Virus record (IMG/VR): IMGVR_UViG_3300026488_000013
Location: 62,001 to 126,000 of that record
DNA length: 64,000 nucleotides
From: a virus
Direction: 5' to 3' (one strand)
This document shows, one piece after another, positions 1-64,000 of the stretch (its first letter is position 1; the number at the start of each line of letters is the position of its first letter). The notes under the pieces were generated by a model. That model did not search any database and had not been told where the DNA came from. It was given only the letters and a program-made list of their open reading frames with translations. Made by a program: the position numbers and the translations under genes.

Positions 1-810
1 CATGACTATAACCGAATATATATATGTTTGTTTAAACCCCATACGAACAAATGTTACAAAATTTTGAACATAAATTATATCGATTGCAAATAATAAATTT
101 GAAAAAAATTTATTAAGTGCTTCATTAACAATAATTTCCTCATTTACATTCAAAGATTTATTCGTCGCATTCAGGGCAATATTTATTGCTTTTTTCTCTT
201 TGATATAATCAAACAGATTTTGATAAATAATTAGAAATATTTTTGAATATACTTTTTTAAATAAATTCGAATTCTCTACCAATAAATTAAAAATAGTGCC
301 CCGTATTACATTTTTATTTTTACTGGAAATAAACCTTAATTTTTTAATTATCTTTTCGCTTAAATACTTATACGCAAAAATATATACTCTTTCTAAAACA
401 TAATTGTCATTATAGTCTTTAACGATGCGTTTTTCTCTTTTTAAAAACTCCGAAATTTCGCTATCAATAATTTCTATTATTTTTTCATTTAAAAACTCTT
501 TAATTGCATTTTCTATTATTATTTTAATTTTTTCCCTCAATATTTTTTTATTATTTTTTTTAGCAGAAATTTCCGAATAATACTCTAAAACCTTATTATA
601 AATTTTTTCTGTTATTTCATACTTTTTATCAATTCTATCAATTATATCTTTAATTTTATCTTCCACCCATTTTGCCTTGAAATTAAAATACGTAATAGAT
701 TTAATTTTTGATTTTTTATTATACATTTCTAACAATTTTTTATATTCTCTTTTTGCTTCCGAATATTTTTTCAAAATATCTTTATTACTAATTTCTAATT
801 TCGCCACCAT
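1..810 (-). CDS. hypothetical protein, 3' end outside window
   Basis: An uninterrupted minus-strand reading frame of 270 codons opens with ATG at 808-810 and runs off the left end of the window. I read the frame codon by codon and found no stop. The product starts MVAKLEISNKDILKK and is rich in Lys, Ile and Glu, with long predicted helices. No domain is recognised. There is no clear Shine-Dalgarno sequence before the ATG. It follows the spike and baseplate genes in the same direction, so a virion or tail-associated role is possible, but that rests on context alone. Confidence 0.75.
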   Translation of the reverse strand, partial: MVAKLEISNKDILKKYSEAKREYKKLLEMYNKKSKIKSITYFNFKAKWVEDKIKDIIDRIDKKYEITEKIYNKVLEYYSEISAKKNNKKILREKIKIIIENAIKEFLNEKIIEIIDSEISEFLKREKRIVKDYNDNYVLERVYIFAYKYLSEKIIKKLRFISSKNKNVIRGTIFNLLVENSNLFKKVYSKIFLIIYQNLFDYIKEKKAINIALNATNKSLNVNEEIIVNEALNKFFSNLLFAIDIIYVQNFVTFVRMGFKQTYIYSVIVM

Positions 811-854
811 AATAAAAATATTAATTTATCCGTATCGCAATTTTAAAAAGTGTT

Positions 855-1529
855 TTAAATCTTATTTAACTGAAACCCATTAGTATTTAAAAATGATAAC
901 TTTGAATATAGATGTTCTGGAACAAACAAAACATTAGATTTATTTATTCCTGCAGAATAATTCACCATTTTAATATAATTGTAGAATTCCTCAATCAAAT
1001 TAATAAGAATATTTCTTAAAGATTTATCAAAGATTTGGGTGTCATACCTACCTAATATAACAATATGAATTTTATTTCTTAATTTATCAATTGTAGATTT
1101 ATTGTTATCGTTTGGCGCTGGAATTATTGGTTGGATGGTAAAGGGGCGTGTTAAGAGGATAACCCACTGATTTTCTAAATACTCTATATACAAATGGAAA
1201 GGAAGATATTCATCATTTAACAAATACGAAAAATAATTTTTCTCGAACTCATTCACATATTGAGGGAACTCAAATTTGTAAGTGTCGTTTATTATCTTTT
1301 TTACAGGAAAAGTAAAATACGAATATGTGTCTGAGATAAATATTCCATCTGGAACAAATATACTATTTCTTTTTCTATTATTAAACAAATTTTCATTTAA
1401 TAATAATGAGAAAATATTGTCTGTATCTATAAACTCTATATCATCTTCAGTTATTATAATATTTTGGGAAGATTTTCTATTTCCGATGATACCAATTTTG
1501 TAAGGTTTATTGTTTTGGTTGTTATACAT
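855..1529 (-). CDS. hypothetical protein next to the baseplate spike
   Basis: A 224-residue protein beginning MYNNQNNKPYKIG. Its start overlaps the end of the upstream spike gene by 76 bases. No in-frame Met lies near enough to shorten the overlap, so translational coupling is likely. There is no signal peptide, membrane segment or recognised domain. The sequence reads as a mixed alpha/beta soluble protein. Its position at the end of a baseplate gene run suggests a tail or baseplate accessory protein, but function is unknown. Confidence 0.7.
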   Translation of the reverse strand: MYNNQNNKPYKIGIIGNRKSSQNIIITEDDIEFIDTDNIFSLLLNENLFNNRKRNSIFVPDGIFISDTYSYFTFPVKKIINDTYKFEFPQYVNEFEKNYFSYLLNDEYLPFHLYIEYLENQWVILLTRPFTIQPIIPAPNDNNKSTIDKLRNKIHIVILGRYDTQIFDKSLRNILINLIEEFYNYIKMVNYSAGINKSNVLFVPEHLYSKLSFLNTNGFQLNKI

Positions 1530-3745
1530 GTGTTGATTTTGAATGAATTTATTCTATCTAATAGGTCTTTAAAAATAGCGCCGTTTAAAGATATATGGAA
1601 CCCTATGTTTAAAGTTAATAGCTGAGCTATTAATAGTTTGATTTGATTAATTAGTTTTATTATAGAATTAATTAAATCGACTATAGGTTTTAGCACCTTA
1701 TCCGTTAAGATTTTTAGTAAAATGTCTAAAAAACTTTCATTTGTATTTGGAATAACAATATTAAGCCCATATGAAAATGCGAATTTTTTGCACGGGTCAA
1801 AATCTACACAAGCGCCGCCGAAAAAAGTGGCGTCTTTCGATAATTCACTGAGATTTTTCAGTTCTAATAACGGTATTTGTTCTATTAACCAATCTGGTAG
1901 TCTAATATCCAGACCGAAGTTAAAATCTATGTTCAAAGCGAAGTTAGATAAATCTTCTAATAAGCTACATATCACATTGTTATATTCTACCTCTACTGCC
2001 CCAGATAGGGAATGTGAAATTTCTTTAATCGCATTCTTAGGATTCGATACTAAACTGCTTGCTATAGTTTTAATTCTGCTTTTATATTCTAATATGGAAT
2101 TTTTTTTAATATTTATAGGTTTATTAAAAGCAGCAACAATATCATTACTTAACTTTGCCAACTCGTTTTTAATATTAATTATCTGTTCATCTAAATTTGA
2201 AGACACATGAATACTAATATATTTGTCCAAAATACTCTTACTGGAATCTGCCGCAGTGACAGACAATTGATTTCCCAAATTTTTAAATGACTCCGATATA
2301 ACAGAAAGCTTACTTTCTACAGTAGAATTTAATTGTTTTACACTTTTTAACATAACATTTAAAATATCGTCTAATTTTTTATTATCATCACAAGAAATAA
2401 TTTTTCCTTCAGAAATTTTATCTATTGCTTCTTGAATTTCTTTTACCTCTTTTTCAGCTATTTCGTTTAAATTTTCTAATGCGGCCTTTATGGTCTTTGG
2501 GACAATTATCGATGTGTTAAAAATATAATTAAGTTTTTCCTTAACCAGATTTGATAATTCCTTAGCTTCATTCAACTTATGTTTTACATAATTTTGAATA
2601 TTCGGAACTATCGATTCTATTTTATCCATAGTATCCTTTGATAGAGGTTTTAACACATCACCATTTTCCTCTTCATATTTCAGTATATCTTCCTCGGTTA
2701 AATCCTCAAAATCATTATTTCCAGTTATTTTATAATGAAAATATTTTGCGAATTTAATTAAATCATCCGCCCCATTTTCAGTTAACTTTTCCTGTTTCTC
2801 GTCTGGCAACTGGGATTTCAAATATAGATACTGATTTATCTTATCTTTAAGTTCTTGTGTTAATTCGTTTAATTGGTTATTTATATTCTCTTTCCTCTGA
2901 TTTACAGACTGTTCTAAAGATTCGTAGTTTTCACAATACGTTTGAATTGACAATATCAATTCGTTATCTACTACAGAATTTATATTAATAATAATATCAT
3001 TTTTTATATTTGTTATAGCTTCCGGAGATTGTTCCAATAATGTTTTTATATATTCGTCAATATTGTTATATTCCGAGCCGTCTGTCTCGGAGGTATCTGT
3101 AGTAGGTAATTCTACACTTTGGAGTGCAGTGATTGTTGATTTATATATCTGTTGGTCAATATATGTATCTGGCGCCCATTGAATATTATTTAATATTGCA
3201 TTGAGATTTGGGTTTGTTCCTGCTCCGCCTCCGGATACCGGAGAACCCTGGTGTAGTTGAATAGATTTGGTCGATGTTATTTCAACTTCATCTGTCGCCC
3301 GAATTTTAATTTTTTTACCGGAACTAATTTCAACTCCTTTGTCAGATATTTTAATTCCAGATTCTCCGCCAGAGAATTTTATCTCGATAGAATTATTATT
3401 TTCATCAATTTTTATAGAATGGTTTTTTGGAGTTTGGCATATTATATAAGTCCCTTTGTTTATTACACCTTCTTTTCCAAGTTTAAACACATTGCCTTCA
3501 TATTTTCTATCAATATAACCCGAATTAATATTATCATTCTTAAATTTTATTACAACCCTCTGCCCCTCCAACAAGGGAATATATGTTCCGCTATAACTGT
3601 CTATAATATTTTTTTGCGATGCATCATAAACAACAATAGTATCATCCCCGATTAACTCCGGTATCATTACTTCGACTAAACCGTATTTATCTCCTCCATA
3701 AACTTTTTTTATTACACCTATAAACTCTCTATCTCTTAATCGCAT
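1454..3745 (-). CDS. baseplate spike / hub protein with gpV-type OB fold
   Basis: A 763-residue protein. Residues 1-90 look like the OB-fold domain of phage baseplate assembly protein V (gp5/VgrG-type spikes), including an IPLLEGQRVVIKF-like strand. Residues of about 100-170 are short beta repeats with many Ile, Lys and Gly (for example GIKISDKGVEISSGKKIKI), typical of the intertwined beta-helix of a membrane-piercing spike. From about residue 200 the protein changes to long charged helices with coiled-coil character, which is unusually extended for a spike. A lysozyme domain is not evident. It would sit at the centre of the baseplate and puncture the outer membrane. It overlaps the 224-residue gene. 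Confidence 0.8.
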   Translation of the reverse strand: MRLRDREFIGVIKKVYGGDKYGLVEVMIPELIGDDTIVVYDASQKNIIDSYSGTYIPLLEGQRVVIKFKNDNINSGYIDRKYEGNVFKLGKEGVINKGTYIICQTPKNHSIKIDENNNSIEIKFSGGESGIKISDKGVEISSGKKIKIRATDEVEITSTKSIQLHQGSPVSGGGAGTNPNLNAILNNIQWAPDTYIDQQIYKSTITALQSVELPTTDTSETDGSEYNNIDEYIKTLLEQSPEAITNIKNDIIININSVVDNELILSIQTYCENYESLEQSVNQRKENINNQLNELTQELKDKINQYLYLKSQLPDEKQEKLTENGADDLIKFAKYFHYKITGNNDFEDLTEEDILKYEEENGDVLKPLSKDTMDKIESIVPNIQNYVKHKLNEAKELSNLVKEKLNYIFNTSIIVPKTIKAALENLNEIAEKEVKEIQEAIDKISEGKIISCDDNKKLDDILNVMLKSVKQLNSTVESKLSVISESFKNLGNQLSVTAADSSKSILDKYISIHVSSNLDEQIINIKNELAKLSNDIVAAFNKPINIKKNSILEYKSRIKTIASSLVSNPKNAIKEISHSLSGAVEVEYNNVICSLLEDLSNFALNIDFNFGLDIRLPDWLIEQIPLLELKNLSELSKDATFFGGACVDFDPCKKFAFSYGLNIVIPNTNESFLDILLKILTDKVLKPIVDLINSIIKLINQIKLLIAQLLTLNIGFHISLNGAIFKDLLDRINSFKINTCITTKTINLTKLVSSEIENLPKIL

Positions 3746-3799
3746 AATTATTTTTGGTTAGCTTTCTAAATTGAATGGAAGAAAGAAAAAAATTTAATA

Positions 3800-4837
3800 T
3801 TAAACCAATTTTAGAATTTCTTTTTCCAGAATATCTGTTTTATCCGGAACATTAATTATACCTGAGACCATCGATTGGGGATATTTGGAAAGTATTAATG
3901 ACACTATGAAGTGGAATAAACTATTGAATATAAAATGATAGAAGTTTTTAAATATACTTGAATGGACTTTAACAAATTCGTTAATTGGGATTAGATATAA
4001 ACCCAAATTCTTAAGTAAAATGGGAAGTTGGTTTATATTTTTATATTGGTTTATTCCTATTTGGAGAAGTTCGACCACGACCGATTTCCGTTTTACTTCC
4101 AAAATATCACTTAATTCGGTCAAATATCTGTCCCAGTCTTTAACAACGTAATATTGGTTAGTTAATACACCGGCGATAGACAATTTAATCAAATCATTGT
4201 CATTAGCATTTTTAAAGTTTTTAAACACAGTTTTTATAAACTCCGAATATATTTCTGTTAATTCGGGTATTACATTAAAAGGTGATTCAAAATATTTATA
4301 ATTAGCTATCATTACTTTTAATAATTTTGCACCATATATCGAATAATACAAATCGGGTGCAGAGGATTCTATCTCAGACATTGCAACCGAATATAATTGA
4401 TTTACAAACTTTAATTCTTCTTCCGACAAATCATCGGGCGATTCTATCTTGGATTGTCTGGAGTTAATAATATTAAACAGTTTCGAATATCTCAAATTAT
4501 CAAGAATTACATAGGGATATATCGCATCTATATCCTCACTCGCCGGCATATGGGAGTAATATAATATTCTTAAAGGAAAAATATTTCTGGATACAAACGC
4601 TAAATTTATCTCGGCGGTTTTTAATACATCATTTACTATCTTATTGACATGGGTGGCCGAAACCTTCTTTGAATAAGCATTTATTATATTTAAAAATTCC
4701 TCTTCAAAATTATGACCTAACGATTTTAAAAAATCCGCCCTTATTATTTCTATTAAATGTTTTTTCAAAGCTTCTTGTAAAATCTTATAATCTAATTGAA
4801 CATAATCGAGATTTTTAAATTTTGCCTGCACCGCCAT
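3800..4837 (-). CDS. hypothetical baseplate-region protein
   Basis: A 345-residue, mostly helical protein starting MAVQAKFKNLDYVQ. A good ribosome binding site (CTGGAG, 6 bases from the ATG) supports this start. No domain is recognised. The C-terminal third contains hydrophobic helices (for example NFYHFIFNSLFHFIVSLIL) that could pack in a hub or touch a membrane. It is transcribed with the spike gene, only 54 bases upstream of it, so a baseplate hub or tail-tip role is an inference from context. Confidence 0.7.
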   Translation of the reverse strand: MAVQAKFKNLDYVQLDYKILQEALKKHLIEIIRADFLKSLGHNFEEEFLNIINAYSKKVSATHVNKIVNDVLKTAEINLAFVSRNIFPLRILYYSHMPASEDIDAIYPYVILDNLRYSKLFNIINSRQSKIESPDDLSEEELKFVNQLYSVAMSEIESSAPDLYYSIYGAKLLKVMIANYKYFESPFNVIPELTEIYSEFIKTVFKNFKNANDNDLIKLSIAGVLTNQYYVVKDWDRYLTELSDILEVKRKSVVVELLQIGINQYKNINQLPILLKNLGLYLIPINEFVKVHSSIFKNFYHFIFNSLFHFIVSLILSKYPQSMVSGIINVPDKTDILEKEILKLV

Positions 4838-4856
4838 TTTGTTCTCCAGCTACTTT

Positions 4857-5069
4857 TTATTTTTTATAAAACTTTTGAAGCTGAAACATTAAACGGTTTT
4901 TCATATATTGTTTCAGTCCCGGTATATGCGTTCGTTTTAAATTATGTAGAGTTGATTGAGCTTTAATAAATCTCTGGTGAGAATTAACATATGTTTTTAA
5001 TGGTATTTGGTAAGTATTACTGGCTCGAGTAAATTTATTCGCTAAAAGCTTAAATAAACTCCCATACAT
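4857..5069 (-). CDS. small basic protein
   Basis: A 70-residue, strongly basic protein (many Lys, Arg, His) filling the gap between two structural genes with 19 and 29 bases on either side. Its tight fit in the operon supports a real gene although no good ribosome binding site is visible. No family is recognised. It could be a small tail or baseplate assembly protein. Confidence 0.55.
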   Translation of the reverse strand: MYGSLFKLLANKFTRASNTYQIPLKTYVNSHQRFIKAQSTLHNLKRTHIPGLKQYMKNRLMFQLQKFYKK

Positions 5070-5098
5070 TTTCGCACTGTTAGTTAATACTACACCGA

Positions 5099-6268
5099 TT
5101 ATTTTCTCTTAAATATATGAATATCCAATCTTATATTCCCGTTTTTAAAATCAGATATAACATCAGGTGAAATTACATTTTTATCCAACCTTAAATGCTT
5201 TTCCAATTTATTGCTGTTAATTTCTTCGATAATAAAGTCGTTATTTAAATTCGAATAAAGATTTGAATTCACTGGAATAAAACATCCATATTTATCAGTA
5301 TTGGATAAACTGTCAACATCTAATGAAAATTTAAGTGTTAGGAATCGTTCATCCTCATTAATAATATTTTCATTAGTAAAATACGTCGAAATAACATAAC
5401 TGGATAAAGAATACTGGGAAGAATAATTTTTGTAAATGTCTATTGGGGTGTATGATGTTGCGGCCGTTGCAAAATATCTGTATTCATTATATGGTGCAAT
5501 TCGCAATGTTATTTTATCAGGATATGATGTTCCTATTACAATTAACTGTATCGGCAATTCTAAAATAACATTAAACGATATTTCAATTTTTGAATACAAT
5601 GAAGATTGCAGAAGGTCTCTTTTTTGAGAATTATCTATGTTATCGGCTACCTGCACCAGCGGCCGCATTTCAAAAGGTGCAAAAACTATATTACTTTTCC
5701 CGGTAATATAATCTGTATTTACATACAAATAATAAATTTCATCATTTTCCAAGTCCCAATCTGGTAAATTATCCTCGAAATTATATAGGGGAATAAACGA
5801 TATTATTTTCGATGTTGGCGACGGAAAATAAAAATATGAACCCGGAGGAAATAAACTTTGCAACACATGCTTTATTTGGACAGCGTTTAGATTTGAATTA
5901 TCAAAAATCCTCATTGTGAAATTAAATTGAAATAGTTGATTTGATGCCAATATGGCCTGATTCTTAGTTTCATTGACACATATATATTGTTCAAACACAT
6001 TATTTCCAAACGGGGCCGCACTTACAATTGGTATTCTATTGAATTGTTCTACTGGGTAAAAGTCGCTTACCTCAAAAAATACTTTCCTCGGAATATTAAT
6101 TTGTTTTTCATCCAATAATTTTTTAATGGTAAATGTATAATCTGAGAATGAATATTCAATTACCGGGAAATAATCGTATCCAAAGAATTTATTGAGACCC
6201 GCACTAAAATTTACAAAAAAATCTTTTAATATCTGGTATATAGGTATAAAAAACCTGCCCGAATCCAT
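5099..6268 (-). CDS. putative baseplate/tail structural protein
   Basis: A 389-residue protein beginning MDSGRFFIPIYQILKDFF. The first 40 residues form an amphipathic helix. The rest is rich in Tyr, Phe, Asn and Ser, with a beta-strand-like pattern typical of virion proteins. No catalytic motif and no recognised family. It lies in the same unit as the spike gene. I infer a baseplate wedge or hub role from composition and position only. Confidence 0.65.
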   Translation of the reverse strand: MDSGRFFIPIYQILKDFFVNFSAGLNKFFGYDYFPVIEYSFSDYTFTIKKLLDEKQINIPRKVFFEVSDFYPVEQFNRIPIVSAAPFGNNVFEQYICVNETKNQAILASNQLFQFNFTMRIFDNSNLNAVQIKHVLQSLFPPGSYFYFPSPTSKIISFIPLYNFEDNLPDWDLENDEIYYLYVNTDYITGKSNIVFAPFEMRPLVQVADNIDNSQKRDLLQSSLYSKIEISFNVILELPIQLIVIGTSYPDKITLRIAPYNEYRYFATAATSYTPIDIYKNYSSQYSLSSYVISTYFTNENIINEDERFLTLKFSLDVDSLSNTDKYGCFIPVNSNLYSNLNNDFIIEEINSNKLEKHLRLDKNVISPDVISDFKNGNIRLDIHIFKRK

Positions 6269-6343
6269 ACTATAAAAAATTGATGAATTTAGCCCGGAAA
6301 AAGAAAGATAGAGAAACTTAAAAACACGAAAGAATAATATTTA

Positions 6344-6751
6344 TCATTCCAATTCTTCTTCTATCATAAACGCTTCTTTTAATACCTTACCTGCATACTC
6401 CTCATTTTCCATTATTTGAGATACCAAAATGTCTCCAATTATTTCTTCGGTCAATATTTCACTAACTTTCTTAACAAATTTAGCTAATTCATTTTCACTA
6501 ACATCTTGGGGTGGGTCGTCGCTTTCAAATATTGCTTCACCTTTATTTATATCAATTCCTAAATCTTGTGCCGCCGTTTCAAGGATAACATTTCTAAACT
6601 TATTATCTTGTATAAATTTTGTTAAATTTTCTTCTATAATCTTATTAACCAACTCTTGGTTAATTATTTCGACCACATTTTCCTGTAATAGTTTTTTTTC
6701 TATTTCTTTTAATGTTTTATCTACTACTTGTTCTAAAATTTTGGTATTCAT
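6344..6751 (-). CDS. small acidic helical protein
   Basis: A 135-residue protein with a strong ribosome binding site (AAGGAGG, 7 bases from ATG). It is almost entirely helical and acidic, with repeated Glu/Asn/Ile segments and a C-terminus ending in a run of Glu. The composition resembles the helical acidic core and scaffold-like proteins around 27-31 kb. No family is recognised. Confidence 0.7.
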   Translation of the reverse strand: MNTKILEQVVDKTLKEIEKKLLQENVVEIINQELVNKIIEENLTKFIQDNKFRNVILETAAQDLGIDINKGEAIFESDDPPQDVSENELAKFVKKVSEILTEEIIGDILVSQIMENEEYAGKVLKEAFMIEEELE

Positions 6752-6888
6752 TTTATTTACCTCCTTTTTATTTTTTTAAAGAGGAAAAAGCTGAGTTTCA
6801 TATTCAAATGTATCACATAAAATAAAAATAATTCAAATGATAAAAGGTAATTGATGAATTTGGATTTTCTGATGAAGTTATATTTATC

Positions 6889-8100
6889 TTATTTGGTTAT
6901 ATCTATTAATTTAGTAAACTCTACATTTAGCAATTGTAAATGCTCCGCAATATTGTAAAATCTGCCAATTGGTTTTGGGTTATTTAATTTGAAATCAATA
7001 ATTTTATCAATATGTTTATTAATAAATTTTTCTGCGGCGGTTATATCATAAGCCGGTGCAATATATGATGTAATTTCATTTATTTTATCTATTACCACTT
7101 CTTTTTCATTATACAACTTGTTTATTACACCAAGATATTTAGTCATTACCAGTTCTTTATTCTGGAGAAGTTTATTAATTCCGTCCGTAATGGTATTAAC
7201 ATTTATAGCTGAATAATCACCATGTGGTAATAGCAATATCTCATTCATCAAAAACACCCTGTTTAACTCATTCCCAATATCATACAAAAATATTCCCATA
7301 TCATTGTTTACTAAAAAATCGCCAATTATTCCAGATAAATATTCTTTAACCATACTTAGGATTAGAACATCATCTTCATTTTTTATTATTTTATCACACC
7401 TATTACATTTTGGTAATTTGGTTAGCATAAAATCTGGATGGAAAATTATATGGTCTTTACTTTTACTAAGCTCCGCAGCATATTTATAAAATTCTAAAAC
7501 TATCGTATCATAATTTTGTTCTAACAATTCTTCAGTTTTTTCCTGTTCCACAACCGCCGCCTTATAAATATCGTCTACAAAATTATTTATTTCAATATCA
7601 TTTTTTTCTTCACTTTCTATTTTTATTTCATTTTTATAATTTGATTTATTTTCTTCACTAAAATTGCCCCTATCATTGCATTCAACAGAATTTTCAAATT
7701 CATATCTTGAAATTATAAAATCAATTCCCCTTTCCAATTTTAAAATTAGTTTTAATAATTCATTTAAATTTTTAATTTTAAAAATTAATTTTCCTTTTTT
7801 ATTATTTTTCACGTTTTTAAATAATATTGCAAATTTATAAATTTCATTTTCATAATTTATTTTGATTTTAAATTTTATTTCCAAATTTGAATTAACTTTT
7901 TCAAAATTCTTTATTTTTTTATTTTTTAAAATTTCTAAAGAAATTAAACTTTCTAATATTTTTAATTCAAAAATTAATTCATTTAAAAATTTGTATTCCA
8001 AATTAAAATCATTTATTTCCAATTCTTTAATTTTATCAATTAAAGTAATTAGTTCATTATTTAATTTTTTTTCAATAACCCGATTTAAAGTTTCCAACAT
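6889..8100 (-). CDS. Lys-rich protein with a CxxC pair; possible baseplate assembly factor
   Basis: A 403-residue protein. Residues 1-180 are Lys/Asn/Ile/Glu-rich helices. A single CNRC pair lies near residue 233, inside a more globular C-terminal half. It is the first gene after control element E1-1. Composition and the Cys pair recall the two Zn-ribbon proteins at 22.9-24.9 kb, which also stand first behind an E1 element, but I cannot align them convincingly. Those two resemble the T4 gp26 hub-assembly family. Function here is unknown. Confidence 0.65.
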   Translation of the reverse strand: MLETLNRVIEKKLNNELITLIDKIKELEINDFNLEYKFLNELIFELKILESLISLEILKNKKIKNFEKVNSNLEIKFKIKINYENEIYKFAILFKNVKNNKKGKLIFKIKNLNELLKLILKLERGIDFIISRYEFENSVECNDRGNFSEENKSNYKNEIKIESEEKNDIEINNFVDDIYKAAVVEQEKTEELLEQNYDTIVLEFYKYAAELSKSKDHIIFHPDFMLTKLPKCNRCDKIIKNEDDVLILSMVKEYLSGIIGDFLVNNDMGIFLYDIGNELNRVFLMNEILLLPHGDYSAINVNTITDGINKLLQNKELVMTKYLGVINKLYNEKEVVIDKINEITSYIAPAYDITAAEKFINKHIDKIIDFKLNNPKPIGRFYNIAEHLQLLNVEFTKLIDITK

Positions 8101-8157
8101 AAATTAAATATTTCCCATATTAATTTTTTTTCTTTTAAAAGAGGAAATATATTTTTC

Positions 8158-8280
8158 CACATAATTCTTAAATAAATATTCTTTCAGAAATTAATTTGTT
8201 CCACAAATATGTATCTTATATAATAGGTATCTCTTTTATTTATATCTTTATCTGATGGATGTATAATTCCATTTGTTTTA
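8158..8280 (-). promoter_or_regulatory. conserved intergenic element E1, copy 1
   Basis: About 120 bases nearly identical to three other intergenic sites (25039, 51480, 59447). Shared landmarks on the plus strand are CACATAATTCTTAAATAA, TCTTTCAGAAATTAATTTGT, TATTTATA and GATGTATAATT. On the minus strand TATTTATA reads TATAAATA (8237-8244), the core of T4 late promoters. It lies 137 bases before the start codon at 8100. I infer a phage promoter plus a conserved leader for the minus-strand block. Confidence 0.7.
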
Positions 8281-8410
8281 GATATTAAATGTAGCTTGTT
8301 AGAAAAGTTAACTTTGAAACCAATTTATAAGAAGTTTATAAGAAGGTAAACAAAATTAACTTTAATAACATAATTGTATGAATAAAAAATAAATTAACTT
8401 TAGTATTATA

Positions 8411-8480
8411 ACTCTATTATACAGTAGTATCTTCTCCTATAGTAATTATACCCAACGGATGTATATAATTATTTGTCTTT
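8411..8480. promoter_or_regulatory. conserved intergenic element E2, copy 1
   Basis: About 70 bases matching sites at 25322, 59759 and 59932. The shared core reads TCTTCTCCTATAGTAATTAT, then ACCCAACGGATGTATATAAT. Its right half resembles the right end of E1 (CCAATRGATGTATAATT, then TATTTG). It lies just before the plus-strand dUTPase gene, so it may be a promoter for that direction. Orientation is not settled. Confidence 0.6.
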
Positions 8481-8509
8481 AACACAAGAAGCATTTATGT
8501 CATATTTAT

Positions 8510-9478
8510 ATGGATATTTTGGACTTTATGATGGTAGAAAAAACATTAGAAACCAAAATTAACGAATTGCTAGGAAAATTAGATTTAGCTAAAAAACTGT
8601 ATGAAGAAGGTTTGGAAAAGAATAAAGAAGAAATTTCAAAATTAATTGTAGAAATTTGGGAAGGTCTTTTATACTTACAAAATTATCAAAATGTAATTAT
8701 AACCGGGAAGGAAAATTGGCATAAGGAATTAATAAAAGATATTCCACAGTTAGCGATTAGAAATTTAGCTATAATTGAGGAGTTTGGCGAAGCTGCGGAA
8801 TCTTTAAAATATCATTGGTGGAAAAAATCAAAACATATAGATTTTCAGCGGAAATTATATAATATTGACTATTGGTTAGATATTAAAAACAACTTTTTCA
8901 TGGAGCTGGTAGATATTACACATTTTGTTTTAACGTCCGCAATTCCAATATTAATAAAAGAAGAAGTGATAGATAAGGAAAAAATAAAAATAACAGATGA
9001 GGCGGTTAGAAAAATAACAGAGAAAATTGTTATACACGAATTATGTAGAGATTACACTCCAGATGAATTAGATATAGCAACATTTTTAAATTCTTTGATT
9101 TTTATAACCAGCCCGCTATATGCGATTCCAAAATACTTTTATACTAAACAAACTAAGGAAAAAGAACCCATAATAAAACTACCAGTCGTCTCTTTATACT
9201 ATCTAACTGCATTCATTTCGTATACCAAAACATTTAAACATTTTTATAATTTAGTCGCCGTTTATATATCCAAAATGGTTTTGAATGTATTTAGACAAAG
9301 AAATGGATATAAAGAAGGAACTTATATTAAAATTTGGGACATAGATAAAAAATTGGAGGATAATTATTACTTAACAAATGTAATTCTTCCGAAATTAATT
9401 GGCGGAGGACGCTTATCATATCAAAATCTGTTATCTGAGTTAGAACAAAAATATAAAGAGGTAATCGATAATAACTGA
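8510..9478 (+). CDS. dut: dimeric (all-alpha) dUTPase
   Basis: A 322-residue protein with the signature of phage dimeric dUTPases, of the MazG-like all-alpha NTP pyrophosphohydrolase superfamily. Metal-binding acidic residues are E90, E91 and E94 in IIEEFGEAAESLK, then E132 and D135 in MELVDITHF. The C-terminal family motif FRQRNGYKEGTYIKIWDI lies at 261-278, followed by EDNYYL. It hydrolyses dUTP to dUMP and pyrophosphate, keeping uracil out of DNA and feeding dTMP synthesis. This family is larger than and unrelated to the trimeric beta dUTPases. It is the first gene of the plus-strand block. No strong ribosome binding site is visible, and starts at codons 7 or 8 are also possible. Confidence 0.9.
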   Translation: MDILDFMMVEKTLETKINELLGKLDLAKKLYEEGLEKNKEEISKLIVEIWEGLLYLQNYQNVIITGKENWHKELIKDIPQLAIRNLAIIEEFGEAAESLKYHWWKKSKHIDFQRKLYNIDYWLDIKNNFFMELVDITHFVLTSAIPILIKEEVIDKEKIKITDEAVRKITEKIVIHELCRDYTPDELDIATFLNSLIFITSPLYAIPKYFYTKQTKEKEPIIKLPVVSLYYLTAFISYTKTFKHFYNLVAVYISKMVLNVFRQRNGYKEGTYIKIWDIDKKLEDNYYLTNVILPKLIGGGRLSYQNLLSELEQKYKEVIDNN

Positions 9479-9551
9479 AAAGAAAAAATATATTATTTTT
9501 CTAATTTATTTTTTCTTGCTGTTTCATATTATTTACAATCTATGGATATTA

Positions 9552-11657
9552 ATGTATGCTATGGAAGGTATGGAGCGACCCGAAAAAGTGGTTTCATTAG
9601 GTGTGAGAGCCATAGGTTTTTACAATACAACCGATAGTAGCAGGCTCCATATGATAGCCAAATATATGCCATTTCAAGCAGTTCCTTTTGAACATAACGA
9701 AGTGCCTCGCCTCATACCCATCGATTTAATAGATATTGCAAATTATTCCAATACGGGTGAGTTTATATACATCGCAGAAGATGATGGAAAAGTTATCTAT
9801 TCTGACAATGATGTAATATTAATAAAACTTAATTCCAATGTTTACAAAATATTTTATACACCAAAATATAAATATCTGTTCGATACATTTGGAACCAAAT
9901 TAAAAAGAAAACTGAAAACCGGGGATGCATTTAAAAAAGGTGATGTTATTTTCGAATATCATGGATTCGAAAATGGAATACCAACGCCTGGATACAATAT
10001 GAAAATCATGATAGGAACTTTAAATTTTCTAAATTTTGAGGACGCTGTTATAGTATCTGAGAGTTTCGCTAAAAAAGTTGGTTGGTATATGTATAAGGAA
10101 TATATAATTCCTGTTTATGTTCATACTAAAATTAAGAAATTGCCTAAGGCGGGCGAAATATATAAAGAAGGAGATACCATACTTGAAATAGAAGAGAATA
10201 GAATATACTTCCAAGCATATAAGAATGTAGATATGATAAGAACGAAATCTTCTAGAAAAAGCGGCAACAATAAAGGCTTTATTAAAAAACTAAATAAAAC
10301 TATTAATGATTTGATGAAAACATTAGAGGATGAAAAATATGCTATAAAAAAATCCTCAATAGTGATAGAGGATGCAGAAGAGGCAGAAATCTACAAAGTA
10401 GAAGCAATACCTATTAGAGCAGATAAATTGATATTTTGGGATGATGATACTAATAAAATGTTAGAAGAATTATCAAAAGAAACGTATTTAAAAAAATATA
10501 AAGAAGTATTAAAAGGTATCAAAGAAAATCTAGATACTAAACTGTCTGAGGAAAAAATAAATAATAAAATAGTCAAAAAGGTTTTCCATGTTAGTAAACG
10601 AAATCCGATAAACATATTACAAAATAAAGCATATTTAGGGTATATATTGAGAATAATAGTTGTTAGCAAAGTAAGATTTAAACCTGGGGATAAAATATCG
10701 ACGATGGGTGCAAATAAAGGAGTGAGTGCTATAGTTGTCCCGGACGAATTAATGCCAGAGATAAAAGAAACGGGCGAGCCGATAGACATGGTTATATCCC
10801 CAATGGCAACTCCCTCCAGAATGAACATAAATCACATATATGAATTTTGGATAAATAAGCTGTTATTATGGATTGAGAACAAAATTAAATCATATAGAGA
10901 TATGAATTCCGAAGAAATTGATAATGTATTAGAATTATTGATTGAAATAGCTGAAATGTTATACAGGGCTGCCCCTGAAGAAGATAAGGAGTATTTTAAA
11001 ATACAATTAAACGAATTCCTTGAAATAAAGGACAATATAGTGAAAAAAGAAGAGTTCATCAATAAAATAAGAAACGGTGAAAAAATACGATTGTTTATAC
11101 CATCTTTTAAAGAACCTGACGCATTTGATATAGAAGACATTAGAAAATTATTTCTCAAATATAATATTCCCGAACATATGGAATTAGTTTTTAAACCAAA
11201 ACAATTATTTAATCACATAACAAAAAGAGATAATGAATATCTTCCAGATGAACTTATTTTAGAATGTTCAGTATCGGAAATGTATATGTTAAATCTGAAA
11301 CATATATCTAAATTAAAAATGAATGCCAGAGCTACCGGCAAATACTCTAGAACAACCTTACTGCCGCCCAGAGGCAGAAAGAAACATGGCGGTTCCAGAA
11401 TAGGTAATGATGAAGTTGCAATATTATTCTCATACGATTCTATGCCAGTAATAACAGAAATGCTGAAAATAAAAGCAGACGACCATATAAACAAAGTAAG
11501 AATGATACATTATGCGGAGCTAGGGCAATCTTTTAGTATAAAGAATATGAAAGATACGGATACCGTCATAACATCAATATTAGAAAACGCACTTAATACA
11601 CAGGGAATATCTATTGAAAAAATAACTAAGGACAAAAAGTTATTTAAATCCATATAA
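9552..11657 (+). CDS. rpoB: RNA polymerase beta subunit, C-terminal half
   Basis: About 701 residues matching only the C-terminal half of bacterial-type RNAP beta. Landmarks with the ATG at 9552: SSRLHMIAKYMPFQAVPF (29-46, equivalent to DANRALMGxNMQRQAVP), NFEDAVIVSE (161-170), KPGDKISTMGANKG (with both active-centre lysines, K381 and K389), PSRMNINHIYEFW, then GGSRIGNDEVAILFSYDS and ADDHINKVR. The beta N-terminal lobes and rifampicin region are missing. No intein motif is visible at its start. The frame is open upstream to a TTG at 9516, but the first ATG is at 9552. Similarity to cellular beta is easy to see by eye, unlike the highly divergent phiKZ-type subunits. Its partners should be a separate beta N-half and the beta' gene at 51.6-54.1 kb. 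Confidence 0.92.
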   Translation: MYAMEGMERPEKVVSLGVRAIGFYNTTDSSRLHMIAKYMPFQAVPFEHNEVPRLIPIDLIDIANYSNTGEFIYIAEDDGKVIYSDNDVILIKLNSNVYKIFYTPKYKYLFDTFGTKLKRKLKTGDAFKKGDVIFEYHGFENGIPTPGYNMKIMIGTLNFLNFEDAVIVSESFAKKVGWYMYKEYIIPVYVHTKIKKLPKAGEIYKEGDTILEIEENRIYFQAYKNVDMIRTKSSRKSGNNKGFIKKLNKTINDLMKTLEDEKYAIKKSSIVIEDAEEAEIYKVEAIPIRADKLIFWDDDTNKMLEELSKETYLKKYKEVLKGIKENLDTKLSEEKINNKIVKKVFHVSKRNPINILQNKAYLGYILRIIVVSKVRFKPGDKISTMGANKGVSAIVVPDELMPEIKETGEPIDMVISPMATPSRMNINHIYEFWINKLLLWIENKIKSYRDMNSEEIDNVLELLIEIAEMLYRAAPEEDKEYFKIQLNEFLEIKDNIVKKEEFINKIRNGEKIRLFIPSFKEPDAFDIEDIRKLFLKYNIPEHMELVFKPKQLFNHITKRDNEYLPDELILECSVSEMYMLNLKHISKLKMNARATGKYSRTTLLPPRGRKKHGGSRIGNDEVAILFSYDSMPVITEMLKIKADDHINKVRMIHYAELGQSFSIKNMKDTDTVITSILENALNTQGISIEKITKDKKLFKSI

Positions 11658-11661
11658 CACT

Positions 11662-12807
11662 ATGACATCAACGGGATATTTAAATATAAGATTTACATTA
11701 GAAGATTTTTCTAATCCATATTTAAATAAAATATCTCTAATCCCTATTTCATTTAATATCGTTAAAAACCCTTTTAAAAAACATTCCACAATTTATTTTT
11801 TATCATTTAGCATCCCTGAAATCATGAATAGAGTTGTTTCGTTAAATTCGATAATTAATTATGATATAAAAGTTGAGTTTTCTTATGTGAAGAACAATTT
11901 TGAAAAAAAACTTTTAATTTTAACTCTCAAACCTATATCCATTTCCAACATAGAAAGTTCCGATATTTATAACGGAATAAGCTTTGTTAAATGTATTGCT
12001 ATCTCCAAAGATGATTATTTATGGAACTCCGGCGGTAATATAATTGCGGGTGCGTATGATGTATCAAATTATGAGGATTTATTTAGCAAATTACTGAATA
12101 ATTTTAAAACATACTTATCAGTAGATATTATGGATTATACTATTAAGAATAAATATATTCCCTCTAAATATAAAGTTCAAAAGATTTTTATCCCGGATGA
12201 TTTGAATAATATAGATGCTATTAACTTTGTTGTAAACAAATATAAAACACACACATATCCTTCTACATACTTCTATGATAGTTTTAGTTTAATTGGCAAA
12301 AATTTTTATGAGCTAAATATTGAAACGAATTTATCTGCTATAAAAGGGTGTAGTTTTATTTACAAAAAATCCGCACCGAAAGTTTCTCTTAAAAATATCC
12401 CGATGAATATAGTAGAAAGAAAAAAATTTAATTTAATCATGAATAAAGAGTTAACAGATATTGTTAACGCAGGGAAAATCAAAATAGTGGATGAAATGGG
12501 CAATTATAAAATTCTTAATGTTAACCCGGACAATAAATCTGTTAAAAAAATAATTGCTCCCGACGACATTAAAAGTGCGGAATACAGGATAATGAAATTT
12601 ATAGAATTAATAAAAAATATGCAGGGATTAAATTTATATTACGTTAAAAATATTTCTCCAAGCTTAATGGATATTGGGCATGTTATAAGTTTTGATGGAA
12701 GAAAATATAATTCTGCCATATTATCTTCTACGTTGAAATTTTATAAAATTCAAGATAATAAATGGTTTTGTGATGGTTATTATTTGATTGCGGAATTCTT
12801 AAATTAA
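11662..12807 (+). CDS. putative structural protein, possibly baseplate hub
   Basis: A 381-residue protein starting 4 bases after the RNAP beta stop. It is beta-rich, with Ser/Asn/Ile/Tyr composition like virion proteins. The C-terminal part (VNPDNKSVKKIIAPDD, then YYVKNISPSLMDIGHVISF) recalls hub or tail-tube-like beta-barrel proteins, but no family is certain. Its presence among nucleotide and transcription genes rather than in the tail cluster is odd. No enzyme motif was found. Confidence 0.6.
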   Translation: MTSTGYLNIRFTLEDFSNPYLNKISLIPISFNIVKNPFKKHSTIYFLSFSIPEIMNRVVSLNSIINYDIKVEFSYVKNNFEKKLLILTLKPISISNIESSDIYNGISFVKCIAISKDDYLWNSGGNIIAGAYDVSNYEDLFSKLLNNFKTYLSVDIMDYTIKNKYIPSKYKVQKIFIPDDLNNIDAINFVVNKYKTHTYPSTYFYDSFSLIGKNFYELNIETNLSAIKGCSFIYKKSAPKVSLKNIPMNIVERKKFNLIMNKELTDIVNAGKIKIVDEMGNYKILNVNPDNKSVKKIIAPDDIKSAEYRIMKFIELIKNMQGLNLYYVKNISPSLMDIGHVISFDGRKYNSAILSSTLKFYKIQDNKWFCDGYYLIAEFLN

Positions 12808-12833
12808 AAAAAAGAATGTGAGGTGTGAGGAAA

Positions 12834-14003
12834 ATGAATGTAGAAAGGAAGACTTTTGAACAAATTATTGAAGAAGATTTTAAAGAACTTTATATTTATT
12901 ATGCAGACAAACTACCCAAATTATTTAAAGAAATTTCAGAATTGGGAATAGATTTAGAGGAAAGAAAATTATCATACAGAGATAATAGTTATGGAATAAC
13001 GGAAATAATATCATGTCCTATTAAAGCAAGGCTCCGCCGTGAGGGTAAAGAACCCAAAATTGAAAAATTTGAAATAGCAGACGGATTTATTTTTGAAACT
13101 ATTGTAAAATTTTTAATGGTAAAAATCTTTGGTAAAGAAAAGGTTGAGTTTGAGAAATTATTACAATACGATTTAACCTTAGATGATAGAACGCAATTTA
13201 AAATCGACGGTCATCTTGATGTATTTATAAATTATTCGGAGGATACCAAAATAGGCCTTGAAATTAAAAATACAGTATTGCAATTTGATAATATATTATA
13301 CAATTCTCCGCCTCCATTAATTATTTTAAATCCTGATGAAATAAAACGAATAAATATTTCTCCTAAGTATATATTACAAGCATCTATCCAGAAATTCATT
13401 CTTGAGAAAATGTATCCTGGGAAGAACATAAAACAATATTTATTGATTAAAACTAATTTGAAAACCAGATGGAAGCTCGGAAAGAGTATTATTCTTTATC
13501 CGGTAGTATACACAATATCTGAAGATAAATTAAAAGAAATCTGTTATAGATTTAAGAACTGCCAAAAACCTCGTGCAGTTTGGGAATGCAAAGTTTGTTC
13601 ATATAAAGATGAAAGATATTGTAGCGGATTTACCGATGAAAAAATAAACAATGATACATCTTTAGAAATAGAAGAAATAAAAAATATAAATGATGAATTA
13701 ATAATAGAATTGTTAGACAGAAAGGAAGAGTTAGAAAAAGAAATTAGAACAATTAACGAAGAATTAAAAAAAAGAATTAACGGACAGATTAATTACAAAG
13801 GAAAAACTTTAGGGTGGGTTGATGAAGAAAAAGAAAAAATAAATCCTGCGGCACTTAATAAATTATTAAAAGAGAAAGGAATTAAAAACAGAAGTCAATA
13901 TTTTATAGTCAATCCATATAAGAAACAAGAATTGAAAAAAATATTAAAAGAAGATTATGACAAGATAGTGATAAAAGAAAAAAGAAAGAAATTCAAAATT
14001 TAA
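12834..14003 (+). CDS. Cas4/RecB-like PD-(D/E)XK nuclease with Fe-S cysteines
   Basis: A 389-residue protein with the layout of Cas4 and related exonucleases. Using the ATG at 12834, a first Cys lies at 61 (ISCPIKARL). The nuclease core has D129 in IDGHLDVFI and E143-x-K145 in GLEIKNT, followed by QASIQKF. Three further Cys lie at 252, 255 and 263 (WECKVCSYKDERYC), giving the C...CxxC...C set that binds a 4Fe-4S cluster. Such enzymes resect DNA ends and act in phage recombination or replication. The C-terminal 110 residues are a Lys/Glu coiled coil. A GTG at 12825 is an alternative start. The gene ends 4 bases from the convergent gene at 14008. Confidence 0.85.
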   Translation: MNVERKTFEQIIEEDFKELYIYYADKLPKLFKEISELGIDLEERKLSYRDNSYGITEIISCPIKARLRREGKEPKIEKFEIADGFIFETIVKFLMVKIFGKEKVEFEKLLQYDLTLDDRTQFKIDGHLDVFINYSEDTKIGLEIKNTVLQFDNILYNSPPPLIILNPDEIKRINISPKYILQASIQKFILEKMYPGKNIKQYLLIKTNLKTRWKLGKSIILYPVVYTISEDKLKEICYRFKNCQKPRAVWECKVCSYKDERYCSGFTDEKINNDTSLEIEEIKNINDELIIELLDRKEELEKEIRTINEELKKRINGQINYKGKTLGWVDEEKEKINPAALNKLLKEKGIKNRSQYFIVNPYKKQELKKILKEDYDKIVIKEKRKKFKI

Positions 14004-14007
14004 ATTA

Positions 14008-14535
14008 TTATACCATCTCAAACTTTATCTTTTTATTCCCAATAAACTTTTTAATTTTACTTACAATATCGTTTTCCTGTTTAATATTCCTCGAACCTAC
14101 TTTTATTAAATAATTATTGTAATTTTTCAACAATTCTTCCCTATAAATTCTGTCTATATCATTTAGACAATTTACCAATTTATTATTTACGATTATATAA
14201 CCAAACTCAACATATTCTATTGCATCGTGCGGTATTAATTCACTATTGGATATATCTATTAATGTGGCCATTCTAATATTTTTTTCTCTTATAAATTCTT
14301 CCAATTTTCTTCTTGTCTGATTAATACTATATTCTTTGGCTTGTTCGATAAGATATTTAACTAATCTATTATATTCGAACATTTGTTCCACTATTCTTAA
14401 CAAGTTGTTCTCAATATTATATATATCGTAGATAATATGTATAGCAGGTTTATATTTATTATCTTCAATTCTTCTTTCATAAATGATTTTTGAAATTTCT
14501 ACTCTTTTTACTAACAATTCTTCAAACTTTCTCAT
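14008..14535 (-). CDS. hypothetical protein at end of lysis block
   Basis: A 175-residue charged helical protein starting MRKFEELLVKRVEIS, with no signal peptide or membrane segment. It lies last in the minus-strand run containing the spanin genes, 53 bases after the lipoprotein gene. No endolysin motif (no ExxDxxT, amidase His or peptidase signature) is visible. Function unknown. It converges with the Cas4-like gene. Confidence 0.65.
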   Translation of the reverse strand: MRKFEELLVKRVEISKIIYERRIEDNKYKPAIHIIYDIYNIENNLLRIVEQMFEYNRLVKYLIEQAKEYSINQTRRKLEEFIREKNIRMATLIDISNSELIPHDAIEYVEFGYIIVNNKLVNCLNDIDRIYREELLKNYNNYLIKVGSRNIKQENDIVSKIKKFIGNKKIKFEMV

Positions 14536-14588
14536 ACCAACCTATTAACCATAATAGAAAATCTATTATTAAAAATACTGATTAATAT

Positions 14589-14963
14589 TTATTTTAATTT
14601 TCGTTTAATTTTATAACTATTTAACTTATTAAATAAATCTAATTGTTGTTTCAAATTTATTATGCATTTTCTTAAAAAAAGATAATTTGATATAAGGTGA
14701 TTGATAGATTTTATATTTACACATACATAATTTTTGTTTTCCTTTGGAATATAATATCTCAACAATATTGGGTTCGCAGTGTTATTTAAACAAAAATTAA
14801 TCTCATCAATCAAATTCCCGCTCCGTTTTGTTATTTGAATTTTCGTATAATTTAATTCTAAATCTGAATAATTTTTCTTAACATTTAAATTTATCTCTCC
14901 GCATGAAAGTAATAAAACTGGTAATAAAATTATAAGACCATTAACAACAGTTTTATGTTTCAT
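14589..14963 (-). CDS. lipoprotein, probable outer-membrane spanin (Rz1-like)
   Basis: A 124-residue protein with a clear lipoprotein signal: basic start MKHK, a hydrophobic stretch (GLIILLPVLL) and the lipobox LLSC with the lipidated Cys at 21. It follows and overlaps by 4 bases a small inner-membrane coiled-coil gene, the usual Rz/Rz1 arrangement. The o-spanin would join the i-spanin across the periplasm and fuse the two membranes as the last step of lysis. It is longer than most Rz1 proteins and not Pro-rich. The pairing implies a Gram-negative host. Confidence 0.75.
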   Translation of the reverse strand: MKHKTVVNGLIILLPVLLLSCGEINLNVKKNYSDLELNYTKIQITKRSGNLIDEINFCLNNTANPILLRYYIPKENKNYVCVNIKSINHLISNYLFLRKCIINLKQQLDLFNKLNSYKIKRKLK

Positions 14964-15298
14964 TTTATATATATCGTGCCATTTTTTGTGTTGAAATAAT
15001 TTTTATTTCTAAATTCCTTTAAAATGTTTTGCAATTCTCGCATTTTATATCTTTGAAAAGTATCCAGCACAACATCAATTTTATACTGACATTCCTCTAA
15101 CCTCCTCTTCAAATCTGCATTCCCATTTTCATAATATTTAACAGCGGTTTTTAATTTTTCATTTTCTATTATTAATTCATGATATTTATTGTAAAATTTA
15201 ATAACTAAAAATAAAACAGAGGCGACGGTTACAAAGATTAGGGAGTAAATTATAAGCCGTCGCCGTATTGATAAGAAAACTAAAATTGATGTCCACAT
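14960..15298 (-). CDS. probable inner-membrane spanin (Rz-like)
   Basis: A 112-residue protein with one N-terminal membrane helix (about residues 15-35, LIIYSLIFVTVASVLFLVIK) preceded by basic residues. A long periplasmic coiled coil follows. This is the standard i-spanin topology. It overlaps the lipoprotein gene by 4 bases and starts 3 bases after the tail-anchored coiled-coil gene. Confidence 0.75.
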   Translation of the reverse strand: MWTSILVFLSIRRRLIIYSLIFVTVASVLFLVIKFYNKYHELIIENEKLKTAVKYYENGNADLKRRLEECQYKIDVVLDTFQRYKMRELQNILKEFRNKNYFNTKNGTIYIK

Positions 15299-15300
15299 TA

Positions 15301-15852
15301 TTAATTACCTTCAAAAATACTTGCGTGTTTCATAATCATAACACCAAAAGCAGACAATGCGGAAATTATTACAAAGATAATTATTGACTTTACTATTTCA
15401 CCATACACTGAGCGAGCATTTATTAAATTTTTAACATTGTGGTCAATTTCCTTTATAGTCAATTCAATTTCCTTGAATTCTTTTCTTATATATTTTACTT
15501 CGTCATTTAATTTTTTTATTTCTTTATCATGCAACTCCACTATAGTAATTTTTCTTTCAATATCGAGAATACTATCTTTTAATTTTGTTATTTCAGAAGA
15601 ATGGGCGGTCACGGTTTTAACAGTATTTTCAATTATTGACTGATGTTTAGTAATAAGATTTTCTAATTCAGACACTCTTTCGACAGATTTTTTTATATCT
15701 TTTTTTATCTCTTTTAATTCCTCAGTTAAATGTTTTATATCAGATTTTAATGATACTAATAATTCTATGCTGGATAGAGTATAGTCTTTGGAAGAATTTA
15801 TAATATTGCTGTATTCTTTTTCATCACTGTGTGTGATATATTTTGGAGACAT
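15301..15852 (-). CDS. tail-anchored coiled-coil membrane protein, holin candidate
   Basis: A 183-residue protein. Residues of about 15-145 form a continuous coiled coil with heptad Leu/Ile/Val. One C-terminal membrane helix follows (SIIIFVIISALSAFGVMIM) and a short tail. It is first in the lysis cassette ahead of the two spanin genes, so a holin-like or lysis-control role is plausible. The long coiled coil is unusual for a holin. It could equally be a membrane anchor with another role. Confidence 0.6.
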   Translation of the reverse strand: MSPKYITHSDEKEYSNIINSSKDYTLSSIELLVSLKSDIKHLTEELKEIKKDIKKSVERVSELENLITKHQSIIENTVKTVTAHSSEITKLKDSILDIERKITIVELHDKEIKKLNDEVKYIRKEFKEIELTIKEIDHNVKNLINARSVYGEIVKSIIIFVIISALSAFGVMIMKHASIFEGN

Positions 15853-15904
15853 AACTGTTAATAAGACTATAAAAAGTTAAAGAAGGAGAAAAATATTAAA
15901 CCAA

Positions 15905-16681
15905 TTATCCGCCGGAAGGTTTATTAAATGCATTTATATTATAAAATGCAGACTGGGCAATATCCGATATTTTGAGTTCTTTGGACGATTGAGCTCTTGC
16001 AGACACTAATGCAGCACCAATATTTTTGAGTTCGGGATAGTCAAAATCGGTAAACCAGTCGTCACATGTATAAGATATAGACAGTTGTAGCAAGGATTGA
16101 GAAGTTATATCGCTATCAAAGTTTCCTAATTGGTCGTCATCGGGCGGCAATACACCATGTAAAACATACACTCTCTCTACCATATCGGGCGTGATTTTAT
16201 AACTATCATCTACTACGAACGAACCCAATGGTTTTGTTTGGACAACTAGAAATGTTGCTTTAGTTTCTTTTGGAATATTAGTAGTTCCCGCCCCAGTTAT
16301 ATTATCTGCAATAATTTGTGCCCAGGCTTGATGAAATGCGAATACAGGAGAACCACTCAATTCATTATAAGTAATAGAAAAATCATTATTTTTCATTCTA
16401 CCTGTTATGTATTTAGAATTACCGCCTATATGTGGCATATCCGCTTTATTCAATGTAGAGTTTGGCGGTGTAAAGTTTACAGATGTCCCGGCCAAAAGAT
16501 GTTCTATTACATCGGGGTTGTATTTCAACTTATCTACTAAATACTGGGGCGGGTCAATAAATAGGTGCCAATAACCTTTAATAAAAGGTGTGTTATTTCT
16601 TAATCCAACATATTTTCTAGAAAAACTATCTGGTAAATCCATTTGAGATGTTAATTGAGTGAAATCCTCAAAAGAGGGCAT
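15905..16681 (-). CDS. tail tube protein (gp19-like)
   Basis: A 258-residue protein directly downstream of the tail sheath gene, with a strong ribosome binding site (ACGGAGG). The sequence starts MPSFEDFTQLTSQMD and contains FVVDDSYKITPDMVERVYVL followed by QLSISYTCDDWFT, resembling the edge strands of the tail-tube beta barrel in T4 gp19-like proteins. The order sheath then tube is conserved in T4-like phages. It would polymerise as hexamer rings forming the DNA channel of the tail. Confidence 0.75.
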   Translation of the reverse strand: MPSFEDFTQLTSQMDLPDSFSRKYVGLRNNTPFIKGYWHLFIDPPQYLVDKLKYNPDVIEHLLAGTSVNFTPPNSTLNKADMPHIGGNSKYITGRMKNNDFSITYNELSGSPVFAFHQAWAQIIADNITGAGTTNIPKETKATFLVVQTKPLGSFVVDDSYKITPDMVERVYVLHGVLPPDDDQLGNFDSDITSQSLLQLSISYTCDDWFTDFDYPELKNIGAALVSARAQSSKELKISDIAQSAFYNINAFNKPSGG

Positions 16682-16767
16682 TTATATTAAACCTCCGTTG
16701 CCTTTTTACAAAGGGAAATAAAGAAAAAAATAAAATAAGAAATTTTTATTGATTATTCTACTATCTA

Positions 16768-18666
16768 TCAACTATTAGGCATAAGCATTAAAGTTACATT
16801 TACTTCCTCAATAATACCGACAAACCATAATTTAATAATCACGTTTAGAGCATTAGTTGATTTGTCAAATTCTACAATTACTTCATATTTTTCCAAAATT
16901 CCCATTGTGGGTTTATCTACAGTGAAATTAGATAAATAATCTTCCACTCTACGGCGAGCCATTTGAATTATAGCGGGTGTAGCTTTTCGTTGCAGTAAAT
17001 CATACAATCTGGGATAAAGGTCTTTTTTAATTTTGTTTAGGAATTTAACATAGTTGGCTCTTTGTAAATAACTAGAACGTTTATAAAATGTTTTTTGTTC
17101 AACAAAGAAATATGTCCCGTCGGCAGTTTTAACCAAAGGATTGATTTGATATTTGGATAGTTCTTTAGCTTCTTCAATATTAGGAATGTATGTAGGATTT
17201 TTAATAGATGTTCTAACTGCACCGCCATTTAGACCGGCAACAGGGACAGTCAAATCCATTACAGTGTCCACATATAAATGACTATCCATTAGCCAGAAAG
17301 ACAAAGGTAATTTAATTGTCCGGTTATTATAAGGGTCATAATAATCACAATATGCACCTTCTGTTCCAGTTACATTATATTGAGATTGGTTTAGTAAATC
17401 AGTCCTCCATTGAATATCTTGTGTATATGTATAAGATAGAGGTGCAGATACTATTGCAAAACAATCATCTCTTGCTTTAGCAAAATCACAAACTGCTTGT
17501 TGCACATCGGGGTCTCCGGTATAATCAACAACATATTCGACTTCATAAGGTTTAAATGGATATTCACTAATCAGTATTTGGGATGTCTCTTTGTTATATG
17601 TTCCATTATAAGCTTGAATAAGTAAAGATTTCATATTTGTTGGAGACATGTCGCCATCATATCCTCCAGATAAAGATATTACGCCATTGGTAGATTGAAG
17701 CATGTTATAAAATGCTTTACCGTATATAAACGGTTTTTCAGCCATTTTTTGTTTAAGAGTTTCGTCTATAGCAACATAAACATACATAGACGAACCATTT
17801 ATTACTTCTTCAATAAACATATTAGCTCCGCTGGTAGGATTTAATACAGGCTGCCCGTCTGGGGTAGTGTCAACAAGAGATACTACATAATTATTTTCAA
17901 GAATAGTAGGGGCGGCGGTAGGTTTCTTTTCATACACAGTTATGTTATAAAACATATAAGGCATATACGGAATAAATTCTTCCTCATCTACAAAATATTC
18001 TTCAATCGTTTCATTTCTTACAGCACTTAGTTTCACATAGTTATAATAATTTCCTTTACCTTTTGCGATTATTACTATTTGATTTGTTCCAGGGAGTATA
18101 GATTCGTAACTGGAAATAGCACTAGATATATTTCCTAAGCTAATATCGGGTATTTGCACCGCAACATAATTACTATCAACTGTTACAGGTTTATCGACAG
18201 TTATTTTGTTATTATCTGTATCTACATTAGTAACTATTCTATAAATATACTTACCACTGGCGGGTTCATACAAAACTATTTCTTTATTCTCTGCAAATAC
18301 AGATGCATCGCTCACAGGAATAACAACATCGTTTGTTACGGTATCGGTTACATCAGTTTCGGAATATTCATTAAAAGTTAACGTTGCATTAGCGTATTTT
18401 GCATCTGCAGGAGTTAGTCTAATTCCATATACATTTACATCATCATATTCAATTGCTTTCAAAACATAATACAACCCGTTTCCATATTTTACAGAGTTGG
18501 GTTTGCCGAATAAAGATATAACCTGTTCGGGAGAATATAGTTTAAAAATCTGCCCGTCAATACCTTTTTCGCTGAAAAATGGAATATAAACCCTGGTATT
18601 ACCTTCTACGGGCGGAGCGATGTAAGTTTGGTCTACTATTTTAAAATTAACGCTAGGAAAAGCCAT
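16768..18666 (-). CDS. contractile tail sheath protein (gp18-like)
   Basis: A 632-residue protein starting MAFPSVNFKIVDQTY, then NTRVYIPFFSEKGIDGQ, the start pattern of tail sheath proteins. The middle part has beta-rich insertions, and the C-terminal third has the conserved subtilisin-like sheath fold region (for example LPLSFWLMDSHLYVDTVMDL, VAGLNGGAV and a C-terminal strand IIKLWFVGIIEEVNVTLML). Length fits T4 gp18 (659). A good ribosome binding site (AGAGGGG) supports the start. The sheath surrounds the tail tube and contracts at infection. Confidence 0.9.
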   Translation of the reverse strand: MAFPSVNFKIVDQTYIAPPVEGNTRVYIPFFSEKGIDGQIFKLYSPEQVISLFGKPNSVKYGNGLYYVLKAIEYDDVNVYGIRLTPADAKYANATLTFNEYSETDVTDTVTNDVVIPVSDASVFAENKEIVLYEPASGKYIYRIVTNVDTDNNKITVDKPVTVDSNYVAVQIPDISLGNISSAISSYESILPGTNQIVIIAKGKGNYYNYVKLSAVRNETIEEYFVDEEEFIPYMPYMFYNITVYEKKPTAAPTILENNYVVSLVDTTPDGQPVLNPTSGANMFIEEVINGSSMYVYVAIDETLKQKMAEKPFIYGKAFYNMLQSTNGVISLSGGYDGDMSPTNMKSLLIQAYNGTYNKETSQILISEYPFKPYEVEYVVDYTGDPDVQQAVCDFAKARDDCFAIVSAPLSYTYTQDIQWRTDLLNQSQYNVTGTEGAYCDYYDPYNNRTIKLPLSFWLMDSHLYVDTVMDLTVPVAGLNGGAVRTSIKNPTYIPNIEEAKELSKYQINPLVKTADGTYFFVEQKTFYKRSSYLQRANYVKFLNKIKKDLYPRLYDLLQRKATPAIIQMARRRVEDYLSNFTVDKPTMGILEKYEVIVEFDKSTNALNVIIKLWFVGIIEEVNVTLMLMPNS

Positions 18667-18744
18667 TTAAAATATACCCCTCTAAGATTGTTTATTAATG
18701 GTTGTTAAAAAAACTATTTATTAATTAAATTGAATTATACTGAG

Positions 18745-19380
18745 TTAGAATAAAATATACCATTTAAATGTTATAGATTCATTTTCTTCCAAAATTTTAT
18801 CGGTTGTTGTATAGTGAGAGAATAATCTCCAATTATCTCCGTTGGTATAAAATAATCCTACTTCATTAATCTTAACAGGTGCCACTAAATCTGGCTCTTC
18901 GGAAACAACAATACTTAAAGTATTCTCAATAGTGGTATAATGGTTAGTATTTGAATCTAAAATTATTTGTTTTGAGTTGATAGGTTTCAGAATTCCGTCC
19001 CTTTTATAATCTGGATTGGACTCATTGAGTTTTAACGGAGAGTATAAATCATTATCTGGGTCATCAGGGCCTATTTTTGTTGTTCCATCATTAGAGTTGG
19101 TTCCTCCATTACCAACTCCAAAATGTGTTATGCTCCAATCCGTGTAATCCCCTAAATCAAATGTTTTACTCGCAGCAAATTCCCTGCCATCATAAACAAC
19201 CAGATTTTTTCCTCTTTCTATAAATTCGTTATTTTTATAAATTTCGACTAAACCTACAATTTTATCTTTTTCCTCTAAATTATCAAAAATAAATTCTATT
19301 TCCTCTTTTGTAAGGTGCGGCGATTTTTTAGAAAATTTAGAACTATTTAGGAATTCTAAGAAGTTTTTATATTTTTTCAT
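18745..19380 (-). CDS. putative baseplate or tail-terminator region protein
   Basis: A 211-residue protein immediately upstream of the sheath gene. A charged N-terminal helix is followed by a beta-rich body with FAASKTFDLG, then ITHFGVGNGGT and VKINEVGLFYTNGD. The FGVGxGG and NEVGLF motifs occur in several phage tail proteins of unknown role. No catalytic motif. Likely a virion structural protein. Confidence 0.65.
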   Translation of the reverse strand: MKKYKNFLEFLNSSKFSKKSPHLTKEEIEFIFDNLEEKDKIVGLVEIYKNNEFIERGKNLVVYDGREFAASKTFDLGDYTDWSITHFGVGNGGTNSNDGTTKIGPDDPDNDLYSPLKLNESNPDYKRDGILKPINSKQIILDSNTNHYTTIENTLSIVVSEEPDLVAPVKINEVGLFYTNGDNWRLFSHYTTTDKILEENESITFKWYILF

Positions 19381-19425
19381 CTTATACTCTCCGCTGTGTT
19401 GTGAAGAGTTAATAAAACATTGTTG

Positions 19426-21195
19426 TTAATCAGATATTATACTTTCCGTTACTATATCGTCTATTATCATTCTATCATTATTGGAATTATTTATTTTAAT
19501 ATTCATTTTTTCGGATTTATTAACATAAATACTCGATACGACTGATTTTATATTCGTTTTTATGAATTCGTTAATATTAATTTTAGAATTAACCTGAGAA
19601 TATATGTCTGTCAGATATTTAAGACTATTAATCATGCATCTAGACTTATTAATATTTTCAATTTCCAATAAATTTTTATTTCTTATTAAAGCACTATCTG
19701 GAATATTAGTATTTAAACTTATTTGTGAAACAACAGATTTCATTATTACCATTTCATCTAGCCCGGAAATTACATAAAATATATTAGTATAATCAATAAA
19801 GGGTATTATATAATATGGAACTTGTGTCAATATAACAGATATTCTATCGCCGATATAATTGGTAATTACACTAAATTTCTCGGAAATATTTAAAAACATA
19901 TTAATAAATGAATTTACATTATCATAATAAAGCTTTAAATTTTCATTGTTCGAATGTAATAAAAAATACCCGCTGTTTAACAGTGATATAAATATTGAGT
20001 AGAATATATCTGCCAGTAGCGACGCCTTGTCATCGTCTGAATATATACTTGATTGGAGAATATTTCTTATCTTTCCTATAAACTCTGGGTATTGTTGCAA
20101 TAAATAGTTTTCAACATATTCTAATGGAACATTTTCTTCATTTGTTTTTGTTATATTTTTATAAACATATTTGTTCAATAAATCTCTAAGCTCTCCATAC
20201 TTTTTGTCATAGAGTTCGGAATACTTATACTCTTTATGCCCATTTTGTAGCAGGTCAACTATATATTCAAAAGTTTCATAGTCTTGTTCTAAATATGTAT
20301 TTAATTCCAAGGCAGATATATACTTGGAATATGTAGAATTTTTATTGTCATAAATATAGTATACGGAACCAAAATATTTTAGCAATAAGTATTCTATTAT
20401 TAAGGGAATATCTTGGATAAAAATATAATACTTTGTATTGAAGTCGAATTTAGAGGCAATAGATGGGGTTAAGTTTATTTCGATTTTTAAATTTTTGAAT
20501 TTGGTTAGAAACAGAGCGGCACGCAGGAATTCGCTTAAACCCTCAATAATGGCTCTTTTTCCATGAATATATAAAATATTGGTTTTATAAGGAAACACAA
20601 ATTTATCCAAATTATTTAAAATATCTTCTTTAGTTAGCATTAGATTAGGAATTTTCTCTTTAACATAATCAAAATCTAAATATTTTAAATCGTCCACCGG
20701 ATTTGTTAAATAATTTATAAAAAAATAAACATCGTTTTTATTTTTATCATACACAATTTCAAGCTCGCCTATTGAAACCATATTTTCAAGTCTTAGAATG
20801 TTAGTAAGAACCATTATATCATTAACTGATGCCCGCCACCTTTTTATTAAACCAATATTATAAAAAAGCAACTTTATTTCTTCTATAGTCAATTTCTTAA
20901 CTTTTTCCTCAGGTATCCCAAATAAATCTATGATTTTAGTATATAAATCTAAATACTCTTCATCCTTAATATCCAGGTTTAAAAAACTTCTAACAAAGTA
21001 TGTTAATGGGATAGGGATTTCATTATATGTTTTTTCTAAATGCTGGTTAAAAATAATATCGAATAAAATTTCTTTTAAATTTTTATTTTTTATAGTGTTT
21101 TCTTCGTCCAAATAAGATGTTCTAAATTGGTCAGTTATATTAGAATAATAGGTGTGTAATTTTTCTAAAAAAAGTTTTAATTTATTTCTATCCAT
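19426..21195 (-). CDS. large structural protein, baseplate wedge candidate
   Basis: A 589-residue, largely helical protein rich in Tyr, Ile and Asn. The segment near residue 115 (IGLIKRWRASVNDIMVLTNI) recalls the conserved core of tail protein I-like baseplate components, but the match is weak. It lies between the gp25-like gene region and the sheath, where T4-like phages keep wedge genes (gp6/gp7-like). Assigned as baseplate by position. Confidence 0.6.
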   Translation of the reverse strand: MDRNKLKLFLEKLHTYYSNITDQFRTSYLDEENTIKNKNLKEILFDIIFNQHLEKTYNEIPIPLTYFVRSFLNLDIKDEEYLDLYTKIIDLFGIPEEKVKKLTIEEIKLLFYNIGLIKRWRASVNDIMVLTNILRLENMVSIGELEIVYDKNKNDVYFFINYLTNPVDDLKYLDFDYVKEKIPNLMLTKEDILNNLDKFVFPYKTNILYIHGKRAIIEGLSEFLRAALFLTKFKNLKIEINLTPSIASKFDFNTKYYIFIQDIPLIIEYLLLKYFGSVYYIYDNKNSTYSKYISALELNTYLEQDYETFEYIVDLLQNGHKEYKYSELYDKKYGELRDLLNKYVYKNITKTNEENVPLEYVENYLLQQYPEFIGKIRNILQSSIYSDDDKASLLADIFYSIFISLLNSGYFLLHSNNENLKLYYDNVNSFINMFLNISEKFSVITNYIGDRISVILTQVPYYIIPFIDYTNIFYVISGLDEMVIMKSVVSQISLNTNIPDSALIRNKNLLEIENINKSRCMINSLKYLTDIYSQVNSKININEFIKTNIKSVVSSIYVNKSEKMNIKINNSNNDRMIIDDIVTESIISD

Positions 21196-21232
21196 TCATT
21201 TTGTTTTGAAACATATAATGTCCTTTTAATAC

Positions 21233-22204
21233 TCACAATGTATAATATATCTTGGATAAATTCTTATGCAATTCTAAGGCTCTGGCATGTTGTTCAGAGT
21301 AATCTTTTAATTCATTTAATTTATTTAACCAATAATCATATGAGTGTTTATTAGTGTGATACTTATCGCAACCTTCATCTGGAGTAAATTTACCCGGAAA
21401 CATTAACGGTGCCGCAGGTATGGCAAAATCTAGTCTCATTCCTTTTTTATTAATCGCACCACCTATATAATCCAAGAAATATAAATTCAAATATTTTTCA
21501 TATTCTTTAGTCGAATTCTCCGATTTTATACAGTAATACGCCTCTTCATTGTAATCAAAATACTGTTTAAAATAAGGAATGTAATTATCATAAATTAATT
21601 GAACAACATTAACCTTCTCCAGATACTTATCTTTTTCAACAAATTTTCCCAAGCTATAATCAAAATAATAAATTTGGTTCAAATTATTCACCAATAAATC
21701 ATTAATAAGATTATCCTTAGTAATTGTTGATTTTACCAACTCAATATTAAACATTGGTATAACTGTATTAGATAACAACGGTGTGCTTATAGTTGTTATC
21801 TCATATACAATATTTGAAAATGTTTCTTCATCATAAAACATTATAAAACTACCTACCGTTAAATCATCAAATCCTATAATAGAAACTGATAAATTTGTTT
21901 GTGGATTAAGCCCGCCTTCATCCAAAATAAGATTAAAATTCATATTCGATGTATAAAATATCGGAACATATTCATAAACATTGTATTTATACCCTGTTAG
22001 TGTAGAACGGTTTTTATCGTATGTTAAGTCAGTATCTTTATCATATACCGATGTATCTAATGCAGGTGTTATTATCCTGGCCGGTGTTGCATAATGATAT
22101 AAACCTTTATATTCTTTAACAAAATTCAAAAATTCCCTTGTTAAAGAGTATGTATATGCTGGTTCTTTTGTTAGTAAATCTATTGGATTAAAGTTTAAGT
22201 TCAT
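21233..22204 (-). CDS. putative baseplate protein
   Basis: A 323-residue protein whose start overlaps the end of the gp25-like gene by 17 bases, so the two are coupled. The sequence is beta-rich and Tyr-rich at first, then has a C-terminal region with AIPAAPLMFPGKFTPDEG and a final helix. No family is recognised. The overlap with a wedge gene suggests a baseplate wedge partner. Confidence 0.65.
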   Translation of the reverse strand: MNLNFNPIDLLTKEPAYTYSLTREFLNFVKEYKGLYHYATPARIITPALDTSVYDKDTDLTYDKNRSTLTGYKYNVYEYVPIFYTSNMNFNLILDEGGLNPQTNLSVSIIGFDDLTVGSFIMFYDEETFSNIVYEITTISTPLLSNTVIPMFNIELVKSTITKDNLINDLLVNNLNQIYYFDYSLGKFVEKDKYLEKVNVVQLIYDNYIPYFKQYFDYNEEAYYCIKSENSTKEYEKYLNLYFLDYIGGAINKKGMRLDFAIPAAPLMFPGKFTPDEGCDKYHTNKHSYDYWLNKLNELKDYSEQHARALELHKNLSKIYYTL

Positions 22205-22838
22205 CTGTTATATCTAACTGTTCATCATTTATTATTAATGAAATGAAAATATTGTACGAAACACCTGCAAAAGAATTGTTAGAGGTGGATGTCTCTGAGA
22301 TAGACACTGTTTTAAGTTGAAGTCTATTGATTTTAAATTTAGTATTTAAAATTTGGACAAGATGAGACAGGAATTTTTCTATTTCCCTTTTAATTTGTGT
22401 TGCGGCGGTATTCGTATCCAAATACTTCAAAATATCGAAAATCGAGCTTCCATATCCGGGGTCAAACAATAAAACACCTTTTCTCGTTCGTATAAAATTT
22501 CTAAGATTAAAAACAACAAACTCGACCAGGTCTGTTATATAAAGCAAACCATATTCTGTTAACTCAAAATTTATATCTAATACTTTATCCTTATCAACAC
22601 CATCTTGTTCGTCAATATATTTTCCAACAGCCTTATATAACGACGATTCTATTGGTGTATTTTGGGATGAGCGTGAAGAGAATAAGGAAAGATTATTTTG
22701 GCTATTTATATAACTTTCGATTGATAATCTAAGCTTGGGGTCTAATATTAACGAACTATCGAATTCGTTGGTTAATTGAAGAGAAATCGGTAATTTTTTC
22801 TTTAATGTATCCGGTAATTCAGAAACAACTACCTTCAT
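22188..22838 (-). CDS. baseplate wedge protein, gp25/GPW family
   Basis: A 216-residue protein. The C-terminal 110 residues match the gp25/gpW fold: helix VEFVVFNLRNFIRTRKGVLL, then FDPGYGSSIFDILKYL, helix QIKREIEKFLSHLVQ, and strands FKINRLQLKTVSISE. The usual gly-ser turn (PGYGS) is present. The N-terminal 90 residues are extra relative to T4 gp25 (132). gp25 joins wedge arms to the sheath in contractile baseplates. Confidence 0.75.
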   Translation of the reverse strand: MKVVVSELPDTLKKKLPISLQLTNEFDSSLILDPKLRLSIESYINSQNNLSLFSSRSSQNTPIESSLYKAVGKYIDEQDGVDKDKVLDINFELTEYGLLYITDLVEFVVFNLRNFIRTRKGVLLFDPGYGSSIFDILKYLDTNTAATQIKREIEKFLSHLVQILNTKFKINRLQLKTVSISETSTSNNSFAGVSYNIFISLIINDEQLDITDELKL

Positions 22839-22877
22839 TTTATTTCTTTTTTATCGTTATATTACTTTAAAAAAGAT

Positions 22878-24014
22878 TTATTTTTTCTTTTCAAGTTCTC
22901 TTTTTAATTTTTCATATTCTTGGATTTCCTTTTCTAATAATTCTTCTTCTCTGGAAACAATCCTATCCAATAAGGGCGCCGGAATAGACATAAAATTCAA
23001 TGTTTCAGAGAAATTTAATTTCGACGCATTATGCATTCTAATAAAATATTCCAACTTCTCATTATACTTATTAATCAATTTATTAACCATTATATTGGGA
23101 TGCATCCTGTCTATCAAATCTATATACAACTTCATATTATTTCCACATTCTGGACATATTACTTCCTGAATAGGAATAGGAAAATATTTTCCAATTACAT
23201 TTTTTTTATAAAAATTTAATATTTCACTAAAAAATTTTGCGGGCAATTTATCAATAAATTCTTTTATTTCCCAAAAATTGCTTATTTTTATTTTTTCATT
23301 TATTTTTATTTCTGAAATAAAAAATAAAATTAATTCGCCTTCACTAATTAAATTACTTAAATTATTATTTTTTAAAAATTTAAAGTTTGTCTGAAAATAT
23401 TTTCCTAAACTCGGCAATGAAAAAATAATTTCGATTTTTTTACCATCTTTTTCTTTTATAAATTTTTCATAATGTTTTTTGTAGCAAAATAAATCCTGAC
23501 ATGGGATAATCTTTAAAAAATAATTCGAAGTAAAAATTTTTTCCAGATTAATATTTATTTTAAAGGTATTTTCACAATATACACATTTTACTTCTTCCTG
23601 ACCCAAATATTTTATTTCATTTTTATTTAATACGATATTTGAATAAAATGACGATATTAAAAAATAAATGTCCCCTAAAAAAATTCCATTAATAAAATTG
23701 TTAAAATTATTTACAAAATTTAAATAATTTTCATAATTAAAATTATTTTTAAAAATAATTTCCGAATTAAAATATTCTGTTAATTCTTTATTTAAATTCT
23801 TAAAAATTATTCTTAAAAAATTAACTAATTTAAAATAATCTGAATTAAAAGATTTTAACTCAGAAATAATTTTTATCAAATTGTCTGGACGGGTATCTTT
23901 AACAGGATTTTTTACAAATAAATTAATTTTTGTTCCTAATAACGGAATAACAAAATAAGAAGAAGGAATGTCGTCCAAAATTTCTTTTATTGTTATCGTC
24001 GTTTTTTTTCTCAT
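22878..24014 (-). CDS. Zn-ribbon protein, gp26-like hub assembly factor candidate
   Basis: A 378-residue protein with two CxxC pairs (CVYC and CPEC) and an extra CQDLFC. Its C-terminal domain (FIDKLPAKFF, then VICPECGNNMKLYIDL) is clearly paralogous to that of the next upstream gene (FISTLPIYY, then IECKNCGEKIKLILN). T4-like phages encode baseplate hub assembly proteins (gp26 family) with similar Cys ribbons, and this gene lies beside gp25, so a baseplate assembly role is the best guess. The N-terminal half is very AT-rich in codon use (Asn, Lys, Phe, Ile). Confidence 0.65.
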   Translation of the reverse strand: MRKKTTITIKEILDDIPSSYFVIPLLGTKINLFVKNPVKDTRPDNLIKIISELKSFNSDYFKLVNFLRIIFKNLNKELTEYFNSEIIFKNNFNYENYLNFVNNFNNFINGIFLGDIYFLISSFYSNIVLNKNEIKYLGQEEVKCVYCENTFKININLEKIFTSNYFLKIIPCQDLFCYKKHYEKFIKEKDGKKIEIIFSLPSLGKYFQTNFKFLKNNNLSNLISEGELILFFISEIKINEKIKISNFWEIKEFIDKLPAKFFSEILNFYKKNVIGKYFPIPIQEVICPECGNNMKLYIDLIDRMHPNIMVNKLINKYNEKLEYFIRMHNASKLNFSETLNFMSIPAPLLDRIVSREEELLEKEIQEYEKLKRELEKKK

Positions 24015-24017
24015 TAT

Positions 24018-24905
24018 TTAAATGTTAAATATTTTGGAAAGAAACTCTATTTGGGGGTTTAAAATTAATTTTATTTTTTCACCGCAGTTTTTACATTCTA
24101 TTTCAGTAGTGTATATAGGGATATAATCTTTCAATTCTTCAATTATTTTGTTAATGGCTTTTTGCTTATAATATATTGGCAGAGTTGAAATAAATTTGTT
24201 TATTTCGTGTGGCAGATTAAATTCATAATTTTCAGCCGGCGCCATATCATTGGAAGATTTATATCCTTCTACAATTATTTTTTCAACGAATAATTTAAGT
24301 TGGTCGTCTGGCACAGAAATTAACGGCGCAATCTCAAGCGGTGCATTTACATCTATATCTTTTAAAGAAGAATTAATAAACCTAACAAATTTTTCCATAG
24401 TAGGAATTTTCATAACCAACTTAATCTTTATTTTCTCAAATTGCTTAGCATTTTTAGGCCGCTCTATTTTAAATTCATATAATATCTCATATTCATTAAA
24501 AGGTATATCTTTATCCCATTCCTTATTTTCATTCTTATATTGTGAATATTCTATTTTAATTTTGTCGTCATACTTATATCCACATGCGCCGCATTCAATA
24601 TTATCTACCTCATGCTCCCTATATGAACATTCCAATATTTTCTTTAATAACTCAAAATAATCTAAATGACTATTTTCCTTCAAAAACTTATTTTTATCAT
24701 CCGTTTCCACTTTCGATATAGCAATTTCAATTAATTTCGTTATAACTGTTTTTAAATTAGATTTTTTCAATTTTCTCAATTCACTACCATATAATTGCCT
24801 TAATCCATATTCATTCTTCGATATAGGAAATTTAACAAAACATTTTTCATCTTCAAATATTTCTAATATTTCCTCTATAATATTGTTTCTTAAAATTTTT
24901 TCCAT
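24018..24905 (-). CDS. Zn-ribbon protein, paralogue of the next gene
   Basis: A 295-residue protein, first of the tail/baseplate block, with a strong ribosome binding site (GGGAGG, 8 bases). Two Cys pairs are visible, CGAC near residue 110 and CKNC near residue 270. The domain between them contains VPDDQLKLFVEKII and FISTLPIYY. It shares its C-terminal ribbon domain with the following 378-residue protein, 3 bases away, pointing to tandem duplication. Likely a baseplate hub assembly chaperone, by analogy to T4 gp26. Confidence 0.65.
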   Translation of the reverse strand: MEKILRNNIIEEILEIFEDEKCFVKFPISKNEYGLRQLYGSELRKLKKSNLKTVITKLIEIAISKVETDDKNKFLKENSHLDYFELLKKILECSYREHEVDNIECGACGYKYDDKIKIEYSQYKNENKEWDKDIPFNEYEILYEFKIERPKNAKQFEKIKIKLVMKIPTMEKFVRFINSSLKDIDVNAPLEIAPLISVPDDQLKLFVEKIIVEGYKSSNDMAPAENYEFNLPHEINKFISTLPIYYKQKAINKIIEELKDYIPIYTTEIECKNCGEKIKLILNPQIEFLSKIFNI

Positions 24906-25038
24906 TAATCATAACCTCCCTTCTGTAAATTATTTCAATTACAAAATTAATTTCCCATATTAATTTTCTCCAACAAAATTTTGTTTCACATACTTGTTTT
25001 AAAAATTTATTTTTCCTTGAAAAGGAAAATGTAATTAT

Positions 25039-25160
25039 CACATAATTCTTAAATAAATATTCTTTCAGAAATTAATTTGTTCTATAAATGTGTATCATAT
25101 ATGATAGGTATTTCTTTTATTTATATATTTATCCAATAGATGTGTAATTTTATTTGTTTC
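25039..25160 (-). promoter_or_regulatory. conserved intergenic element E1, copy 2
   Basis: Second full copy of E1 with the same order of blocks. TATAAATA on the minus strand lies at 25118-25125, 213 bases before the start of the 295-residue gene. The sequence around TATAAATA and the roughly 80 bases downstream are conserved with the other copies. Confidence 0.7.
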
Positions 25161-25321
25161 AAATATTAAATAAGATTTGCCATGAAATATATTTAATCCT
25201 AACATTAGTTTTCACATTTTCCACAAATAGAGAAATATCCTTCTAGTAGTAGATATTTCTATTGAAAATAAAATATTGACTTATGAATTATTGAATATAA
25301 AATTTTATAATAGAGTTGAAT

Positions 25322-25388
25322 AAATTCTACTATATACTGTATCTTCTTTTATAGTAATTATACCCAGCGGAAGTATATAATTATTTGA
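25322..25388. promoter_or_regulatory. conserved intergenic element E2, copy 2
   Basis: Second copy of E2, sharing TCTTCTTTTATAGTAATTAT and ACCCAGCGGAAGTATATAAT with copy 1. It lies about 105 bases beyond the capsid gene stop and 160 bases from E1-2. No plus-strand gene follows it, so it is unlikely to be only a plus-strand promoter. Confidence 0.6.
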
Positions 25389-25493
25389 AAAAATAAAATA
25401 TTATTTGTGATAAAAAAAAATAATGAAAAAAATTGTTTAAGGAAAATACAGATTTGAGAAAAAATAGGATAAAGAAAAGAAGGGGAAGAAATA

Positions 25494-26990
25494 TTAAACA
25501 CCTACTAAAGTGATTTTGGCCATTTTTTTAGGGTCAATAGTTAAAATGGTGGATTGAGGATATACTTCTATTTTTGTGGTTCCACCGGATAGTTCAACAG
25601 TTCTTACGATGGGTGCTCCTAAAATCGCATCTATTATTCCAGGGTTATTTCTATTGCCTTGGGTTAGAAGATATAGAGTTCCTTTAGGAACAAAGTTGGA
25701 TTTGATTACTTCGAATTTTTGAATGGCCATCACTTGTCCGGCGGATACACCAACTTTCGAATTAGGGTTACCAAATAAAGTTACATAGTTGGTAAGAGAT
25801 TCAATTATATGGGCATCTTCAGGGTTTACAGCAATATATTTAGGTTCCATTAGAGTGTTGTTATATACCATGTTGATAGCTTTTAGTAGGAAAGGAATTA
25901 GATAGGCATAAAAATCTGCAGGGTTAGACGGATTTAGTTGAGGAGGCATATTAGTGAAATCTACAGTGAAATTGGCAGAAAAACCGCCCTCATTAATTTT
26001 TAGTTCACTAATTATTTCGGCATCTTTCATTAATTGAATTTGAGCCTTAATAGCATCGGCCAAGTCTCTTAAATAATCAATGTTGTATTGACCCTTGAAT
26101 TCCACTTTTTTCCATACATCAGTTACAGCTTCGAAAGGAATAGTTGCTTCTACATATCTTTGTATGCTTTCTATTTCTTCATCGAAAACAACTTTATAAC
26201 CGTTGTCATTAGTGGAAGAGATGATAGTTTTAATAGTTACAGTTTCAGGTGTAATAGTAGAACTTTCAAGAGATTTCGCAACAGCACTTACAGTTATATC
26301 TCCTGTTCTATCGTCAATTCTTATGGTTATTTCAATATATCCTTTAACATCTGTAGTTTCAACTTTTGCGTATATGGTTTTGTCTGCCTTTACATATGCT
26401 GTGACATATTCGGTATGAGTGTTGCCATCCCCATCCTTCCAATCAACTTTTGTCAACATAGTTTTTGTAAGAATTACTTTGTATCCTTTTCCGCTAAGCC
26501 CCGCCTTAGTGAAAATATTGTCGGTAGTATTAACTGAAAATGTCAACTCTTTATATAGCTTAGAATAAATATCTACAGGTTTAGGAACTTCAAAAGTATC
26601 TACAACAATATCTCCATTTAATATTTTTGCGACACGTTTTTTAATGTTTACTTCTACCTTATTATTATCGGTTTTAAAAGGTATAGCCAATTTAGCCAAT
26701 ACAGGTTTTTGATATAGCTCGGCCAAGGCAGGATAATATGCAACTACAGCGGCCAGTGTTTGACCATTGTTTATAATTTCTGCTTCATTAATCATTTGTG
26801 TAAATTCCAAAGCAGCCTGTTCAAAAAGCTCCGCAGATTCACTAGGCAATTTAGTAGCTATAGATTCTATATAACTGTATAATCTTTTTTTGTCTTTAAT
26901 AATTCCGGACAAATCACTTTCTGTAAGAGTTCTGGTTTTTCCTAGAGTTTTTCCTATTACTTCTTCGTACTGTTCTAGAATTAAGGTCAT
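25494..26990 (-). CDS. major capsid protein (T4 gp23-like, HK97 fold)
   Basis: A 498-residue protein with a strong ribosome binding site (AGGAGG). The N-terminal about 69 residues are a helical propeptide ending MINE, then AEIINNG. Cleavage after E69 would match the T4 prohead protease rule (I/L-x-E before A or G) and T4 gp23, which is cut after E65. The body has long-helix and P-domain segments (NMPPQLNPSNPADFYAYLIP, AINMVYNNTLMEPKYIAVNP) and a C-terminal A-domain-like part (APIVRTVELSGGTTKIEVYP). It would form the hexamers of a large capsid. Confidence 0.85.
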   Translation of the reverse strand: MTLILEQYEEVIGKTLGKTRTLTESDLSGIIKDKKRLYSYIESIATKLPSESAELFEQAALEFTQMINEAEIINNGQTLAAVVAYYPALAELYQKPVLAKLAIPFKTDNNKVEVNIKKRVAKILNGDIVVDTFEVPKPVDIYSKLYKELTFSVNTTDNIFTKAGLSGKGYKVILTKTMLTKVDWKDGDGNTHTEYVTAYVKADKTIYAKVETTDVKGYIEITIRIDDRTGDITVSAVAKSLESSTITPETVTIKTIISSTNDNGYKVVFDEEIESIQRYVEATIPFEAVTDVWKKVEFKGQYNIDYLRDLADAIKAQIQLMKDAEIISELKINEGGFSANFTVDFTNMPPQLNPSNPADFYAYLIPFLLKAINMVYNNTLMEPKYIAVNPEDAHIIESLTNYVTLFGNPNSKVGVSAGQVMAIQKFEVIKSNFVPKGTLYLLTQGNRNNPGIIDAILGAPIVRTVELSGGTTKIEVYPQSTILTIDPKKMAKITLVGV

Positions 26991-27128
26991 TATTTATATT
27001 CCTCCTATTAGATTTTTAATTTTTATAACGAATAATTTAATTAATTATTTTTTTTGATTTTATCGGGGAAAATTTAACTTATTAAAAATACGAAAAAAAA
27101 CTTTTTAGAAAATAAAATTTTGAAAAAA

Positions 27129-28937
27129 TTAATAATCTGCCAAAAATGCAATAGCCAGTTCTTTATCCGGTATTAATTCTAAAATTTCTTTATTTTCAAT
27201 TAAAAATTTATTTTCCAAATAATTTGAATTAGAAATATTTTCCAAAATTTTATCTGCTAATTTATTAATTTTTTCATTCGATAGGTCTTCTTTTTCAAAG
27301 AATAATTTTTCAAAAGCTTTTATAATATTATTATAAATTGATTCGTTTAAAAGTGGTGCTAATAATTTATCAATATATTCATTTAGTTCATCGTTTGAAA
27401 ATTCATAGATTTCTTCAGGTTCTTCCTCATCATAATCAATTATATCTTCCATCACATTAGTTTTTAATATTTCTCTCTCAATTTCGGTAATGTTATCAAA
27501 TTCATTAATTATTTCTTTAGCTAATTGTTCATTTTCAACAATAAACGAAATAATTTCGTTTTCGTCATATACATTAAATCCTATTTCAAATAATTCGTTT
27601 GTATAAAGCGGCGCACTTTTAGGTTGACTTATGTCAATATTAGGAACTAATTTCCTGTCAATATACTCCAACAATTCTGATAATTTATTTAAGTCGTAAT
27701 CAAATTTTTCCATAAATAATTCATCAATAAACGTTTCAGCTAATATTTCAGATTCATTTATATTTTCGATTTGAGATTCATCAATATTTGGAGTATTATA
27801 TTGCCAATACATTTGGAGATATTTTTTAAGTCCCATTCTGGGGCCGCAGGTCATCAATGACAGAGGAGTTATATAACCGGCGTTGATTTGCGTATAATTT
27901 TTATCTATTATTTCATTAGCTAATCTTTCCACATAAGATATAACAGCTTTAGTAATGAACTCATTTTTATCAAAAGCTTTACAAAACTCGTTATTTACAC
28001 ATACTACTACAGTATCATCGCTCATCGTTACATTTATTTTGGATACATCATCCGCATACATTATTCTTTGGATGTATTGTTTCAAATCTTCATCAATATC
28101 TGTTTCAGTAATAGAAATGGTATTATTGCTGGAATTTTTTATTTTTTCTAATATATCTTCGGGAATAATTACTGAGCCGGGGATAATTTTATTAACATTG
28201 GGTGTGGAAGAAATTTCAGATTCTGTCAATAGAGAAATACTATCTGGTGTTATAATTTCATTTTCTTGAATTTCTACTAAGCGTGCGCTTTGGTGAGATG
28301 GATTGATAACAACATCATAAGTTAGCGGTTTTTCTAATTTTTCAACCAACAGATACGATTGGCCGTTTTCGTTAATAGGAACCACTTTACCAAACGCCCT
28401 GAGGGAAAATCCTACATTATATCCTTCTTTAATAAGAGAATATACCATTTGACCTTTAGGATTATCTAAAGTTACTCCTTCAACTATAACCCTTTTACCA
28501 TCGAAATCAATATTTTTATAAAGAACACCTACTTCTTTAATAAATATTTGGGATGCTCTACGTTTCAATACTTGGGGGTCGGATGTTTCTACGAACGGAT
28601 GGTCAACTTCTGCCGGTAATCCGCCACGCTTTCGTATTTCAGCTTTGAAATATTCAACAGCTTCTTGAAGAACTTCAGGCGGATAATATCTGCCATTTTT
28701 ATTAATTTGTGTAGATTCTTGAACAATTGCCCTAAACCCTACTTTTCCTGATTTGCTTATAGGAGAATAACTTTCATTAATAATTTCTAATTCAGATATA
28801 ATATCATCAGATTGAAAAGATTCTAAAATATTGGATACTACAGACAAACTATCCTTTTTAGTTAACTCTTTTATTACCGACGGTTTCGTTATGTAAGGTT
28901 TTTCTATAATAAGAGCTAGAAATTCTTTATTGTTCAT
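27129..28937 (-). CDS. prohead protease (gp21-like) fused to an acidic scaffold-like domain
   Basis: A 602-residue protein. Residues of about 65-190 match T4 gp21-type prohead proteases: ESTQINKNGRYYPPEVL, then the catalytic His in EVDHPF (H113), and the catalytic Ser in VGFSLRAFG (S178). T4 gp21 has 212 residues. Here about 400 more follow, acidic and helical with many Glu, Asn and Ile, like scaffold/core proteins. No separate gp22-like gene is evident, so protease and scaffold are probably fused. Candidate self-cleavage sites of the I-x-E type are IINE (E55) followed by S and NINE followed by S. Confidence 0.85.
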   Translation of the reverse strand: MNNKEFLALIIEKPYITKPSVIKELTKKDSLSVVSNILESFQSDDIISELEIINESYSPISKSGKVGFRAIVQESTQINKNGRYYPPEVLQEAVEYFKAEIRKRGGLPAEVDHPFVETSDPQVLKRRASQIFIKEVGVLYKNIDFDGKRVIVEGVTLDNPKGQMVYSLIKEGYNVGFSLRAFGKVVPINENGQSYLLVEKLEKPLTYDVVINPSHQSARLVEIQENEIITPDSISLLTESEISSTPNVNKIIPGSVIIPEDILEKIKNSSNNTISITETDIDEDLKQYIQRIMYADDVSKINVTMSDDTVVVCVNNEFCKAFDKNEFITKAVISYVERLANEIIDKNYTQINAGYITPLSLMTCGPRMGLKKYLQMYWQYNTPNIDESQIENINESEILAETFIDELFMEKFDYDLNKLSELLEYIDRKLVPNIDISQPKSAPLYTNELFEIGFNVYDENEIISFIVENEQLAKEIINEFDNITEIEREILKTNVMEDIIDYDEEEPEEIYEFSNDELNEYIDKLLAPLLNESIYNNIIKAFEKLFFEKEDLSNEKINKLADKILENISNSNYLENKFLIENKEILELIPDKELAIAFLADY

Positions 28938-28981
28938 TTTGAGAGAAAAGGAAAGGAAAAATACAGGTCGATAGGTATTAT

Positions 28982-29677
28982 TTATTTGACTTTAGTAGGG
29001 TCTATTCCATGTAGAGGGTTTAATTTGGGAACGTTTTGTGTCGTATTTGTTGCTTTATCTGCAATATCATTGACAACATGTTGAGATGTTTGTTGTGTTC
29101 CTCCGTGCAACATATTTATCACTTTATCTTTAATAGCTTCAATTCCTTCTTTTGTTTTATCTGCAATATCGTGTGCAACATCTCTTGCTTTATCTGCTAG
29201 CTCTCCAGCAATTTGTTTGGTATGTTCGGGGTTGGATAAAGCCGCAGCTGCTGCGGCACCAGCTCCTAAAATACCTGCACCAATTGCTCCCCATTTTAGT
29301 GCTTTTTTCATTTTTTCTTTTAATTGTGGAGATAGAGACAATTCGTAAAAGAGGGTATCCATAACGCCTATAGCATAGGATTCTACAATATCCTTTAAGT
29401 AAAGATAGAAATTTTCATTCGCAAAAGTTTCATTTAAATATTCCGGATTTCCATTAATCGTTTCAAAAATGGAAGCAACGATGTTCGAAACATATTCCGT
29501 AACTAATTCAGAAGCTACTTTTTCAATCTGATATATAGTTTCTTCGGGCAGTATATTTTCTTGAATTAAGTCCCCATATTTGCCGGCAGCAATTTGATAT
29601 GCTTCTTCTAAAGCTTTACTTGTAACATTTTCTACTAATTGTATAATGTCGTTGAATTCCTTTTCTGTTAATTGCAT
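28982..29677 (-). CDS. capsid core or internal head protein candidate
   Basis: A 231-residue protein with a strong ribosome binding site (AAGGAGG). It has an acidic helical N-terminus, an Ala/Gly-rich hydrophobic segment near 130-150 (GAIGAGILGAGAAAAAAL), then amphipathic repeats with DKARDVAHDIADKTKEG. The repeats resemble LEA-like or apolipoprotein-like helices. It stands directly upstream of the protease gene, where T4-like phages keep core proteins. The role is inferred from position. Confidence 0.65.
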   Translation of the reverse strand: MQLTEKEFNDIIQLVENVTSKALEEAYQIAAGKYGDLIQENILPEETIYQIEKVASELVTEYVSNIVASIFETINGNPEYLNETFANENFYLYLKDIVESYAIGVMDTLFYELSLSPQLKEKMKKALKWGAIGAGILGAGAAAAAALSNPEHTKQIAGELADKARDVAHDIADKTKEGIEAIKDKVINMLHGGTQQTSQHVVNDIADKATNTTQNVPKLNPLHGIDPTKVK

Positions 29678-29722
29678 AATTTATAATAACCTCCTTTTGG
29701 TTTTAAAATTAAAAAAAAATAA

Positions 29723-30628
29723 TTATTTACCTCTTATTAGAGCCGTATGAATTGGACGAAGCCTGTCAGCTATTTTTATACCAAATAAACGTCCTCGTTC
29801 GAACCCCGTCCTATGACCTTCAGTATATCCTTTATCCATTCCTATTCTAGCGCCGACTAAACTTCCAACTAACATACCATGTCTTTGTCCAATTTCAGCA
29901 CCTCTATCGTATCCCATTTTATAAAGTTTAGTATTATTTAAATCCCCTTTTAAGATTTTGATAGCTTCTTCAGATGCAAATTTTGCCCTTTTTGCAATCG
30001 TTTTAACTTTCTCTTTCTTCTGTTTAAGTTTTTCCTTAACTTTGTTCAATTTATCTTTTATTCTTTGGTATCTTTCAGATTGTTTTAGTTTATTAATTTT
30101 ATCAAGTAGTTTTTGTTTATATTCATTTAATTTAGATTTAACAATAGAACCTGTTGTATTATATTTTTCTTTGGTAATTTCGGCCGCTTTTTTTGCACGT
30201 TGTTTAACAATATCTAATATTCCCGAAATATTTAATCGTTTAGACTCCTGTATTTCTTCTTTATATTCATATCCTTGTTCAAAAACTAATTCAGATTGCA
30301 AAATTTCGCTAACAGTTCGATAGGAATTTTCAACTATATATGGGAAAATCGCAGACACGTAATTTTCATCAAACCCTTCCGATAGAAGTTCAATTATTGT
30401 ATATTCTTGCAGTAGAGATACCAATTCTATAAATTCTTTTGCAGTTTCAATAAATTCCTCTTGTTTTTCAATAGATTCAAATACCAGCTCTCCTTCCTGA
30501 ATTAAATCTTTATAAGATTCATTAATTATTTCTTCATTGACTTCTCTTAAAATATTAAATATCTCGTCTCTTCCTCTAATTGATGTAATATTTTGCCCGG
30601 TTTTAGTTTGAAAAATACTTAAAGTCAT
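29723..30628 (-). CDS. capsid core protein candidate with glycine-zipper tail
   Basis: A 301-residue protein. The N-terminus has an IINE site (E37) followed by S, a possible prohead-protease cleavage. Residues of about 130-220 are a strongly basic coiled coil (KQKKEKVKTIAKRAKFA). The C-terminal 70 residues carry regularly spaced Gly residues (GAEIGQRHGMLVGSLVGARI), a glycine-zipper pattern. A basic processed protein next to the protease suggests an internal head or DNA-contacting core protein. Confidence 0.65.
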   Translation of the reverse strand: MTLSIFQTKTGQNITSIRGRDEIFNILREVNEEIINESYKDLIQEGELVFESIEKQEEFIETAKEFIELVSLLQEYTIIELLSEGFDENYVSAIFPYIVENSYRTVSEILQSELVFEQGYEYKEEIQESKRLNISGILDIVKQRAKKAAEITKEKYNTTGSIVKSKLNEYKQKLLDKINKLKQSERYQRIKDKLNKVKEKLKQKKEKVKTIAKRAKFASEEAIKILKGDLNNTKLYKMGYDRGAEIGQRHGMLVGSLVGARIGMDKGYTEGHRTGFERGRLFGIKIADRLRPIHTALIRGK

Positions 30629-30656
30629 ATTTAATAGGTTCCTCCTGCGGATTTTT

Positions 30657-31322
30657 CTATAAAATTCTTTTTAATGCTTTTTGAAGTGTTATATCTGCTG
30701 CCTTTTGGAGTGTATCACCCGTTTTTTCAGCGCCTGTGCCTGCCGTAGTTAATGCAGTTTTGCTTATTGCAGATAAAATTCCGACCGTTCCAAAGGTTGT
30801 TTCCCCACCAATTCCAGTATATTTCATTATTTGAGCCAATTTTTTAAGAATTTTATCTTTTAATTTAATGTCTCTGGGATTTTTACTTTCTATTTTTTTC
30901 AATATTTGTTCGCCCTTAATTCCTAATTTCGCAAATAAGTCTGATAATGTAATTGATGGTTTTTCTATTCCATGATGGATTAATTTAGATGCAAATTTTG
31001 ACGATTTACCTGCCAATTTGAGCGAGGTTCCTGCTAAACCCAGCGTCCCACCTGCAAACGCCAGGGTATATCTTGCATTATTTTTAATACCTCTACCGGC
31101 CTTCTTTAGATTGTCTAAAACACCATATGATTTAAATTTTGATAAAATATTTGGTTTAGGTGATGATATTTTTACTTTAGATGAAATTCCGGATAACTTA
31201 TTTTTTATGAAAGATTTAATCTCATAGAGTTGATAATCAGAATAGTATGTTGGATTTTCGTTTAATAAAATAGAAAAAATACCACATTGGTGTGTATTAT
31301 TTATAGAAAGGAAAATACTCAT
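30657..31322 (-). CDS. putative internal head or core protein
   Basis: A 221-residue basic protein with Gly/Ala/Ser-rich middle (LAFAGGTLGLAGTSLKLAGK) and amphipathic Lys-rich helices. There is no known domain. The N-terminal 30 residues have a Cys and differ from the rest, and may be removed as a propeptide. Its place in the core-protein run upstream of the protease is the only functional hint. Confidence 0.6.
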   Translation of the reverse strand: MSIFLSINNTHQCGIFSILLNENPTYYSDYQLYEIKSFIKNKLSGISSKVKISSPKPNILSKFKSYGVLDNLKKAGRGIKNNARYTLAFAGGTLGLAGTSLKLAGKSSKFASKLIHHGIEKPSITLSDLFAKLGIKGEQILKKIESKNPRDIKLKDKILKKLAQIMKYTGIGGETTFGTVGILSAISKTALTTAGTGAEKTGDTLQKAADITLQKALKRIL

Positions 31323-31405
31323 TACATTTGGATTTTATTTGAGAAAAAAATTAAATATGAAAAAAACGAAAGAGAGAGAAAAAAAGAGAATTAGATATTA
31401 TTTAA

Positions 31406-32257
31406 TTAAATATCTTCGCCGGTTTCATCAGTGGTTGTAGTAGTAGAAGTATCGGTTGTAGTTGTATCTGCGGTGCTGGTATCACCTATAGTTCCATCTT
31501 GATTAATATCGGCAGCAGTTTCAATAGCTTCATCTACTGTATCGGTATAGGGGCAAGGTTCGAATTCCAGAGTAATAACGGGATTAGTTTCTTCTACTTC
31601 ATACTCAAAATCATAGGCTTGATTTAAGAAATTAACTAATTGAACATCGGATTTAACATAATATTCAATTTTATAAAATCCATCCTCGGGATTAGTTGCA
31701 TAGCGGTAAAGCCTACCAACAACGTTACCACTATCATCAGTTATGTCTTTGGTTTCAATTAGTTGCATGTTTTCTTCCCTTTCCCCGTTATCTGTTACCA
31801 ATACTAGTTTTACTGTTACAATTTTATTAGTATTAGGGTCATATACTTTGGAAGTGGATTTTACTTGGGGAATAGTTGACATTTTACGCAAGAAATCAAG
31901 CAAAGATACATTAGAACCATCGGGTAGAGTTAAACATAGTCTGTTAAGCAAGCCTTCCTGAGAGATGGTTTTTAAAACTTTTTCAAGGATTTCTTCCAGT
32001 TGACCTTTTTCAGCATCGGTTAGAATTTCCGCCAATGTTCTAACTTCATCTAATTCAGATTGAAGTTGGGCGAGTTTATCGTTTAGGGTGGTAGTTACAC
32101 TATCAATATAGTTTTTTAAGGTAGTTTTAACATTATCATCTGCTAGTTCAACGGCCTGTTTAAGTGCCTCTATCATCTTAAGAATGTTGCGAATGTTTTG
32201 TCTCATAAACATGTCGGTGCCGATTTGTAAACCTTCGATTACTCTTTCTACTGCCAT
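31406..32257 (-). CDS. virion protein with coiled coil and an EF-hand/dockerin-like loop
   Basis: A 283-residue protein with a strong ribosome binding site (AAGGAGG). Residues 15-105 form a coiled coil. The middle is beta-rich. Near the C-terminus is DINQDGTIGD, which matches the calcium-binding loop of dockerins and EF-hands (D-x-N-x-D-G-x-I-x-D). It is followed by a low-complexity Thr/Asp tail (TTTTDTSTTTTTDETGEDI). This combination is reminiscent of surface decoration or fibre proteins. Family unknown. Confidence 0.65.
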   Translation of the reverse strand: MAVERVIEGLQIGTDMFMRQNIRNILKMIEALKQAVELADDNVKTTLKNYIDSVTTTLNDKLAQLQSELDEVRTLAEILTDAEKGQLEEILEKVLKTISQEGLLNRLCLTLPDGSNVSLLDFLRKMSTIPQVKSTSKVYDPNTNKIVTVKLVLVTDNGEREENMQLIETKDITDDSGNVVGRLYRYATNPEDGFYKIEYYVKSDVQLVNFLNQAYDFEYEVEETNPVITLEFEPCPYTDTVDEAIETAADINQDGTIGDTSTADTTTTDTSTTTTTDETGEDI

Positions 32258-32348
32258 ACGATAACCTCCTTATTAAAAAATTGTTTTATATTTTTTTTGA
32301 AAAATAAAAAAAATAATTTATTCATTTAAAAAAAATATATTTTTAATT

Positions 32349-32966
32349 TTAAATATTTATTCCATCATCGTCCGAAACATAAAATCGATAAAAACCATAA
32401 TCCTTATATTTTTGGTATATTTTCTCTAGATACGGGATAACTTCATTTTTTACAAAACTATAAGCATCAAATTTTAATAATTCGGTATAAGTTTTCGTTT
32501 GTTTAATTTTTGATTCTTCATCTTTTTCTTTTAACCAAATTTCCTCAATAGTATTATGAAGCTCAATAACGTATTGGGCGTATATTTCTTCTACTGTGCC
32601 GCTATCTAAATTTCTTGTTACAAAATTTAATGTTGAATTTAGTTCGTTCATACATTCGTAATAATTATCGCCCCAGTCCATTTTTACTAAATATTCTTCA
32701 ATGGCTTTTTGAGTATATGACGAATATTCGTTTATTTTTCTTAGAATTCTTTTTTGATGGATACATTTTAAATCTTTATAAACAATATTATTCGTTTCAT
32801 CATATTTAACGCAATCGGGATATGCTGTAACTAAATCTACCTTAATATACAAACCTGAGTCTTTATTTTTTTCCCAAAATTCTTCCTCTTTATCCGGAGG
32901 AATATGTAATAGTGGAATAATTTTTATTTTTCCTGTATTTTCATCTTTTATTTTTCTATAAATCAT
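32349..32966 (-). CDS. hypothetical protein in fibre region
   Basis: A 205-residue acidic protein starting MIYRKIKDENTGKIK, with the early segment HIPPDKEEEFWEKNKD that resembles the N-terminal parts of phage tail-fibre attachment proteins. The rest is helical. No domain is certain. It sits 22 bases downstream of a LamG-type adhesin gene. Confidence 0.6.
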   Translation of the reverse strand: MIYRKIKDENTGKIKIIPLLHIPPDKEEEFWEKNKDSGLYIKVDLVTAYPDCVKYDETNNIVYKDLKCIHQKRILRKINEYSSYTQKAIEEYLVKMDWGDNYYECMNELNSTLNFVTRNLDSGTVEEIYAQYVIELHNTIEEIWLKEKDEESKIKQTKTYTELLKFDAYSFVKNEVIPYLEKIYQKYKDYGFYRFYVSDDDGINI

Positions 32967-32988
32967 ATTCTATATTCCAACTTATACA

Positions 32989-33987
32989 CTATTCTTGGAT
33001 TTCTCTTTCATTATAAAGAATTTTATGTTCATCGTGTGTCAATGGTCTGGAAAAAATTCTGAAATGGTCAAATTTCCCCATAAATGATTGACTCATTTCA
33101 AATCCGCCGCAGTATGTATCTTGGTCTTGGCCTAATATTAAACAATTATTTAAAGAATATTTTGATAAAACAAAATCGTCGTTTATATAATAAATTTCAT
33201 CTATAAATTCTCCGTCAATAAATAATTCCACTTTTTGAACAGGATTTTTCAAAATGTTTAAAGAGATTAATTTCCAAGTTTTAGTTGGAATATACTTCGA
33301 TTTACTAAAAACATAAATTTTGTTGTTAATTATTATTTTGAAATAACCATTGTTTTCATATAGCAAAATTCCGTTATAAATATTTTGATATGCTAAAGAT
33401 ATATAAGGATTAATTTGGTTATTCGAATATTTATAAACCCATAACGAAAAAGACATTTCGTCGAATAATGGAATATTTTTAACTAAAAATCCATTCATAT
33501 CGTGCGGTATTTCTCCCAAGTCAATAGCACGGTCGAATATTCCGGGAGCATAACTTGCCGCCCCTAATTTATACCCATGATATATTCCCGTTTCGTCATT
33601 GGTAGAATAATTAAACCGATAAAATGCTATTATCGAATTATCATTAAAAATATCTACTTTAAAAAATTCCGACGGCTCTATAATTGTTCCAAACGACCCC
33701 ACCCATACATTTCTATTTGGAGTATCATCTACACATATAAAAACTTCGCCCGTAGTTTTATTTATCCAAACCGAACCTACAGGCAAATTTACATTTATTG
33801 TGGGGTTATCATTTGAATATGTAATCTTTAATGTGTTTTGTTTAAGTTCTATAGAATATTGTTTTAGTAATTTTTTGACTATTTCCTCTATCTGTGCCTC
33901 GTTATAAATTTGGGTTGTTGTATTTATATTGGTATTATCCGATGTGATTATTTTTATTGGAAATCTGTTAAAATCTATGAAATTCAT
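32989..33987 (-). CDS. LamG/concanavalin-like tail fibre or adhesin
   Basis: A 332-residue protein. After about 115 N-terminal residues with a short coiled coil and a strand pair (VGSVWINKTTGEVFICVDD), residues of about 120-325 form a LamG-like jelly roll: AFYRFNYSTNDETGIYHGY, FDEMSFSLWVYKYSN, and the terminal FDHFRIFSRPLTHDEHKILY. Such domains bind glycans on the host surface. A second gene at 35594 carries a related domain. Confidence 0.8.
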   Translation of the reverse strand: MNFIDFNRFPIKIITSDNTNINTTTQIYNEAQIEEIVKKLLKQYSIELKQNTLKITYSNDNPTINVNLPVGSVWINKTTGEVFICVDDTPNRNVWVGSFGTIIEPSEFFKVDIFNDNSIIAFYRFNYSTNDETGIYHGYKLGAASYAPGIFDRAIDLGEIPHDMNGFLVKNIPLFDEMSFSLWVYKYSNNQINPYISLAYQNIYNGILLYENNGYFKIIINNKIYVFSKSKYIPTKTWKLISLNILKNPVQKVELFIDGEFIDEIYYINDDFVLSKYSLNNCLILGQDQDTYCGGFEMSQSFMGKFDHFRIFSRPLTHDEHKILYNEREIQE

Positions 33988-34047
33988 CTCAGTGCATTTT
34001 AATTAGCGATGGATTAACAAGACATAAAAAAATAGAAAAAGATTAAT

Positions 34048-34407
34048 TTAAATTATTGAGTAAGATACATAAACAGATACATATTTTGAGTTCGACGGAA
34101 AAGGATTTTTTACCTCTAGAATTAGTTTATTATTTGGAGGGATATAAATAGTTCCAAAATAAAGCCCCGCACCCAATTCCAATTTATAGTTATATAAAAT
34201 ATATGCTAAACTTTTTTCATTATTTAAATCTTGAATTTTTACATTTATATATACATATTCAGATATTGTATTTGATATTTCAGTTATTTTCTCATCAACT
34301 AATACTACAACAAAATTGCGGATAAAAATATTTCTATCTGTTGTTAATAATTCTAATGATATAAAATCAGAATTTAGTAAAATTTGTCTTTTAACAGACT
34401 GCAGCAT
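34048..34407 (-). CDS. small structural protein
   Basis: A 119-residue beta-rich protein starting MLQSVKRQILLNSDF and ending with SKYVSVYVSYSII. Predicted strands alternate regularly, like a small beta sandwich. No signal peptide. It lies between fibre genes and is probably a minor fibre or decoration protein. Confidence 0.55.
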   Translation of the reverse strand: MLQSVKRQILLNSDFISLELLTTDRNIFIRNFVVVLVDEKITEISNTISEYVYINVKIQDLNNEKSLAYILYNYKLELGAGLYFGTIYIPPNNKLILEVKNPFPSNSKYVSVYVSYSII

Positions 34408-34427
34408 AACATAATCTATTGATGGAA

Positions 34428-34946
34428 TTAATATTTACACATATATAGTTCAATATTTTCTACTTTCCTACATTCGAAGAAATATTTTCCAATCAGATTT
34501 TTATCAGATTCAGAAATTATATACTTATAACCTTCGAGCTTAATCTTATTGGCTAATATTTTATCAATATTTGACTTAACACATATTGGTATAGATTTGA
34601 AAAAATTAATGTTATAAGTGTTAGGCGAAATATAATTACTGTTGCCTATGTTTAATTTAAAAATCTGAACCGCAATATTGTTATTTTTAATTTCTTCAAT
34701 TTTACCGAATAGTATTCCATTATAATAATTTTTGTAATTCAGCAGAATATTTAGCTGATTCGGAGATAATTCGGTAGCCGTAGTTTCATTGCACCTGTAA
34801 TTATTTAGAAATTCTGATTTTAAAATGTAGGCACCCGAAAGACTTGGAATAATAAATGAGAAAAATGTAATTAAAAGATGATTAAAATTTTTAATAAACA
34901 AATTAAGTTTCCTCCACGAGACAGTTTTTTTATTTTTAATACACAA
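34428..34946 (-). CDS. hypothetical protein with an N-terminal hydrophobic segment
   Basis: A 172-residue protein with a hydrophobic stretch near residues 22-45 (HLLITFFSFIIPSLSGAYIL) after a basic start, reading like a signal peptide or membrane anchor. Four Cys residues are spread through the body, unusual for this genome. It could be an exported or membrane protein placed within the fibre block. Its start abuts the end of the upstream gene. Confidence 0.55.
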   Translation of the reverse strand: MCIKNKKTVSWRKLNLFIKNFNHLLITFFSFIIPSLSGAYILKSEFLNNYRCNETTATELSPNQLNILLNYKNYYNGILFGKIEEIKNNNIAVQIFKLNIGNSNYISPNTYNINFFKSIPICVKSNIDKILANKIKLEGYKYIISESDKNLIGKYFFECRKVENIELYMCKY

Positions 34947-35579
34947 TTAAGAAAGTGTCGGGAGCTCCGGGAATTGAATATTTGTTAACTCAATTGAATT
35001 TAATTCATCGATTGTGGTGGCATTTTCTATTTTTTTCTTTATACTCCGGTATATAGCTTTTACTCTCTGAACAAATTCTATTCTAACTGCGACTTTCAGT
35101 AATTGTTCTATTGCAAATTTAAGGGTAGTATCGTCTTCTGAAATATTTAATGCTGAATAAATATTGTTTAACTCGGTATTGAAATCCGAATTACTATCAT
35201 AGATAGCTAATACGGATTGTGCCAGTAATTGTCTAAACTGTATTTCATCGATATTTTTCATTCTTATATAGTTCTCATAATAATCTTTATCTGCTATATC
35301 ACTTTTCTGTTTGATTGGAGGATAATTTCGTTCAATATATTGAGTTGTAATTCGGTTTAACTGGTTTAACAAATTTTCTTTTAATTTAAGAAATACGCAT
35401 TCATTATCTATTTGGAATGTCTGTTTATCTATGCATTCTATTGGTATATCCTCAGGTATAGGTTTATTTCCTTGCTTGAGCCACTTTTGATATTCTTGAA
35501 AATCTTTATTAGCTGGGTTGTTAGGAATAAAAATCTCATCTGTAAGCCTTATTACACCATTTTGTATTAATTTATACAT
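34947..35579 (-). CDS. tail fibre-associated protein
   Basis: A 210-residue protein. Its N-terminus, with IRLTDEIFIPNNPANKDFQE followed by YQKWLKQGNKP, is the recurrent pattern seen in many phage tail-fibre and fibre-assembly proteins. The C-terminal two thirds are helical. It lies 14 bases downstream of the large fibre gene, which fits an accessory or chaperone-like role. Confidence 0.65.
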   Translation of the reverse strand: MYKLIQNGVIRLTDEIFIPNNPANKDFQEYQKWLKQGNKPIPEDIPIECIDKQTFQIDNECVFLKLKENLLNQLNRITTQYIERNYPPIKQKSDIADKDYYENYIRMKNIDEIQFRQLLAQSVLAIYDSNSDFNTELNNIYSALNISEDDTTLKFAIEQLLKVAVRIEFVQRVKAIYRSIKKKIENATTIDELNSIELTNIQFPELPTLS

Positions 35580-35593
35580 ACACTATTCCTCTT

Positions 35594-37213
35594 TTAAAGT
35601 TCTGCGTCTGCGTAAATATTTATACCATATATGTTACTAGAATCACTCGGATTAAAAATAACGGCATTGGGTGATATTTCGATAGGCATGAACGCATATC
35701 TCGTTATATCTTCTATAATTTTTACAGATGGTGTCACTCTTTTAACAATTTTCCAGTTATGAATTCTTCTATATACGTTGCCATTATCACCACTACTTCT
35801 TACTATTTCGTAATATCTCATGCATCTTAACAATTGAATATCATAGGGAATTCTTTCAAATTCAGTAGCAAACCATCCTTCTTCTAACTGAACTCTATGT
35901 ATCGCAATATAATCTCCCGCCTGCAATCTTACACCGCCAGATACACTAAATTTCTCTCCTAAATACGTTCCTTCATCTGATACTAAATAATCCGCCACAT
36001 CCGTCATTCCAACAATAACTAATTCAAAACCTAAGTTGTTATCGTTATTAACTGCTGAATTGGTGAACTCTAACAAATTGAATGTAACAGATATTCTTTG
36101 AACAGCATTAGGTGTATCGTAGTTAAATATTCTGATTTGAGATTCTACATTATTAGGGTCAGTTTTGTTTATTAGTGCAACACTATATATGCCCGCTCGA
36201 GTTGACATAAAATCAAATGATAGAGTTAACTTAGACTTCTTCTTGAAATAGGGATAAAGATGTCGTCCTTCAAATCTATACACAAACGTTTTTGCAAATT
36301 CAGAACTATAATCTGGTGTTTTCAAAATTTTATATGTAGCGCCTGTTGCATCTTGAGGTTGAGACTCATACATAAGAGTTAGGACTTCTTCGTCGGTTAA
36401 GGCTCGGTTGAAAATGCGGACTTGGTCAATTAATCCTATAAAAAACCATTGCGAATAGCCGATATGTAATTTATTCTTATGGTCTAGTGTTTTATTATAA
36501 CCATTTTGAGAAAAAACTTTTTTGCTATTTTTAAAAATGGTTACAGAATTAGGCCCAATTGAAATAGATAGATGTATCCATTTACCAATCCAATCTTCTA
36601 CTTTTTCCGAGTATACAACTGTGCCATTGGTTCCATATTGAAAATCTACAGAGCCGTCGAAGAAAGAAACTCGAAAAGTTGTGTTTTGCTCACAGTCTCC
36701 TGTAGTAAATAAACCCTGTCTACTATTTGTATTTGACTGGGAATTGTAAAGCCACATAGAAATTGTAAAAACATTGTTGTTAGGTAGAGGTATATTGTTT
36801 ACAATTATTTTGCTATTTCCATCAAACTTCGCAGCTTGCTCAAACATACCTACATCATACTGCTCTGTTCCATACCATGTTCCATTATACTTTCCAGATA
36901 AATCATTTGCATTTCCATCAAAAGTATATGTTGCTATACAAGAACCATCTCCAAATATATCTAAAGTATTCGCTTTAGAACCAAAATTCGGAACAAAACC
37001 TTTTATTAATAATGCATTTTTTGGGTGGTATGAATACCATCTGTCGGCGGTGTATTTTCCTTCAGCGACTATATTATGTATAATGCCCCTTTGCCATATT
37101 TGAAAATCACCATTAATTATCAAATTCTTAAAATTTTTTAAGTTTGATTGTATATATGGGTGGGCATTCAAACCGTTATTATGTTCTTCTGTTAATATCT
37201 TTTTTCTACTCAT
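35594..37213 (-). CDS. tail fibre protein with LamG-like domain
   Basis: A 539-residue protein. Near residue 30 it has NLIINGDFQIWQRGI followed by YTADRW, a motif typical of phage tail-fibre ends. Residues of about 85-285 form a LamG-like domain (IATYTFDGNANDLSG, FTISMWLYNSQSN, VRIFNRALTDEEVLTLMY). The last 250 residues form another beta-sandwich, with AGDYIAIHRVQLEEGWFATE. Ribosome binding site GAGGTAG. The insertion-like island with an omega-RNA-like structure ends about 20 bases upstream of the start codon. Confidence 0.85.
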   Translation of the reverse strand: MSRKKILTEEHNNGLNAHPYIQSNLKNFKNLIINGDFQIWQRGIIHNIVAEGKYTADRWYSYHPKNALLIKGFVPNFGSKANTLDIFGDGSCIATYTFDGNANDLSGKYNGTWYGTEQYDVGMFEQAAKFDGNSKIIVNNIPLPNNNVFTISMWLYNSQSNTNSRQGLFTTGDCEQNTTFRVSFFDGSVDFQYGTNGTVVYSEKVEDWIGKWIHLSISIGPNSVTIFKNSKKVFSQNGYNKTLDHKNKLHIGYSQWFFIGLIDQVRIFNRALTDEEVLTLMYESQPQDATGATYKILKTPDYSSEFAKTFVYRFEGRHLYPYFKKKSKLTLSFDFMSTRAGIYSVALINKTDPNNVESQIRIFNYDTPNAVQRISVTFNLLEFTNSAVNNDNNLGFELVIVGMTDVADYLVSDEGTYLGEKFSVSGGVRLQAGDYIAIHRVQLEEGWFATEFERIPYDIQLLRCMRYYEIVRSSGDNGNVYRRIHNWKIVKRVTPSVKIIEDITRYAFMPIEISPNAVIFNPSDSSNIYGINIYADAEL

Positions 37214-37235
37214 AATATCTACCTCAAAAACGAGA

Positions 37236-37402
37236 ATAATGACTTTCTCCTCTCACTTTAGTGAGGGGCTTCCTGCTTCATCGTGGGCTAAGCCCACTTC
37301 ATGGGTAGGGCAGACTTTAAGGGGTCTGTCATCCCCTTTAAAAAGACTTAAGCTCTGTAGGTTGCGGGGGATGATTTCCCCCGCAGTTATTCCCCTTCAT
37401 AG
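37236..37402 (-). ncRNA. omega-RNA-like structured RNA (IS200/IS605 right-end type)
   Basis: Read on the minus strand, four G+C-rich hairpins follow the peptidase stop codon: 37364-37384 (GCGGGGG/CCCCCGC), 37319-37338 (AAGGGG/CCCCTT), 37283-37297 (GTGGGC/GCCCAC) and 37249-37268 (CCTCAC/GTGAGAGG). The last one sits in GAAGCCCCTCACTAAAGTG, then AGAGGAGAAAGTCAT, the layout of the conserved 3' hairpin of TnpB omega-RNAs (GAAGCCCC...GGGGAG...TCA). The guide would begin just after TCAT, in the leader of the 539-residue fibre gene. The identification rests on my recall of the motif, not on a search. Confidence 0.55.
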
Positions 37403-37410
37403 CTTAAACC

Positions 37411-38439
37411 TCAAACTTCCAAAATATCGGGCTGTTCCATTAACAATTCCTCCAAAGATAACCCTAGTAAAGATGCATATACCTCTAAATCTTCGCCTTT
37501 AATGGAATCTATTAGTTCCAAATAACTCTGAGAAGGAATTAATTTAAATTCCTCTTCTTTTAAATTTTGCTTTTTACCTCTTTTATAGAAGCGTTCAAAT
37601 TTTAACCTTCTTTTGATTTTTTTGGAAATCCACTTTTCTATTGCATACTTATGAATTTTTAAAGGATTCTTTTCAAATACTTCTTCGACAATATAATCAA
37701 CTTCTTCTGGTTTTATATCATTTATGTGTTTGGGTAGGAAATCCTCTATAAGAAAACTGCCGACCTCTTCCTCGTGTTGAGACTCCTTTTTATCTCCTGG
37801 CGTTCTAAAAGCAAAATCTCTATTCAGAATATGTAGCAACTCGTGAAATAAAGTCCAGATTTGTCTCGCTTTGCTTTCTCCACCGTTAATAAAAATGAAA
37901 TTTTTAGTAGCTAAACCGCTAATTGTAGCCCCGTAAAAATAAAATATAAAAATATTTCTTTTTGCTAAAAACTGCTCTAAAGCTTCTAAATTGATGCTAC
38001 TATTTATTTCCAATCTAACTTCGGTTAAAAAAGCTTCAAGTTTGCCTTTCCATAAGTTTTTTAGGAATTCTAATTCAGGTTCTTTTGCAAAATTCTCACT
38101 GAAAGTTTCTTGGATAGCAACAGCTTTTTTGATTAACAAAATATTATTTCTTATAAATTTCCGACTCTGTTTTCCCCGGGGGGCACGGGCACTAAATAAT
38201 TTCTCTTTGAACAAATAAGCTGGAAATTCTACATAACTTTCCAAGGCTTCTAATACTCCCCATTTGTATTTTTCTATTTCTTTTTTTAAGAGTCTAATAT
38301 CTTGTATCTGAAAAACATGTTCTAAAATTTGTTTTTTAGGTATTTTGAGATATTTATCAACATTATTTAGATATTCCCGGCACGTCTCGTAAATTTCATT
38401 GATTTTTGCTTCATAAGATTGCACTGTGAATTTCCCCAT
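37411..38439 (-). CDS. ImmA/IrrE-type (DUF955-like) zinc metallopeptidase
   Basis: A 342-residue protein. The peptidase core has ISGLATKNFIFINGG, then TLFHELLHIL with the HExxH zinc motif. A downstream EEEVGSFLIEDFLP supplies the likely third acidic ligand. ImmA/IrrE peptidases cleave phage or stress repressors. The N-terminal 150 residues are a charged helical domain without an obvious helix-turn-helix. The C-terminal tail ends LGLSLEELLMEQPDILEV. Codon use is less AT-biased than that of its neighbours, suggesting transfer. It lies in the tail-fibre block, out of functional context, with an omega-RNA-like structure directly after the stop codon. Confidence 0.8.
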   Translation of the reverse strand: MGKFTVQSYEAKINEIYETCREYLNNVDKYLKIPKKQILEHVFQIQDIRLLKKEIEKYKWGVLEALESYVEFPAYLFKEKLFSARAPRGKQSRKFIRNNILLIKKAVAIQETFSENFAKEPELEFLKNLWKGKLEAFLTEVRLEINSSINLEALEQFLAKRNIFIFYFYGATISGLATKNFIFINGGESKARQIWTLFHELLHILNRDFAFRTPGDKKESQHEEEVGSFLIEDFLPKHINDIKPEEVDYIVEEVFEKNPLKIHKYAIEKWISKKIKRRLKFERFYKRGKKQNLKEEEFKLIPSQSYLELIDSIKGEDLEVYASLLGLSLEELLMEQPDILEV

Positions 38440-38588
38440 TAATTCTAATGTTTTACTAATACTAGTTTGAATTTCAAGGTTATAGATAAAGTATTGCTAC
38501 AAGTAATATTTGTTTCTTTATGTGATTCTTATTTTTGGAAACCTTTCCTTTAAAATGCCTGTTTTTCAGTTAAAGAAAAAAAGAAAAA

Positions 38589-39383
38589 TTACGGACGGGG
38601 AATTTTATCGAATTCAGATTTTAGCAACGTGGGTATATCCTTATATTGTTCTATCAATTCTTCAACATTGGATACCTTTAATTCATCTACTTGTTTTTCA
38701 AGTTGCTCTTCTACTTCCCAGATTTTGTTTATCCACATTATTAATTGACCTATGAATCCTAAGCGAGGAACTTTAGACAGTATAAAATCTATGGACTCTT
38801 GAGGTATTCCGTAAGATTGTAAAAATTTTTTAATGTCGTTAAGAGTAAGTTCTCCTGCAAAATATTTAGCTGCCGCTCCTTTTACATCTTCTAATGTAAT
38901 AGGAAGTTTAATATCATTTATTTGTTGTAGAGTAGTTATTAATGCATTTGATGCTTCATCGATTTTTCCTGAGATAGAATTTTTCAAAGTCTCCAAATCC
39001 CTGGCCGAATTCACATCATCCTTTAACTCTTGCATTAGATTTCCAAATTGTTTTAAAGCAGTTACAATAATGTCAAAACCTTGTGCAATAGTTCCTGATA
39101 CAGTTGTATATGATAATGCTTTCATAAGTTCATATTTAATTTCAACCTCAATTTTATCGAGTTCGGCTATAAGGTCGGCCAGGTTTTCATTATAATGCTG
39201 CTTAATTGTCTTCTCGATATATTCCTTCTCAGTGTACCAATCCATTGTATCCTTTATGTATTGTTTTACGGTATTAATGTCTCTTAACTCAGGTAATAAC
39301 TTGGTTTTTTTTGTCATAGGGTCATGATAATAAATATTTAAATCTGTATATACATTTTTACCTATTTTGATAAAAACTCTCAT
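38589..39383 (-). CDS. coiled-coil structural protein of fibre block
   Basis: A 264-residue protein with a strong ribosome binding site (AAAGGAGG). After a short beta N-terminus (FIKIGKNVYTDLNIYYHD) it is almost entirely helical with coiled-coil stretches. No family is known. Probably a fibre or baseplate-attached trimeric protein. The last residues (LLKSEFDKIPRP) abut the insertion-like island. Confidence 0.6.
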   Translation of the reverse strand: MRVFIKIGKNVYTDLNIYYHDPMTKKTKLLPELRDINTVKQYIKDTMDWYTEKEYIEKTIKQHYNENLADLIAELDKIEVEIKYELMKALSYTTVSGTIAQGFDIIVTALKQFGNLMQELKDDVNSARDLETLKNSISGKIDEASNALITTLQQINDIKLPITLEDVKGAAAKYFAGELTLNDIKKFLQSYGIPQESIDFILSKVPRLGFIGQLIMWINKIWEVEEQLEKQVDELKVSNVEELIEQYKDIPTLLKSEFDKIPRP

Positions 39384-39399
39384 TATCTACCTCCTTTCC

Positions 39400-40389
39400 T
39401 TAAAGTGTTGCAGATAAAACATTCTTGGCCAGTCCTGTATCACTATCAATAACTATACCAGAAATCACATCTTTTAGTTCTAGGTTATTACCATTATTGT
39501 CAATTATTGATTTAACTCTAGCATCAATTGCTCCAGAAACATGCGAATCTCCTTGGTAAAAGTCAATAATCTTACAATTGGAATTCTCAACCTTTGCATT
39601 CAAATACCATAAATTTATTGCTGCGAAGGCCGTTCCGGCATTCCTACTGCTAACATTAAAAATATTTGAACCTCCTTCGTCAGTCATAACTATCTGACTA
39701 TAATCGGCCGGCCAGCCATTTAGAAAGACACTGCTAACACCCCCATAAAAGTTTATTATTCCTTTATGGTGCCATGCCCAACCTTTATTCGTATCTGTTC
39801 TCTTTGGATTTTCCAATATTATAAATCCTTCTATTGAGTTTGAAGATAACCTTAATGTAGAATCAAATAACAATATACCATATGCATGATTGAGTATACC
39901 AGACTCTACAAACACCTCCGCAGTAATTTTTGCAAATCTATTACTACCATTTGCCTTGAGTGTAATAAATCTATTTCTAACAATTATATCTGATGTTATT
40001 TTATATTCGATAGGATTGTCATAATCATCGGAACCGGCTAATACTATTGTTAAATTACTACCTACCGGCGCTGAATCAAATGCTTTTTTCAACGTTTTAA
40101 ATGGTTCGCTTGCAGTTCCGGGGTTATTATCATCTCCGTTCTCTGCATCAACATATACGGTTTTATTAAACTGACCCAATGCTCCGCCCACAGCATCCCA
40201 CATATCTTTCTTGATTTGTGCTATATTCTTAACATCAACATAAACTAAATTACCGTCTTCATCGATTGTAGGTACTTGAACTACTTGTGGAGTTGGGTCA
40301 AAATAAATCTTCTGGTGGTTGGTTACAAAACCTTTAATTGTATTGTAAGCATTTTTTAAATAATTGTATATATCGTTTATACTTGCCAT
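39400..40389 (-). CDS. beta-helix tailspike-like protein
   Basis: A 329-residue protein. The N-terminal 85 residues form a helix and strand linker. It is followed by KTVYVDAENGDDNNPGTASE, then PFKTLKKAFDSA, the hallmark start of right-handed parallel beta-helix (pectate lyase-like) spikes. The next 200 residues show repeating short strands with Asn and Gly turns. Such proteins bind or cleave surface polysaccharide. Catalytic residues cannot be assigned by eye. Confidence 0.75.
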   Translation of the reverse strand: MASINDIYNYLKNAYNTIKGFVTNHQKIYFDPTPQVVQVPTIDEDGNLVYVDVKNIAQIKKDMWDAVGGALGQFNKTVYVDAENGDDNNPGTASEPFKTLKKAFDSAPVGSNLTIVLAGSDDYDNPIEYKITSDIIVRNRFITLKANGSNRFAKITAEVFVESGILNHAYGILLFDSTLRLSSNSIEGFIILENPKRTDTNKGWAWHHKGIINFYGGVSSVFLNGWPADYSQIVMTDEGGSNIFNVSSRNAGTAFAAINLWYLNAKVENSNCKIIDFYQGDSHVSGAIDARVKSIIDNNGNNLELKDVISGIVIDSDTGLAKNVLSATL

Positions 40390-40393
40390 CTAA

Positions 40394-41263
40394 CTATACC
40401 TCTTCTATATAAAGTTCTCCATTCTCAATAGTTAATTCATAGAGTTTGTCAGTTTTTTTATCTTTTAAAATAATTTTATTTTTAGATGCGGATGTTTTAT
40501 AAATATATTGATTAATTAAACTAATATCTTTTTTCAATTCTAAAATATCCTGAGCAAATATGGCATAAAATTCAGTTATTTTGTTATATATGTCTTCAAT
40601 TTTAGAACTTAAATCGTTATTATTGATTTTCCTAGGTGTTGGGTAAAAATTTGTAGATATAATCGAGCTAATATAGGCATCTGAAGAAATAACAGGATTA
40701 TTTAAAAATTTTTCAAACCAGTCAGTATAAAATTGATTATCTGATTCAGGATATAATTCTATATTTGTGCCATCGTCATACAAAAACCCTATAGGGACGA
40801 ATGGATTTCCTGAAATATCAGAGGGTATTTTATCTTGTCTGGAAATTTTAAATGTAGCCACATTATAAGGATAAGTCTTTACATATTTATAATCGATATA
40901 AATCATTAAGACAGGATTTGATGAATCTAAAATATAATCCCCTGTCTTTGGAATTATTAAATGAACTTCATCTAGAAATTTAATGATAACCTTATCCACT
41001 ATAGCGGAGCCTGGTTGAATAGAAATTTTGTAATAATATGAAGTGTTTTCTATTAAAGAAATATTCAATCCATCGATTAATCCATTTTTTTTACCAAGCA
41101 ACTTTGCATTAAAATCATTCAAATAGTCAGAGAAAAATACCTGTTTATTAGTGCTTGTAGTAATAGAAATAGAATAAGGGTCAAAATATCTTTCTTGAAT
41201 TTTGGACAATTTACTTTTTATCGTCGTAATATCGTCGCTTAAATAATCTATAACAACAGTCAT
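40394..41263 (-). CDS. tail structural protein, fibre or baseplate attachment
   Basis: A 289-residue protein. The N-terminus is helical, then beta-rich with YYYKISIQPGSAIVDKVIIK, DYILDSSNPVLMIYIDYKYV and FVPIGFLYDDGTNIELYP. This pattern of a beta domain carrying a PGSAIVD-like turn occurs in several phage tail proteins that receive fibres. It has a C-terminal coiled coil and a terminal strand pair. It lies 4 bases from the tailspike gene, suggesting coexpression. Confidence 0.6.
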   Translation of the reverse strand: MTVVIDYLSDDITTIKSKLSKIQERYFDPYSISITTSTNKQVFFSDYLNDFNAKLLGKKNGLIDGLNISLIENTSYYYKISIQPGSAIVDKVIIKFLDEVHLIIPKTGDYILDSSNPVLMIYIDYKYVKTYPYNVATFKISRQDKIPSDISGNPFVPIGFLYDDGTNIELYPESDNQFYTDWFEKFLNNPVISSDAYISSIISTNFYPTPRKINNNDLSSKIEDIYNKITEFYAIFAQDILELKKDISLINQYIYKTSASKNKIILKDKKTDKLYELTIENGELYIEEV

Positions 41264-41266
41264 ACT

Positions 41267-41773
41267 TTATAATCGTCCTTTAATATTTTTATAAATATAT
41301 TCTGTTAAAGGTTTTAAAATAGAAATAAGAAATTGGTAATATTCTTTGACTGCTTCAAGAGAAAAATTTTTAGCAACTTTTAAGAAATCGTCTGTTAAAC
41401 TATTTATTATCGTTAATGTTTCCAAAATATCTTTATTCCGTTCGTTTTTTATTAATTCGGGCATACGAATTATAGTGTCAATTTTATTATTAATCCTTTC
41501 AATCTTATCTATATAAAAATATTTTTCTTCAATGTTTAAAAAATGCTCTAATTCTGTAGGAATAGATACATTGACACTTTGGTTATGTGCTGCAGTTTGA
41601 AGTAATTGGTTTATATCTTGTTGATTAGATAGTTGGGGTGATTCTTCTTGTTTATTCTGCGACGGGTTGAAGTTTGGATTATTTTGTTGTTGAGGCAATT
41701 GTTCATTTTCTTCAATAAAATGTTTATTATATTTGAATTTGTAATATTCAATTAACAAAGGATTACTTCTCAA
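41267..41773 (-). CDS. hypothetical protein between portal and fibre genes
   Basis: A 168-residue protein directly after the portal gene, sharing the portal stop region with no gap. It has a Gln/Asn/Pro-rich linker near residues 20-60 (QLPQQQNNPNFNPSQNKQEE) and a helical C-terminus. Its position suggests a head-vertex, neck or core role, but no family is recognised. Confidence 0.6.
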   Translation of the reverse strand: MRSNPLLIEYYKFKYNKHFIEENEQLPQQQNNPNFNPSQNKQEESPQLSNQQDINQLLQTAAHNQSVNVSIPTELEHFLNIEEKYFYIDKIERINNKIDTIIRMPELIKNERNKDILETLTIINSLTDDFLKVAKNFSLEAVKEYYQFLISILKPLTEYIYKNIKGRL

Positions 41774-44470
41774 TTAAAATCCTCCCGATAACCCACCGCC
41801 ACCAGATTGTTCTTGCTGTTGTTTATTAATGTTTAACAATTTGTCAAACTCCGCTTCTTTAGGATTATCTGATTTGAGTAATTCATCCCATTTAACAGAT
41901 GGAACTAATTCCTTTAATAGCTTTACTATATCTAAAGTATTGGCTAAATTGGGAATTTGGGTTAAAGTAGATATTATTGCTCCGGCAGTTCCTACTATAT
42001 TTTGAAGCTGTAGAAGATTTAGAATTATGGGCCTAATCATTCTAACTTTTACAAAATTATACGTAGGAATATAGGTGGTTTTAGGTTCTATTGTTTCAAA
42101 TATGATTTTATCAAATAATTTATTTATTGAAAGCTCAATATTTTTTTGAATATCGGTTATCATTTCAGACCATTGTATGTTTGCATCTACTATTTTCTCT
42201 CTAATCTCAGCTCCATCCATAAATCCGAGTCGCATCGATGGAATATTTGATAACATTGCAATATCTTGCTTAAAATCTTGAATATCCTGAACTCTTACAT
42301 TGGGGTCTCCTAATCTTTCCATTGTTTGTGATAATATAGGTTGACCATCCTTCAACACTTCAAACATAAATTTAAAATCGGTCAAATATCTGTTTATTTT
42401 TTCTAATCTGCCTAAATCATCTATCGTTAGCGATGCGCCACGGAGTTTAGACGCAATTTGCCTCACTTCACTTTCCCAGTTTTGCAATGCACCCGCATTT
42501 ATTTGATACTTTGTATATAAAGGTGTTCTAGTTAATCTATACATTATATTTGAATAAACACTAACTAAATACAAAGTTGAATGGAGAGCCACCGGAGACA
42601 AAATTGATTCACCGTAAGGATATTCATCCATATACAAATAAAAATGAATTAACTCATTCGGTAATAAGATTCTAAACCTTATTTTAGATAATTTTTGCTC
42701 AAAAATAACATCCTGCAAAACATTGAAAAACTGATATTTAAACTTTTCATCAATGTTTATCAATTCAAATATCTTGTTTAAAATTTTTTTATATCTCTCA
42801 TAATATTCAATTTCTGGAGTGGTTAACCCATTTAGGTCATTTAAAGATTTTTCTATTTTTTCAATATATTTATTTAACACAGAATTCAGATTTTTATAAA
42901 AATAATCTAACAACTTTGAATACATTTTCTTAGAAACTTTTTCAAAATCCAAATGCAGCGTGTTTATTTTGTCAAATATTTTTCCTAATTTTTCAATTAT
43001 GGAATCGGTAGCCGAAATAGATTCATAGTCGTTGTTATCCGAATCAGTTTTATAATACGGATTTATTACCAAGTATCCGTATATTTTATATCCATCACTT
43101 ATAGGGATAACATATTCAGGGTCATATATTTTAAGTTCAATTTTTTGCGACAACTCTTTATGGCTAAATAATCGTAAATAATTTAAATAAGATTCGATTT
43201 GGTCTTCTATGGTTTTTCTATTTCTATTATTCTTCTTTTCTCTGCCCGCTCCCTCAATCAGCAATGCTTCAAAATTGTTATTTATTTCTTTACCCACCGA
43301 TTCAATATTTTCCAATTCTTGCACCACAGTTTCATATTTTTGTTCATAATCGTCATAATATTCATCAATTTGTGTCTCATTCATATATGATGAATTATTT
43401 AAGATGGGATTTGATATTTCCAATTCGAGCAATTCTTTTGAAACTAAATTGAGGGTCTCTTCCAGTAAATTGTCAAATAATTGATATTTGTTTATTTCGT
43501 TTCTTTTATATTTTGTAATAAGGGCGGTAATTTTATTTACCGAATAACTTGTTTCATTAATCAGTTCATTATTAACAGAGTTTATTACTTCAGATTCAAA
43601 AACTAGTTCCGGTGATATTAACTTTCGAGCGGAATTACTATGTGATGTAGAGTAAGAAAATACATTTTTTATAGTAGCGAAGTTGTCTAACAAAAATTTC
43701 TTTTTATTAATAACTTCAATATATACGTCACCTTTGACTGCGGCTTTTGGGATAATTTTATTTCTAAGCAGATTATATATATCTAAATGCTTCTCAATAA
43801 TTTTATATATCCTTTTAATTTCATCAACTATTTCTTTATAGTATATATCGTTAATATATTTTTTAATCTCAATATTCTCTTTATAATGAAATATTTCTCC
43901 GGAAACAGGGTCTTCTTGGAGGATTGACCTTACATACTCTTTAACTATGCGGCGTGCGATTGGGAAAGATTTATAAAGATTATGCATAGATTTATATACC
44001 GTAGCTTTGTTAGCATAGTATGGTATAATCGATTCGAAAGATTGAGCTAGATTATTAAGAATTTTTTTCTTTCCAATATCTGATGAAATAGAATTCAAAT
44101 CTCTTATATCATAAACATCCTTAAATAATTCTATAAATACCCTTTGTAGCGGATTATTTTTCAATTCATGATACAAATATTCATCTGAAATGGTCTTCTT
44201 TCCGAACAAAAATAATTCTTCTCCAATATCATTTTTTTTACCTTTTTCAGCATGTTCCTTTAATGTTGTAATAAATTCTATAAGTGCTGGCAATATATTC
44301 GTTTCGTCGGTATCTTTATGAGAATTATTTAAGTTTTCCTGGGAAAACTTGGACACAGAATTTAACTTTTCTTCTAGTTCATTAATTTTATTTATCAGTT
44401 CATTTTCTTCTTTGTTCGAAGAAAAAATAGATAAAAATCTTTGTATTAAACCTTTATTACTATCGCTCAT
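41774..44470 (-). CDS. portal protein (T4 gp20-like)
   Basis: An 898-residue protein, longer than T4 gp20 (524). The conserved portal core is in the C-terminal half: HFYLYMDEYPYGESILSPVA, SNIMYRLTRTPLYTKYQIN, then ETMERLGDPN-like and KQDIAMLSNIPSMRLGF segments, followed by the long crown-type helices and a Gly-rich tail. The N-terminal 370 residues are mostly helical and charged, including a Lys/Glu-rich insertion. It would form the dodecameric DNA gate at the capsid vertex. A ribosome binding site (AGGTGAGG) supports the start. Confidence 0.8.
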   Translation of the reverse strand: MSDSNKGLIQRFLSIFSSNKEENELINKINELEEKLNSVSKFSQENLNNSHKDTDETNILPALIEFITTLKEHAEKGKKNDIGEELFLFGKKTISDEYLYHELKNNPLQRVFIELFKDVYDIRDLNSISSDIGKKKILNNLAQSFESIIPYYANKATVYKSMHNLYKSFPIARRIVKEYVRSILQEDPVSGEIFHYKENIEIKKYINDIYYKEIVDEIKRIYKIIEKHLDIYNLLRNKIIPKAAVKGDVYIEVINKKKFLLDNFATIKNVFSYSTSHSNSARKLISPELVFESEVINSVNNELINETSYSVNKITALITKYKRNEINKYQLFDNLLEETLNLVSKELLELEISNPILNNSSYMNETQIDEYYDDYEQKYETVVQELENIESVGKEINNNFEALLIEGAGREKKNNRNRKTIEDQIESYLNYLRLFSHKELSQKIELKIYDPEYVIPISDGYKIYGYLVINPYYKTDSDNNDYESISATDSIIEKLGKIFDKINTLHLDFEKVSKKMYSKLLDYFYKNLNSVLNKYIEKIEKSLNDLNGLTTPEIEYYERYKKILNKIFELINIDEKFKYQFFNVLQDVIFEQKLSKIRFRILLPNELIHFYLYMDEYPYGESILSPVALHSTLYLVSVYSNIMYRLTRTPLYTKYQINAGALQNWESEVRQIASKLRGASLTIDDLGRLEKINRYLTDFKFMFEVLKDGQPILSQTMERLGDPNVRVQDIQDFKQDIAMLSNIPSMRLGFMDGAEIREKIVDANIQWSEMITDIQKNIELSINKLFDKIIFETIEPKTTYIPTYNFVKVRMIRPIILNLLQLQNIVGTAGAIISTLTQIPNLANTLDIVKLLKELVPSVKWDELLKSDNPKEAEFDKLLNINKQQQEQSGGGGLSGGF

Positions 44471-44507
44471 TATTGCCTCACCTATCTTCTAATTGGTATT
44501 GAAAAAA

Positions 44508-44864
44508 TTAAAATTGGGCCAGATTGCACTCGATGAAATCTTTTAAAGTATTTAAAGAAACTATTTTTAACCTACTATTGAGAAAATCTGAAGTAAAATA
44601 GATTATTGATGGAACAGAATTTATTAGCAAAAGAAAATGATAAAAATTTTTGTTGCCATATATATCAAATGCGGTTTTAAATGGATTTTGTTCCCACTCT
44701 GGTTTAAACTCCACTTCCACAGTATTGTTTAAAAAATAGTCTATATTTTGAATAAATAAATTTGAATAAGGATATTGAGAAAACTGATTATGAATAAATG
44801 AAATAATATCCGAAGACTGTATGCTCTCCTTAAATTCGTCCAAAGGATTTATATATTGCTGCAT
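44508..44864 (-). CDS. gp53-like baseplate wedge protein candidate
   Basis: A 118-residue protein. The core, VEFKPEWEQNPFKTAFDIYG followed by NKNFYHFLLLINSVP, resembles the LysM-like/gp53 wedge pattern in which a P-x-W-x-x-N-P-x-x-x-A-x-x-x-Y-G segment precedes an I-N-x-I/V-P turn. gp53 links wedges in T4. It lies between portal and helicase genes. The match is by eye only. Confidence 0.55.
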   Translation of the reverse strand: MQQYINPLDEFKESIQSSDIISFIHNQFSQYPYSNLFIQNIDYFLNNTVEVEFKPEWEQNPFKTAFDIYGNKNFYHFLLLINSVPSIIYFTSDFLNSRLKIVSLNTLKDFIECNLAQF

Positions 44865-44898
44865 TGAAATAAAAATTTAAACCTTTATTATTCAGTAT

Positions 44899-47313
44899 CT
44901 ATTGAAGATATTCTTTTACCTTCTGATATACAGTGAGACTTTCTATCATTTTATTAAGTTCCCTTAATTTTAATATAGAATCATTAATGTCTTCGTATAT
45001 AAAGGGCAATTCATAAATATCATAAAACCTATTATTAAATTTGTTATACAAAATATAGGAACCGGCATATTGAACAATTATGTTAAAATGGACTGGGACT
45101 CCATCAATTATTATCCTTTTATGTTTAAAATCTATTTCAATTTTCTTAGCAATTTCGGGATTTGATTTTATCTTATCCAATAATGCGGCGGAATATGTAT
45201 ATTCATTTATTGGTTGCCCCGAATCCTTTATCTTTGTGAAACTAAATTGTGATAAAGAAATAACATTTTGGATTACATCTATATCGTCGGAATTTGAAAA
45301 TATATGGTTTATATTTTTATTTTCCTGTTTTACAATCACATCATAATTTTTTTCACTACTATGCTCCATTTCTTCTGATGCGGCGGTGAATAAATCAAAT
45401 TCATCATCACTATCGTTTAAATTTACAAAATTCTTATTTCTTATTTCTTGAATTTTCTTTTCAATTTTAGTCAATTTCCTTTGCAGGTTATCCAGATTAA
45501 AATTGGATAAATTCGATTCAACTATAATCTTATCAATAAGCTTACTTATTCTATCATTCGAAATGTAATTAGTGTTAAGACCGGTATCTAAAAGGAAATC
45601 GCTTATACTTTTAACATTTATTTTCCTATTCTTGCTTTTCTTTTTATTATTTTGTTCTTCTTCATTTTGAAAATCGTTACTCTGCGAAAAAGCAGGCTCC
45701 GTTTTACGAATCATGAATATATAATCAGAATATTGAATTTTCTTATACGAATCACCCATTATTTTATTGTTAAGCGGGGAACTATAATCTTCCCCAATTC
45801 TATTTAACTGTGTTGCAGTAAATACTGGTATCATATACATCTTAGCAAGAGAGCGTAAGTCATTTATTATTTGACCATGTTCCTTATACTCATCATCATA
45901 ACCCTTGGTAGAAGTCATAAGGTTAAGATAATCTATTACAACCAATTTAATATTTATTCCATATTCTGATTTAAGATGTTCGATATCCTGTATTAAATCC
46001 GTCACAGAATATTTATTCTGCTTGTCAGTCACATCTCTAATAATCAGGTTTACTTTATTTTTGGTTATTTTGTATATCGAATTCTTTTTAAGTGTTTTAA
46101 ATATGTCAGATATTTCCTTCTTATGTTTTTGGGCTAATTCAGGGAAATATTTGTTTACCATATTAGAGAGGGCCGCAATATTATCGTAAAATCGTTTGAC
46201 ATGTTCAAAATTATAGTTACCAAATATTGATATTATTCTTCTGGTTAATTTAAATTTGTTATCTTCCAGTGTTACAAACAATATACCGTCATTTTCTTCG
46301 AATGAACTCAAATTTGATTCAATAAATTTTTTCACAGCATTGATTAAAAACATGGTTTTACCGTGTGAGGATGGCGCCGCCAGCAAATAAATAGAGCCCG
46401 TTTCAAAACCTCTTATAGGTATATCCCAAAACAACCATCCGGTTTCATATAGTTTATAATTTTCAGAGACAAACTTAGTTATTTGCTCTAACGAATTAGT
46501 TTCTTCTTCTTTTTCCTCATTACCCATTAACAGGAATTTATCCGAAATACTATTTTCATCAAAATTCCCCAGCTCTATTTGTGAAATAATATTTTGAATT
46601 TCAAACTTAAAATCGTTAATTTTCTTAAATATATCATTTAAAGATTTAAAATTGCCATATTCAAAGTTTAAAACTGTCGATTCATATTTCATCAACAATT
46701 CCTTTATGTTTACCAAACTTTTCCAACCCTTCAATATGAGAGAAATCTCCGCCTCTTTTTCTTTTATATTTTCCAAATTTATAAATTCCGTAGGGTTTTT
46801 CAATATCCGGTTAATGTCTTCGGTAGAGAACCCGAAATACTTAAATAAATATTCTTCCGGAATTAAAATATTTTGGAAAATTAATGAAGGCAGTTCTGTT
46901 GAAACTATAACTTTGTTAGATTTAGAAACTGCGCCACGGTTTAAATATTGCTCATATACCCCTTTACGAATAGAAATAATTGAATAAAGATTTTTAAGTA
47001 TAACTCCTTTTTCAACCAATTCATTTTTTAAAGATTTAAAATATTCATTAACACTCAATATTGAAGTATCGTCCGGCACGAATTCTTCATTAAGAATTTT
47101 TCTTATTTTATTCTGTAGTTTCTTACTGTCCTTTATAGTTTCGTTGAAAAACGAATTTATAATTTCCTCTATTACCAAAAGAGAAAAATTTAAAAATTTA
47201 TCCTCTTCATATTTTAACACTGGATTTAAAACATAATATTCAAACATTTTTTTAAACACATTAGGTGCGAATAATTTTTCAACAACATGCTTAATCAAAG
47301 AGGCACCTTTCAT
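44899..47313 (-). CDS. DnaB/gp41-like replicative helicase with long C-terminal extension
   Basis: An 804-residue protein. The RecA-like core has Walker A APSSHGKT (313-320), acidic LE in FVTLED (about 348-351), Walker B LVVIDYLNL (D461) and the sensor TATQLNR (500-505). This is the pattern of hexameric DnaB/gp41 helicases. The N-terminal 270 residues are helical and divergent. After about residue 540 there is an extra 260-residue region with Lys/Asn/Asp-rich helices and a beta-rich end, absent from T4 gp41 (475 residues). It unwinds DNA at the replication fork. It is placed unexpectedly between structural genes. Ribosome binding site AGGGGG. Confidence 0.85.
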   Translation of the reverse strand: MKGASLIKHVVEKLFAPNVFKKMFEYYVLNPVLKYEEDKFLNFSLLVIEEIINSFFNETIKDSKKLQNKIRKILNEEFVPDDTSILSVNEYFKSLKNELVEKGVILKNLYSIISIRKGVYEQYLNRGAVSKSNKVIVSTELPSLIFQNILIPEEYLFKYFGFSTEDINRILKNPTEFINLENIKEKEAEISLILKGWKSLVNIKELLMKYESTVLNFEYGNFKSLNDIFKKINDFKFEIQNIISQIELGNFDENSISDKFLLMGNEEKEEETNSLEQITKFVSENYKLYETGWLFWDIPIRGFETGSIYLLAAPSSHGKTMFLINAVKKFIESNLSSFEENDGILFVTLEDNKFKLTRRIISIFGNYNFEHVKRFYDNIAALSNMVNKYFPELAQKHKKEISDIFKTLKKNSIYKITKNKVNLIIRDVTDKQNKYSVTDLIQDIEHLKSEYGINIKLVVIDYLNLMTSTKGYDDEYKEHGQIINDLRSLAKMYMIPVFTATQLNRIGEDYSSPLNNKIMGDSYKKIQYSDYIFMIRKTEPAFSQSNDFQNEEEQNNKKKSKNRKINVKSISDFLLDTGLNTNYISNDRISKLIDKIIVESNLSNFNLDNLQRKLTKIEKKIQEIRNKNFVNLNDSDDEFDLFTAASEEMEHSSEKNYDVIVKQENKNINHIFSNSDDIDVIQNVISLSQFSFTKIKDSGQPINEYTYSAALLDKIKSNPEIAKKIEIDFKHKRIIIDGVPVHFNIIVQYAGSYILYNKFNNRFYDIYELPFIYEDINDSILKLRELNKMIESLTVYQKVKEYLQ

Positions 47314-47339
47314 TTAGAAACCCCCTACACCTGATTGAT

Positions 47340-48770
47340 TTAAAAACTTAGAGCCAAAGAAATTAAAACAGCATCGGGCGAGATATTTACCCCGACCATA
47401 TTATTACTTATATCCGTATCGTTGTCGAACCTAGAAACATATTCAAAATATTCACTCAATATTGAAAGGAACTTATCATATATAACATCACAATCATAGT
47501 TTACTATGTTAGATTTAATCTCTTCGTATTTAGTTAAAAGAATATACATATCATCAAAAATATCGGATGAATACTTAACATTGCCGGTATTAGAAACAGT
47601 ATTTAAAACCATCAAATTGGTAAAAGTCCTAGTAGATAAATTTATCATCCAACTTGAGAGATAATCGCAAAGAATTTCTTTATTCAGCAGTCCCAATTGT
47701 TTACCTATTCCAAAGTAATTTATTTGAATTTGGAATAATTCATTTACTAGGACTTTAAGGACAGAAACCGAAACATATGTTAATATTGCATCTATTTTTG
47801 CAATTATAGAATATATAAGATATGTTTGCAAATTATAGATGTATTTACTGACAATATTCAAATTAGATTTTATTTTTGATTTTATTATTTCGTATAATTT
47901 ATTAACCAACATATCCACAATATACATTTTTGAAGTGTCTATTTTTGCGGAGGCAGAATCATATTTAAACATCAACGGTATAAACAACGCTAAATCTTGC
48001 AAAAGAATATTCGGGTTTATGAAAATATAGTTAGATTTAACAAAATACTTATCTATATTAATATATTCTTTTATCTGACCTACAATAATATCATTTATTT
48101 GGGAAGATAAATTATTAATATAACTTGTTTTATCCTTTTCCACAACAAAACTTTCAAAATTATAGACATTATACAGCTTATTCAAAAATATAAAATCATA
48201 AGCGGAGTTCCCTACATTTTCAATTGTATTGTAATAGGTATAAAAATAAAAATCATAATAATGTGAATGTTCTCGAACAATAAAGTATTTTTTATATCTG
48301 CGACTTCCTGTTAAAAGATTATTACTATTAAGAATTGAATTATCGTAATCTGAACTTAGATAATTAAGAAATAAATCAACGTTATTAATTAATTTACCAC
48401 CCTTAAACAAATAAAATTCATTAAATCTTTTTAATAAACTTTCTAAATATCTATCTGAAATCAGCAAATCAAATATCAAATTTATATCGTTAGGATTTAT
48501 ATAAAGCAACTCACTATCAAATGCAGTTAGATTCAATATATTAGAACTTATTTTTGGGTTATAATTAAAATAATATGCACGGCGGATTAATTCTAATATT
48601 GACAAATAATTAAAAAAGTTTCGGATTAAACATTTGGAACTATCTTTTACATTAGAAAATATTAAACTATATTTTGGGGAAAAGTCAGTTATTAATCCAC
48701 ATTTTCTTAAATTTTTAACAGTGTTATTTAAAGTAAAAAATTTTGGAATTGAATATACTGAATATTCCAT
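47340..48770 (-). CDS. hypothetical structural protein
   Basis: A 476-residue protein, rich in Tyr, Ile, Asn, Leu and Ser, mostly helical, starting MEYSVYSIPKFFTLNN. No known domain. Its composition is close to those of the 589-residue baseplate-like protein and the 404-residue neighbour. It lies between the helicase and that neighbour. A tail or baseplate role is likely. Confidence 0.6.
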   Translation of the reverse strand: MEYSVYSIPKFFTLNNTVKNLRKCGLITDFSPKYSLIFSNVKDSSKCLIRNFFNYLSILELIRRAYYFNYNPKISSNILNLTAFDSELLYINPNDINLIFDLLISDRYLESLLKRFNEFYLFKGGKLINNVDLFLNYLSSDYDNSILNSNNLLTGSRRYKKYFIVREHSHYYDFYFYTYYNTIENVGNSAYDFIFLNKLYNVYNFESFVVEKDKTSYINNLSSQINDIIVGQIKEYINIDKYFVKSNYIFINPNILLQDLALFIPLMFKYDSASAKIDTSKMYIVDMLVNKLYEIIKSKIKSNLNIVSKYIYNLQTYLIYSIIAKIDAILTYVSVSVLKVLVNELFQIQINYFGIGKQLGLLNKEILCDYLSSWMINLSTRTFTNLMVLNTVSNTGNVKYSSDIFDDMYILLTKYEEIKSNIVNYDCDVIYDKFLSILSEYFEYVSRFDNDTDISNNMVGVNISPDAVLISLALSF

Positions 48771-48788
48771 TGTTTAAAAAAATTAATC

Positions 48789-50003
48789 TTATATTTTCTT
48801 TCTGGTAAATGAAAAATACGATTTTTTATGAATATGTTTATCGTGAGTTAATTTTTCGGTTGAAATTGGATAAGCATCCTTATACGGGCGCAATGAATTT
48901 ATTAATGATGCTAGAGTAGGCTGGTATGAAATTAATTTCTCATCTGTAGGTGTAAAGGAACTAGCATCTATAGGGTTTGTTAACACATTTTTTGTGTCCA
49001 GTGGTTCATCTTTTAAATTTGTATAATCTATCGAGAATTGCGAGTATAAATCTACAATGCTAATAGTAAGTTCCAATTTGGTAGGTTGTTTATATGCATT
49101 ATATACCGTGTTCTGACCACCTCGATTTATAGTGATTGATTGTATTGCTCCCATAACTATATCCTGCAACCCATATGCTTTAACCCTAACATATAGTGGT
49201 ATTCCCACAAACCCATATATATTTAATGGGGAACCTAACAATAACAATGCAATAAGCGGTGCATACACCCATTGATAAAGTATTTCAGGATGTCCATATG
49301 GAGAAGATAAAGTAACATTAATGTTTAATGTTCTAGAATATTGAGTATCTGCCCAAACTTTTGGGAAATCTATTTTTAAACCTCTTGAACCAGCGCTGGC
49401 AATTTGAGATAGAAAACTAATAAAATCATTTCCTGTCATCTGTGAAACGGTTCTATCTATCTCATCAGGGGTAAGATACAATGATTTAGACACCATTTTA
49501 AATAATTCAGCTATTCCACCAGTTAATTGTTTTATCTTATTCCCAAAACTATCTAGTAATTGTTTTATAGGAATTTCTTCGTAGTTCGATGTAATGCTTT
49601 CACTTAATTGTGTATTATCGGTAGCATACAGTCTGATAAAGCTAATGGTCTTATCATCGTCAATAATTTTAAACATTTTAAGCAATCTATTAAACTGTTT
49701 AACCCCCTCGGCATAATCTGGTTCGTATAAATATGTTAATGTATGTTCTAATTCCTTTTTAGTATTTTCATCTGTATTTGAATTCCTAATTCTATCTACA
49801 ATCTTTGACGACGGCTTAGGTATCATAGGAATAATATCTACAGGATGAAGATTAGAGAAAATTAGGTTGGTATAATATCCTGTTCCGAAATAGCTTCTGT
49901 CTTCTATTAAATTTGACGCATCTATTTCCAAATAAGACATATATGTCCAAGGAAGACCTGTTTCTATAATGTATTTTCCCGGCCCTATTCTTGTTAAAAT
50001 CAT
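48789..50003 (-). CDS. tail/baseplate protein, tail-tube-cap type candidate
   Basis: A 404-residue protein. The last third, KAYGLQDIVMGAIQSITINR, then GGQNTVYNAYKQPTKLELTI, resembles tube-like barrels of the baseplate tube proteins (gp48/gp54 type), with a strand pair around a loop. The middle contains SQMTGNDFISFLSQIASAGS, then a hydrophobic stretch (APLIALLLLGSPLNIYGF). It would form the baseplate ring on which the tail tube starts. Confidence in the exact role is low. Confidence 0.6.
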   Translation of the reverse strand: MILTRIGPGKYIIETGLPWTYMSYLEIDASNLIEDRSYFGTGYYTNLIFSNLHPVDIIPMIPKPSSKIVDRIRNSNTDENTKKELEHTLTYLYEPDYAEGVKQFNRLLKMFKIIDDDKTISFIRLYATDNTQLSESITSNYEEIPIKQLLDSFGNKIKQLTGGIAELFKMVSKSLYLTPDEIDRTVSQMTGNDFISFLSQIASAGSRGLKIDFPKVWADTQYSRTLNINVTLSSPYGHPEILYQWVYAPLIALLLLGSPLNIYGFVGIPLYVRVKAYGLQDIVMGAIQSITINRGGQNTVYNAYKQPTKLELTISIVDLYSQFSIDYTNLKDEPLDTKNVLTNPIDASSFTPTDEKLISYQPTLASLINSLRPYKDAYPISTEKLTHDKHIHKKSYFSFTRKKI

Positions 50004-50027
50004 TACTTTTCTTAAATCCCCTCTAAA

Positions 50028-51416
50028 TTAAGCAAAAGCCAACACCAAATAATCTCTCCATTCATTTGGAATATCTATTCTATAACGGAGTGGCTTCATT
50101 TTCATAAAATCTTCATCGTCTAACCATAAATCATATGTCGCTTCTATTCCGTATTTTTCATTTATCACCAATAATTTTTGCGAGGGTCTTGTTAACCATC
50201 CTTTTGAATACGAATATTCATCTACACCTTTTAAAGTTCCATTCATAATTATAAATCCTGTCCCATCATATAGCATAGCCGGAACATGGAAATGTCCTAC
50301 AACATAATATGTCATTGGTATGTTCGGTTGTTTTACATTTGGAAAGAAATTAATATTTTGCTTATTTCCAAAATCACGCCGCAATCCATAGAAAGGAATA
50401 CCACTCCAAGATTTAATCTCGTCGCCATGAGAAAAACAAAATCTAAAACCTAATATATCTTTAAAAATAAATGGAGACTTGGTTATTTCCCATTTTATGT
50501 TTTCATATTTTTGAGTTAATAATGCAGCTATTTGATATGTGATATAATCAAAAGAATTAAATCTTTTCTTATATTCCTTCTTCTTTGTTATCCTTCCATG
50601 ATTTCCTACCACTGTAAAAACATTTACCTCGTTAAACACTTTTGACAGTTCTATTAAAAGGGCCGCAATTAAATAAGCAGCCAAACCTATTTGCTCGGTA
50701 ATCGTTAAATCAACATTTTTAATCAATTCATCATGTATTATTCCCGATACCATATCCCCGCCCAACCAAACATTTATTTTTCTAATTCCATCATTACATT
50801 CATATAATTTTTTTATCTTTACAACTTTCTCAAATATTTTCTCAACTCTTCTTGTAGCAACATTTAAATCAAATTTATTAACATATCCTATTTCTTCAGG
50901 TTCTACTATTTCTAATATATGCCAATCAGATAAAAGCAATAAAAATTCCCTCTTCAATTTATTTTTATCTTCAAAATTTATTTTTTCTCTGTCAGAATAA
51001 TTTATTTCAAATTTTATTTCATTTAAACTATATTTTAAAAATTCGATTAAAATTTCGTCAATTAATTTTTTATCATTTTTGTTTTTCTCATCGATTAATT
51101 TATTATAAATTTCTTTTTTTAAATTTTTTACATTTTCATTTTTCAATAAAAATTTTAAAAACTCCTCAAAACATTTTTCGTTCAACAAAATTTGTTTCAA
51201 AATTTTATTTAATTTTCTGGCTTTATATTCTCTGATTAAATAATTACTCTGAATTCTTTTTCTACCAGGAATTAATTTTTCAATTATCTCTTTTGAATAA
51301 TTTTTTGTTTTAATTTTATTTATTATTTCTAAAATAATTTCTTCCAATAAATTAATCATTTCATCATTAATTTTTAAATTGTAATTTTTTAAACATTTTA
51401 AAATTATTTCTTTCAT
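50028..51416 (-). CDS. metallophosphoesterase (calcineurin-like)
   Basis: A 462-residue protein. The first 155 residues are a Lys/Ile/Glu helical domain. The phosphoesterase domain has SDWH (163-166), GGDMVSG (219-225), GNHG (271-274), SHGDE (329-333) and GHFH (374-377), the five metal-binding motifs of the calcineurin-like family. In phages such enzymes act on DNA or on nucleotide and RNA phosphates; SbcD-like nuclease activity is possible but unproven. It is the first gene behind control element E1-3. The GNHD motif has Gly in place of Asp. Confidence 0.85.
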   Translation of the reverse strand: MKEIILKCLKNYNLKINDEMINLLEEIILEIINKIKTKNYSKEIIEKLIPGRKRIQSNYLIREYKARKLNKILKQILLNEKCFEEFLKFLLKNENVKNLKKEIYNKLIDEKNKNDKKLIDEILIEFLKYSLNEIKFEINYSDREKINFEDKNKLKREFLLLLSDWHILEIVEPEEIGYVNKFDLNVATRRVEKIFEKVVKIKKLYECNDGIRKINVWLGGDMVSGIIHDELIKNVDLTITEQIGLAAYLIAALLIELSKVFNEVNVFTVVGNHGRITKKKEYKKRFNSFDYITYQIAALLTQKYENIKWEITKSPFIFKDILGFRFCFSHGDEIKSWSGIPFYGLRRDFGNKQNINFFPNVKQPNIPMTYYVVGHFHVPAMLYDGTGFIIMNGTLKGVDEYSYSKGWLTRPSQKLLVINEKYGIEATYDLWLDDEDFMKMKPLRYRIDIPNEWRDYLVLAFA

Positions 51417-51479
51417 TAGACTTTTAAAACTAATGGATTTTTCGTTTTAATTTTTTAAAAAAGAAAAAAATATAATTCT

Positions 51480-51600
51480 CACATAATTCTTAAATAAATG
51501 TTCTTTCAGAAATTAATTTGTTCCATAAATGTATATCATATATAATAGGTATATCTTTTATTTATATATTTATCCAATAGATGTATAATTTTATTTGTGT
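51480..51600 (-). promoter_or_regulatory. conserved intergenic element E1, copy 3
   Basis: Third full E1 copy, almost identical to copy 2. TATAAATA on the minus strand lies at 51559-51566, 143 bases before the phosphoesterase start. The gap between the phosphoesterase and RNAP beta' genes is only 226 bases, and E1 fills most of it. No E2 accompanies it. This copy best shows that E1 serves the minus-strand block downstream. Confidence 0.75.
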
Positions 51601-51642
51601 GAATAATAAAATAAAATTGGTAAGGGAAATACTACAATTCGA

Positions 51643-54111
51643 TTACATAAATATCTTATCAAATGCACTTTCAACATATGTATCTTTTGTTTCAGTTAAC
51701 ATATTTCTAAGTGTCCGCTTTGAAGGTTCGTATAGAAATGCCAATATAGGAGATAATCTTTCAGATGCCTTGGGTAAGGGCAACTTCACAAACTTTGACA
51801 AATCTAATTCGTGGAGCTGGACATTATTATTGTGAATAAAGTATCTTAAGGTTCTATTTATATCGTCAACATCTTGCTCCGTTTTTGATTCGTTAACTTC
51901 TGTATCATTATCCAATTCTATATCTTCTTCTTGTTCTATTTCATTTTCTTCTTTCAAGAACCATAACGCACTCAATATAGTTTCAATCATTACAGATTTA
52001 ATAAGTTCTATCCCCAATAAAGTATCTGTTATTTCATCATATGCAGTAAATATATCTTTATCTATCATTTTGGATTTTATTATTTTTTCAATATTAACAA
52101 TTTTTGTAACAATATCGTCGTTTACCAATTTACCATTTCCTTTTACTTTAAATTTTATTATTCCATTTTCACCTATCTTAACGTCTATTAATTCTATTCT
52201 ATAATCATACCCATTCTCCTCTAGGAATTTGTTTACTTCATTTATCAACTGTTGAGGGGTATATTCTTTATTATGGATTTCGATATACCCGTCATCGGTA
52301 TTAAGTTCGATTTTGTATTTTTCTAATATTTCGTTGGGTATCTTGATTATCGCACGGCCGGATGTATGGAATGTGCGTAATATAAGTTGAGTAAACCTTT
52401 CAGTTATATATTGGATTGATAACATTCCCAGCTGTTTTGATTTTATGGATTCGTATCCTCCGCATTTTTTACATACTTTAAATCCAGGAAGTTTGCAGGT
52501 TATAGGGCTTCTTAATAGTATTTCTTTACCAATTATACTTTCGTAGTTATTTTTTGTTATTAAAATCTCTCTATTTAATTCTTCATCCTTGTAATATCTT
52601 CCTATCAAGGATTTGGCATGAACTTCATTTTTTACCTTTATTTTAAAATATTTATCAGTCCCGCAATCTTCCGTATCTTCATCAAACATTATAAATGATA
52701 GATTGTATAAACCTGTCCTTTGGAGAAATCCAGAGCGTGGCGTTTGAACCATTTTGTCAATCTCTCCTTTTCTTGCACCGTGTGCAGACATAAATAATTC
52801 TTTTTTTGTTAAACCTTTATTTAATGGATGTCTTACCGGTTCGGATTGAACTATATTTTTTGCATCCGCAAGAAAACCTTTCGTATATATTGTCTGTTCA
52901 ATTTGGTCTCTGGACGCTCTGGCCCCCGATTGATATATTTTCCAAAGTTCCGTATCTTTCTTTTCCATTTCTTTAAAAACTATTTCGGAATATTTATTTA
53001 AAAGATATAACCCAAATATTGGCTCGTTCGGAATGTTGTTTAATATCTTTTCCACTTCATCTTTGTTGGGGGTTATATAATCGTCCAACGTTAATTTTGG
53101 TGCAATTTTCGAATACGAAAATTCTGATAATACTAACATTATTTCGTGAAACAAATCTAAATATCTCCTACCAAATTTTTCCAAATCTTTATCTTCATAA
53201 AGTTTTTCTTCCTTGTTTAAATATTCGATTATTACTTCGTTCACAATTCTTACCTTTTTCTTATTTATATCAGTTTCCTTTAGATAAAGCTTTTTATTAA
53301 ACACTCTATAATTCAAGTAAACCAACCCATACGGTAATGTTATATTTTGATTTTTTATTCTTACTGCATACTTTCTTACATCCTCTTTAAACAGAATAAT
53401 TGGGTTGGGTTTAAAATCCTCAATCGAATCTATTTCAATTATTTTTTCAATATATTTCGTTGTCGATAACTGATTTAGTGCATATAAATATTCATGGCGT
53501 AATTTGTGTAAAAAATCATCATTTCTGTGGTATCTCAAGAATGTGGTTGCATGAATTCTCTTATTAAATATGTCTTGTTTTGCTTCAACAGTATTTATTG
53601 CATACTGTGCCATTGTGTCCTGCACAACTATATCATTTGCTACAAATGTGAAATTCTTATCCAGTGTCATGTCATATGCTGTTCCTTTTCCAGAATATCT
53701 TATTTCAATATCAGTTATAGGTATCCGTTTTACTTTATTATTTGGTAAAACTTTGATAAAGTATAGGGATTTCTTAATTTGGAAAGGCATATTTAAAATT
53801 TCTACAGGAGATATTTTTTCAAACTCGTCCAGCTCTATATTATAAACAATCAGCGAGTGGTCTCCAGATGCTTTAAATGGTTGAAATCTATTTCGTTTAT
53901 CTTTTATTTCGTAAAGGTCTAAGTTTTCATGGACAGAGAACTCAATTATTTTTGCTCTTTCAATTTTTCCAGTTTCCATATTAAGCGATTTTGTAAACAT
54001 ATCTTTCATAGGTTTATATTTGATTACTTTGACTCCATCGTTTCTTACATATTCATCAATTTTGATAAAAAATTCTTCTAGAAATTCTTTAACACCAACC
54101 ATTTTCTTCAT
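51643..54111 (-). CDS. rpoC: intein C-fragment fused to RNA polymerase beta' C-terminal part
   Basis: The frame opens at a TTG (54135); the first ATG is at 54111. Counting from the TTG (830 residues), 1-173 are intein and 174-830 are RNAP beta'. Extein landmarks: TMAQYAINTVEAKQD right after the junction (following the catalytic NADFDGD in other beta'), bridge helix SGARASRDQIEQ (403-414), trigger loop AHGARKGEIDKMVQTPRSGF (451-470), EDCGT (C491) with C547, C555 and C558 forming the second Zn site, and FTQLILRTFHTSG (581-593). The beta' N-terminal half with the catalytic Asp triad is not in the window. No Shine-Dalgarno sequence is visible. It is the last gene of its block. Confidence 0.92.
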   Translation of the reverse strand: MKKMVGVKEFLEEFFIKIDEYVRNDGVKVIKYKPMKDMFTKSLNMETGKIERAKIIEFSVHENLDLYEIKDKRNRFQPFKASGDHSLIVYNIELDEFEKISPVEILNMPFQIKKSLYFIKVLPNNKVKRIPITDIEIRYSGKGTAYDMTLDKNFTFVANDIVVQDTMAQYAINTVEAKQDIFNKRIHATTFLRYHRNDDFLHKLRHEYLYALNQLSTTKYIEKIIEIDSIEDFKPNPIILFKEDVRKYAVRIKNQNITLPYGLVYLNYRVFNKKLYLKETDINKKKVRIVNEVIIEYLNKEEKLYEDKDLEKFGRRYLDLFHEIMLVLSEFSYSKIAPKLTLDDYITPNKDEVEKILNNIPNEPIFGLYLLNKYSEIVFKEMEKKDTELWKIYQSGARASRDQIEQTIYTKGFLADAKNIVQSEPVRHPLNKGLTKKELFMSAHGARKGEIDKMVQTPRSGFLQRTGLYNLSFIMFDEDTEDCGTDKYFKIKVKNEVHAKSLIGRYYKDEELNREILITKNNYESIIGKEILLRSPITCKLPGFKVCKKCGGYESIKSKQLGMLSIQYITERFTQLILRTFHTSGRAIIKIPNEILEKYKIELNTDDGYIEIHNKEYTPQQLINEVNKFLEENGYDYRIELIDVKIGENGIIKFKVKGNGKLVNDDIVTKIVNIEKIIKSKMIDKDIFTAYDEITDTLLGIELIKSVMIETILSALWFLKEENEIEQEEDIELDNDTEVNESKTEQDVDDINRTLRYFIHNNNVQLHELDLSKFVKLPLPKASERLSPILAFLYEPSKRTLRNMLTETKDTYVESAFDKIFM

Positions 54112-54135
54112 AATTCTATCATATCCATAAATCAA
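53617..54135 (-). other. split intein C-fragment in RNAP beta' (atypical break after block A)
   Basis: Residues 1-173 read as a Hint domain without its first strand: IIEFSVHENLDLYEIKDK, block B-like KASGDHSLIVYN (His93), block F-like GTAYDMTLDKNFTFVAND (151-168), block G-like IVVQD. Block A with the catalytic Cys or Ser at position 1 is absent. An in-frame TGA lies nine codons before the TTG. The last intein residue is Asp173 instead of Asn, preceded by Gln instead of His. The +1 extein residue is Thr174. There is no endonuclease domain. The missing N-fragment would be very short, as in the atypically split TerL inteins of phages. Confidence 0.85.
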
Positions 54136-54190
54136 GTCAAATGTGAGAAATCATAATGTTTTAAAAAATAAAACCAAAACAAGACTTTTG

Positions 54191-56218
54191 CTATTTTGCG
54201 ATTTCATTAAAAATTTGTCTTTTTGTATTCAAGATTCTACAAATCTTTTCGTCTATAGTATCTTTTGCAATCAAATAGTATATTAATACCGTATCCGATT
54301 TCTGTGATATTCTATGTATTCTATCCTCCGCCTGCTCTAAATCCTGTGGGTTCCACCACAATTCTACAAACAACGATGTATCAGCCGCAGTGAGAGTTAT
54401 TCCTTCTTTTGCGGCCTTTAAAGACAATACTATAATTTTATGCTCAGGATTATTTTGAAATTTATCTATTATTTGTTTTCTTTCTTCCGGGGGCGTATCC
54501 CCGGTTATTTTTAATGGTTTTAATCTACCAAGTTGTTTGTCACTTACTATTTCCTCATATAACCTTTTCTGAACCTCCTTATGATATGCAAAAACCACCA
54601 ATTTAGAATTAGGATATTCCGCAAAATAATTTCGTATCCAATCTATAGCATATTTAGTTTTTATTTCTCCTATTTTCATCCACAATTTATTATATAATAT
54701 CAAGAATATTTCAGGATACTTCTGTGCTATATAATCCATTGCATTCTGAACATCTGTTATATATGAGGGTAGGTATGCACTGGGTCTAATTTCTAATAGT
54801 AGATTTTTTATTTTATCAACGGAATTATAATTTTGTATCTTAAATTGCTCGTATTCTTTTTTATCTTCATCCGATAATTCAACCCAAATAGTTTTAACAA
54901 GTTTATCCGGTAATTGTTTTAATACTTGTTTTTTTGTTCTTCTAATCATTATCGTTGTTCTCAATTTCATATTTATGTCATCTAACATTCTGGAGCCTAA
55001 TATTTTCCAATAACCTCCACGCCCTTTTCGTATGAATTCCATTATCAAATATCTTTGTCTAAATTCCGTTATCGTATCAGCATAATATTTTAAAGTGTCC
55101 GTTATTTCCAGTAATGGTATTAATTCTTCAGGATTGTTTTGAATAGGCGTTCCTGTTATGAGAATTTTTTTATCTATTAATTTTGACAACTCTAATACCG
55201 ATTTTGTTCTTTTAGAGTTTCTATTCTTCAAATAATGAGCTTCATCGGCTATTAACAGATTAAATTTATGTTTCTTCAATAAATCCTTCCAGTATTGTAT
55301 TATGTCGTAATTTATTATTACGAATTTTTTGTTTTTAAATGTTTGCAACCCGTGATAAAACCCGCTCAATGCCGGGTTGGTTCCTTTAAGAATAAGTATA
55401 TCTGTTGAAGGTATTTTAAAGAATTTTTGTATTTCTCTTTTCCAGTTTTCTTTTAATATAGCGGGGGTTATTATTAAAACTGGAAATGTTTTTGTTTTAA
55501 TAGTCCATATTAAAGCTTGAAGAGTTTTTCCGACACCCATTTGGTCTGCCAATAGCACAGAATTATATTCTTTCATTTTCTTATGTATTAGTTTTACACC
55601 GACGCACTGAAATGGAAATAATTTATCTCCACTGGGGAGTATTTTTAAGGGATAACTTTCATCTTTACATTTTTTACTAGAAACTGCGGCGGATTTTTTA
55701 TATTCGTCTAGCAATTTTTCCATAACCAATTCTATCGTGTTTCTAATATCATCATCTAACCACTTTTGTTCTAAAACCAATCTGTAAGTTTTATATGTTA
55801 TTGGCAATTCAATATAACTATCTCGATAGTTATAATAATAATTTTTCCCATTGATAATATAATCCCATATACTTTTCAATTCATCTGTATATTTCAATAC
55901 TCTGGCAAGCTGGGCAGGTGTTAGATTTTTCAATCTTAAAAACATTTTTTCAGTATCAAGTTCCACATTCCTATCCATCTTCAACTCCTCTATTGATGGT
56001 AATTTAATAACACTAAAATTAAATTTGGAAATGAGAAATTTCAAATTTTCGTATTCTTTTTGTGTATAGAGATATATAAGCCACTTCTTTCCTTTTTTAC
56101 CAAAATAAGTATGACTAAACAAGTTTCTTATATTGTTATTAATTTCATCTAAATATTTATTCAACTTTATTGTGAAAATTTTATTTCCAACATACTCTAC
56201 TACACCGGTGGCACTCAT
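54191..56218 (-). CDS. SNF2-family DNA helicase/translocase
   Basis: A 675-residue protein with all SNF2/superfamily 2 motifs: DQMGVGKT (225-232, motif I), DEAH (325-328, motif II), ITGTPIQNNPEEL (III), VVFAYHK (IV), VLSLKAAKEGITLTAADTS (V), and QAEDRIHRISQ (VI). The N-terminal 190 residues are a divergent domain, possibly HARP/SMARCAL1-like in position. Such enzymes translocate on duplex DNA and remodel forks or protein-DNA complexes. Strong ribosome binding site (AAGGAGG). It stands between the primase-like and RNAP beta' genes, suggesting a replication/transcription block. Confidence 0.9.
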   Translation of the reverse strand: MSATGVVEYVGNKIFTIKLNKYLDEINNNIRNLFSHTYFGKKGKKWLIYLYTQKEYENLKFLISKFNFSVIKLPSIEELKMDRNVELDTEKMFLRLKNLTPAQLARVLKYTDELKSIWDYIINGKNYYYNYRDSYIELPITYKTYRLVLEQKWLDDDIRNTIELVMEKLLDEYKKSAAVSSKKCKDESYPLKILPSGDKLFPFQCVGVKLIHKKMKEYNSVLLADQMGVGKTLQALIWTIKTKTFPVLIITPAILKENWKREIQKFFKIPSTDILILKGTNPALSGFYHGLQTFKNKKFVIINYDIIQYWKDLLKKHKFNLLIADEAHYLKNRNSKRTKSVLELSKLIDKKILITGTPIQNNPEELIPLLEITDTLKYYADTITEFRQRYLIMEFIRKGRGGYWKILGSRMLDDINMKLRTTIMIRRTKKQVLKQLPDKLVKTIWVELSDEDKKEYEQFKIQNYNSVDKIKNLLLEIRPSAYLPSYITDVQNAMDYIAQKYPEIFLILYNKLWMKIGEIKTKYAIDWIRNYFAEYPNSKLVVFAYHKEVQKRLYEEIVSDKQLGRLKPLKITGDTPPEERKQIIDKFQNNPEHKIIVLSLKAAKEGITLTAADTSLFVELWWNPQDLEQAEDRIHRISQKSDTVLIYYLIAKDTIDEKICRILNTKRQIFNEIAK

Positions 56219-56245
56219 TCCGACTTTTCCTCCTTAGAAACAGTT

Positions 56246-58954
56246 TTAAATTATTTCCAAGTCCGATATATCCATATCAACATATTCATCTTGTTTAAAC
56301 TCTTTTCTAATCAATTCTTTAATATGAGGGAATAACAAAAATTTCCTTATCGTTTTATCATAATAATTAATCAACAATTTGCCAGTTTCAGTATTGGTTA
56401 AATTATTTTGACCTGTTATATTATTTAAATTAATTTCAAATATTTCTTTCTTAATATCCCTAAAGAAAATATCTGCGGCGGATTTTATCTTAAAGTAATA
56501 ATAGACCATTGCATAAATAACTATTGGAACAAGTCTTCTTATCAACAATTCTATCAATCCGTATTCGTTAATATTTTTATCCATTGCTAATTCATTATAA
56601 AATTTCTCTGTGATTATTATTTTGGTGCCTTTTCTACCTGCTCGGCGGATTGCGATATATTCGTTATATTCCATTCCTTTAAGAACAGATTTAACTATGT
56701 TCTTAGATATTACTTTTTTATATCCAAACTTACCCCTTAATTCCGTATAAAAATCCTTTTGTTTAATATAGAATTCTACATTTCCTTTTTCAGTTAATTC
56801 TTCCATCAAATATTGGAAAATCGTGGATGTTGTTATCCAAAATTTTCTTACCATCCAAAGATGCTCTTTAGAGAAATAATAATCTATTCCCAACAACTTT
56901 CCATTTTCCTTAATTAATTTCGTTAACTCATTATTTGTTTCACCAATTATATCTTCATACGCACGTTCTAATGTTTCCTTCAAATATTCATAAGTAACCT
57001 CAACTTTATCGATTTGAATATCCGGTTCAATATCTTTCCATTCATACTTTTTCATGTCGTTTGAATACAATTCCCTAATCTCGCTATATACATCATCTTC
57101 ATTTCTTATTATTTCATACTTCGAACCTAAATATTTTAATATCGCAGTTTTAATATTAGTATCAAAATTGCTTCCTTTTTTAATTATTTCCCTGGTAACT
57201 ATCCTCATTATACCACTGCGGTCGGTCATTCCATATCTAATTTTTTTAATTTCGATAATACCGTATTCTGATAATTTTCTTATAAACCATCTTATTTCCT
57301 TGTTATCTTTCTTGTGATTCAAAATCTCCGCCGCAAGTCTATTCATAAATTCAGTTTTATTTATTTCATGTTTATCCACATCTGTTCTAAACTCTTTATC
57401 TAACTCACTCAATATAATATTAAATATTTGTTCATACGTCTTTACAAAATTGTTTATACTCCCAATAAAGCTGGATAAGTTTTTAAATATCCCAATGTTA
57501 TTATTATCAATAATAGATAAAGGGGTCGCCTTTCTCCAAGCAATTTCAATATCCCTGTCTAAGTTATTTTTATCTGGTAGATACTCTCTTATCAGTTCAT
57601 CATATATATCAAAATCCAAATCTAATGCTTTAGCAAACGCCGCAGCGGGCAACATCACATTTTTAAATCTTTCCCTATTATACATGTCGGATAATTTCGC
57701 AATATATGTTTCCAAAGATTTTTTTCTTATATCCTCGAAATTTATTTCATTATTGTATTTAACATTAACCAATTTTCCAAATTTATCTTTTATTTCCTTA
57801 TGTTCATTTAGAACTTTTATAACCGAAACAATTATTTCGTTTAAAGAGTTAAATTTTGTATTAGCCAATTTTTCACGAATATAGTTTTCTACATTAAATT
57901 CCGAAATTATTTTTTCAAGAATTAGCAATTTCGATTTATTGTAGGTTGCGAATTCGTGATTAAATTTTTTATTTTCACCATTGTAGAATGAAAATAAAAA
58001 ATTTTTTATTTTTCTTATCCTTATTTCGGCTCTTTTGGTTAAAAATTCATTATTTAATTTTAATTCCTCATTTACTATTTTATTAAATTCTTTTTTTATA
58101 TTTTTTTCTAATTTGGATTTTTTATTTTTTAATATTGAAAAGAATATATCAAACTTTCCATTATTCTTCCTTAAAATTAATAAATTAATTTTATCTCTAA
58201 AGTTGTCCAATATATTGGAATAAATTTTTATAAGGCTTAGTTTTTCACTTTTATTGAATTGATTTCTTTCAATAAAACATCCCATCATTTTTTCTCCTTT
58301 TTCATTAATCACCACGGTGCCGGGTTGCCAAATTAAATTCACAGGATTATCTGCAAAATGCATATCCAACTTTAACCCAAATGCATTAAAATAAATTTCC
58401 GAAATTTTATAAATCGAATTAACTAATTTTTTTATTTTTTTTCTATGAATATTGTTTTTAAATTTTATTCCGTTCATAAATACATATAACCTCAAATTCC
58501 CAGATTTACTTTTTTCTATCCAATAATTTTTTTCTTTCAGGTTTAATATTGATTCTGCAAAAAATTTAGTTGGGGCATATGCCTTTTCCACGGCGCTATC
58601 TATATCAAAAATTAAACAATCAAAATAATCTATTTCGTCCCATTTATTTTTTAACTTAATTTTATTTTTCCAAGTTTCAGGTTTTAACGTCTTACCCTTC
58701 AAAAATAAATATTCATATAGTTTTTTATTTATCTTCTTTCCAAAATTAAACCCATTTAAAATTCCAAACAGCTTTTTAATACCTTTGTTCCTGTTATTTC
58801 TAAAATTAATGGCTCTTAGCAAAATAGCCCAAAACAATGAATCCAATATAGATATTATATTCTTACTAATATATCCTGTAATAAATCCTGTTGTATCTTG
58901 AATCAATCTTAACATCGCCGCACCCTCCTTTTTCTTTTCTTGTTGTTTCCTCAT
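56246..58954 (-). CDS. primase-like protein (archaeo-eukaryotic primase type) with C-terminal helical domains
   Basis: About 902 residues. Near residue 110-210 there is CLIFDIDSAVEKAYAPT, then SGNLRLYVFMNG and LDMHFADNPVNLIWQPGTVV, a pattern like the catalytic palm of archaeo-eukaryotic/prim-pol primases (DxD, a Ser-Gly turn, and a late acidic residue). The usual His of the S-x-H motif is not seen. The C-terminal 600 residues are helical and may include winged-helix domains near 560-680. Two starts have good ribosome binding sites: ATG at 58954 (GGAGGT) and ATG at 58915 (AAGGAGG); a GTG at 58963 is too close to its site. Confidence 0.6.
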   Translation of the reverse strand: MRKQQEKKKEGAAMLRLIQDTTGFITGYISKNIISILDSLFWAILLRAINFRNNRNKGIKKLFGILNGFNFGKKINKKLYEYLFLKGKTLKPETWKNKIKLKNKWDEIDYFDCLIFDIDSAVEKAYAPTKFFAESILNLKEKNYWIEKSKSGNLRLYVFMNGIKFKNNIHRKKIKKLVNSIYKISEIYFNAFGLKLDMHFADNPVNLIWQPGTVVINEKGEKMMGCFIERNQFNKSEKLSLIKIYSNILDNFRDKINLLILRKNNGKFDIFFSILKNKKSKLEKNIKKEFNKIVNEELKLNNEFLTKRAEIRIRKIKNFLFSFYNGENKKFNHEFATYNKSKLLILEKIISEFNVENYIREKLANTKFNSLNEIIVSVIKVLNEHKEIKDKFGKLVNVKYNNEINFEDIRKKSLETYIAKLSDMYNRERFKNVMLPAAAFAKALDLDFDIYDELIREYLPDKNNLDRDIEIAWRKATPLSIIDNNNIGIFKNLSSFIGSINNFVKTYEQIFNIILSELDKEFRTDVDKHEINKTEFMNRLAAEILNHKKDNKEIRWFIRKLSEYGIIEIKKIRYGMTDRSGIMRIVTREIIKKGSNFDTNIKTAILKYLGSKYEIIRNEDDVYSEIRELYSNDMKKYEWKDIEPDIQIDKVEVTYEYLKETLERAYEDIIGETNNELTKLIKENGKLLGIDYYFSKEHLWMVRKFWITTSTIFQYLMEELTEKGNVEFYIKQKDFYTELRGKFGYKKVISKNIVKSVLKGMEYNEYIAIRRAGRKGTKIIITEKFYNELAMDKNINEYGLIELLIRRLVPIVIYAMVYYYFKIKSAADIFFRDIKKEIFEINLNNITGQNNLTNTETGKLLINYYDKTIRKFLLFPHIKELIRKEFKQDEYVDMDISDLEII

Positions 58955-59446
58955 TTTCTCCACCTCCTTTATTTTTTTCTTTTAAAAATTTCTTGACATC
59001 AAACATCATCTACCAAATCAATTATTTCCAAATTTTAAAACAAACAGCAATAATGGAATTCAATCCTCGTCCAACGGTGCTTTAATCACAATAATCAAAT
59101 ATATCCATATTGGTTTTTTATTCTCTCTTATTTAAGTGTAAGATTTTTTTCTTTCTTAGAAATAAATCAATTTTTGTTTATCTGCAAGTTTTCCAAATTA
59201 TTCTGTTTCTACATTTGGGTTATTAATATCTTATTTAATTTCCTTTCATTTAAATGTTTTTATTTTTTCTTAAATATTTTAGTATTTAATTTATTAAAAA
59301 ATTTCTATTTTTGTTTTAAGGCCTAAACTTGTAATTTCATCTTTTATTTATTAAATCCTCTTTTTAAAAATTTTGAAACAAAGCCTTATAATAATTTTAG
59401 TTCTGTTTTTTATTTTTTAAAGAAAAAAAAGTGAAATATATTTTTC

Positions 59447-59568
59447 CACATAATTCTTAAATAACTGTCCTTTCAAGAATTGATTTGTTCCATAAATGTG
59501 TATCATATATAATAAGTATTTCTTTTATTTATATCTTTATCCAATAGATGTATAATTTTATTTGTTTC
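59447..59568 (-). promoter_or_regulatory. conserved intergenic element E1, copy 4
   Basis: Fourth full E1 copy, slightly diverged (TTTCAAGAATTGATTTGTTC). TATAAATA on the minus strand is at 59526-59533, about 570 bases before the primase-like start, a much longer leader than at the other copies. Confidence 0.65.
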
Positions 59569-59636
59569 TATTGCAAATTCAATTTTTAACTCAATTCTCT
59601 ACTTTGTTTTTAAGGAATCAATATTGCATCTCTCCC

Positions 59637-59690
59637 TAAATAATTCTTCTTTCAGGAACTTATTTAAATCACAAATGCATTTCATATTCC
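59637..59690 (-). repeat. degenerate E1 element
   Basis: TAAATAATTCTTCTTTCAGG, then AACTTATTTAAATCACAAAT and GCATTTCATATT, follow the left half of E1 (TAAATAAATATTCTTTCAGA and so on) with several changes. The TATTTATA block and the right half are missing. Confidence 0.5.
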
Positions 59691-59758
59691 AAAACGCTAA
59701 ACAACTTAGTCCAATTAAATAAAATATTTCTATTAATAATAAAATGTTGTTCTCTTCA

Positions 59759-59820
59759 TTATATAGTAGTCTCTTCTTTTATAGTAATTGTATCCAATGG
59801 ATGTATAATTTTGTTTGTTT
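59759..59820. promoter_or_regulatory. conserved intergenic element E2, copy 3
   Basis: Carries TCTTCTTTTATAGTAATTGT, then ATCCAATGGATGTATAATTT and TGTTTGTTT. The right half is closest to that of E1, showing that E1 and E2 share an origin. Confidence 0.6.
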
Positions 59821-59931
59821 TATATGTTAACTCTCATTTGTCTAAGAAATTGCTCAGCAAAATATTATTTAAATTTGTTCAGTAAACTAATAGATTAATT
59901 GCAACGAAATGTTATGGTAAATAGGAATACT

Positions 59932-60007
59932 GTATATTGGTAGATTATATCTCTCTCTTTTTTATAATTATTATAACCCAGATGATATATAATAGTATTT
60001 TGTTTAA
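59932..60007. promoter_or_regulatory. conserved intergenic element E2, copy 4 (diverged)
   Basis: Carries CTCTTTTTTATAATTATTAT, then AACCCAGATGATATATAATA and TTTTGTTT. It lies about 50 bases before the ATG at 60053, a position comparable to E2-1 before the dUTPase gene. This supports a promoter role for E2 in the plus direction at these two sites. Confidence 0.5.
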
Positions 60008-60052
60008 ATGTAAATTGTATTTTCTTTCAAAATATATGGGTAATGGTAATTT

Positions 60053-60460
60053 ATGAGTTTGGAAGACATTGAGATAGCAAAGAAAATCTGGGAAACTAAA
60101 AAAATAAAAGAAAATAAAGTAATAGTTGATAAAAATGGAGAGAAATATGAAATTAGAGTAGTTTTGATAGATAAAAACAATGATGGTTTATGGAAATTTG
60201 CTATAGAATGGAGAAGAATAGATAAAAAACCACAGTGGATAGATGAATGGAGTTATTTCAAAATATTGGAAATAGGCCCGAACAGCTATATAGTATCAGA
60301 ATCAAACATATACGATGATTGCTCAATGCCATATAAAAATGATTTAGAAAAATATTTATCAGAAGCAGATAAAAAACAACTAGAAAAATTATTAGAAGAC
60401 AAAAAAGAACTGGAAGAAATGTTTGACACCGTATGGAGAGAAATAACAGCAATATCTTAA
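60053..60460 (+). CDS. small hypothetical protein before nrdB
   Basis: A 135-residue acidic protein with a beta-rich N-terminal half (ENKVIVDKNGEKYEIRVVLI, then GLWKFAIEWRRID) and a helical C-terminus. It precedes the ribonucleotide reductase gene by 89 bases in the same direction. No family is recognised. No obvious ribosome binding site except a weak GGTAATGG. Confidence 0.65.
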   Translation: MSLEDIEIAKKIWETKKIKENKVIVDKNGEKYEIRVVLIDKNNDGLWKFAIEWRRIDKKPQWIDEWSYFKILEIGPNSYIVSESNIYDDCSMPYKNDLEKYLSEADKKQLEKLLEDKKELEEMFDTVWREITAIS

Positions 60461-60549
60461 TTTCGCTTTTTTCATTTTTTTTTTGTTCCACATGTGTAGA
60501 GTTTTCAGAAAAGGAATGTTTTAATAATTTCCTCCTGTGGAGGGCAGCA

Positions 60550-61683
60550 ATGAACAGAATTAAGAAAAGATTATTTAATCCAGTGGGCAATGATTTTGCA
60601 GATAATCAATCCCCGATATATTTTGGAACTAGTCCCTTAGTAAATGAACCTACCGGGCTTTTTACAATATTTGAACCTCGTGATAGAGATATATACGAAT
60701 TTGTTACGTTACAAAAACAAAGATTTTGGCGAGCGGATGATTACCCAATAGATGCTATTAAAGAAGGGTTTACCCAATTAGACGAAAATAATAAAAAAAT
60801 TTTCGAATACACTCTATCTTTCTTAAGCTTCTTGGATAGTGTTCAAGTAGCAAATATATCAGACTTAAATGTAGTATATAACATGCCCGAGTATAGGTTA
60901 TGGGGAACTGTTCATCAATACTTTGAACATGAACATAGTATTGCTTATTCTAATATATTGGTTGGATTATTTAATAATAATACTGACGAAATTAAGCGAA
61001 TTTTTTATCTAGCTAAAGACCATCCGACACTCAAGAAAAGGAATGAATTGATAGCTAATAATTACCAGAAGTTGTTTGATATTTTCTGGGAAGGTATTAA
61101 GAATGTTTCGGTAGATGATTATGCACGTGCTTTAACGTATGTCTTAGCCGGCACGTATGCAATGGAAGCAATTACGTTTTATATGGGCTTTAAAATAATA
61201 GAATTTTACCAGTTCAAATATGGAATACTTCCCATGACCAACAAGATGATTTCTGAGATAAAAGCGGACGAACTCTTCCATGTTAAGGTCATGGCAACAA
61301 TAATTAATAGAGTTAAACCTTTTATACTCGAACATATCTCTAATGAGGAATTCGACGAAATAGTTAGAAATACATTGAAAGCATACTATGAATCTGATTT
61401 AGAGTTTTATAGAGATATTTTGCAGAGAAATGAATTTGGGATAACAGATAAACAGATTTTTGATTACATAACTTTCTTGACTAATAGGCGTGCTGCCCTG
61501 ATAGGTTTAAAAGACATAGGTCTCCCGAATGTAGATAACCCGTTCAAAGAAATAGACAATTTATTTGGATATTTAGAATCTCATGATAATTCTAATAGAA
61601 AAGATTCTTTCTTTGAATCATCAAGTGCTGCATACATCGCCCAGAAAATAGATGATTCAGCGTTGGACGATTTTGACTTTTGA
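60550..61683 (+). CDS. nrdB: ribonucleotide reductase class I, small subunit (R2)
   Basis: A 377-residue protein, the usual length. Di-iron ligands are all present: D96 (FLDSVQ), E126 and H129 (FEHEHS), E206 (AMEAITFY), E241 and H244 (KADELFH). The radical Tyr is Y133 (HSIAYSNI). Together with the large subunit, which is not in this window, it reduces ribonucleotides to deoxyribonucleotides for phage DNA synthesis. The ATG at 60550 has the ribosome binding site TGGAGG. The open frame reaches back to 60433, but that part overlaps the previous gene and lacks family similarity. Confidence 0.93.
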   Translation: MNRIKKRLFNPVGNDFADNQSPIYFGTSPLVNEPTGLFTIFEPRDRDIYEFVTLQKQRFWRADDYPIDAIKEGFTQLDENNKKIFEYTLSFLSFLDSVQVANISDLNVVYNMPEYRLWGTVHQYFEHEHSIAYSNILVGLFNNNTDEIKRIFYLAKDHPTLKKRNELIANNYQKLFDIFWEGIKNVSVDDYARALTYVLAGTYAMEAITFYMGFKIIEFYQFKYGILPMTNKMISEIKADELFHVKVMATIINRVKPFILEHISNEEFDEIVRNTLKAYYESDLEFYRDILQRNEFGITDKQIFDYITFLTNRRAALIGLKDIGLPNVDNPFKEIDNLFGYLESHDNSNRKDSFFESSSAAYIAQKIDDSALDDFDF

Positions 61684-61902
61684 TTTTTTTCTTATATTCT
61701 ATGTTAATGACACAGAGGAATTTCTTAATATTAAATGAATATATAAAAGTTGAAATGATTTATGAATTGAATTCGACATTTGTAAAAACAAAAATATAAA
61801 TAATGACTTAAAAAATTATAGAAAAATAGAAAAGAAAACTAATATAGAGATTTTATAGGGAAATCTGCGGGCTAAAACCCCGTATCTATGATGTGGAGCA
61901 GT
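61684..61902. other. convergent intergenic region
   Basis: About 220 bases between the R2 stop and the stop of the 236-residue minus-strand gene. It has AT-rich sequence and one G+C-rich structured patch at 61864-61912, listed separately. No T-run terminator is obvious. Confidence 0.6.
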
Positions 61903-61912
61903 TCACATTTTA
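61864..61912 (+). ncRNA. possible degenerate omega-RNA-like 3' end
   Basis: TGCGGGCTAAAACCCCGTA forms a six-pair hairpin (one G-U), followed by TCTATGATGTGGAGCAGTTCAC. The terminal GGAGCAGTTCAC resembles the GGAG(T/G)AGTTCAC end of IS200/IS605 omega-RNAs and right ends. The G+C patch stands out sharply from its surroundings. The last bases overlap the minus-strand stop codon at 61903. It might instead be a bidirectional terminator without a T-run. Identification is weak. Confidence 0.3.
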
Positions 61913-62613
61913 TACTTTAAATTTCTTATTGCATCGATTAATTCTATTACAAAACTCAAATTTCTATAGTATGGAACCTCTAGGATTTTATCTAATTCGC
62001 CATCTTTAATATCATATCCAAATATTTTATTTATTGCTCTTTTTATTATATATTTGGCTATATTGCTGCTTGTTATATCATCCTCATACTCGAATTCATA
62101 TATTATATCTTTATAATTTTCAATTTCATTTACTAGAATATCTTTCAAAATCTCTATAATTCTGTTATAAAATCTTTCATCTATAATTCTCTTCATCAAT
62201 GATTTTATTTTGAAAATTCCCTCGGTATGAGGGGATAATAATATTTTTGTAATATTTGTAGGAATATTTCCGAATTTTCTGTTAAAATACTCTTCAATCA
62301 AATACTCGAACTCTTTTCTAAGATACTCATTTTCAACCCAATTTATGTATTTGAGTTCCACTATAAGCTCCATTATATCTTTTCCATTTTTATCTTCTAT
62401 AATTTCTTTATCAGATATGATATAAATGTTAAAGTCATTGACTATTGGTGTGTCCTTTTCTATATTTATTATTGGCTCTAAATATATAGCATATATCTTT
62501 GTATTATTATCTGTTTTATATTTTTTATCTATTTTTGTCACGATTTTGACGGTTCTAGCCATCATAACCGATATATTTCCGTAGAAATATGAAAAAAAAT
62601 TAATATAAAGCAT
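61903..62613 (-). CDS. possible DNA polymerase C-terminal piece, or hypothetical protein
   Basis: A 236-residue protein overlapping the end of the polymerase palm/fingers gene by 14 bases, in a +1-shifted frame. Early text YFYGNISVMMARTVKIV stands where motif C (YGDTDSxYVxxDKV) would be expected, but the catalytic Asp residues are absent. Later parts show faint resemblance to the T4 polymerase palm and thumb (YLEPIIN, then TSSNIAKYIIKRA compared with MEPMID and TANDIAKY). If it is the polymerase C-terminus, it lacks the second catalytic motif as read. Starts at the MM of VMMARTV are possible. Function uncertain. Confidence 0.5.
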   Translation of the reverse strand: MLYINFFSYFYGNISVMMARTVKIVTKIDKKYKTDNNTKIYAIYLEPIINIEKDTPIVNDFNIYIISDKEIIEDKNGKDIMELIVELKYINWVENEYLRKEFEYLIEEYFNRKFGNIPTNITKILLSPHTEGIFKIKSLMKRIIDERFYNRIIEILKDILVNEIENYKDIIYEFEYEDDITSSNIAKYIIKRAINKIFGYDIKDGELDKILEVPYYRNLSFVIELIDAIRNLKYKM

Positions 62614-63760
62614 TTATTCTCTTCTCCAGGTTTTTGTTTAAATATTTCTGAACACCGGCCTGGGCGAATTTAATCATGAATTTTGAATTCATTGTTATTG
62701 GACTTCCTATATTTTTATCGTTTAGGATAAATGTAGGAACAATATTTACACCATATGATACCGCATTAAGTTGAGGTTTTACAACCTTTCCTTGTAGTTT
62801 ATCATAATATGAATATTTGAAGTTATCCCCTTTCTCATACCAATATGCGGAGGTTTTCTTTAGTTGTTTCCGCAAACTCATATAATCATCTATAAATCCA
62901 ACCATTATACCTACTTGGTTGTCGTGTTTTTCAAATAGTGCCCCACTAAATGTTAGAACATATTTTTTCAAATATTTCTCTATAAATTCATCGATAGTTA
63001 TTTCCCTGATTTTAATCTTATTACTGGTCGGATTATCAACTACTATTACTCTAAACTTTTCCCATTCTTTATCACTTTTTATACCTAAATATAGTTTTAG
63101 GTATTCTTTATATTTTCTAATATTACCCTTCGCTACAATCCAAAAGTATATCAATTTATTTGTTTCATCATCCTTATATGACAAAAGATGTGTATAGTTT
63201 TCTAGAAATGGTATTAATCTGGTTTTTAATACAATGTAATCCTCACCGTTCATTATTCCATCTAAAGTATATTCGGCAAAAACATACATGAGTTCATCCA
63301 ATATTTTTAAAGTGAATTTTAGATTGTTTTCTATAATCTCTTTTTTCTTGTTTGGCTTATACCATTCTACAAACGATAAAATTAGTCGATTAAATGATTC
63401 TTTAAACGAATTTTTAAGATTTAAAATCTTAGATTTTAAGACCGTTTTCTTCTTAGGTTTATCTGTGTTGACAAATTCTTGCACATATTTAGAGAACTTC
63501 CTTAATGCATCGATAAGCTTATACGTTTGGGGAGGATATACTCTGGCCCGAAGAGTAGTGAAGTCTATATTAAACATTTTTACTGTAGAAGGATACATGG
63601 ATGTGTTGTGAACAAGAATATAATAATCAGATTTTGGGTCTTTGGCAAAAAATCTTTCAGTATCTTCTACAGAAATATCATATACATAATCATCCTCAAT
63701 TTCTATAATTTCTATGCTTTCAATTTCGTCAATAAACCAAACTCTTCTTCTTTCTATCAT
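62600..63760 (-). CDS. polB: intein C-fragment fused to family B DNA polymerase palm/fingers
   Basis: A 386-residue protein with its own strong ribosome binding site (AAAGGGGG, 6 bases from ATG), so a separate gene rather than a remnant. Residues 1-52 are intein; from T53 the T4-like family B polymerase continues: TSMYPSTVKMFNIDF (motif A, missing its catalytic Asp), FSGALFEKH (271-279), DDYMSLRKQLKK, and motif B KPQLNAVSYG (328-337). The protein ends 49 residues after motif B, before motif C (DTDS). The N-terminal exonuclease half with the intein N-fragment is outside the window. The active site therefore needs at least three pieces. Confidence 0.9.
   Translation of the reverse strand: MIERRRVWFIDEIESIEIIEIEDDYVYDISVEDTERFFAKDPKSDYYILVHNTSMYPSTVKMFNIDFTTLRARVYPPQTYKLIDALRKFSKYVQEFVNTDKPKKKTVLKSKILNLKNSFKESFNRLILSFVEWYKPNKKKEIIENNLKFTLKILDELMYVFAEYTLDGIMNGEDYIVLKTRLIPFLENYTHLLSYKDDETNKLIYFWIVAKGNIRKYKEYLKLYLGIKSDKEWEKFRVIVVDNPTSNKIKIREITIDEFIEKYLKKYVLTFSGALFEKHDNQVGIMVGFIDDYMSLRKQLKKTSAYWYEKGDNFKYSYYDKLQGKVVKPQLNAVSYGVNIVPTFILNDKNIGSPITMNSKFMIKFAQAGVQKYLNKNLEKRINALY
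63605..63760 (-). other. split intein C-fragment in DNA polymerase (canonical break)
   Basis: 52 residues with block F DYVYDISVEDTERFFA (24-39) and block G YYILVHN (46-52), ending in the standard His-Asn, followed by Thr53 as +1 nucleophile. The size and position of the break match canonical split inteins (C-fragment of about 35-50 residues). The insertion point lies inside motif A, between D-L (T4 DLTSLYPS numbering) and T-S. Confidence 0.92.
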
Positions 63761-63800
63761 TTGTGCCCCCTTTCTCTTTTTTTTAAAAAATGGAAATTAT

Positions 63801-64000
63801 CTATACATTAAAGCCCGGTATTTTTATTCCGAAATCATCTATTAATATATCTAATCCGCTCCATTCGTAGAAATCATAAACATTATGTCTTTTCGGAGGT
63901 GGCTGTTTATGAATTATATAAAGTGCTGCGTCAGTCATAAGACCTGCAGCATTATTTGCAATATTTATTAATTCATCCTGAACCGTTGTTGATGTTAAAA
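63801..64000 (-). CDS. hypothetical protein, 5' end outside window
   Basis: A minus-strand frame open from the right edge to a stop at 63801-63803, giving at least 65 C-terminal residues: DELINIANNAAGLMTDAALY, then IIHKQPPPKRHNV, and ending IDDFGIKIPGFNV. It ends 40 bases before the polymerase C-piece. It does not look like an intein N-fragment (no block B), so it is probably not the N-terminal half of the polymerase. No domain is recognised. It may be the gene inserted between the two polymerase halves. Confidence 0.7.
   Translation of the reverse strand, partial: LTSTTVQDELINIANNAAGLMTDAALYIIHKQPPPKRHNVYDFYEWSGLDILIDDFGIKIPGFNV

Follow-up and report, generated by a model that had tools for sequence, protein, structure and literature searches.

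The guide RNA of TnpB (omega-RNA or reRNA), as described for ISDra2 in the available text of two papers, overlaps the 3′ end of tnpB together with the right end of the element and is built of a terminal hairpin, further stems and a guide derived from the flanking DNA (PMC8612924, PMC10097598). It has been proposed that TnpB with the right-end RNA cleaves the TAM-marked site vacated by an element, which keeps the element (PMC8612924, PMC10278001). Elements with IS605-type ends, no transposase gene, no inverted repeats at their tips and a lost core are described as PATEs from Haloquadratum and Halanaerobium (PMC3119063, PMC7290912). A phage-borne, nuclease-dead TnpB, TldR, is described with a guide RNA beside its gene (PMC13418256). 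Our analysis of a phage genome suggests another arrangement: a hairpin array in this genome is likely to be the worn remnant of a TnpB-less mini-element of the IS200/IS605 type, whose sole payload would be a guide RNA.

The window analysed here is a stretch of 64,000 nucleotides, corresponding to bases 62001-126000 of a virus record of 167,050 bases in total. The array (copy c1) is located on the minus strand at 37398-37239; an M78/ImmA-type gene stops ahead of it at 37411, and a tail-fibre-like gene starts behind it at 37213. Comparison with related sequences suggests the following features:

35594..37213, minus strand: tail-fibre-like gene, downstream neighbour
37219..37238, minus strand: nominal guide, that is flanking DNA; contains the ribosome-binding site of the tail-fibre gene
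37239..37243, minus strand: right-end terminus GTCAT (GTCAC in relatives)
37239..37398, minus strand: copy c1 of a putative guide-RNA (omega-RNA) scaffold, a homologue of the right-end region in family-1 tnpB elements
37249..37268, minus strand: terminal hairpin (stem 4), CCCCTCAC-TAAA-GTGAGAGG, with one mismatch
37283..37297, minus strand: stem 3 (GTGGGC/GCCCAC); a stem-1/pseudoknot segment would sit just 5′ of it and is missing in c1
37309..37330, minus strand: hairpin H2, with a single A.C mismatch in c1
37343..37361, minus strand: downstream arm of the helix outside H1; the other copies have a weaker helix here
37364..37384, minus strand: hairpin H1 (GCGGGGGA/TCCCCCGC), counterpart of a hairpin within the tnpB coding sequence
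37394..37412, minus strand: upstream arm of the helix outside H1, overlapping the peptidase stop codon
37411..38439, minus strand: ImmA/IrrE-type (M78) peptidase gene, upstream neighbour

The initial annotation had noticed a G+C-rich hairpin array at this place, and this is borne out by a G+C content of about 0.48-0.51 across 37220-37400, as compared to about 0.30 in the surrounding region, and by folding of the minus strand, which beats shuffled sequence (RNA z -2.8, DNA z -4.9). The layout GAAGCCCC...GAGAGGAG...GTCAT, which had been likened to the 3′ end of TnpB guide RNAs, is present as well. The covariance search against Rfam that had been proposed as a check returned nothing for the array at the gathering score and nothing relevant at E<=10, yet homology to tnpB right ends was found by sequence comparison.

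Searching the record (C1) with the array reveals two sister copies, both on the minus strand: c2 at C1:156-315 (86% identity, E 8e-50) and c3 at C1:10636-10818 (75% identity, E 8e-34). None of the three copies is preceded by a matching tnpB, and each is located 25-50 nt ahead of a gene start. The full element of c2 spans C1:155-408 (254 bp) and consists of a left end, a predicted promoter (TTGACT-16-TAAAAT), the guide RNA and a right end. A bacterial genome (G004) contains sequences with 93-98% identity to bases 1-43 of the c2 query; at one of its loci (L102) a c2-like left end stands before an intact tnpB with a right end behind it, so that c2 can be said to possess both element ends. A stretch of 450 bases at c2 holds one promoter-like site where shuffles gave 1.2; the promoter of c2 taken alone is therefore no better than chance, and its support comes from conservation across elements and not from the single match. 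Copy c3 directly follows a stop codon, that of a 284-aa gene unrelated to the peptidase of c1. It keeps stem 1, has a changed terminus and is without a left end in our search of the record. G+C-rich palindromes are present upstream of the 284-aa gene (L006:3205-3290, C1:11704-11789) and are possibly another element end; as a candidate left end, they showed no more than a partial match, 24 bases long, to one left end.

Copy c1 is eroded as judged from these comparisons. It has no left end, the sole left end of the record being that of c2, and no promoter comparable to those of the mini-elements described below (best candidate 7/12). Its terminus is altered, and the 24-column segment of stem 1 and the pseudoknot, which c3 and the host mini-elements retain, is absent from c1 and c2. 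Because stem 1 and its pseudoknot partner are absent, c1 is filed here as a homologue or remnant and not as a working guide RNA; the omega-RNA-like structure seen by the initial annotation holds as homology to a TnpB guide RNA and right end, but not as a complete scaffold. With this segment missing and the terminus altered, c1 is probably a poor guide, of which little or no activity would be expected.

Scanning viral contigs with an 18-base core pattern reveals six loci. Two of them (L010 and L014) carry complete tnpB genes of 400 and 412 aa, whose right ends match the copies; c3 and the right end of the L014 gene are 85% identical over 119 b (E 4e-30). Two further loci, L009 and L012 on one contig, belong to another tnpB type and not to the family of c1, and L013 is a match inside a gene that looks like chance. 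At L011 the pattern matches at 3236-3253 on the minus strand, and a right end of similar type (GATGAAGCAGGAAGCCCC...TTCAC) is present with no tnpB frame ending nearby; this is perhaps another TnpB-less copy. Exact RNA-derived patterns gave no match in viral contigs or genomes, and no DNA match was found among annotated phages and plasmids.

With the L010 and L014 proteins as queries, 25 loci were obtained from bacterial and archaeal genomes. The full-length loci (65-84% identity) are labelled Desulfurobacteriaceae, Desulfurobacterium, Thermovibrio or Aquificota MAGs, with the exception of L025 (65%), which is labelled Gammaproteobacteria; two partial TnpB loci (74% and 92%) are labelled Deltaproteobacteria. 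We take the phylum of G001, the genome of locus L017, to be Aquificota. Sequence like c2, mostly its right-end part, is present in at least 31 of the 136 genomes of this phylum, a lower bound, as few candidates were scored per genome. The genome of L025 (G006) is among them, and its Gammaproteobacteria label is therefore probably wrong. In terms of sequence, then, the c1 array is homologous to the guide-RNA and right-end region of real tnpB genes, and better-preserved relatives are found both within this phage and in heat-loving bacteria. The suggestion that a TnpB might be found elsewhere is borne out by matching tnpB genes in viral contigs (L010, L014) and in bacterial genomes.

For the RNA we use the labels stem 1 with a pseudoknot strand, stem 2, stem 3 and terminal stem 4 by analogy to the ISDra2 RNA, in the available description of which a UUUA loop is also named (PMC10097598). 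The loop reads UUUA in the right ends of L010 and L014 and UAAA in c1 and c2. Seven of nine copies were aligned, G004_C53 and G004_C18b being excluded for their nested insertions. Among these seven, 95.1% of 204 cells are paired, as compared to 38-47% when the partners are slid by 1-3 columns. Four pairs have changed on both sides, a number reached in 6 of 500 shuffles when relatedness is ignored. A compensatory change in H1 gives G-C in c1 and A-U in the six other aligned copies. Stem 4 stands outside the pair count owing to a one-base length difference that was misaligned; it was checked copy by copy instead, in 8 of 9 copies. H2 and stem 4 of c1 contain one mismatch each.

Complete TnpB-less mini-elements were read in seven cases: c2, three in G004 (L100, L103, L138) and one each in G006 (L104), G062 (L099) and G120 (L098), the six host copies coming from 4 of 136 genomes. 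No gene stands between left end and RNA in any of the seven. As read by eye from the sequence, all seven have a predicted promoter of the form TTGAYT (TTGACT or TTGATT), a spacer of 15-16 b and TAWAAT (TAAAAT or TATAAT), ending about 5-15 bases before the first hairpin, H1; these promoters look like the elements' own and sigma-70-like. Likewise read by eye, the six mini-elements with a readable left flank and two autonomous elements start after TTTAC/TTAC (G004 C18b is not among them), and the left ends of c2 and the host copies, unlike c1 and c3, are homologous to those of the autonomous elements. The terminus is GTCAC in 7/7. The RNA starts with GGGGAATAAC followed by H1, and two pieces of the tnpB 3′ region are kept while the zinc-ribbon coding stretch between them is missing. 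Three G004 loci (L102, L103, L138) carry short palindromes of about 40-50 b, inserted within hairpin loops of guide-RNA stems or ends, whose edges resemble AACAATAGC...GTTAACGC; these recall the small mobile repeats described as targeting IS605 palindromes in Haloquadratum (PMC3119063).

Within tnpB, the H1 motif is part of the coding sequence and lies about 285 bases short of the gene end. Its helix there, of 10 plus 6-8 pairs, is formed in 16 of 17 distinct segments, the exception being broken by an insertion. Third codon positions of Gly and Ile codons face each other in a first synonymous pair, which is kept in all 15 readable segments (the partner is unreadable in 2 of 17), ten times as a Watson-Crick pair, with a shuffle p of 0.008 that ignores relatedness. 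A second pair, between Gly and Thr codons, is kept in 17/17 segments, as A-T in 7 and as G-C in 10, which corresponds to 5e-5 (1 in 19,448) if the segments are unrelated. Synonymous differences among 14 tnpB genes average 0.47; the value is only 0.20 at H1 and 0.14-0.23 at the right end, with 0.44-0.53 in the zinc-ribbon stretch between the two. Upstream of the right end, no other separate stretch goes below 0.37, and a stretch as low as H1 arose in 12 of 5000 column shuffles. Since the mini-elements keep the two constrained parts without the unconstrained stretch, our reading is that these parts form a bipartite guide RNA contained in tnpB; the synonymous-site signal fits the division into RNA and coding sequence seen in the mini-elements. 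In the available account of ISDra2, cleavage does not require the RNA upstream of stem 1 (PMC10097598), so H1 may serve something else.

Comparison of the copies shows an intact plan of left end, sigma-70-like promoter, bipartite guide RNA and right end, placed after TTTAC/TTAC; the RNA joins the hairpin from within tnpB to the stems of the right end and leaves out the zinc-ribbon coding stretch. A family-1 TnpB in the host may load this RNA in trans, and such use of a resident TnpB is the simplest reading that we can infer. The complex would cleave TTTAC plus flank, which is the vacated or still empty site, and this would favour keeping the mini-element, as has been proposed for autonomous TnpB elements. 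As c1 appears to have lost left end and promoter, any transcript of it would have to come from upstream and carry it at the 3′ end of the peptidase mRNA. The remnant reading of c1 rests on the three copies, the right-end homology, the left end of c2, the seven mini-elements, the pairing and the synonymous signal. Against a mini-element we count that there is no transposase in the record, that Y1 TnpA was found in just 2 of 11 host genomes, in one of them with an internal TGA, and that no mini-element end matches are located beside either of these.

The outer helix around H1 is longer and better paired in c1 than in every other copy, which could mean selection rather than decay. With this helix and its place directly after a stop codon, which c3 shares, c1 might act simply as an RNA structure in the gap between two phage genes, stabilising the peptidase mRNA at its 3′ end or offering a processing site ahead of the tail-fibre mRNA. 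However, there is no terminator-like site at c1, and we consider this reading unlikely. To a more far-reaching interpretation we attach an equally small probability: promoter-driven TnpB-less mini-elements could be a distinct selfish class that carries a streamlined bipartite guide RNA only and parasitises resident TnpB, which in trans would cut chromosomes and phages without the element. If so, phages collecting such elements would turn host TnpB against related phages with empty sites.

Somewhat less probable again is that c1, c2 and c3 are working guide RNAs which the phage uses in trans, steering host or phage TnpB to empty sites in competing phages as an exclusion or homing device. The presence of three copies in this phage, all of them shortly ahead of gene starts (25-50 nt), the intact promoter and ends of c2, the still paired stems of c1 with their compensatory change and a tnpB gene in the record speak for it. 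That gene is divided between the last bases of the record, which encode a TnpB end (L001, C1:166634-167050), and its first 126 bases (L005, C1:1-126), which encode 42 residues 88% identical to the start of a G004 TnpB; the end fragment is an 88% match to the end of the same protein. Most likely the genome is circular and the record ends fall within one second-family tnpB, of which a few hundred bases are missing; the 88% identity points to a related host. Its start codon is located 28 bases beyond c2. The statement that TnpB is lacking is thus correct for the DNA adjoining the array but not for the record, which holds this tnpB of another family. However, its right-end scaffold differs from that of c1-c3, so the record's TnpB is probably not their partner. 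The stem-1/pseudoknot segment that c3 and the host copies keep but c1 and c2 lack, and the changed terminus of c3, also argue against phage use, and no target in another phage was found. Guide targets were scanned for in the window, where the first 18 bases of the nominal guide of c1 have no other match with <=3 mismatches; a match to the tail-fibre leader, as had been predicted, does exist but is automatic, because the guide is flanking DNA. Relatives of the phage sought via the peptidase and an 898-aa protein were not found, and no empty site for c1 was obtained from this search. Of the two outcomes that the initial annotation had named as refuting its reading, only the empty covariance search has thus come about.

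That the peptidase is cargo of an IS605-like element ending with c1, as the initial annotation had considered, is very improbable. The upstream gene is indeed a peptidase of the ImmA/IrrE type on the same strand (Pfam PF06114 at 26 bits with a cut-off of 22, HExxH present as HELLH; PHROG phrog_87 metallo-protease, 1.3e-6). The element starts where this gene ends, and c3 too follows a gene, the unrelated one of 284 aa. However, no left end is present upstream of the peptidase, 0/7 complete mini-elements carry it or any other gene between left end and RNA, and the 136 genomes of the matching phylum yield three weak matches to its C-terminal part and none over the peptidase domain. The claim that its codon use differs from the neighbours is not upheld: in oddness of synonymous codons it ranks 11th of 47 window ORFs, with its two neighbours 10th and 13th. 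It looks like an ordinary phage gene. Elsewhere in this genome, multisubunit RNA polymerase parts are present at 51643-54135 of the window (PHROG RNA polymerase beta subunit) and at L005:3214-3999 (by eye only). Chance hairpins unrelated to TnpB, for which the Rfam search without a match might speak, have a negligible probability, contradicted as they are by the copies in the record, the tnpB right-end homology and the paired-stem statistics.

If the remnant reading of c1 is true, the halves of a TnpB element have been separated in nature, the guide RNA being an independent mobile unit with its nuclease in trans. The mini-elements would also represent a natural deletion experiment on which parts of the tnpB 3′ region are RNA (H1 and the right end) and which only code. 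Stand-alone IscB omega-RNAs in Ktedonobacter are likewise guide RNAs away from their nuclease gene, in another nuclease family; we know of no mini-transposon form of them. In the open-access literature, searched by titles and abstract starts and excluding most subscription papers, no paper on TnpB-less guide-RNA mini-elements was found. With the ISDra2 RNA, as far as its available descriptions go, the mini-elements share the overlap with tnpB 3′ sequence and the right end, the terminal hairpin, the further stems and the flank-derived guide; unlike it, they stand without tnpB and keep an extra H1 from the tnpB coding sequence after loss of the intervening stretch (PMC8612924, PMC10097598). TldR shares with our phage the carriage of a TnpB-type guide RNA, but the TldR loci described encode the protein beside the guide (PMC13418256), whereas no such gene is present beside c1-c3. 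The nearest described relatives appear to be the PATEs, which the mini-elements resemble in their IS605-type ends, lost core and absence of a transposase gene and of tip inverted repeats; PATEs are described in the available text as ends only, whereas the mini-elements add a promoter and a guide-RNA gene and drop the protein-coding stretch (PMC3119063, PMC7290912).

What the first reader, a model, noticed from the sequence alone, without database searches (positions are those of the whole stretch)
51643..54135. RNA polymerase beta' begins with an atypically split intein at the NADFDGD site
About 170 intein residues with block B, F and G-like motifs but no block A precede T-M-A-Q, which directly follows NADFDGD in beta' subunits. 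The break is just after block A, so the N-fragment would be very short, as in the few atypically split TerL inteins. The last intein residue is Asp, not Asn, and the penultimate residue is Gln, not His; inteins with terminal Asp or Gln are known but rare. I know of no established example of a split intein in a phage multisubunit RNAP.
Basis: partly seen in the sequence, partly recalled or inferred. Interest (0 to 1): 0.92.

Follow-up and report, generated by a model that had tools for sequence, protein, structure and literature searches.

The report
Split intein in phage RNA polymerase
A large bacterial virus carries its RNA polymerase catalytic subunit as two genes about 74 kb apart, broken exactly at the catalytic motif by a self-excising protein element (an intein) whose two halves would have to meet and join the subunit after translation.

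Summary
The window ORF is the C-terminal part of a phage RNA polymerase beta' subunit. It is preceded by an intein C-fragment with a Hint fold, both catalytic histidines, the block F Asp, a terminal Asp and Thr+1. The missing N-gene is on the same 167-kb contig, 74 kb away. It encodes beta' up to NADYDGD, then Ser and 23 more residues, then a stop. No uninterrupted beta' was found. A phage-type promoter upstream of both halves places the C-gene start at an ATG 24 nt inside the proposed TTG, so the C-fragment is about 165 aa. The terminal Asp is not an oddity: every complete intein retrieved from phage beta' genes at this site also ends in Asp. Two other phages have split versions. One has a 26-aa N-fragment with a clear block A and a remote C-gene. 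The other is broken after block B with a homing endonuclease gene between the halves. Main reservation: the 24-residue N-tail here has Ser1 but no recognisable block A, and splicing was not tested. I rate a split intein that trans-splices beta' as most likely (0.72): a new variant of a known kind.

The parts
53617..54111 (-). Intein C-fragment (165 aa from ATG 54111), ending ...VANDIVVQD. Its partner lies OUTSIDE the window: N-gene G000 37465-39411 (-) (L002:17965-19911), with the 24-residue N-tail SVSQARVIIEFADMSSIILHLNPH after NADYDGD at L002:17968-18039 (-), and a homing-endonuclease-like gene right behind it at G000 35326-37341 (-)
   Evidence: Pfam/NCBIfam matches; AF2 pLDDT 92 and PDB intein matches; alignment with the RpoC-site inteins; N-gene; endonuclease
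53929..53931 (-). Candidate motif-NX histidine (residue 61 of the C-fragment, SVH)
   Evidence: Invariant in the family alignment; aligned with the His of PI-PkoII 2cw7 and TFIIB intein 5o9i
53857..53859 (-). Block B (N3) histidine, S-G-D-H
   Evidence: Invariant in A1 (64); coordinates
53671..53673 (-). Block F (C2) aspartate, Y-D-M-T
   Evidence: Invariant in A1 (64); coordinates
53617..53619 (-). Intein C-terminal Asp (penultimate Gln), directly before Thr+1
   Evidence: Asp in all complete relatives at this site (39, 64, 90, 106)
51643..53616 (-). C-extein: beta' from TMAQ to the C-terminus, with trigger-loop region and DCGTD
   Evidence: PF04998, TIGR02386
54121..54129 (-). Phage promoter core TATGGATAT, 9 nt before ATG 54111; overlaps the codons after the proposed TTG start
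   Evidence: 22 of 156 ORFs against 0.8% of all ATGs; gap of 9 strongly preferred

Best explanation
This is a naturally split class-1-like intein inserted between the third catalytic Asp of NADYDGD and the next Thr in a phage multisubunit RNA polymerase beta' subunit. The N-gene encodes beta' up to NADYDGD plus a short N-fragment starting with Ser1. The C-gene, 74 kb away, encodes a 165-residue C-fragment plus the rest of beta'. The two precursors associate and form a Hint domain. Ser1 makes an ester with the N-extein, Thr+1 takes it over, the terminal Asp cyclises or is otherwise cleaved, and an acyl shift leaves a seamless NADYDGD-TMAQ active-site loop. Shown: gene structure, family, fold, conserved residues, shared promoter. 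Inferred: fragment association, every chemical step, and dependence of the RNA polymerase on splicing.
For: Two complementary ORFs on one contig meet exactly at NADYDGD|T. The C-fragment matches intein profiles and folds as Hint (pLDDT 92; PDB intein matches, 83, 86). Its NX His, block B His, block F Asp and terminal Asp are conserved across relatives. Contiguous inteins with Ser1 (one with Cys1) and terminal Asp occupy the same site in other phage beta' genes. Two other phages carry split versions at the site: G002 with a 26-aa N-fragment bearing block A, its stop followed at once by a terminator-like hairpin; G001 broken after block B with an endonuclease gene between the halves. N-gene, C-gene and the endonuclease gene share the same promoter type at the same 9-nt spacing. 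A Hint domain left in the DxDGD loop should block the active site (inference).
Against: The 24-residue N-tail scores no better than random as block A (p=0.49 given Ser1; every family member scored by leave-one-out scores higher) and does not resemble the extein either. NX His is preceded by Val, whereas PMC10189870 found Arg/Lys always. Terminal Asp and penultimate Gln would be expected to slow the last cleavage. Splicing was not tested, and no near relative was found with which to test selection on the two halves.
Confidence: 0.72

Rival explanations
1. The intein was split but the N-half decayed. It no longer splices; beta' works as two separately encoded polypeptides, possibly after C-terminal cleavage at Asp|Thr alone, as other large phages use divided beta' subunits without inteins.
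For: The N-tail lacks a recognisable block A. The beta' gene of G008 starts just upstream of NADFDGD with no intein, so a break in this region is tolerated.
Against: The C-fragment is intact, with all catalytic residues and a confident Hint fold, which is unexpected for a dead intein. An unspliced Hint domain and tail would sit at the catalytic loop. N-gene and C-gene keep the same promoter type (68).
Confidence: 0.2
2. The gene is interrupted at RNA level: a group I intron, frameshift or trans-spliced RNA supplies the missing block A or joins the halves.
For: The paralogous beta' gene of the same phage has an intron-like interruption in this motif (98-100).
Against: No Rfam match around the N-gene end. 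Other frames after NADYDGD give no block A by eye. The C-gene has its own promoter and start 74 kb away.
Confidence: 0.04
3. Assembly or binning artefact: an intact intein-containing beta' gene was broken or chimeric in the metagenome contig.
For: It is a single metagenomic contig with no near relative found to check the junctions; the N-tail matches nothing.
Against: Both halves are clean ORFs with their own promoters at the exact family spacing. Two unrelated contigs show split versions of the same intein, one with a terminator-like hairpin at the N-gene stop.
Confidence: 0.04

Closest known systems
PolB16 OarG and Aes123 PolB1 cysteine-less split inteins (PMC10189870, PMC11923092)
   Same: Ser1, very short N-fragment in PolB16 (15 aa; C-fragment 168 aa), motif-NX His position; best structural match of the C-fragment is Aes123 PolB1 (86)
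   Different: Host protein is RNA polymerase beta', not PolB; terminal Asp with Gln before it instead of His-Asn; Thr+1; NX His not preceded by Arg/Lys; N-fragment lacks a clear block A
Fractured genes with split inteins and free-standing homing endonucleases (Dassa et al. 2009, cited in PMC6892783; not read here)
   Same: Gene split inside the intein with an endonuclease gene beside or between the halves (G001 between, G000 directly downstream of the N-gene)
   Different: In G000 the halves are 74 kb apart; host gene is rpoC; no rpoC case found in the literature searched
Inteins with C-terminal Gln or Asp (Amitai et al. 2004, cited in PMC4031507)
   Same: Asp in place of the terminal Asn; described as using the same mechanism with Asp cyclisation
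   Different: Here terminal Asp is shared by a whole family at one insertion site, with Trp, Tyr or Gln before it
RNA polymerase inteins of eukaryotes and viruses (PMC1635734)
   Same: Inserted at highly conserved sites near the active site
   Different: Those discussed there are in the second-largest subunit; here beta' at the catalytic triad, and split

Membership tests
Intein (Hint splicing domain) | Profile match and Hint fold | tested here: met
   Pfam PF14890 1.8e-4 / 2.4e-7, below the curated cut-off but over the full C-part; AF2 pLDDT 92, 35 PDB matches at E<=0.001, the listed ones inteins and intein-like domains
Intein (Hint splicing domain) | Block A with nucleophile Cys1/Ser1 | tested here: inconclusive
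   Ser1 present in the N-gene; rest of block A not recognisable, p=0.49 (82)
Class 1 intein | Block B His, block F Asp, Cys/Ser/Thr at +1 | tested here: met
   H85, D147, T+1; invariant in A1
Class 1 intein | Terminal Asn and penultimate His | tested here: not met
   Asp and Gln; all retrieved complete relatives at the site end in Asp (39, 90, 106). Asp-terminal inteins are accepted variants (PMC4031507)
Ser1 cysteine-less inteins (motif NX) | NX histidine | tested here: met
   H61, aligned with 2cw7 and 5o9i
Ser1 cysteine-less inteins (motif NX) | Arg/Lys before NX histidine (PMC10189870) | tested here: not met
   Val here; varied in the family (61)
Naturally split intein | N- and C-fragments encoded in separate genes of one genome with complementary exteins | tested here: met
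   N-gene G000 37465-39411 and C-gene G000 113643-116111 (7, 8, 10, 12, 68)
Naturally split intein | Trans-splicing activity | not testable with these tools
   Needs protein experiments
Multisubunit RNA polymerase beta' | rpoC profile matches in both halves and the DxDGD triad | tested here: met
   TIGR02386 in both halves; NADYDGD in the N-half
Fractured gene with free-standing homing endonuclease | Homing endonuclease gene at the break | tested here: met
   PHROG 559/3339 gene directly after the N-gene; homing-endonuclease-like gene between the halves in G001

The most novel reading that the evidence does not exclude
Phage RNA polymerases carry a distinct intein class at the catalytic triad, defined by Ser1, Thr+1 and an obligatory terminal Asp. 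It has broken into separate genes more than once, so these phages can build their own RNA polymerase only by trans-splicing. In the present phage the N-half is reduced to Ser1 plus a tail that replaces block A, among the most minimal N-fragments known, and coupling of two distant genes may control when the polymerase becomes active.
Probability: 0.4. Interest if true: 0.88.

Novelty: new variant of a known kind. Interest (0 to 1): 0.75.

Why it matters
It would make a phage's own transcription machinery depend on protein trans-splicing through the residues that hold the catalytic magnesium, with the halves encoded 74 kb apart. It offers a concrete, testable answer for at least some phage RNA polymerase genes that appear broken inside the DxDxD motif; PMC7886860 reports such breaks in crAss-like phages and suggests unknown expression mechanisms. 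A family with an invariant terminal Asp would also allow study of a cleavage step that does not use Asn, and would supply new Ser1 split inteins with short, synthetic-size N-fragments.

Tried and rejected
Whole-protein related-loci queries found no relative in viral contigs; conserved-motif DNA patterns did. tblastn against isolate phages gave only remote beta' matches. The N-tail was tested as block A (p=0.49) and as extein continuation (p 0.05-0.28): neither supported; BLAST of the tail gave nothing. Group I intron or other RNA at the N-gene end: no Rfam match. Start at TTG rejected in favour of ATG 54111. The tree of 13 inteins on about 110 columns supports only the pairing of this intein with G001 (UFBoot 90); deeper branching, including whether the two short-N splits are independent, is unresolved. 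A fused N+C structure model was not submitted, because a joined sequence is not letter-for-letter in the contig.

Full report
What is there. The window is G000:C1:62001-126000 of a 167,050-bp IMG/VR virus record; the flanks were read as loci. The ORF at window 51643-54135 (-) is as described. Its last ~650 residues are beta': PF04998 E=4.5e-15, TIGR02386 rpoC E=8e-25. The first part matches the Pfam Intein_splicing model over positions 18-153 of 155 (E=1.8e-4; 2.4e-7 in a genome-wide search) and an intein-containing PolII model (1.4e-6). It ends ...YDMTLDKNFTFVANDIVVQD directly before TMAQ.

The missing N-gene. A six-frame search of the flanks found one NADYDGD, in a 648-residue ORF on the same strand at G000 37465-39411 (L002:17965-19911), about 74 kb away. 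It matches beta' N-terminal domains (PF00623 1.3e-12, TIGR02386 4.8e-13). It ends FNADYDGD|SVSQARVIIEFADMSSIILHLNPH*: the triad, Ser, 23 more residues, stop. N-extein and C-extein are exactly complementary. The phage has a second, different beta' (L001:7330-9348, 5889-6101 and 3214-4467), itself interrupted, so no uninterrupted beta' was found.

Start of the C-gene. Twenty-two of 156 ORFs have a TANRGATAW motif, most often TATGGATAAT or TACGGATAAT, 6-10 nt before the start, usually exactly 9; 46 of all 5,601 ATGs do. The N-gene, the endonuclease gene behind it and the C-gene (at ATG 54111) are among them, all with a gap of 9. The codons after the proposed TTG are therefore most likely promoter, the C-fragment is 165 aa, and the two halves probably belong to one expression group.

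Family at the same site. A scan of viral contigs for FNAD[FY]DGD followed by S/T/C found phage rpoC genes with contiguous inteins at exactly this site: L014, L183, L187/L213, L192, L198, L214, L216, L222, and partial ones. These start with Ser1 (L192 with Cys1), have S-x-D/N-H-S-L in block B, and all complete ones end in Asp (VWD, VYD or VQD) before Thr+1, or Cys+1 in L216 and L222. A second scan, which required VWD|TMA and so cannot test the Asp, added L246, L264 and L295. In alignment A1 the NX His, the block B His, the block F Tyr-Asp and the terminal Asp are invariant. A profile of A1 finds PI-PkoII (2cw7) and the TFIIB intein (5o9i) in the PDB and aligns the NX His with theirs. PMC10189870 describes this histidine as a signature of Ser1 inteins and cites the PI-TkoII and TFIIB inteins as examples of the group; the Arg/Lys that precedes it there is not present here. 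The terminal Asp is a known variant (Amitai et al. 2004, cited in PMC4031507), but a whole family carrying it was not found in the literature searched.

Two more split versions. G001 (IMGVR_UViG_3300037468_000575): the N-gene stops after block B (132-aa N-fragment), then comes a 356-aa homing-endonuclease-like gene (PHROG 3339 5e-13; an HNH-like C-terminus by eye), then the C-gene with ...GVFVQD|TMAIFHP. G002 (IMGVR_UViG_3300042923_000307): the N-gene ends NADFDGD|SVAGDTYVIVQDTDGTVRLVKIKDVE* (26 aa, clear block A). Its stop is followed at once by a terminator-like hairpin (-16.6 kcal/mol, z -3.5). The C-gene, >24 kb away and on the other strand, has ...NILVYD|TMQVHVP. A tree of 13 inteins joins the present one with G001 (UFBoot 90) and leaves the rest poorly resolved. 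Sister inteins thus have different break points, so the breaks are probably not one inherited event.

Fold. AlphaFold2 of the 165-residue C-fragment: pLDDT 92, pTM 0.81. Best PDB matches: the Ser1 cysteine-less split intein Aes123 PolB1 (E=1.8e-8) and other inteins.

The weak point. Scored against the block A profile of the family, the N-tail gets -5.4, below every member scored by leave-one-out (-0.9 to 13.5), and is indistinguishable from random sequence starting with Ser (p=0.49). It does not look like continuing extein either and has no convincing BLAST match. Its role as N-fragment rests on position, Ser1 and the intact partner. Either block A has diverged beyond recognition, or it was replaced when the gene broke, or it is dead. 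The intact C-fragment argues against the last.

Mechanism. Most likely class-1-like trans-splicing with Ser1 and Thr+1 and Asp instead of Asn in the cleavage step. Shown here: genes, fold, residues, family, promoters. Inferred: association, chemistry, dependence of the polymerase on splicing.

Novelty. Split inteins, fractured phage genes and RNA polymerase inteins are all known. The literature searched reports no split intein in a phage multisubunit RNA polymerase; only open-licence papers were searchable. PMC7886860 reports unexplained breaks inside the DxDxD motif of crAss-like phage RNA polymerases. Hence a new variant of a known kind.

Noticed in passing
window 62600-63760 (-) with L005:3878-5404 (-) (G000 129378-130904): A second split intein, in DNA polymerase B at motif A: N-part ...MDFDQ|SLTYDQLIL... 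(TIGR01445 above cut-off), C-part ...YYILVHN|TSMYPS (TIGR01443 above cut-off); conventional break after block B and His-Asn end.
   Followed up: partly
L005:7063-9585 (-): What looks by eye like the third piece of DNA polymerase B (YSDTDS region) is fused behind a uracil-DNA glycosylase domain (PF03167 4.6e-17).
   Followed up: no
L001:5889-9348 (-): Second beta' gene: a mini-intein-like insert lies inside the triad (GAD|CNWD...YVKKQ|CDG), followed by a GC-rich stretch with an AGATATAGTCC element like a group I intron, then an exon reading DQINIYAVHTP. Rfam does not call it.
   Followed up: partly
L246, L264, L320/L328: Three distinct Cys1 inteins at the same rpoC site have Asn instead of the third catalytic Asp before the intein (DGN|C) while the intein ends in Asp before Thr+1; no intein-free NAD[FY]DGN rpoC was found among the six contigs of one viral scan. 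By normal boundaries the mature enzyme would lack the Asp. They also seem to lack the block B His (TNES).
   Followed up: partly
whole contig, e.g. upstream of window 54111 and of G000 39411: A strict phage promoter motif, TATGGATAAT or TACGGATAAT, sits 9 nt before ATG in about 20 genes, mostly without Shine-Dalgarno sites, suggesting short-leader or leaderless mRNAs.
   Followed up: yes
window 9516-11657 (+) and L006:2030-6838 (-): Two different RNA polymerase beta-type proteins (PHROG matches), so the phage probably encodes two multisubunit RNA polymerases, as some jumbo phages do.
   Followed up: no
L001:1061-3148 (-) and L002:15826-17841 (-): Two related free-standing homing-endonuclease-like genes, each next to a piece of one of the interrupted beta' genes.
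   Followed up: partly

What the first reader, a model, noticed from the sequence alone, without database searches (positions are those of the whole stretch)
62600..63760. Fractured T4-like DNA polymerase with a canonical split intein inside motif A
The ORF opens with a strong ribosome binding site, then 52 residues of intein blocks F and G ending VHN, then T-S-M-Y-P-S. T4 polymerase motif A is DLTSLYPS, so the break lies between the catalytic Asp and the rest of the motif. The N-half must be encoded elsewhere and joined by protein trans-splicing to make an active polymerase. Split inteins are known in phage genes, but this placement leaves neither half with a complete active site.
Basis: partly seen in the sequence, partly recalled or inferred. 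Interest (0 to 1): 0.9.

Follow-up and report, generated by a model that had tools for sequence, protein, structure and literature searches.

The report
Phage DNA polymerase in three genes
This phage appears to make its DNA-copying enzyme from three separate genes, two of which must be stitched together by a split self-splicing protein inserted exactly inside the enzyme's catalytic centre, a new variant of an arrangement already known in other phages.

Summary
ORF 62600-63760 (- strand) starts with a 52-aa C-intein ending ILVHN and continues TSMYPS, the rest of family-B motif A. The predicted partner exists on the same 167-kb viral record, 3.6 kb upstream: a 508-aa protein with the exonuclease domain ending ...MDFDQ, then a 105-aa Ser1 N-intein. 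A distant relative (85.8-kb IMG/VR contig) carries the same intein unsplit at the same D-Q|T-S site; the two halves together are 65.5% identical to it (97 of 148 positions). So a cis intein was broken into a trans pair. Split inteins in phage polB, and three-gene polB (Aeromonas phage Aes123), are known; in all 8 named phages whose junction I could read they sit at motif C. New here: the motif-A site, scrambled gene order, UDG fusion, and a second split inside the RNA polymerase beta' catalytic motif of the same phage. Caveats: no bench test, motif B is not canonical, the C-piece linker is unassigned. New variant of a known kind.

The parts
62600..63760 (-). Middle polymerase piece (M), 386 aa: 52-aa C-intein plus 334-aa C-extein running from motif A (TSMYPS) through the fingers to just after motif B
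63605..63760 (-). C-intein, 52 residues, blocks F (YVYDISVEDTERFF) and G (ILVHN)
   Evidence: TIGR01443 above curated cut-off; 33 of 50 aligned positions identical to the unsplit intein of the relative
63587..63604 (-). Remainder of motif A, TSMYPS; +1 residue Thr. The catalytic Asp (D-Q) is on the partner gene
62750..62779 (-). Motif B region KPQLNAVSYG, not the canonical K-x3-N-S-x-Y-G that the relative has (KVLLNSLYG)
63766..63775 (-). Ribosome-binding-like AGAAAGGGGG, five bases upstream of the ATG
51643..54135 (-). RNA polymerase beta' C part: long C-intein (blocks B, F, G; ends VVQD) then TMAQYAIN..., 657-aa extein. Its N part lies outside the window at G000:37465-39411 and ends NADYDGD plus a 24-aa putative N-intein
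53617..54135 (-). C-intein of the RNA polymerase beta' fracture (173 residues from the TTG; an ATG lies 8 residues in)
   Evidence: PF14890 E 0.00018, 21.8 bits, below cut-off

Best explanation
The phage encodes its T4-type family-B DNA polymerase in three genes, all on the - strand, in the transcription order C piece, N piece, M piece (G000:132563-135085, 129378-130904, 124600-125760). Shown from sequence: the N piece holds the exonuclease domain and the catalytic Asp of motif A (D-Q), followed by a 105-aa N-intein with Ser1; the M piece holds a 52-aa C-intein, then TSMYPS, fingers and motif B; the C piece holds a family-4 uracil-DNA glycosylase, about 190 unassigned residues, motif C (YSDTDS) and the thumb. 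Inferred: the intein halves associate and splice in trans by the ordinary class-1 route with Ser1, block-B Thr/His, C-terminal Asn and Thr+1. This makes one exonuclease-to-fingers chain and restores D-Q-T-S-M-Y-P-S without a missing or extra residue. That chain then pairs non-covalently with the C piece to complete the palm with both catalytic aspartates. The trans intein arose by fission, at the usual endonuclease position, of a cis mini-intein like that of the relative, with four genes including a ThyX gene now between the halves.
For: Partner found where predicted. N-intein model TIGR01445 32.2 bits (cut-off 24.5) and C-intein model TIGR01443 19.7 (cut-off 15.6). Unsplit homologue at the same site in IMGVR_UViG_3300026382_000012: N piece covers its residues 1-465 at 40% identity, M piece its residues 475-791 at 34%. 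N-intein 105 + C-intein 52 = 157 aa against 154 aa unsplit; intein 97/148 identical against 139/362, 90/292 and 113/289 for the three exteins. In that relative the exo-to-motif-B gene also stops after motif B and the motif C-thumb gene is separate and upstream, so the second break is a lineage trait. A plain break between motifs B and C also occurs in Alishewanella phage Slicko01. Catalytic residues present, spread over three genes: DIE, FD and Y-N-I-V-D (exo) and motif-A Asp in N; YSDTDS and KKRY in C. No other PolB, PolA or PolIII-alpha found on the record. No intein model matched the C piece.
Against: No experiment. Motif B in M reads KPQLNAVSYG, off the canonical spacing, and ExoII reads GFYSDDFD where relatives have Asn: the enzyme may be altered or partly decayed. 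The link between M and C rests on homology only. The C piece's residues 326-512 are unassigned: an N-terminal-domain profile scored 3.1 bits, reached by 49 of 1000 shuffles; AlphaFold2 models were poor (mean pLDDT 36.9 and 42.9) and the fold search gave nothing below E 0.27. The record may be incomplete, so an intact polymerase elsewhere is not excluded. Only one relative supports the fission scenario.
Confidence: 0.75

Rival explanations
1. The split is degenerate: the intein halves no longer splice and the pieces are remnants, the phage using a host polymerase or one outside the contig.
For: Non-canonical motif B; ExoII Asn replaced by Tyr; the record is linear and possibly incomplete.
Against: All three ORFs are open over 386-840 codons; the intein is better conserved than its exteins (65.5% against 31-39%); intein splicing residues and catalytic carboxylates are kept.
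Confidence: 0.15
2. The pieces assemble without splicing, as plain split polymerases do, and the intein halves stay on or are trimmed.
For: Plain two-gene splits exist: Acj61 gp43A, Slicko01, and the M|C break here.
Against: Intein residues between the catalytic Asp and the rest of motif A would have to be tolerated in the active site; both intein ends keep their catalytic residues.
Confidence: 0.06
3. Assembly artefact: the genes are one gene broken and moved by misassembly of a metagenome.
For: Metagenomic viral record; single source.
Against: The break falls at the intein split point, with separate stop and start codons and a ribosome-binding-like site; the relative shows the same second break and the same order C before N-M; four other genes lie between the intein halves.
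Confidence: 0.04

Closest known systems
Aeromonas phage Aes123 split DNA polymerase (gp43A, gp43B1 with N-intein, VSR endonuclease, gp43B2 with C-intein; GenBank JN377899; Aes123 PolB1 split intein)
   Same: T4-type PolB in three genes, one break bridged by a Ser1 cysteine-less split intein, the other break plain (passages of PMC12707363 and PMC13014065)
   Different: There the intein is at motif C (YIDTD|S), the plain break is between 43A and 43B, genes are in order and an endonuclease lies between the intein halves. Here the intein is at motif A, the plain break is between motifs B and C, genes are out of order, no endonuclease was recognised between the halves, and the C piece carries a UDG.
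Pseudomonas phage MIJ3/PA5oct, Klebsiella phage KP13-7 and Salicola phage SCTP-2 PolB inteins
   Same: Split (MIJ3, KP13-7) or cis (SCTP-2) inteins in the polB of large phages (PMC6892783 passages)
   Different: All at motif C: YGDTD|S or YGD|TDS; motif A intact.
Relative IMGVR_UViG_3300026382_000012 PolB
   Same: Same intein allele at the same D-Q|T-S site, same break after motif B
   Different: Intein is contiguous, and a second intein sits at motif C (FFVHN|TDSLF); the UDG part cannot be judged because the contig starts inside that gene.
Nanoarchaeum equitans PolB split intein and archaeal/Mimivirus PolB inteins
   Same: Inteins at PolB active-site motifs, one of them naturally split
   Different: The N. 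equitans split and the Mimivirus intein are at position III, YGD|TDS (PMC549080 passages). The archaeal motif-A site (pol-a, DFR|SLYPS) is recalled, not looked up, and is one residue away from this one.

Membership tests
Split intein (class 1, split at the usual endonuclease position) | N-intein with nucleophile at position 1 and block B Thr/His | tested here: met
   Ser1, TENHS; TIGR01445 32.2 bits, cut-off 24.5
Split intein (class 1, split at the usual endonuclease position) | C-intein with penultimate His, terminal Asn, and Ser/Thr/Cys at +1 | tested here: met
   ILVHN|T; TIGR01443 19.7 bits, cut-off 15.6
Split intein (class 1, split at the usual endonuclease position) | Halves on separate genes that together make one intein | tested here: met
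   105 + 52 aa align end to end with the 154-aa cis intein, 97 of 148 identical
Split intein (class 1, split at the usual endonuclease position) | Splicing in trans | not testable with these tools
   needs protein
T4 gp43-type family-B DNA polymerase | Sequence match to the family in all parts | tested here: met
   phrog_262: N piece 1.8e-36, C piece 8.2e-16, M piece 1.7e-12
T4 gp43-type family-B DNA polymerase | Exo carboxylates, motif A and motif C aspartates | tested here: met
   DIE, FD, D in D-Q-T-S-M-Y-P-S, and YSDTDS by alignment; Y-N-I-V-D read from the N piece
T4 gp43-type family-B DNA polymerase | Motif B K-x3-N-S-x-Y-G | tested here: not met
   KPQLNAVSYG, 1 to 4 extra residues depending on the alignment
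T4 gp43-type family-B DNA polymerase | N-terminal domain | tested here: inconclusive
   possible in the C piece residues 359-458; 49 of 1000 shuffles score as high
Fractured gene with a homing endonuclease between the halves | Endonuclease gene between the intein halves | tested here: not met
   Four genes between: ThyX and three without a credible endonuclease match; best was PF09568 E 0.014, below its cut-off

The most novel reading that the evidence does not exclude
In one phage both the replication and the transcription enzyme are inactive as translated: the DNA polymerase is cut between its motif-A Asp and TSMYPS, and the RNA polymerase beta' is cut inside NADYDGD|TMA, each rejoined by its own, differently split, trans-acting intein. 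The DNA polymerase holoenzyme is then a two-chain enzyme in which a spliced exonuclease-to-fingers chain fits into a UDG-fused palm/thumb chain. Trans-splicing would so act as a switch or timer on phage replication and transcription, and similar undetected splits could explain the unexplained DxDxD disruptions of RNA polymerase genes in zeta crAss-like phages.
Probability: 0.3. Interest if true: 0.8.

Novelty: new variant of a known kind. Interest (0 to 1): 0.6.

Why it matters
It adds a motif-A split site to a family in which the phage examples I could read all split at motif C. Its cis relative makes the fission step directly visible. It offers a Ser1/Thr+1 split intein pair whose halves contain no cysteine by reading, the sought-after kind for protein labelling (PMC13014065 passages). 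The parallel split inside the RNA polymerase catalytic motif gives a concrete, testable explanation for polymerase genes that look broken at catalytic motifs in other large phages (PMC7886860, section 11).

Tried and rejected
Searches with single proteins in IMG/VR found no relative: C piece, M piece, N piece; tblastn of M in 50,697 phage records found none. Alignment searches found the same single close relative; the other 6 loci are more distant matches that I did not study. The 5 other viral loci carry an intein end followed by ribonucleotide-reductase-like sequence by my reading.

Idea that the C piece's residues 326-512 are the polymerase N-terminal domain: suggestive strand pattern only, not significant by profile, poor models, no fold match. 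Kept open. Idea that they are decayed fingers or exonuclease: 398 and 816 of 1000 shuffles score as high, rejected.

Idea that the M|C break is also an intein: no N-intein at the end of M and no intein in the C piece, rejected for this phage, although the relative has an intein at motif C.

Site survey: of 12 phage loci opened for inteins in PolB (L028, L029, L030, L051-L059) a junction could be read in 8, all at motif C; the four Lak phage loci (L055-L058) gave no readable junction with my patterns. A 13th opened locus, an unannotated faecal scaffold (L050), does not look like polymerase at its junction.

Full report
What was checked. The window is bases 62001-126000 of a 167,050-base viral record called G000 here. 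ORF 62600-63760 on the - strand encodes 386 aa. Its first 52 residues are a C-intein (TIGR01443 19.7 bits, curated cut-off 15.6; PF14890 E 0.0051, below cut-off) ending ILVHN, and the next residues are TSMYPS. The remainder matches T4-type DNA polymerase at positions 405-568 of phrog_262, E 1.7e-12. A ribosome-binding-like AGAAAGGGGG precedes the ATG.

The partner. A search of the same record with phrog_262 rang at two further places and with the intein splicing domain at three. The 508-aa N piece (L006:3879-5405, G000:129378-130904, - strand) has the exonuclease domain (PF03104 E 2.3e-9), ends ...LIMDFDQ, and continues with a 105-aa N-intein SLTYDQL... (TIGR01445 32.2 bits, cut-off 24.5). The stops reported inside the intein match arise, I infer, because the match runs past the end of the gene at 129378. 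Splicing would give D-Q-T-S-M-Y-P-S, which aligns without gap to D-L-T-S-L-Y-P-S.

The third piece. Motif C is in neither of these genes. It is in an 840-aa ORF (L006:7064-9586, G000:132563-135085) with a family-4 uracil-DNA glycosylase at its N-terminal side (PF03167 E 4.6e-17; NF040953 2e-14, below that model's cut-off) and polymerase motif C YSDTDS, KKRY and thumb (phrog_262 positions 567-835, E 8.2e-16). Order of transcription is therefore C, N, M, with other genes between. The stretch of about 190 residues between the glycosylase and motif C could not be assigned: an N-terminal-domain profile gave 3.1 bits, equalled or passed by 49 of 1000 shuffles, two AlphaFold2 models had mean pLDDT 36.9 and 42.9 and Foldseek found nothing with E below 0.27. 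No intein model matched this protein.

The relative. Scanning IMG/VR for V-H-N-T-S-x-Y-P-S (first Ser limited to TCN codons) gave one contig, IMGVR_UViG_3300026382_000012. Its 809-aa ORF holds exonuclease, an unsplit 154-aa intein at the same site, fingers and a canonical motif B, and stops after motif B. The N piece aligns with its residues 1-465 (40% identity), the M piece with 475-791 (34%). Intein identity is 97 of 148; extein identities are 139 of 362, 90 of 292 and 113 of 289. The motif C-thumb part is a separate ORF immediately upstream, cut by the contig's first base, and has its own intein end at FFVHN|TDSLF. So the break between motifs B and C is probably older than the intein fission, and the fission put ThyX and three unassigned ORFs between the halves. 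This evolutionary order is inferred from one relative.

State of the enzyme. The exonuclease and polymerase carboxylates are kept, spread over three genes. Motif B of M reads KPQLNAVSYG, whereas the relative has KVLLNSLYG; the spacing is off by one or more residues depending on the alignment. ExoII reads GFYSDDFD, with Tyr for the usual Asn. No other PolB, PolA or PolIII-alpha was found on the record, which may be incomplete. I therefore hold the three-gene enzyme as likely, not shown.

A second case in the same genome. The RNA polymerase beta' N part (L039:3466-5412, G000:37465-39411, 648 aa) matches RNA polymerase largest subunits (PF00623 E 1.3e-12; PDB matches) and ends ...ESFNADYDGD followed by 24 residues SVSQARVIIEFADMSSIILHLNPH and a stop. 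The C part (window 51643-54135) begins with intein blocks B, F and G (PF14890 E 0.00018, 21.8 bits, below the 35.8 cut-off) ending VVQD, then TMAQYAIN... and the rest of beta' (TIGR02386 7.9e-25, below that model's cut-off). In cellular enzymes NADFDGD is followed by QMA (recalled), so the rejoined text would be continuous. The genes lie about 74 kb apart. The short N part resembles atypically split inteins with short N-inteins described in passages of PMC13014065; that the 24 residues are an N-intein, and that the terminal Asp of the C part is a working intein end, rest on my reading; no model confirmed either. A 671-aa protein with weak homing-endonuclease matches (phrog_559 E 1.1e-8) follows the N part.

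Comparison with what is known. Split inteins in phage PolB are known: MIJ3 (passages of PMC6892783), Aes123 and relatives, CP21 and others (passages of PMC12707363 and PMC13014065; records listed). Aes123 already has a three-gene polymerase with one split intein and one plain break. Of 12 phage PolB-intein loci that I opened, a junction could be read in 8 and all 8 are at motif C; four Lak loci were not readable. Archaeal and Mimivirus PolB inteins use three active-site positions (passages of PMC549080); the motif-A position there is recalled as one residue away. PMC7886860 section 11 (that section read in full) reports DxDxD disruptions in RNA polymerase genes of zeta crAss-like phages without an explanation. 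My literature searches listed no paper that I recognised as describing a motif-A split intein in a phage PolB or a split intein in a phage RNA polymerase; they cover open-licence PubMed Central papers only, I read passages of few of them, and they are no proof of absence.

Verdict. The thing itself is a new variant of a known kind: new insertion site, scrambled three-gene order, UDG fusion, and a parallel split in RNA polymerase.

Noticed in passing
window 51643-54135 (-) and G000:37465-39411 (L039:3466-5412): RNA polymerase beta' is split inside its catalytic NADYDGD|TMA motif, apparently by an atypically split intein with a 24-residue N part; the genes lie about 74 kb apart.
   Followed up: partly
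L040:831-2849 (-), G000:7330-9348: A second beta' paralogue may carry a cis intein in the corresponding motif (LGAD|CNWDLIEV...GYVKKQ|CDGNLWS); this is my reading, no intein model matched.
   Followed up: no
L006:7064-9586 (-): Uracil-DNA glycosylase fused to the motif C/thumb part of the polymerase; Thermus phage phiLo has a UDG-like match in a protein named DNA polymerase I, and PDB 9qhs is a 1142-aa putative polymerase with a UDG-like match.
   Followed up: partly
L039:1327-3342 (-) and L010:1-1149 (-): Endonuclease-like genes (phrog_559, phrog_681) sit next to RNA polymerase beta' pieces in both places.
   Followed up: no
L009:1-411: The relative has a second polymerase intein at motif C (FFVHN|TDSLF), so its lineage had inteins at both catalytic motifs.
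   Followed up: partly
L037:1199-3837: Alishewanella phage Slicko01 encodes PolB in two genes with a plain break between motifs B and C, the same place as the M|C break here.
   Followed up: no
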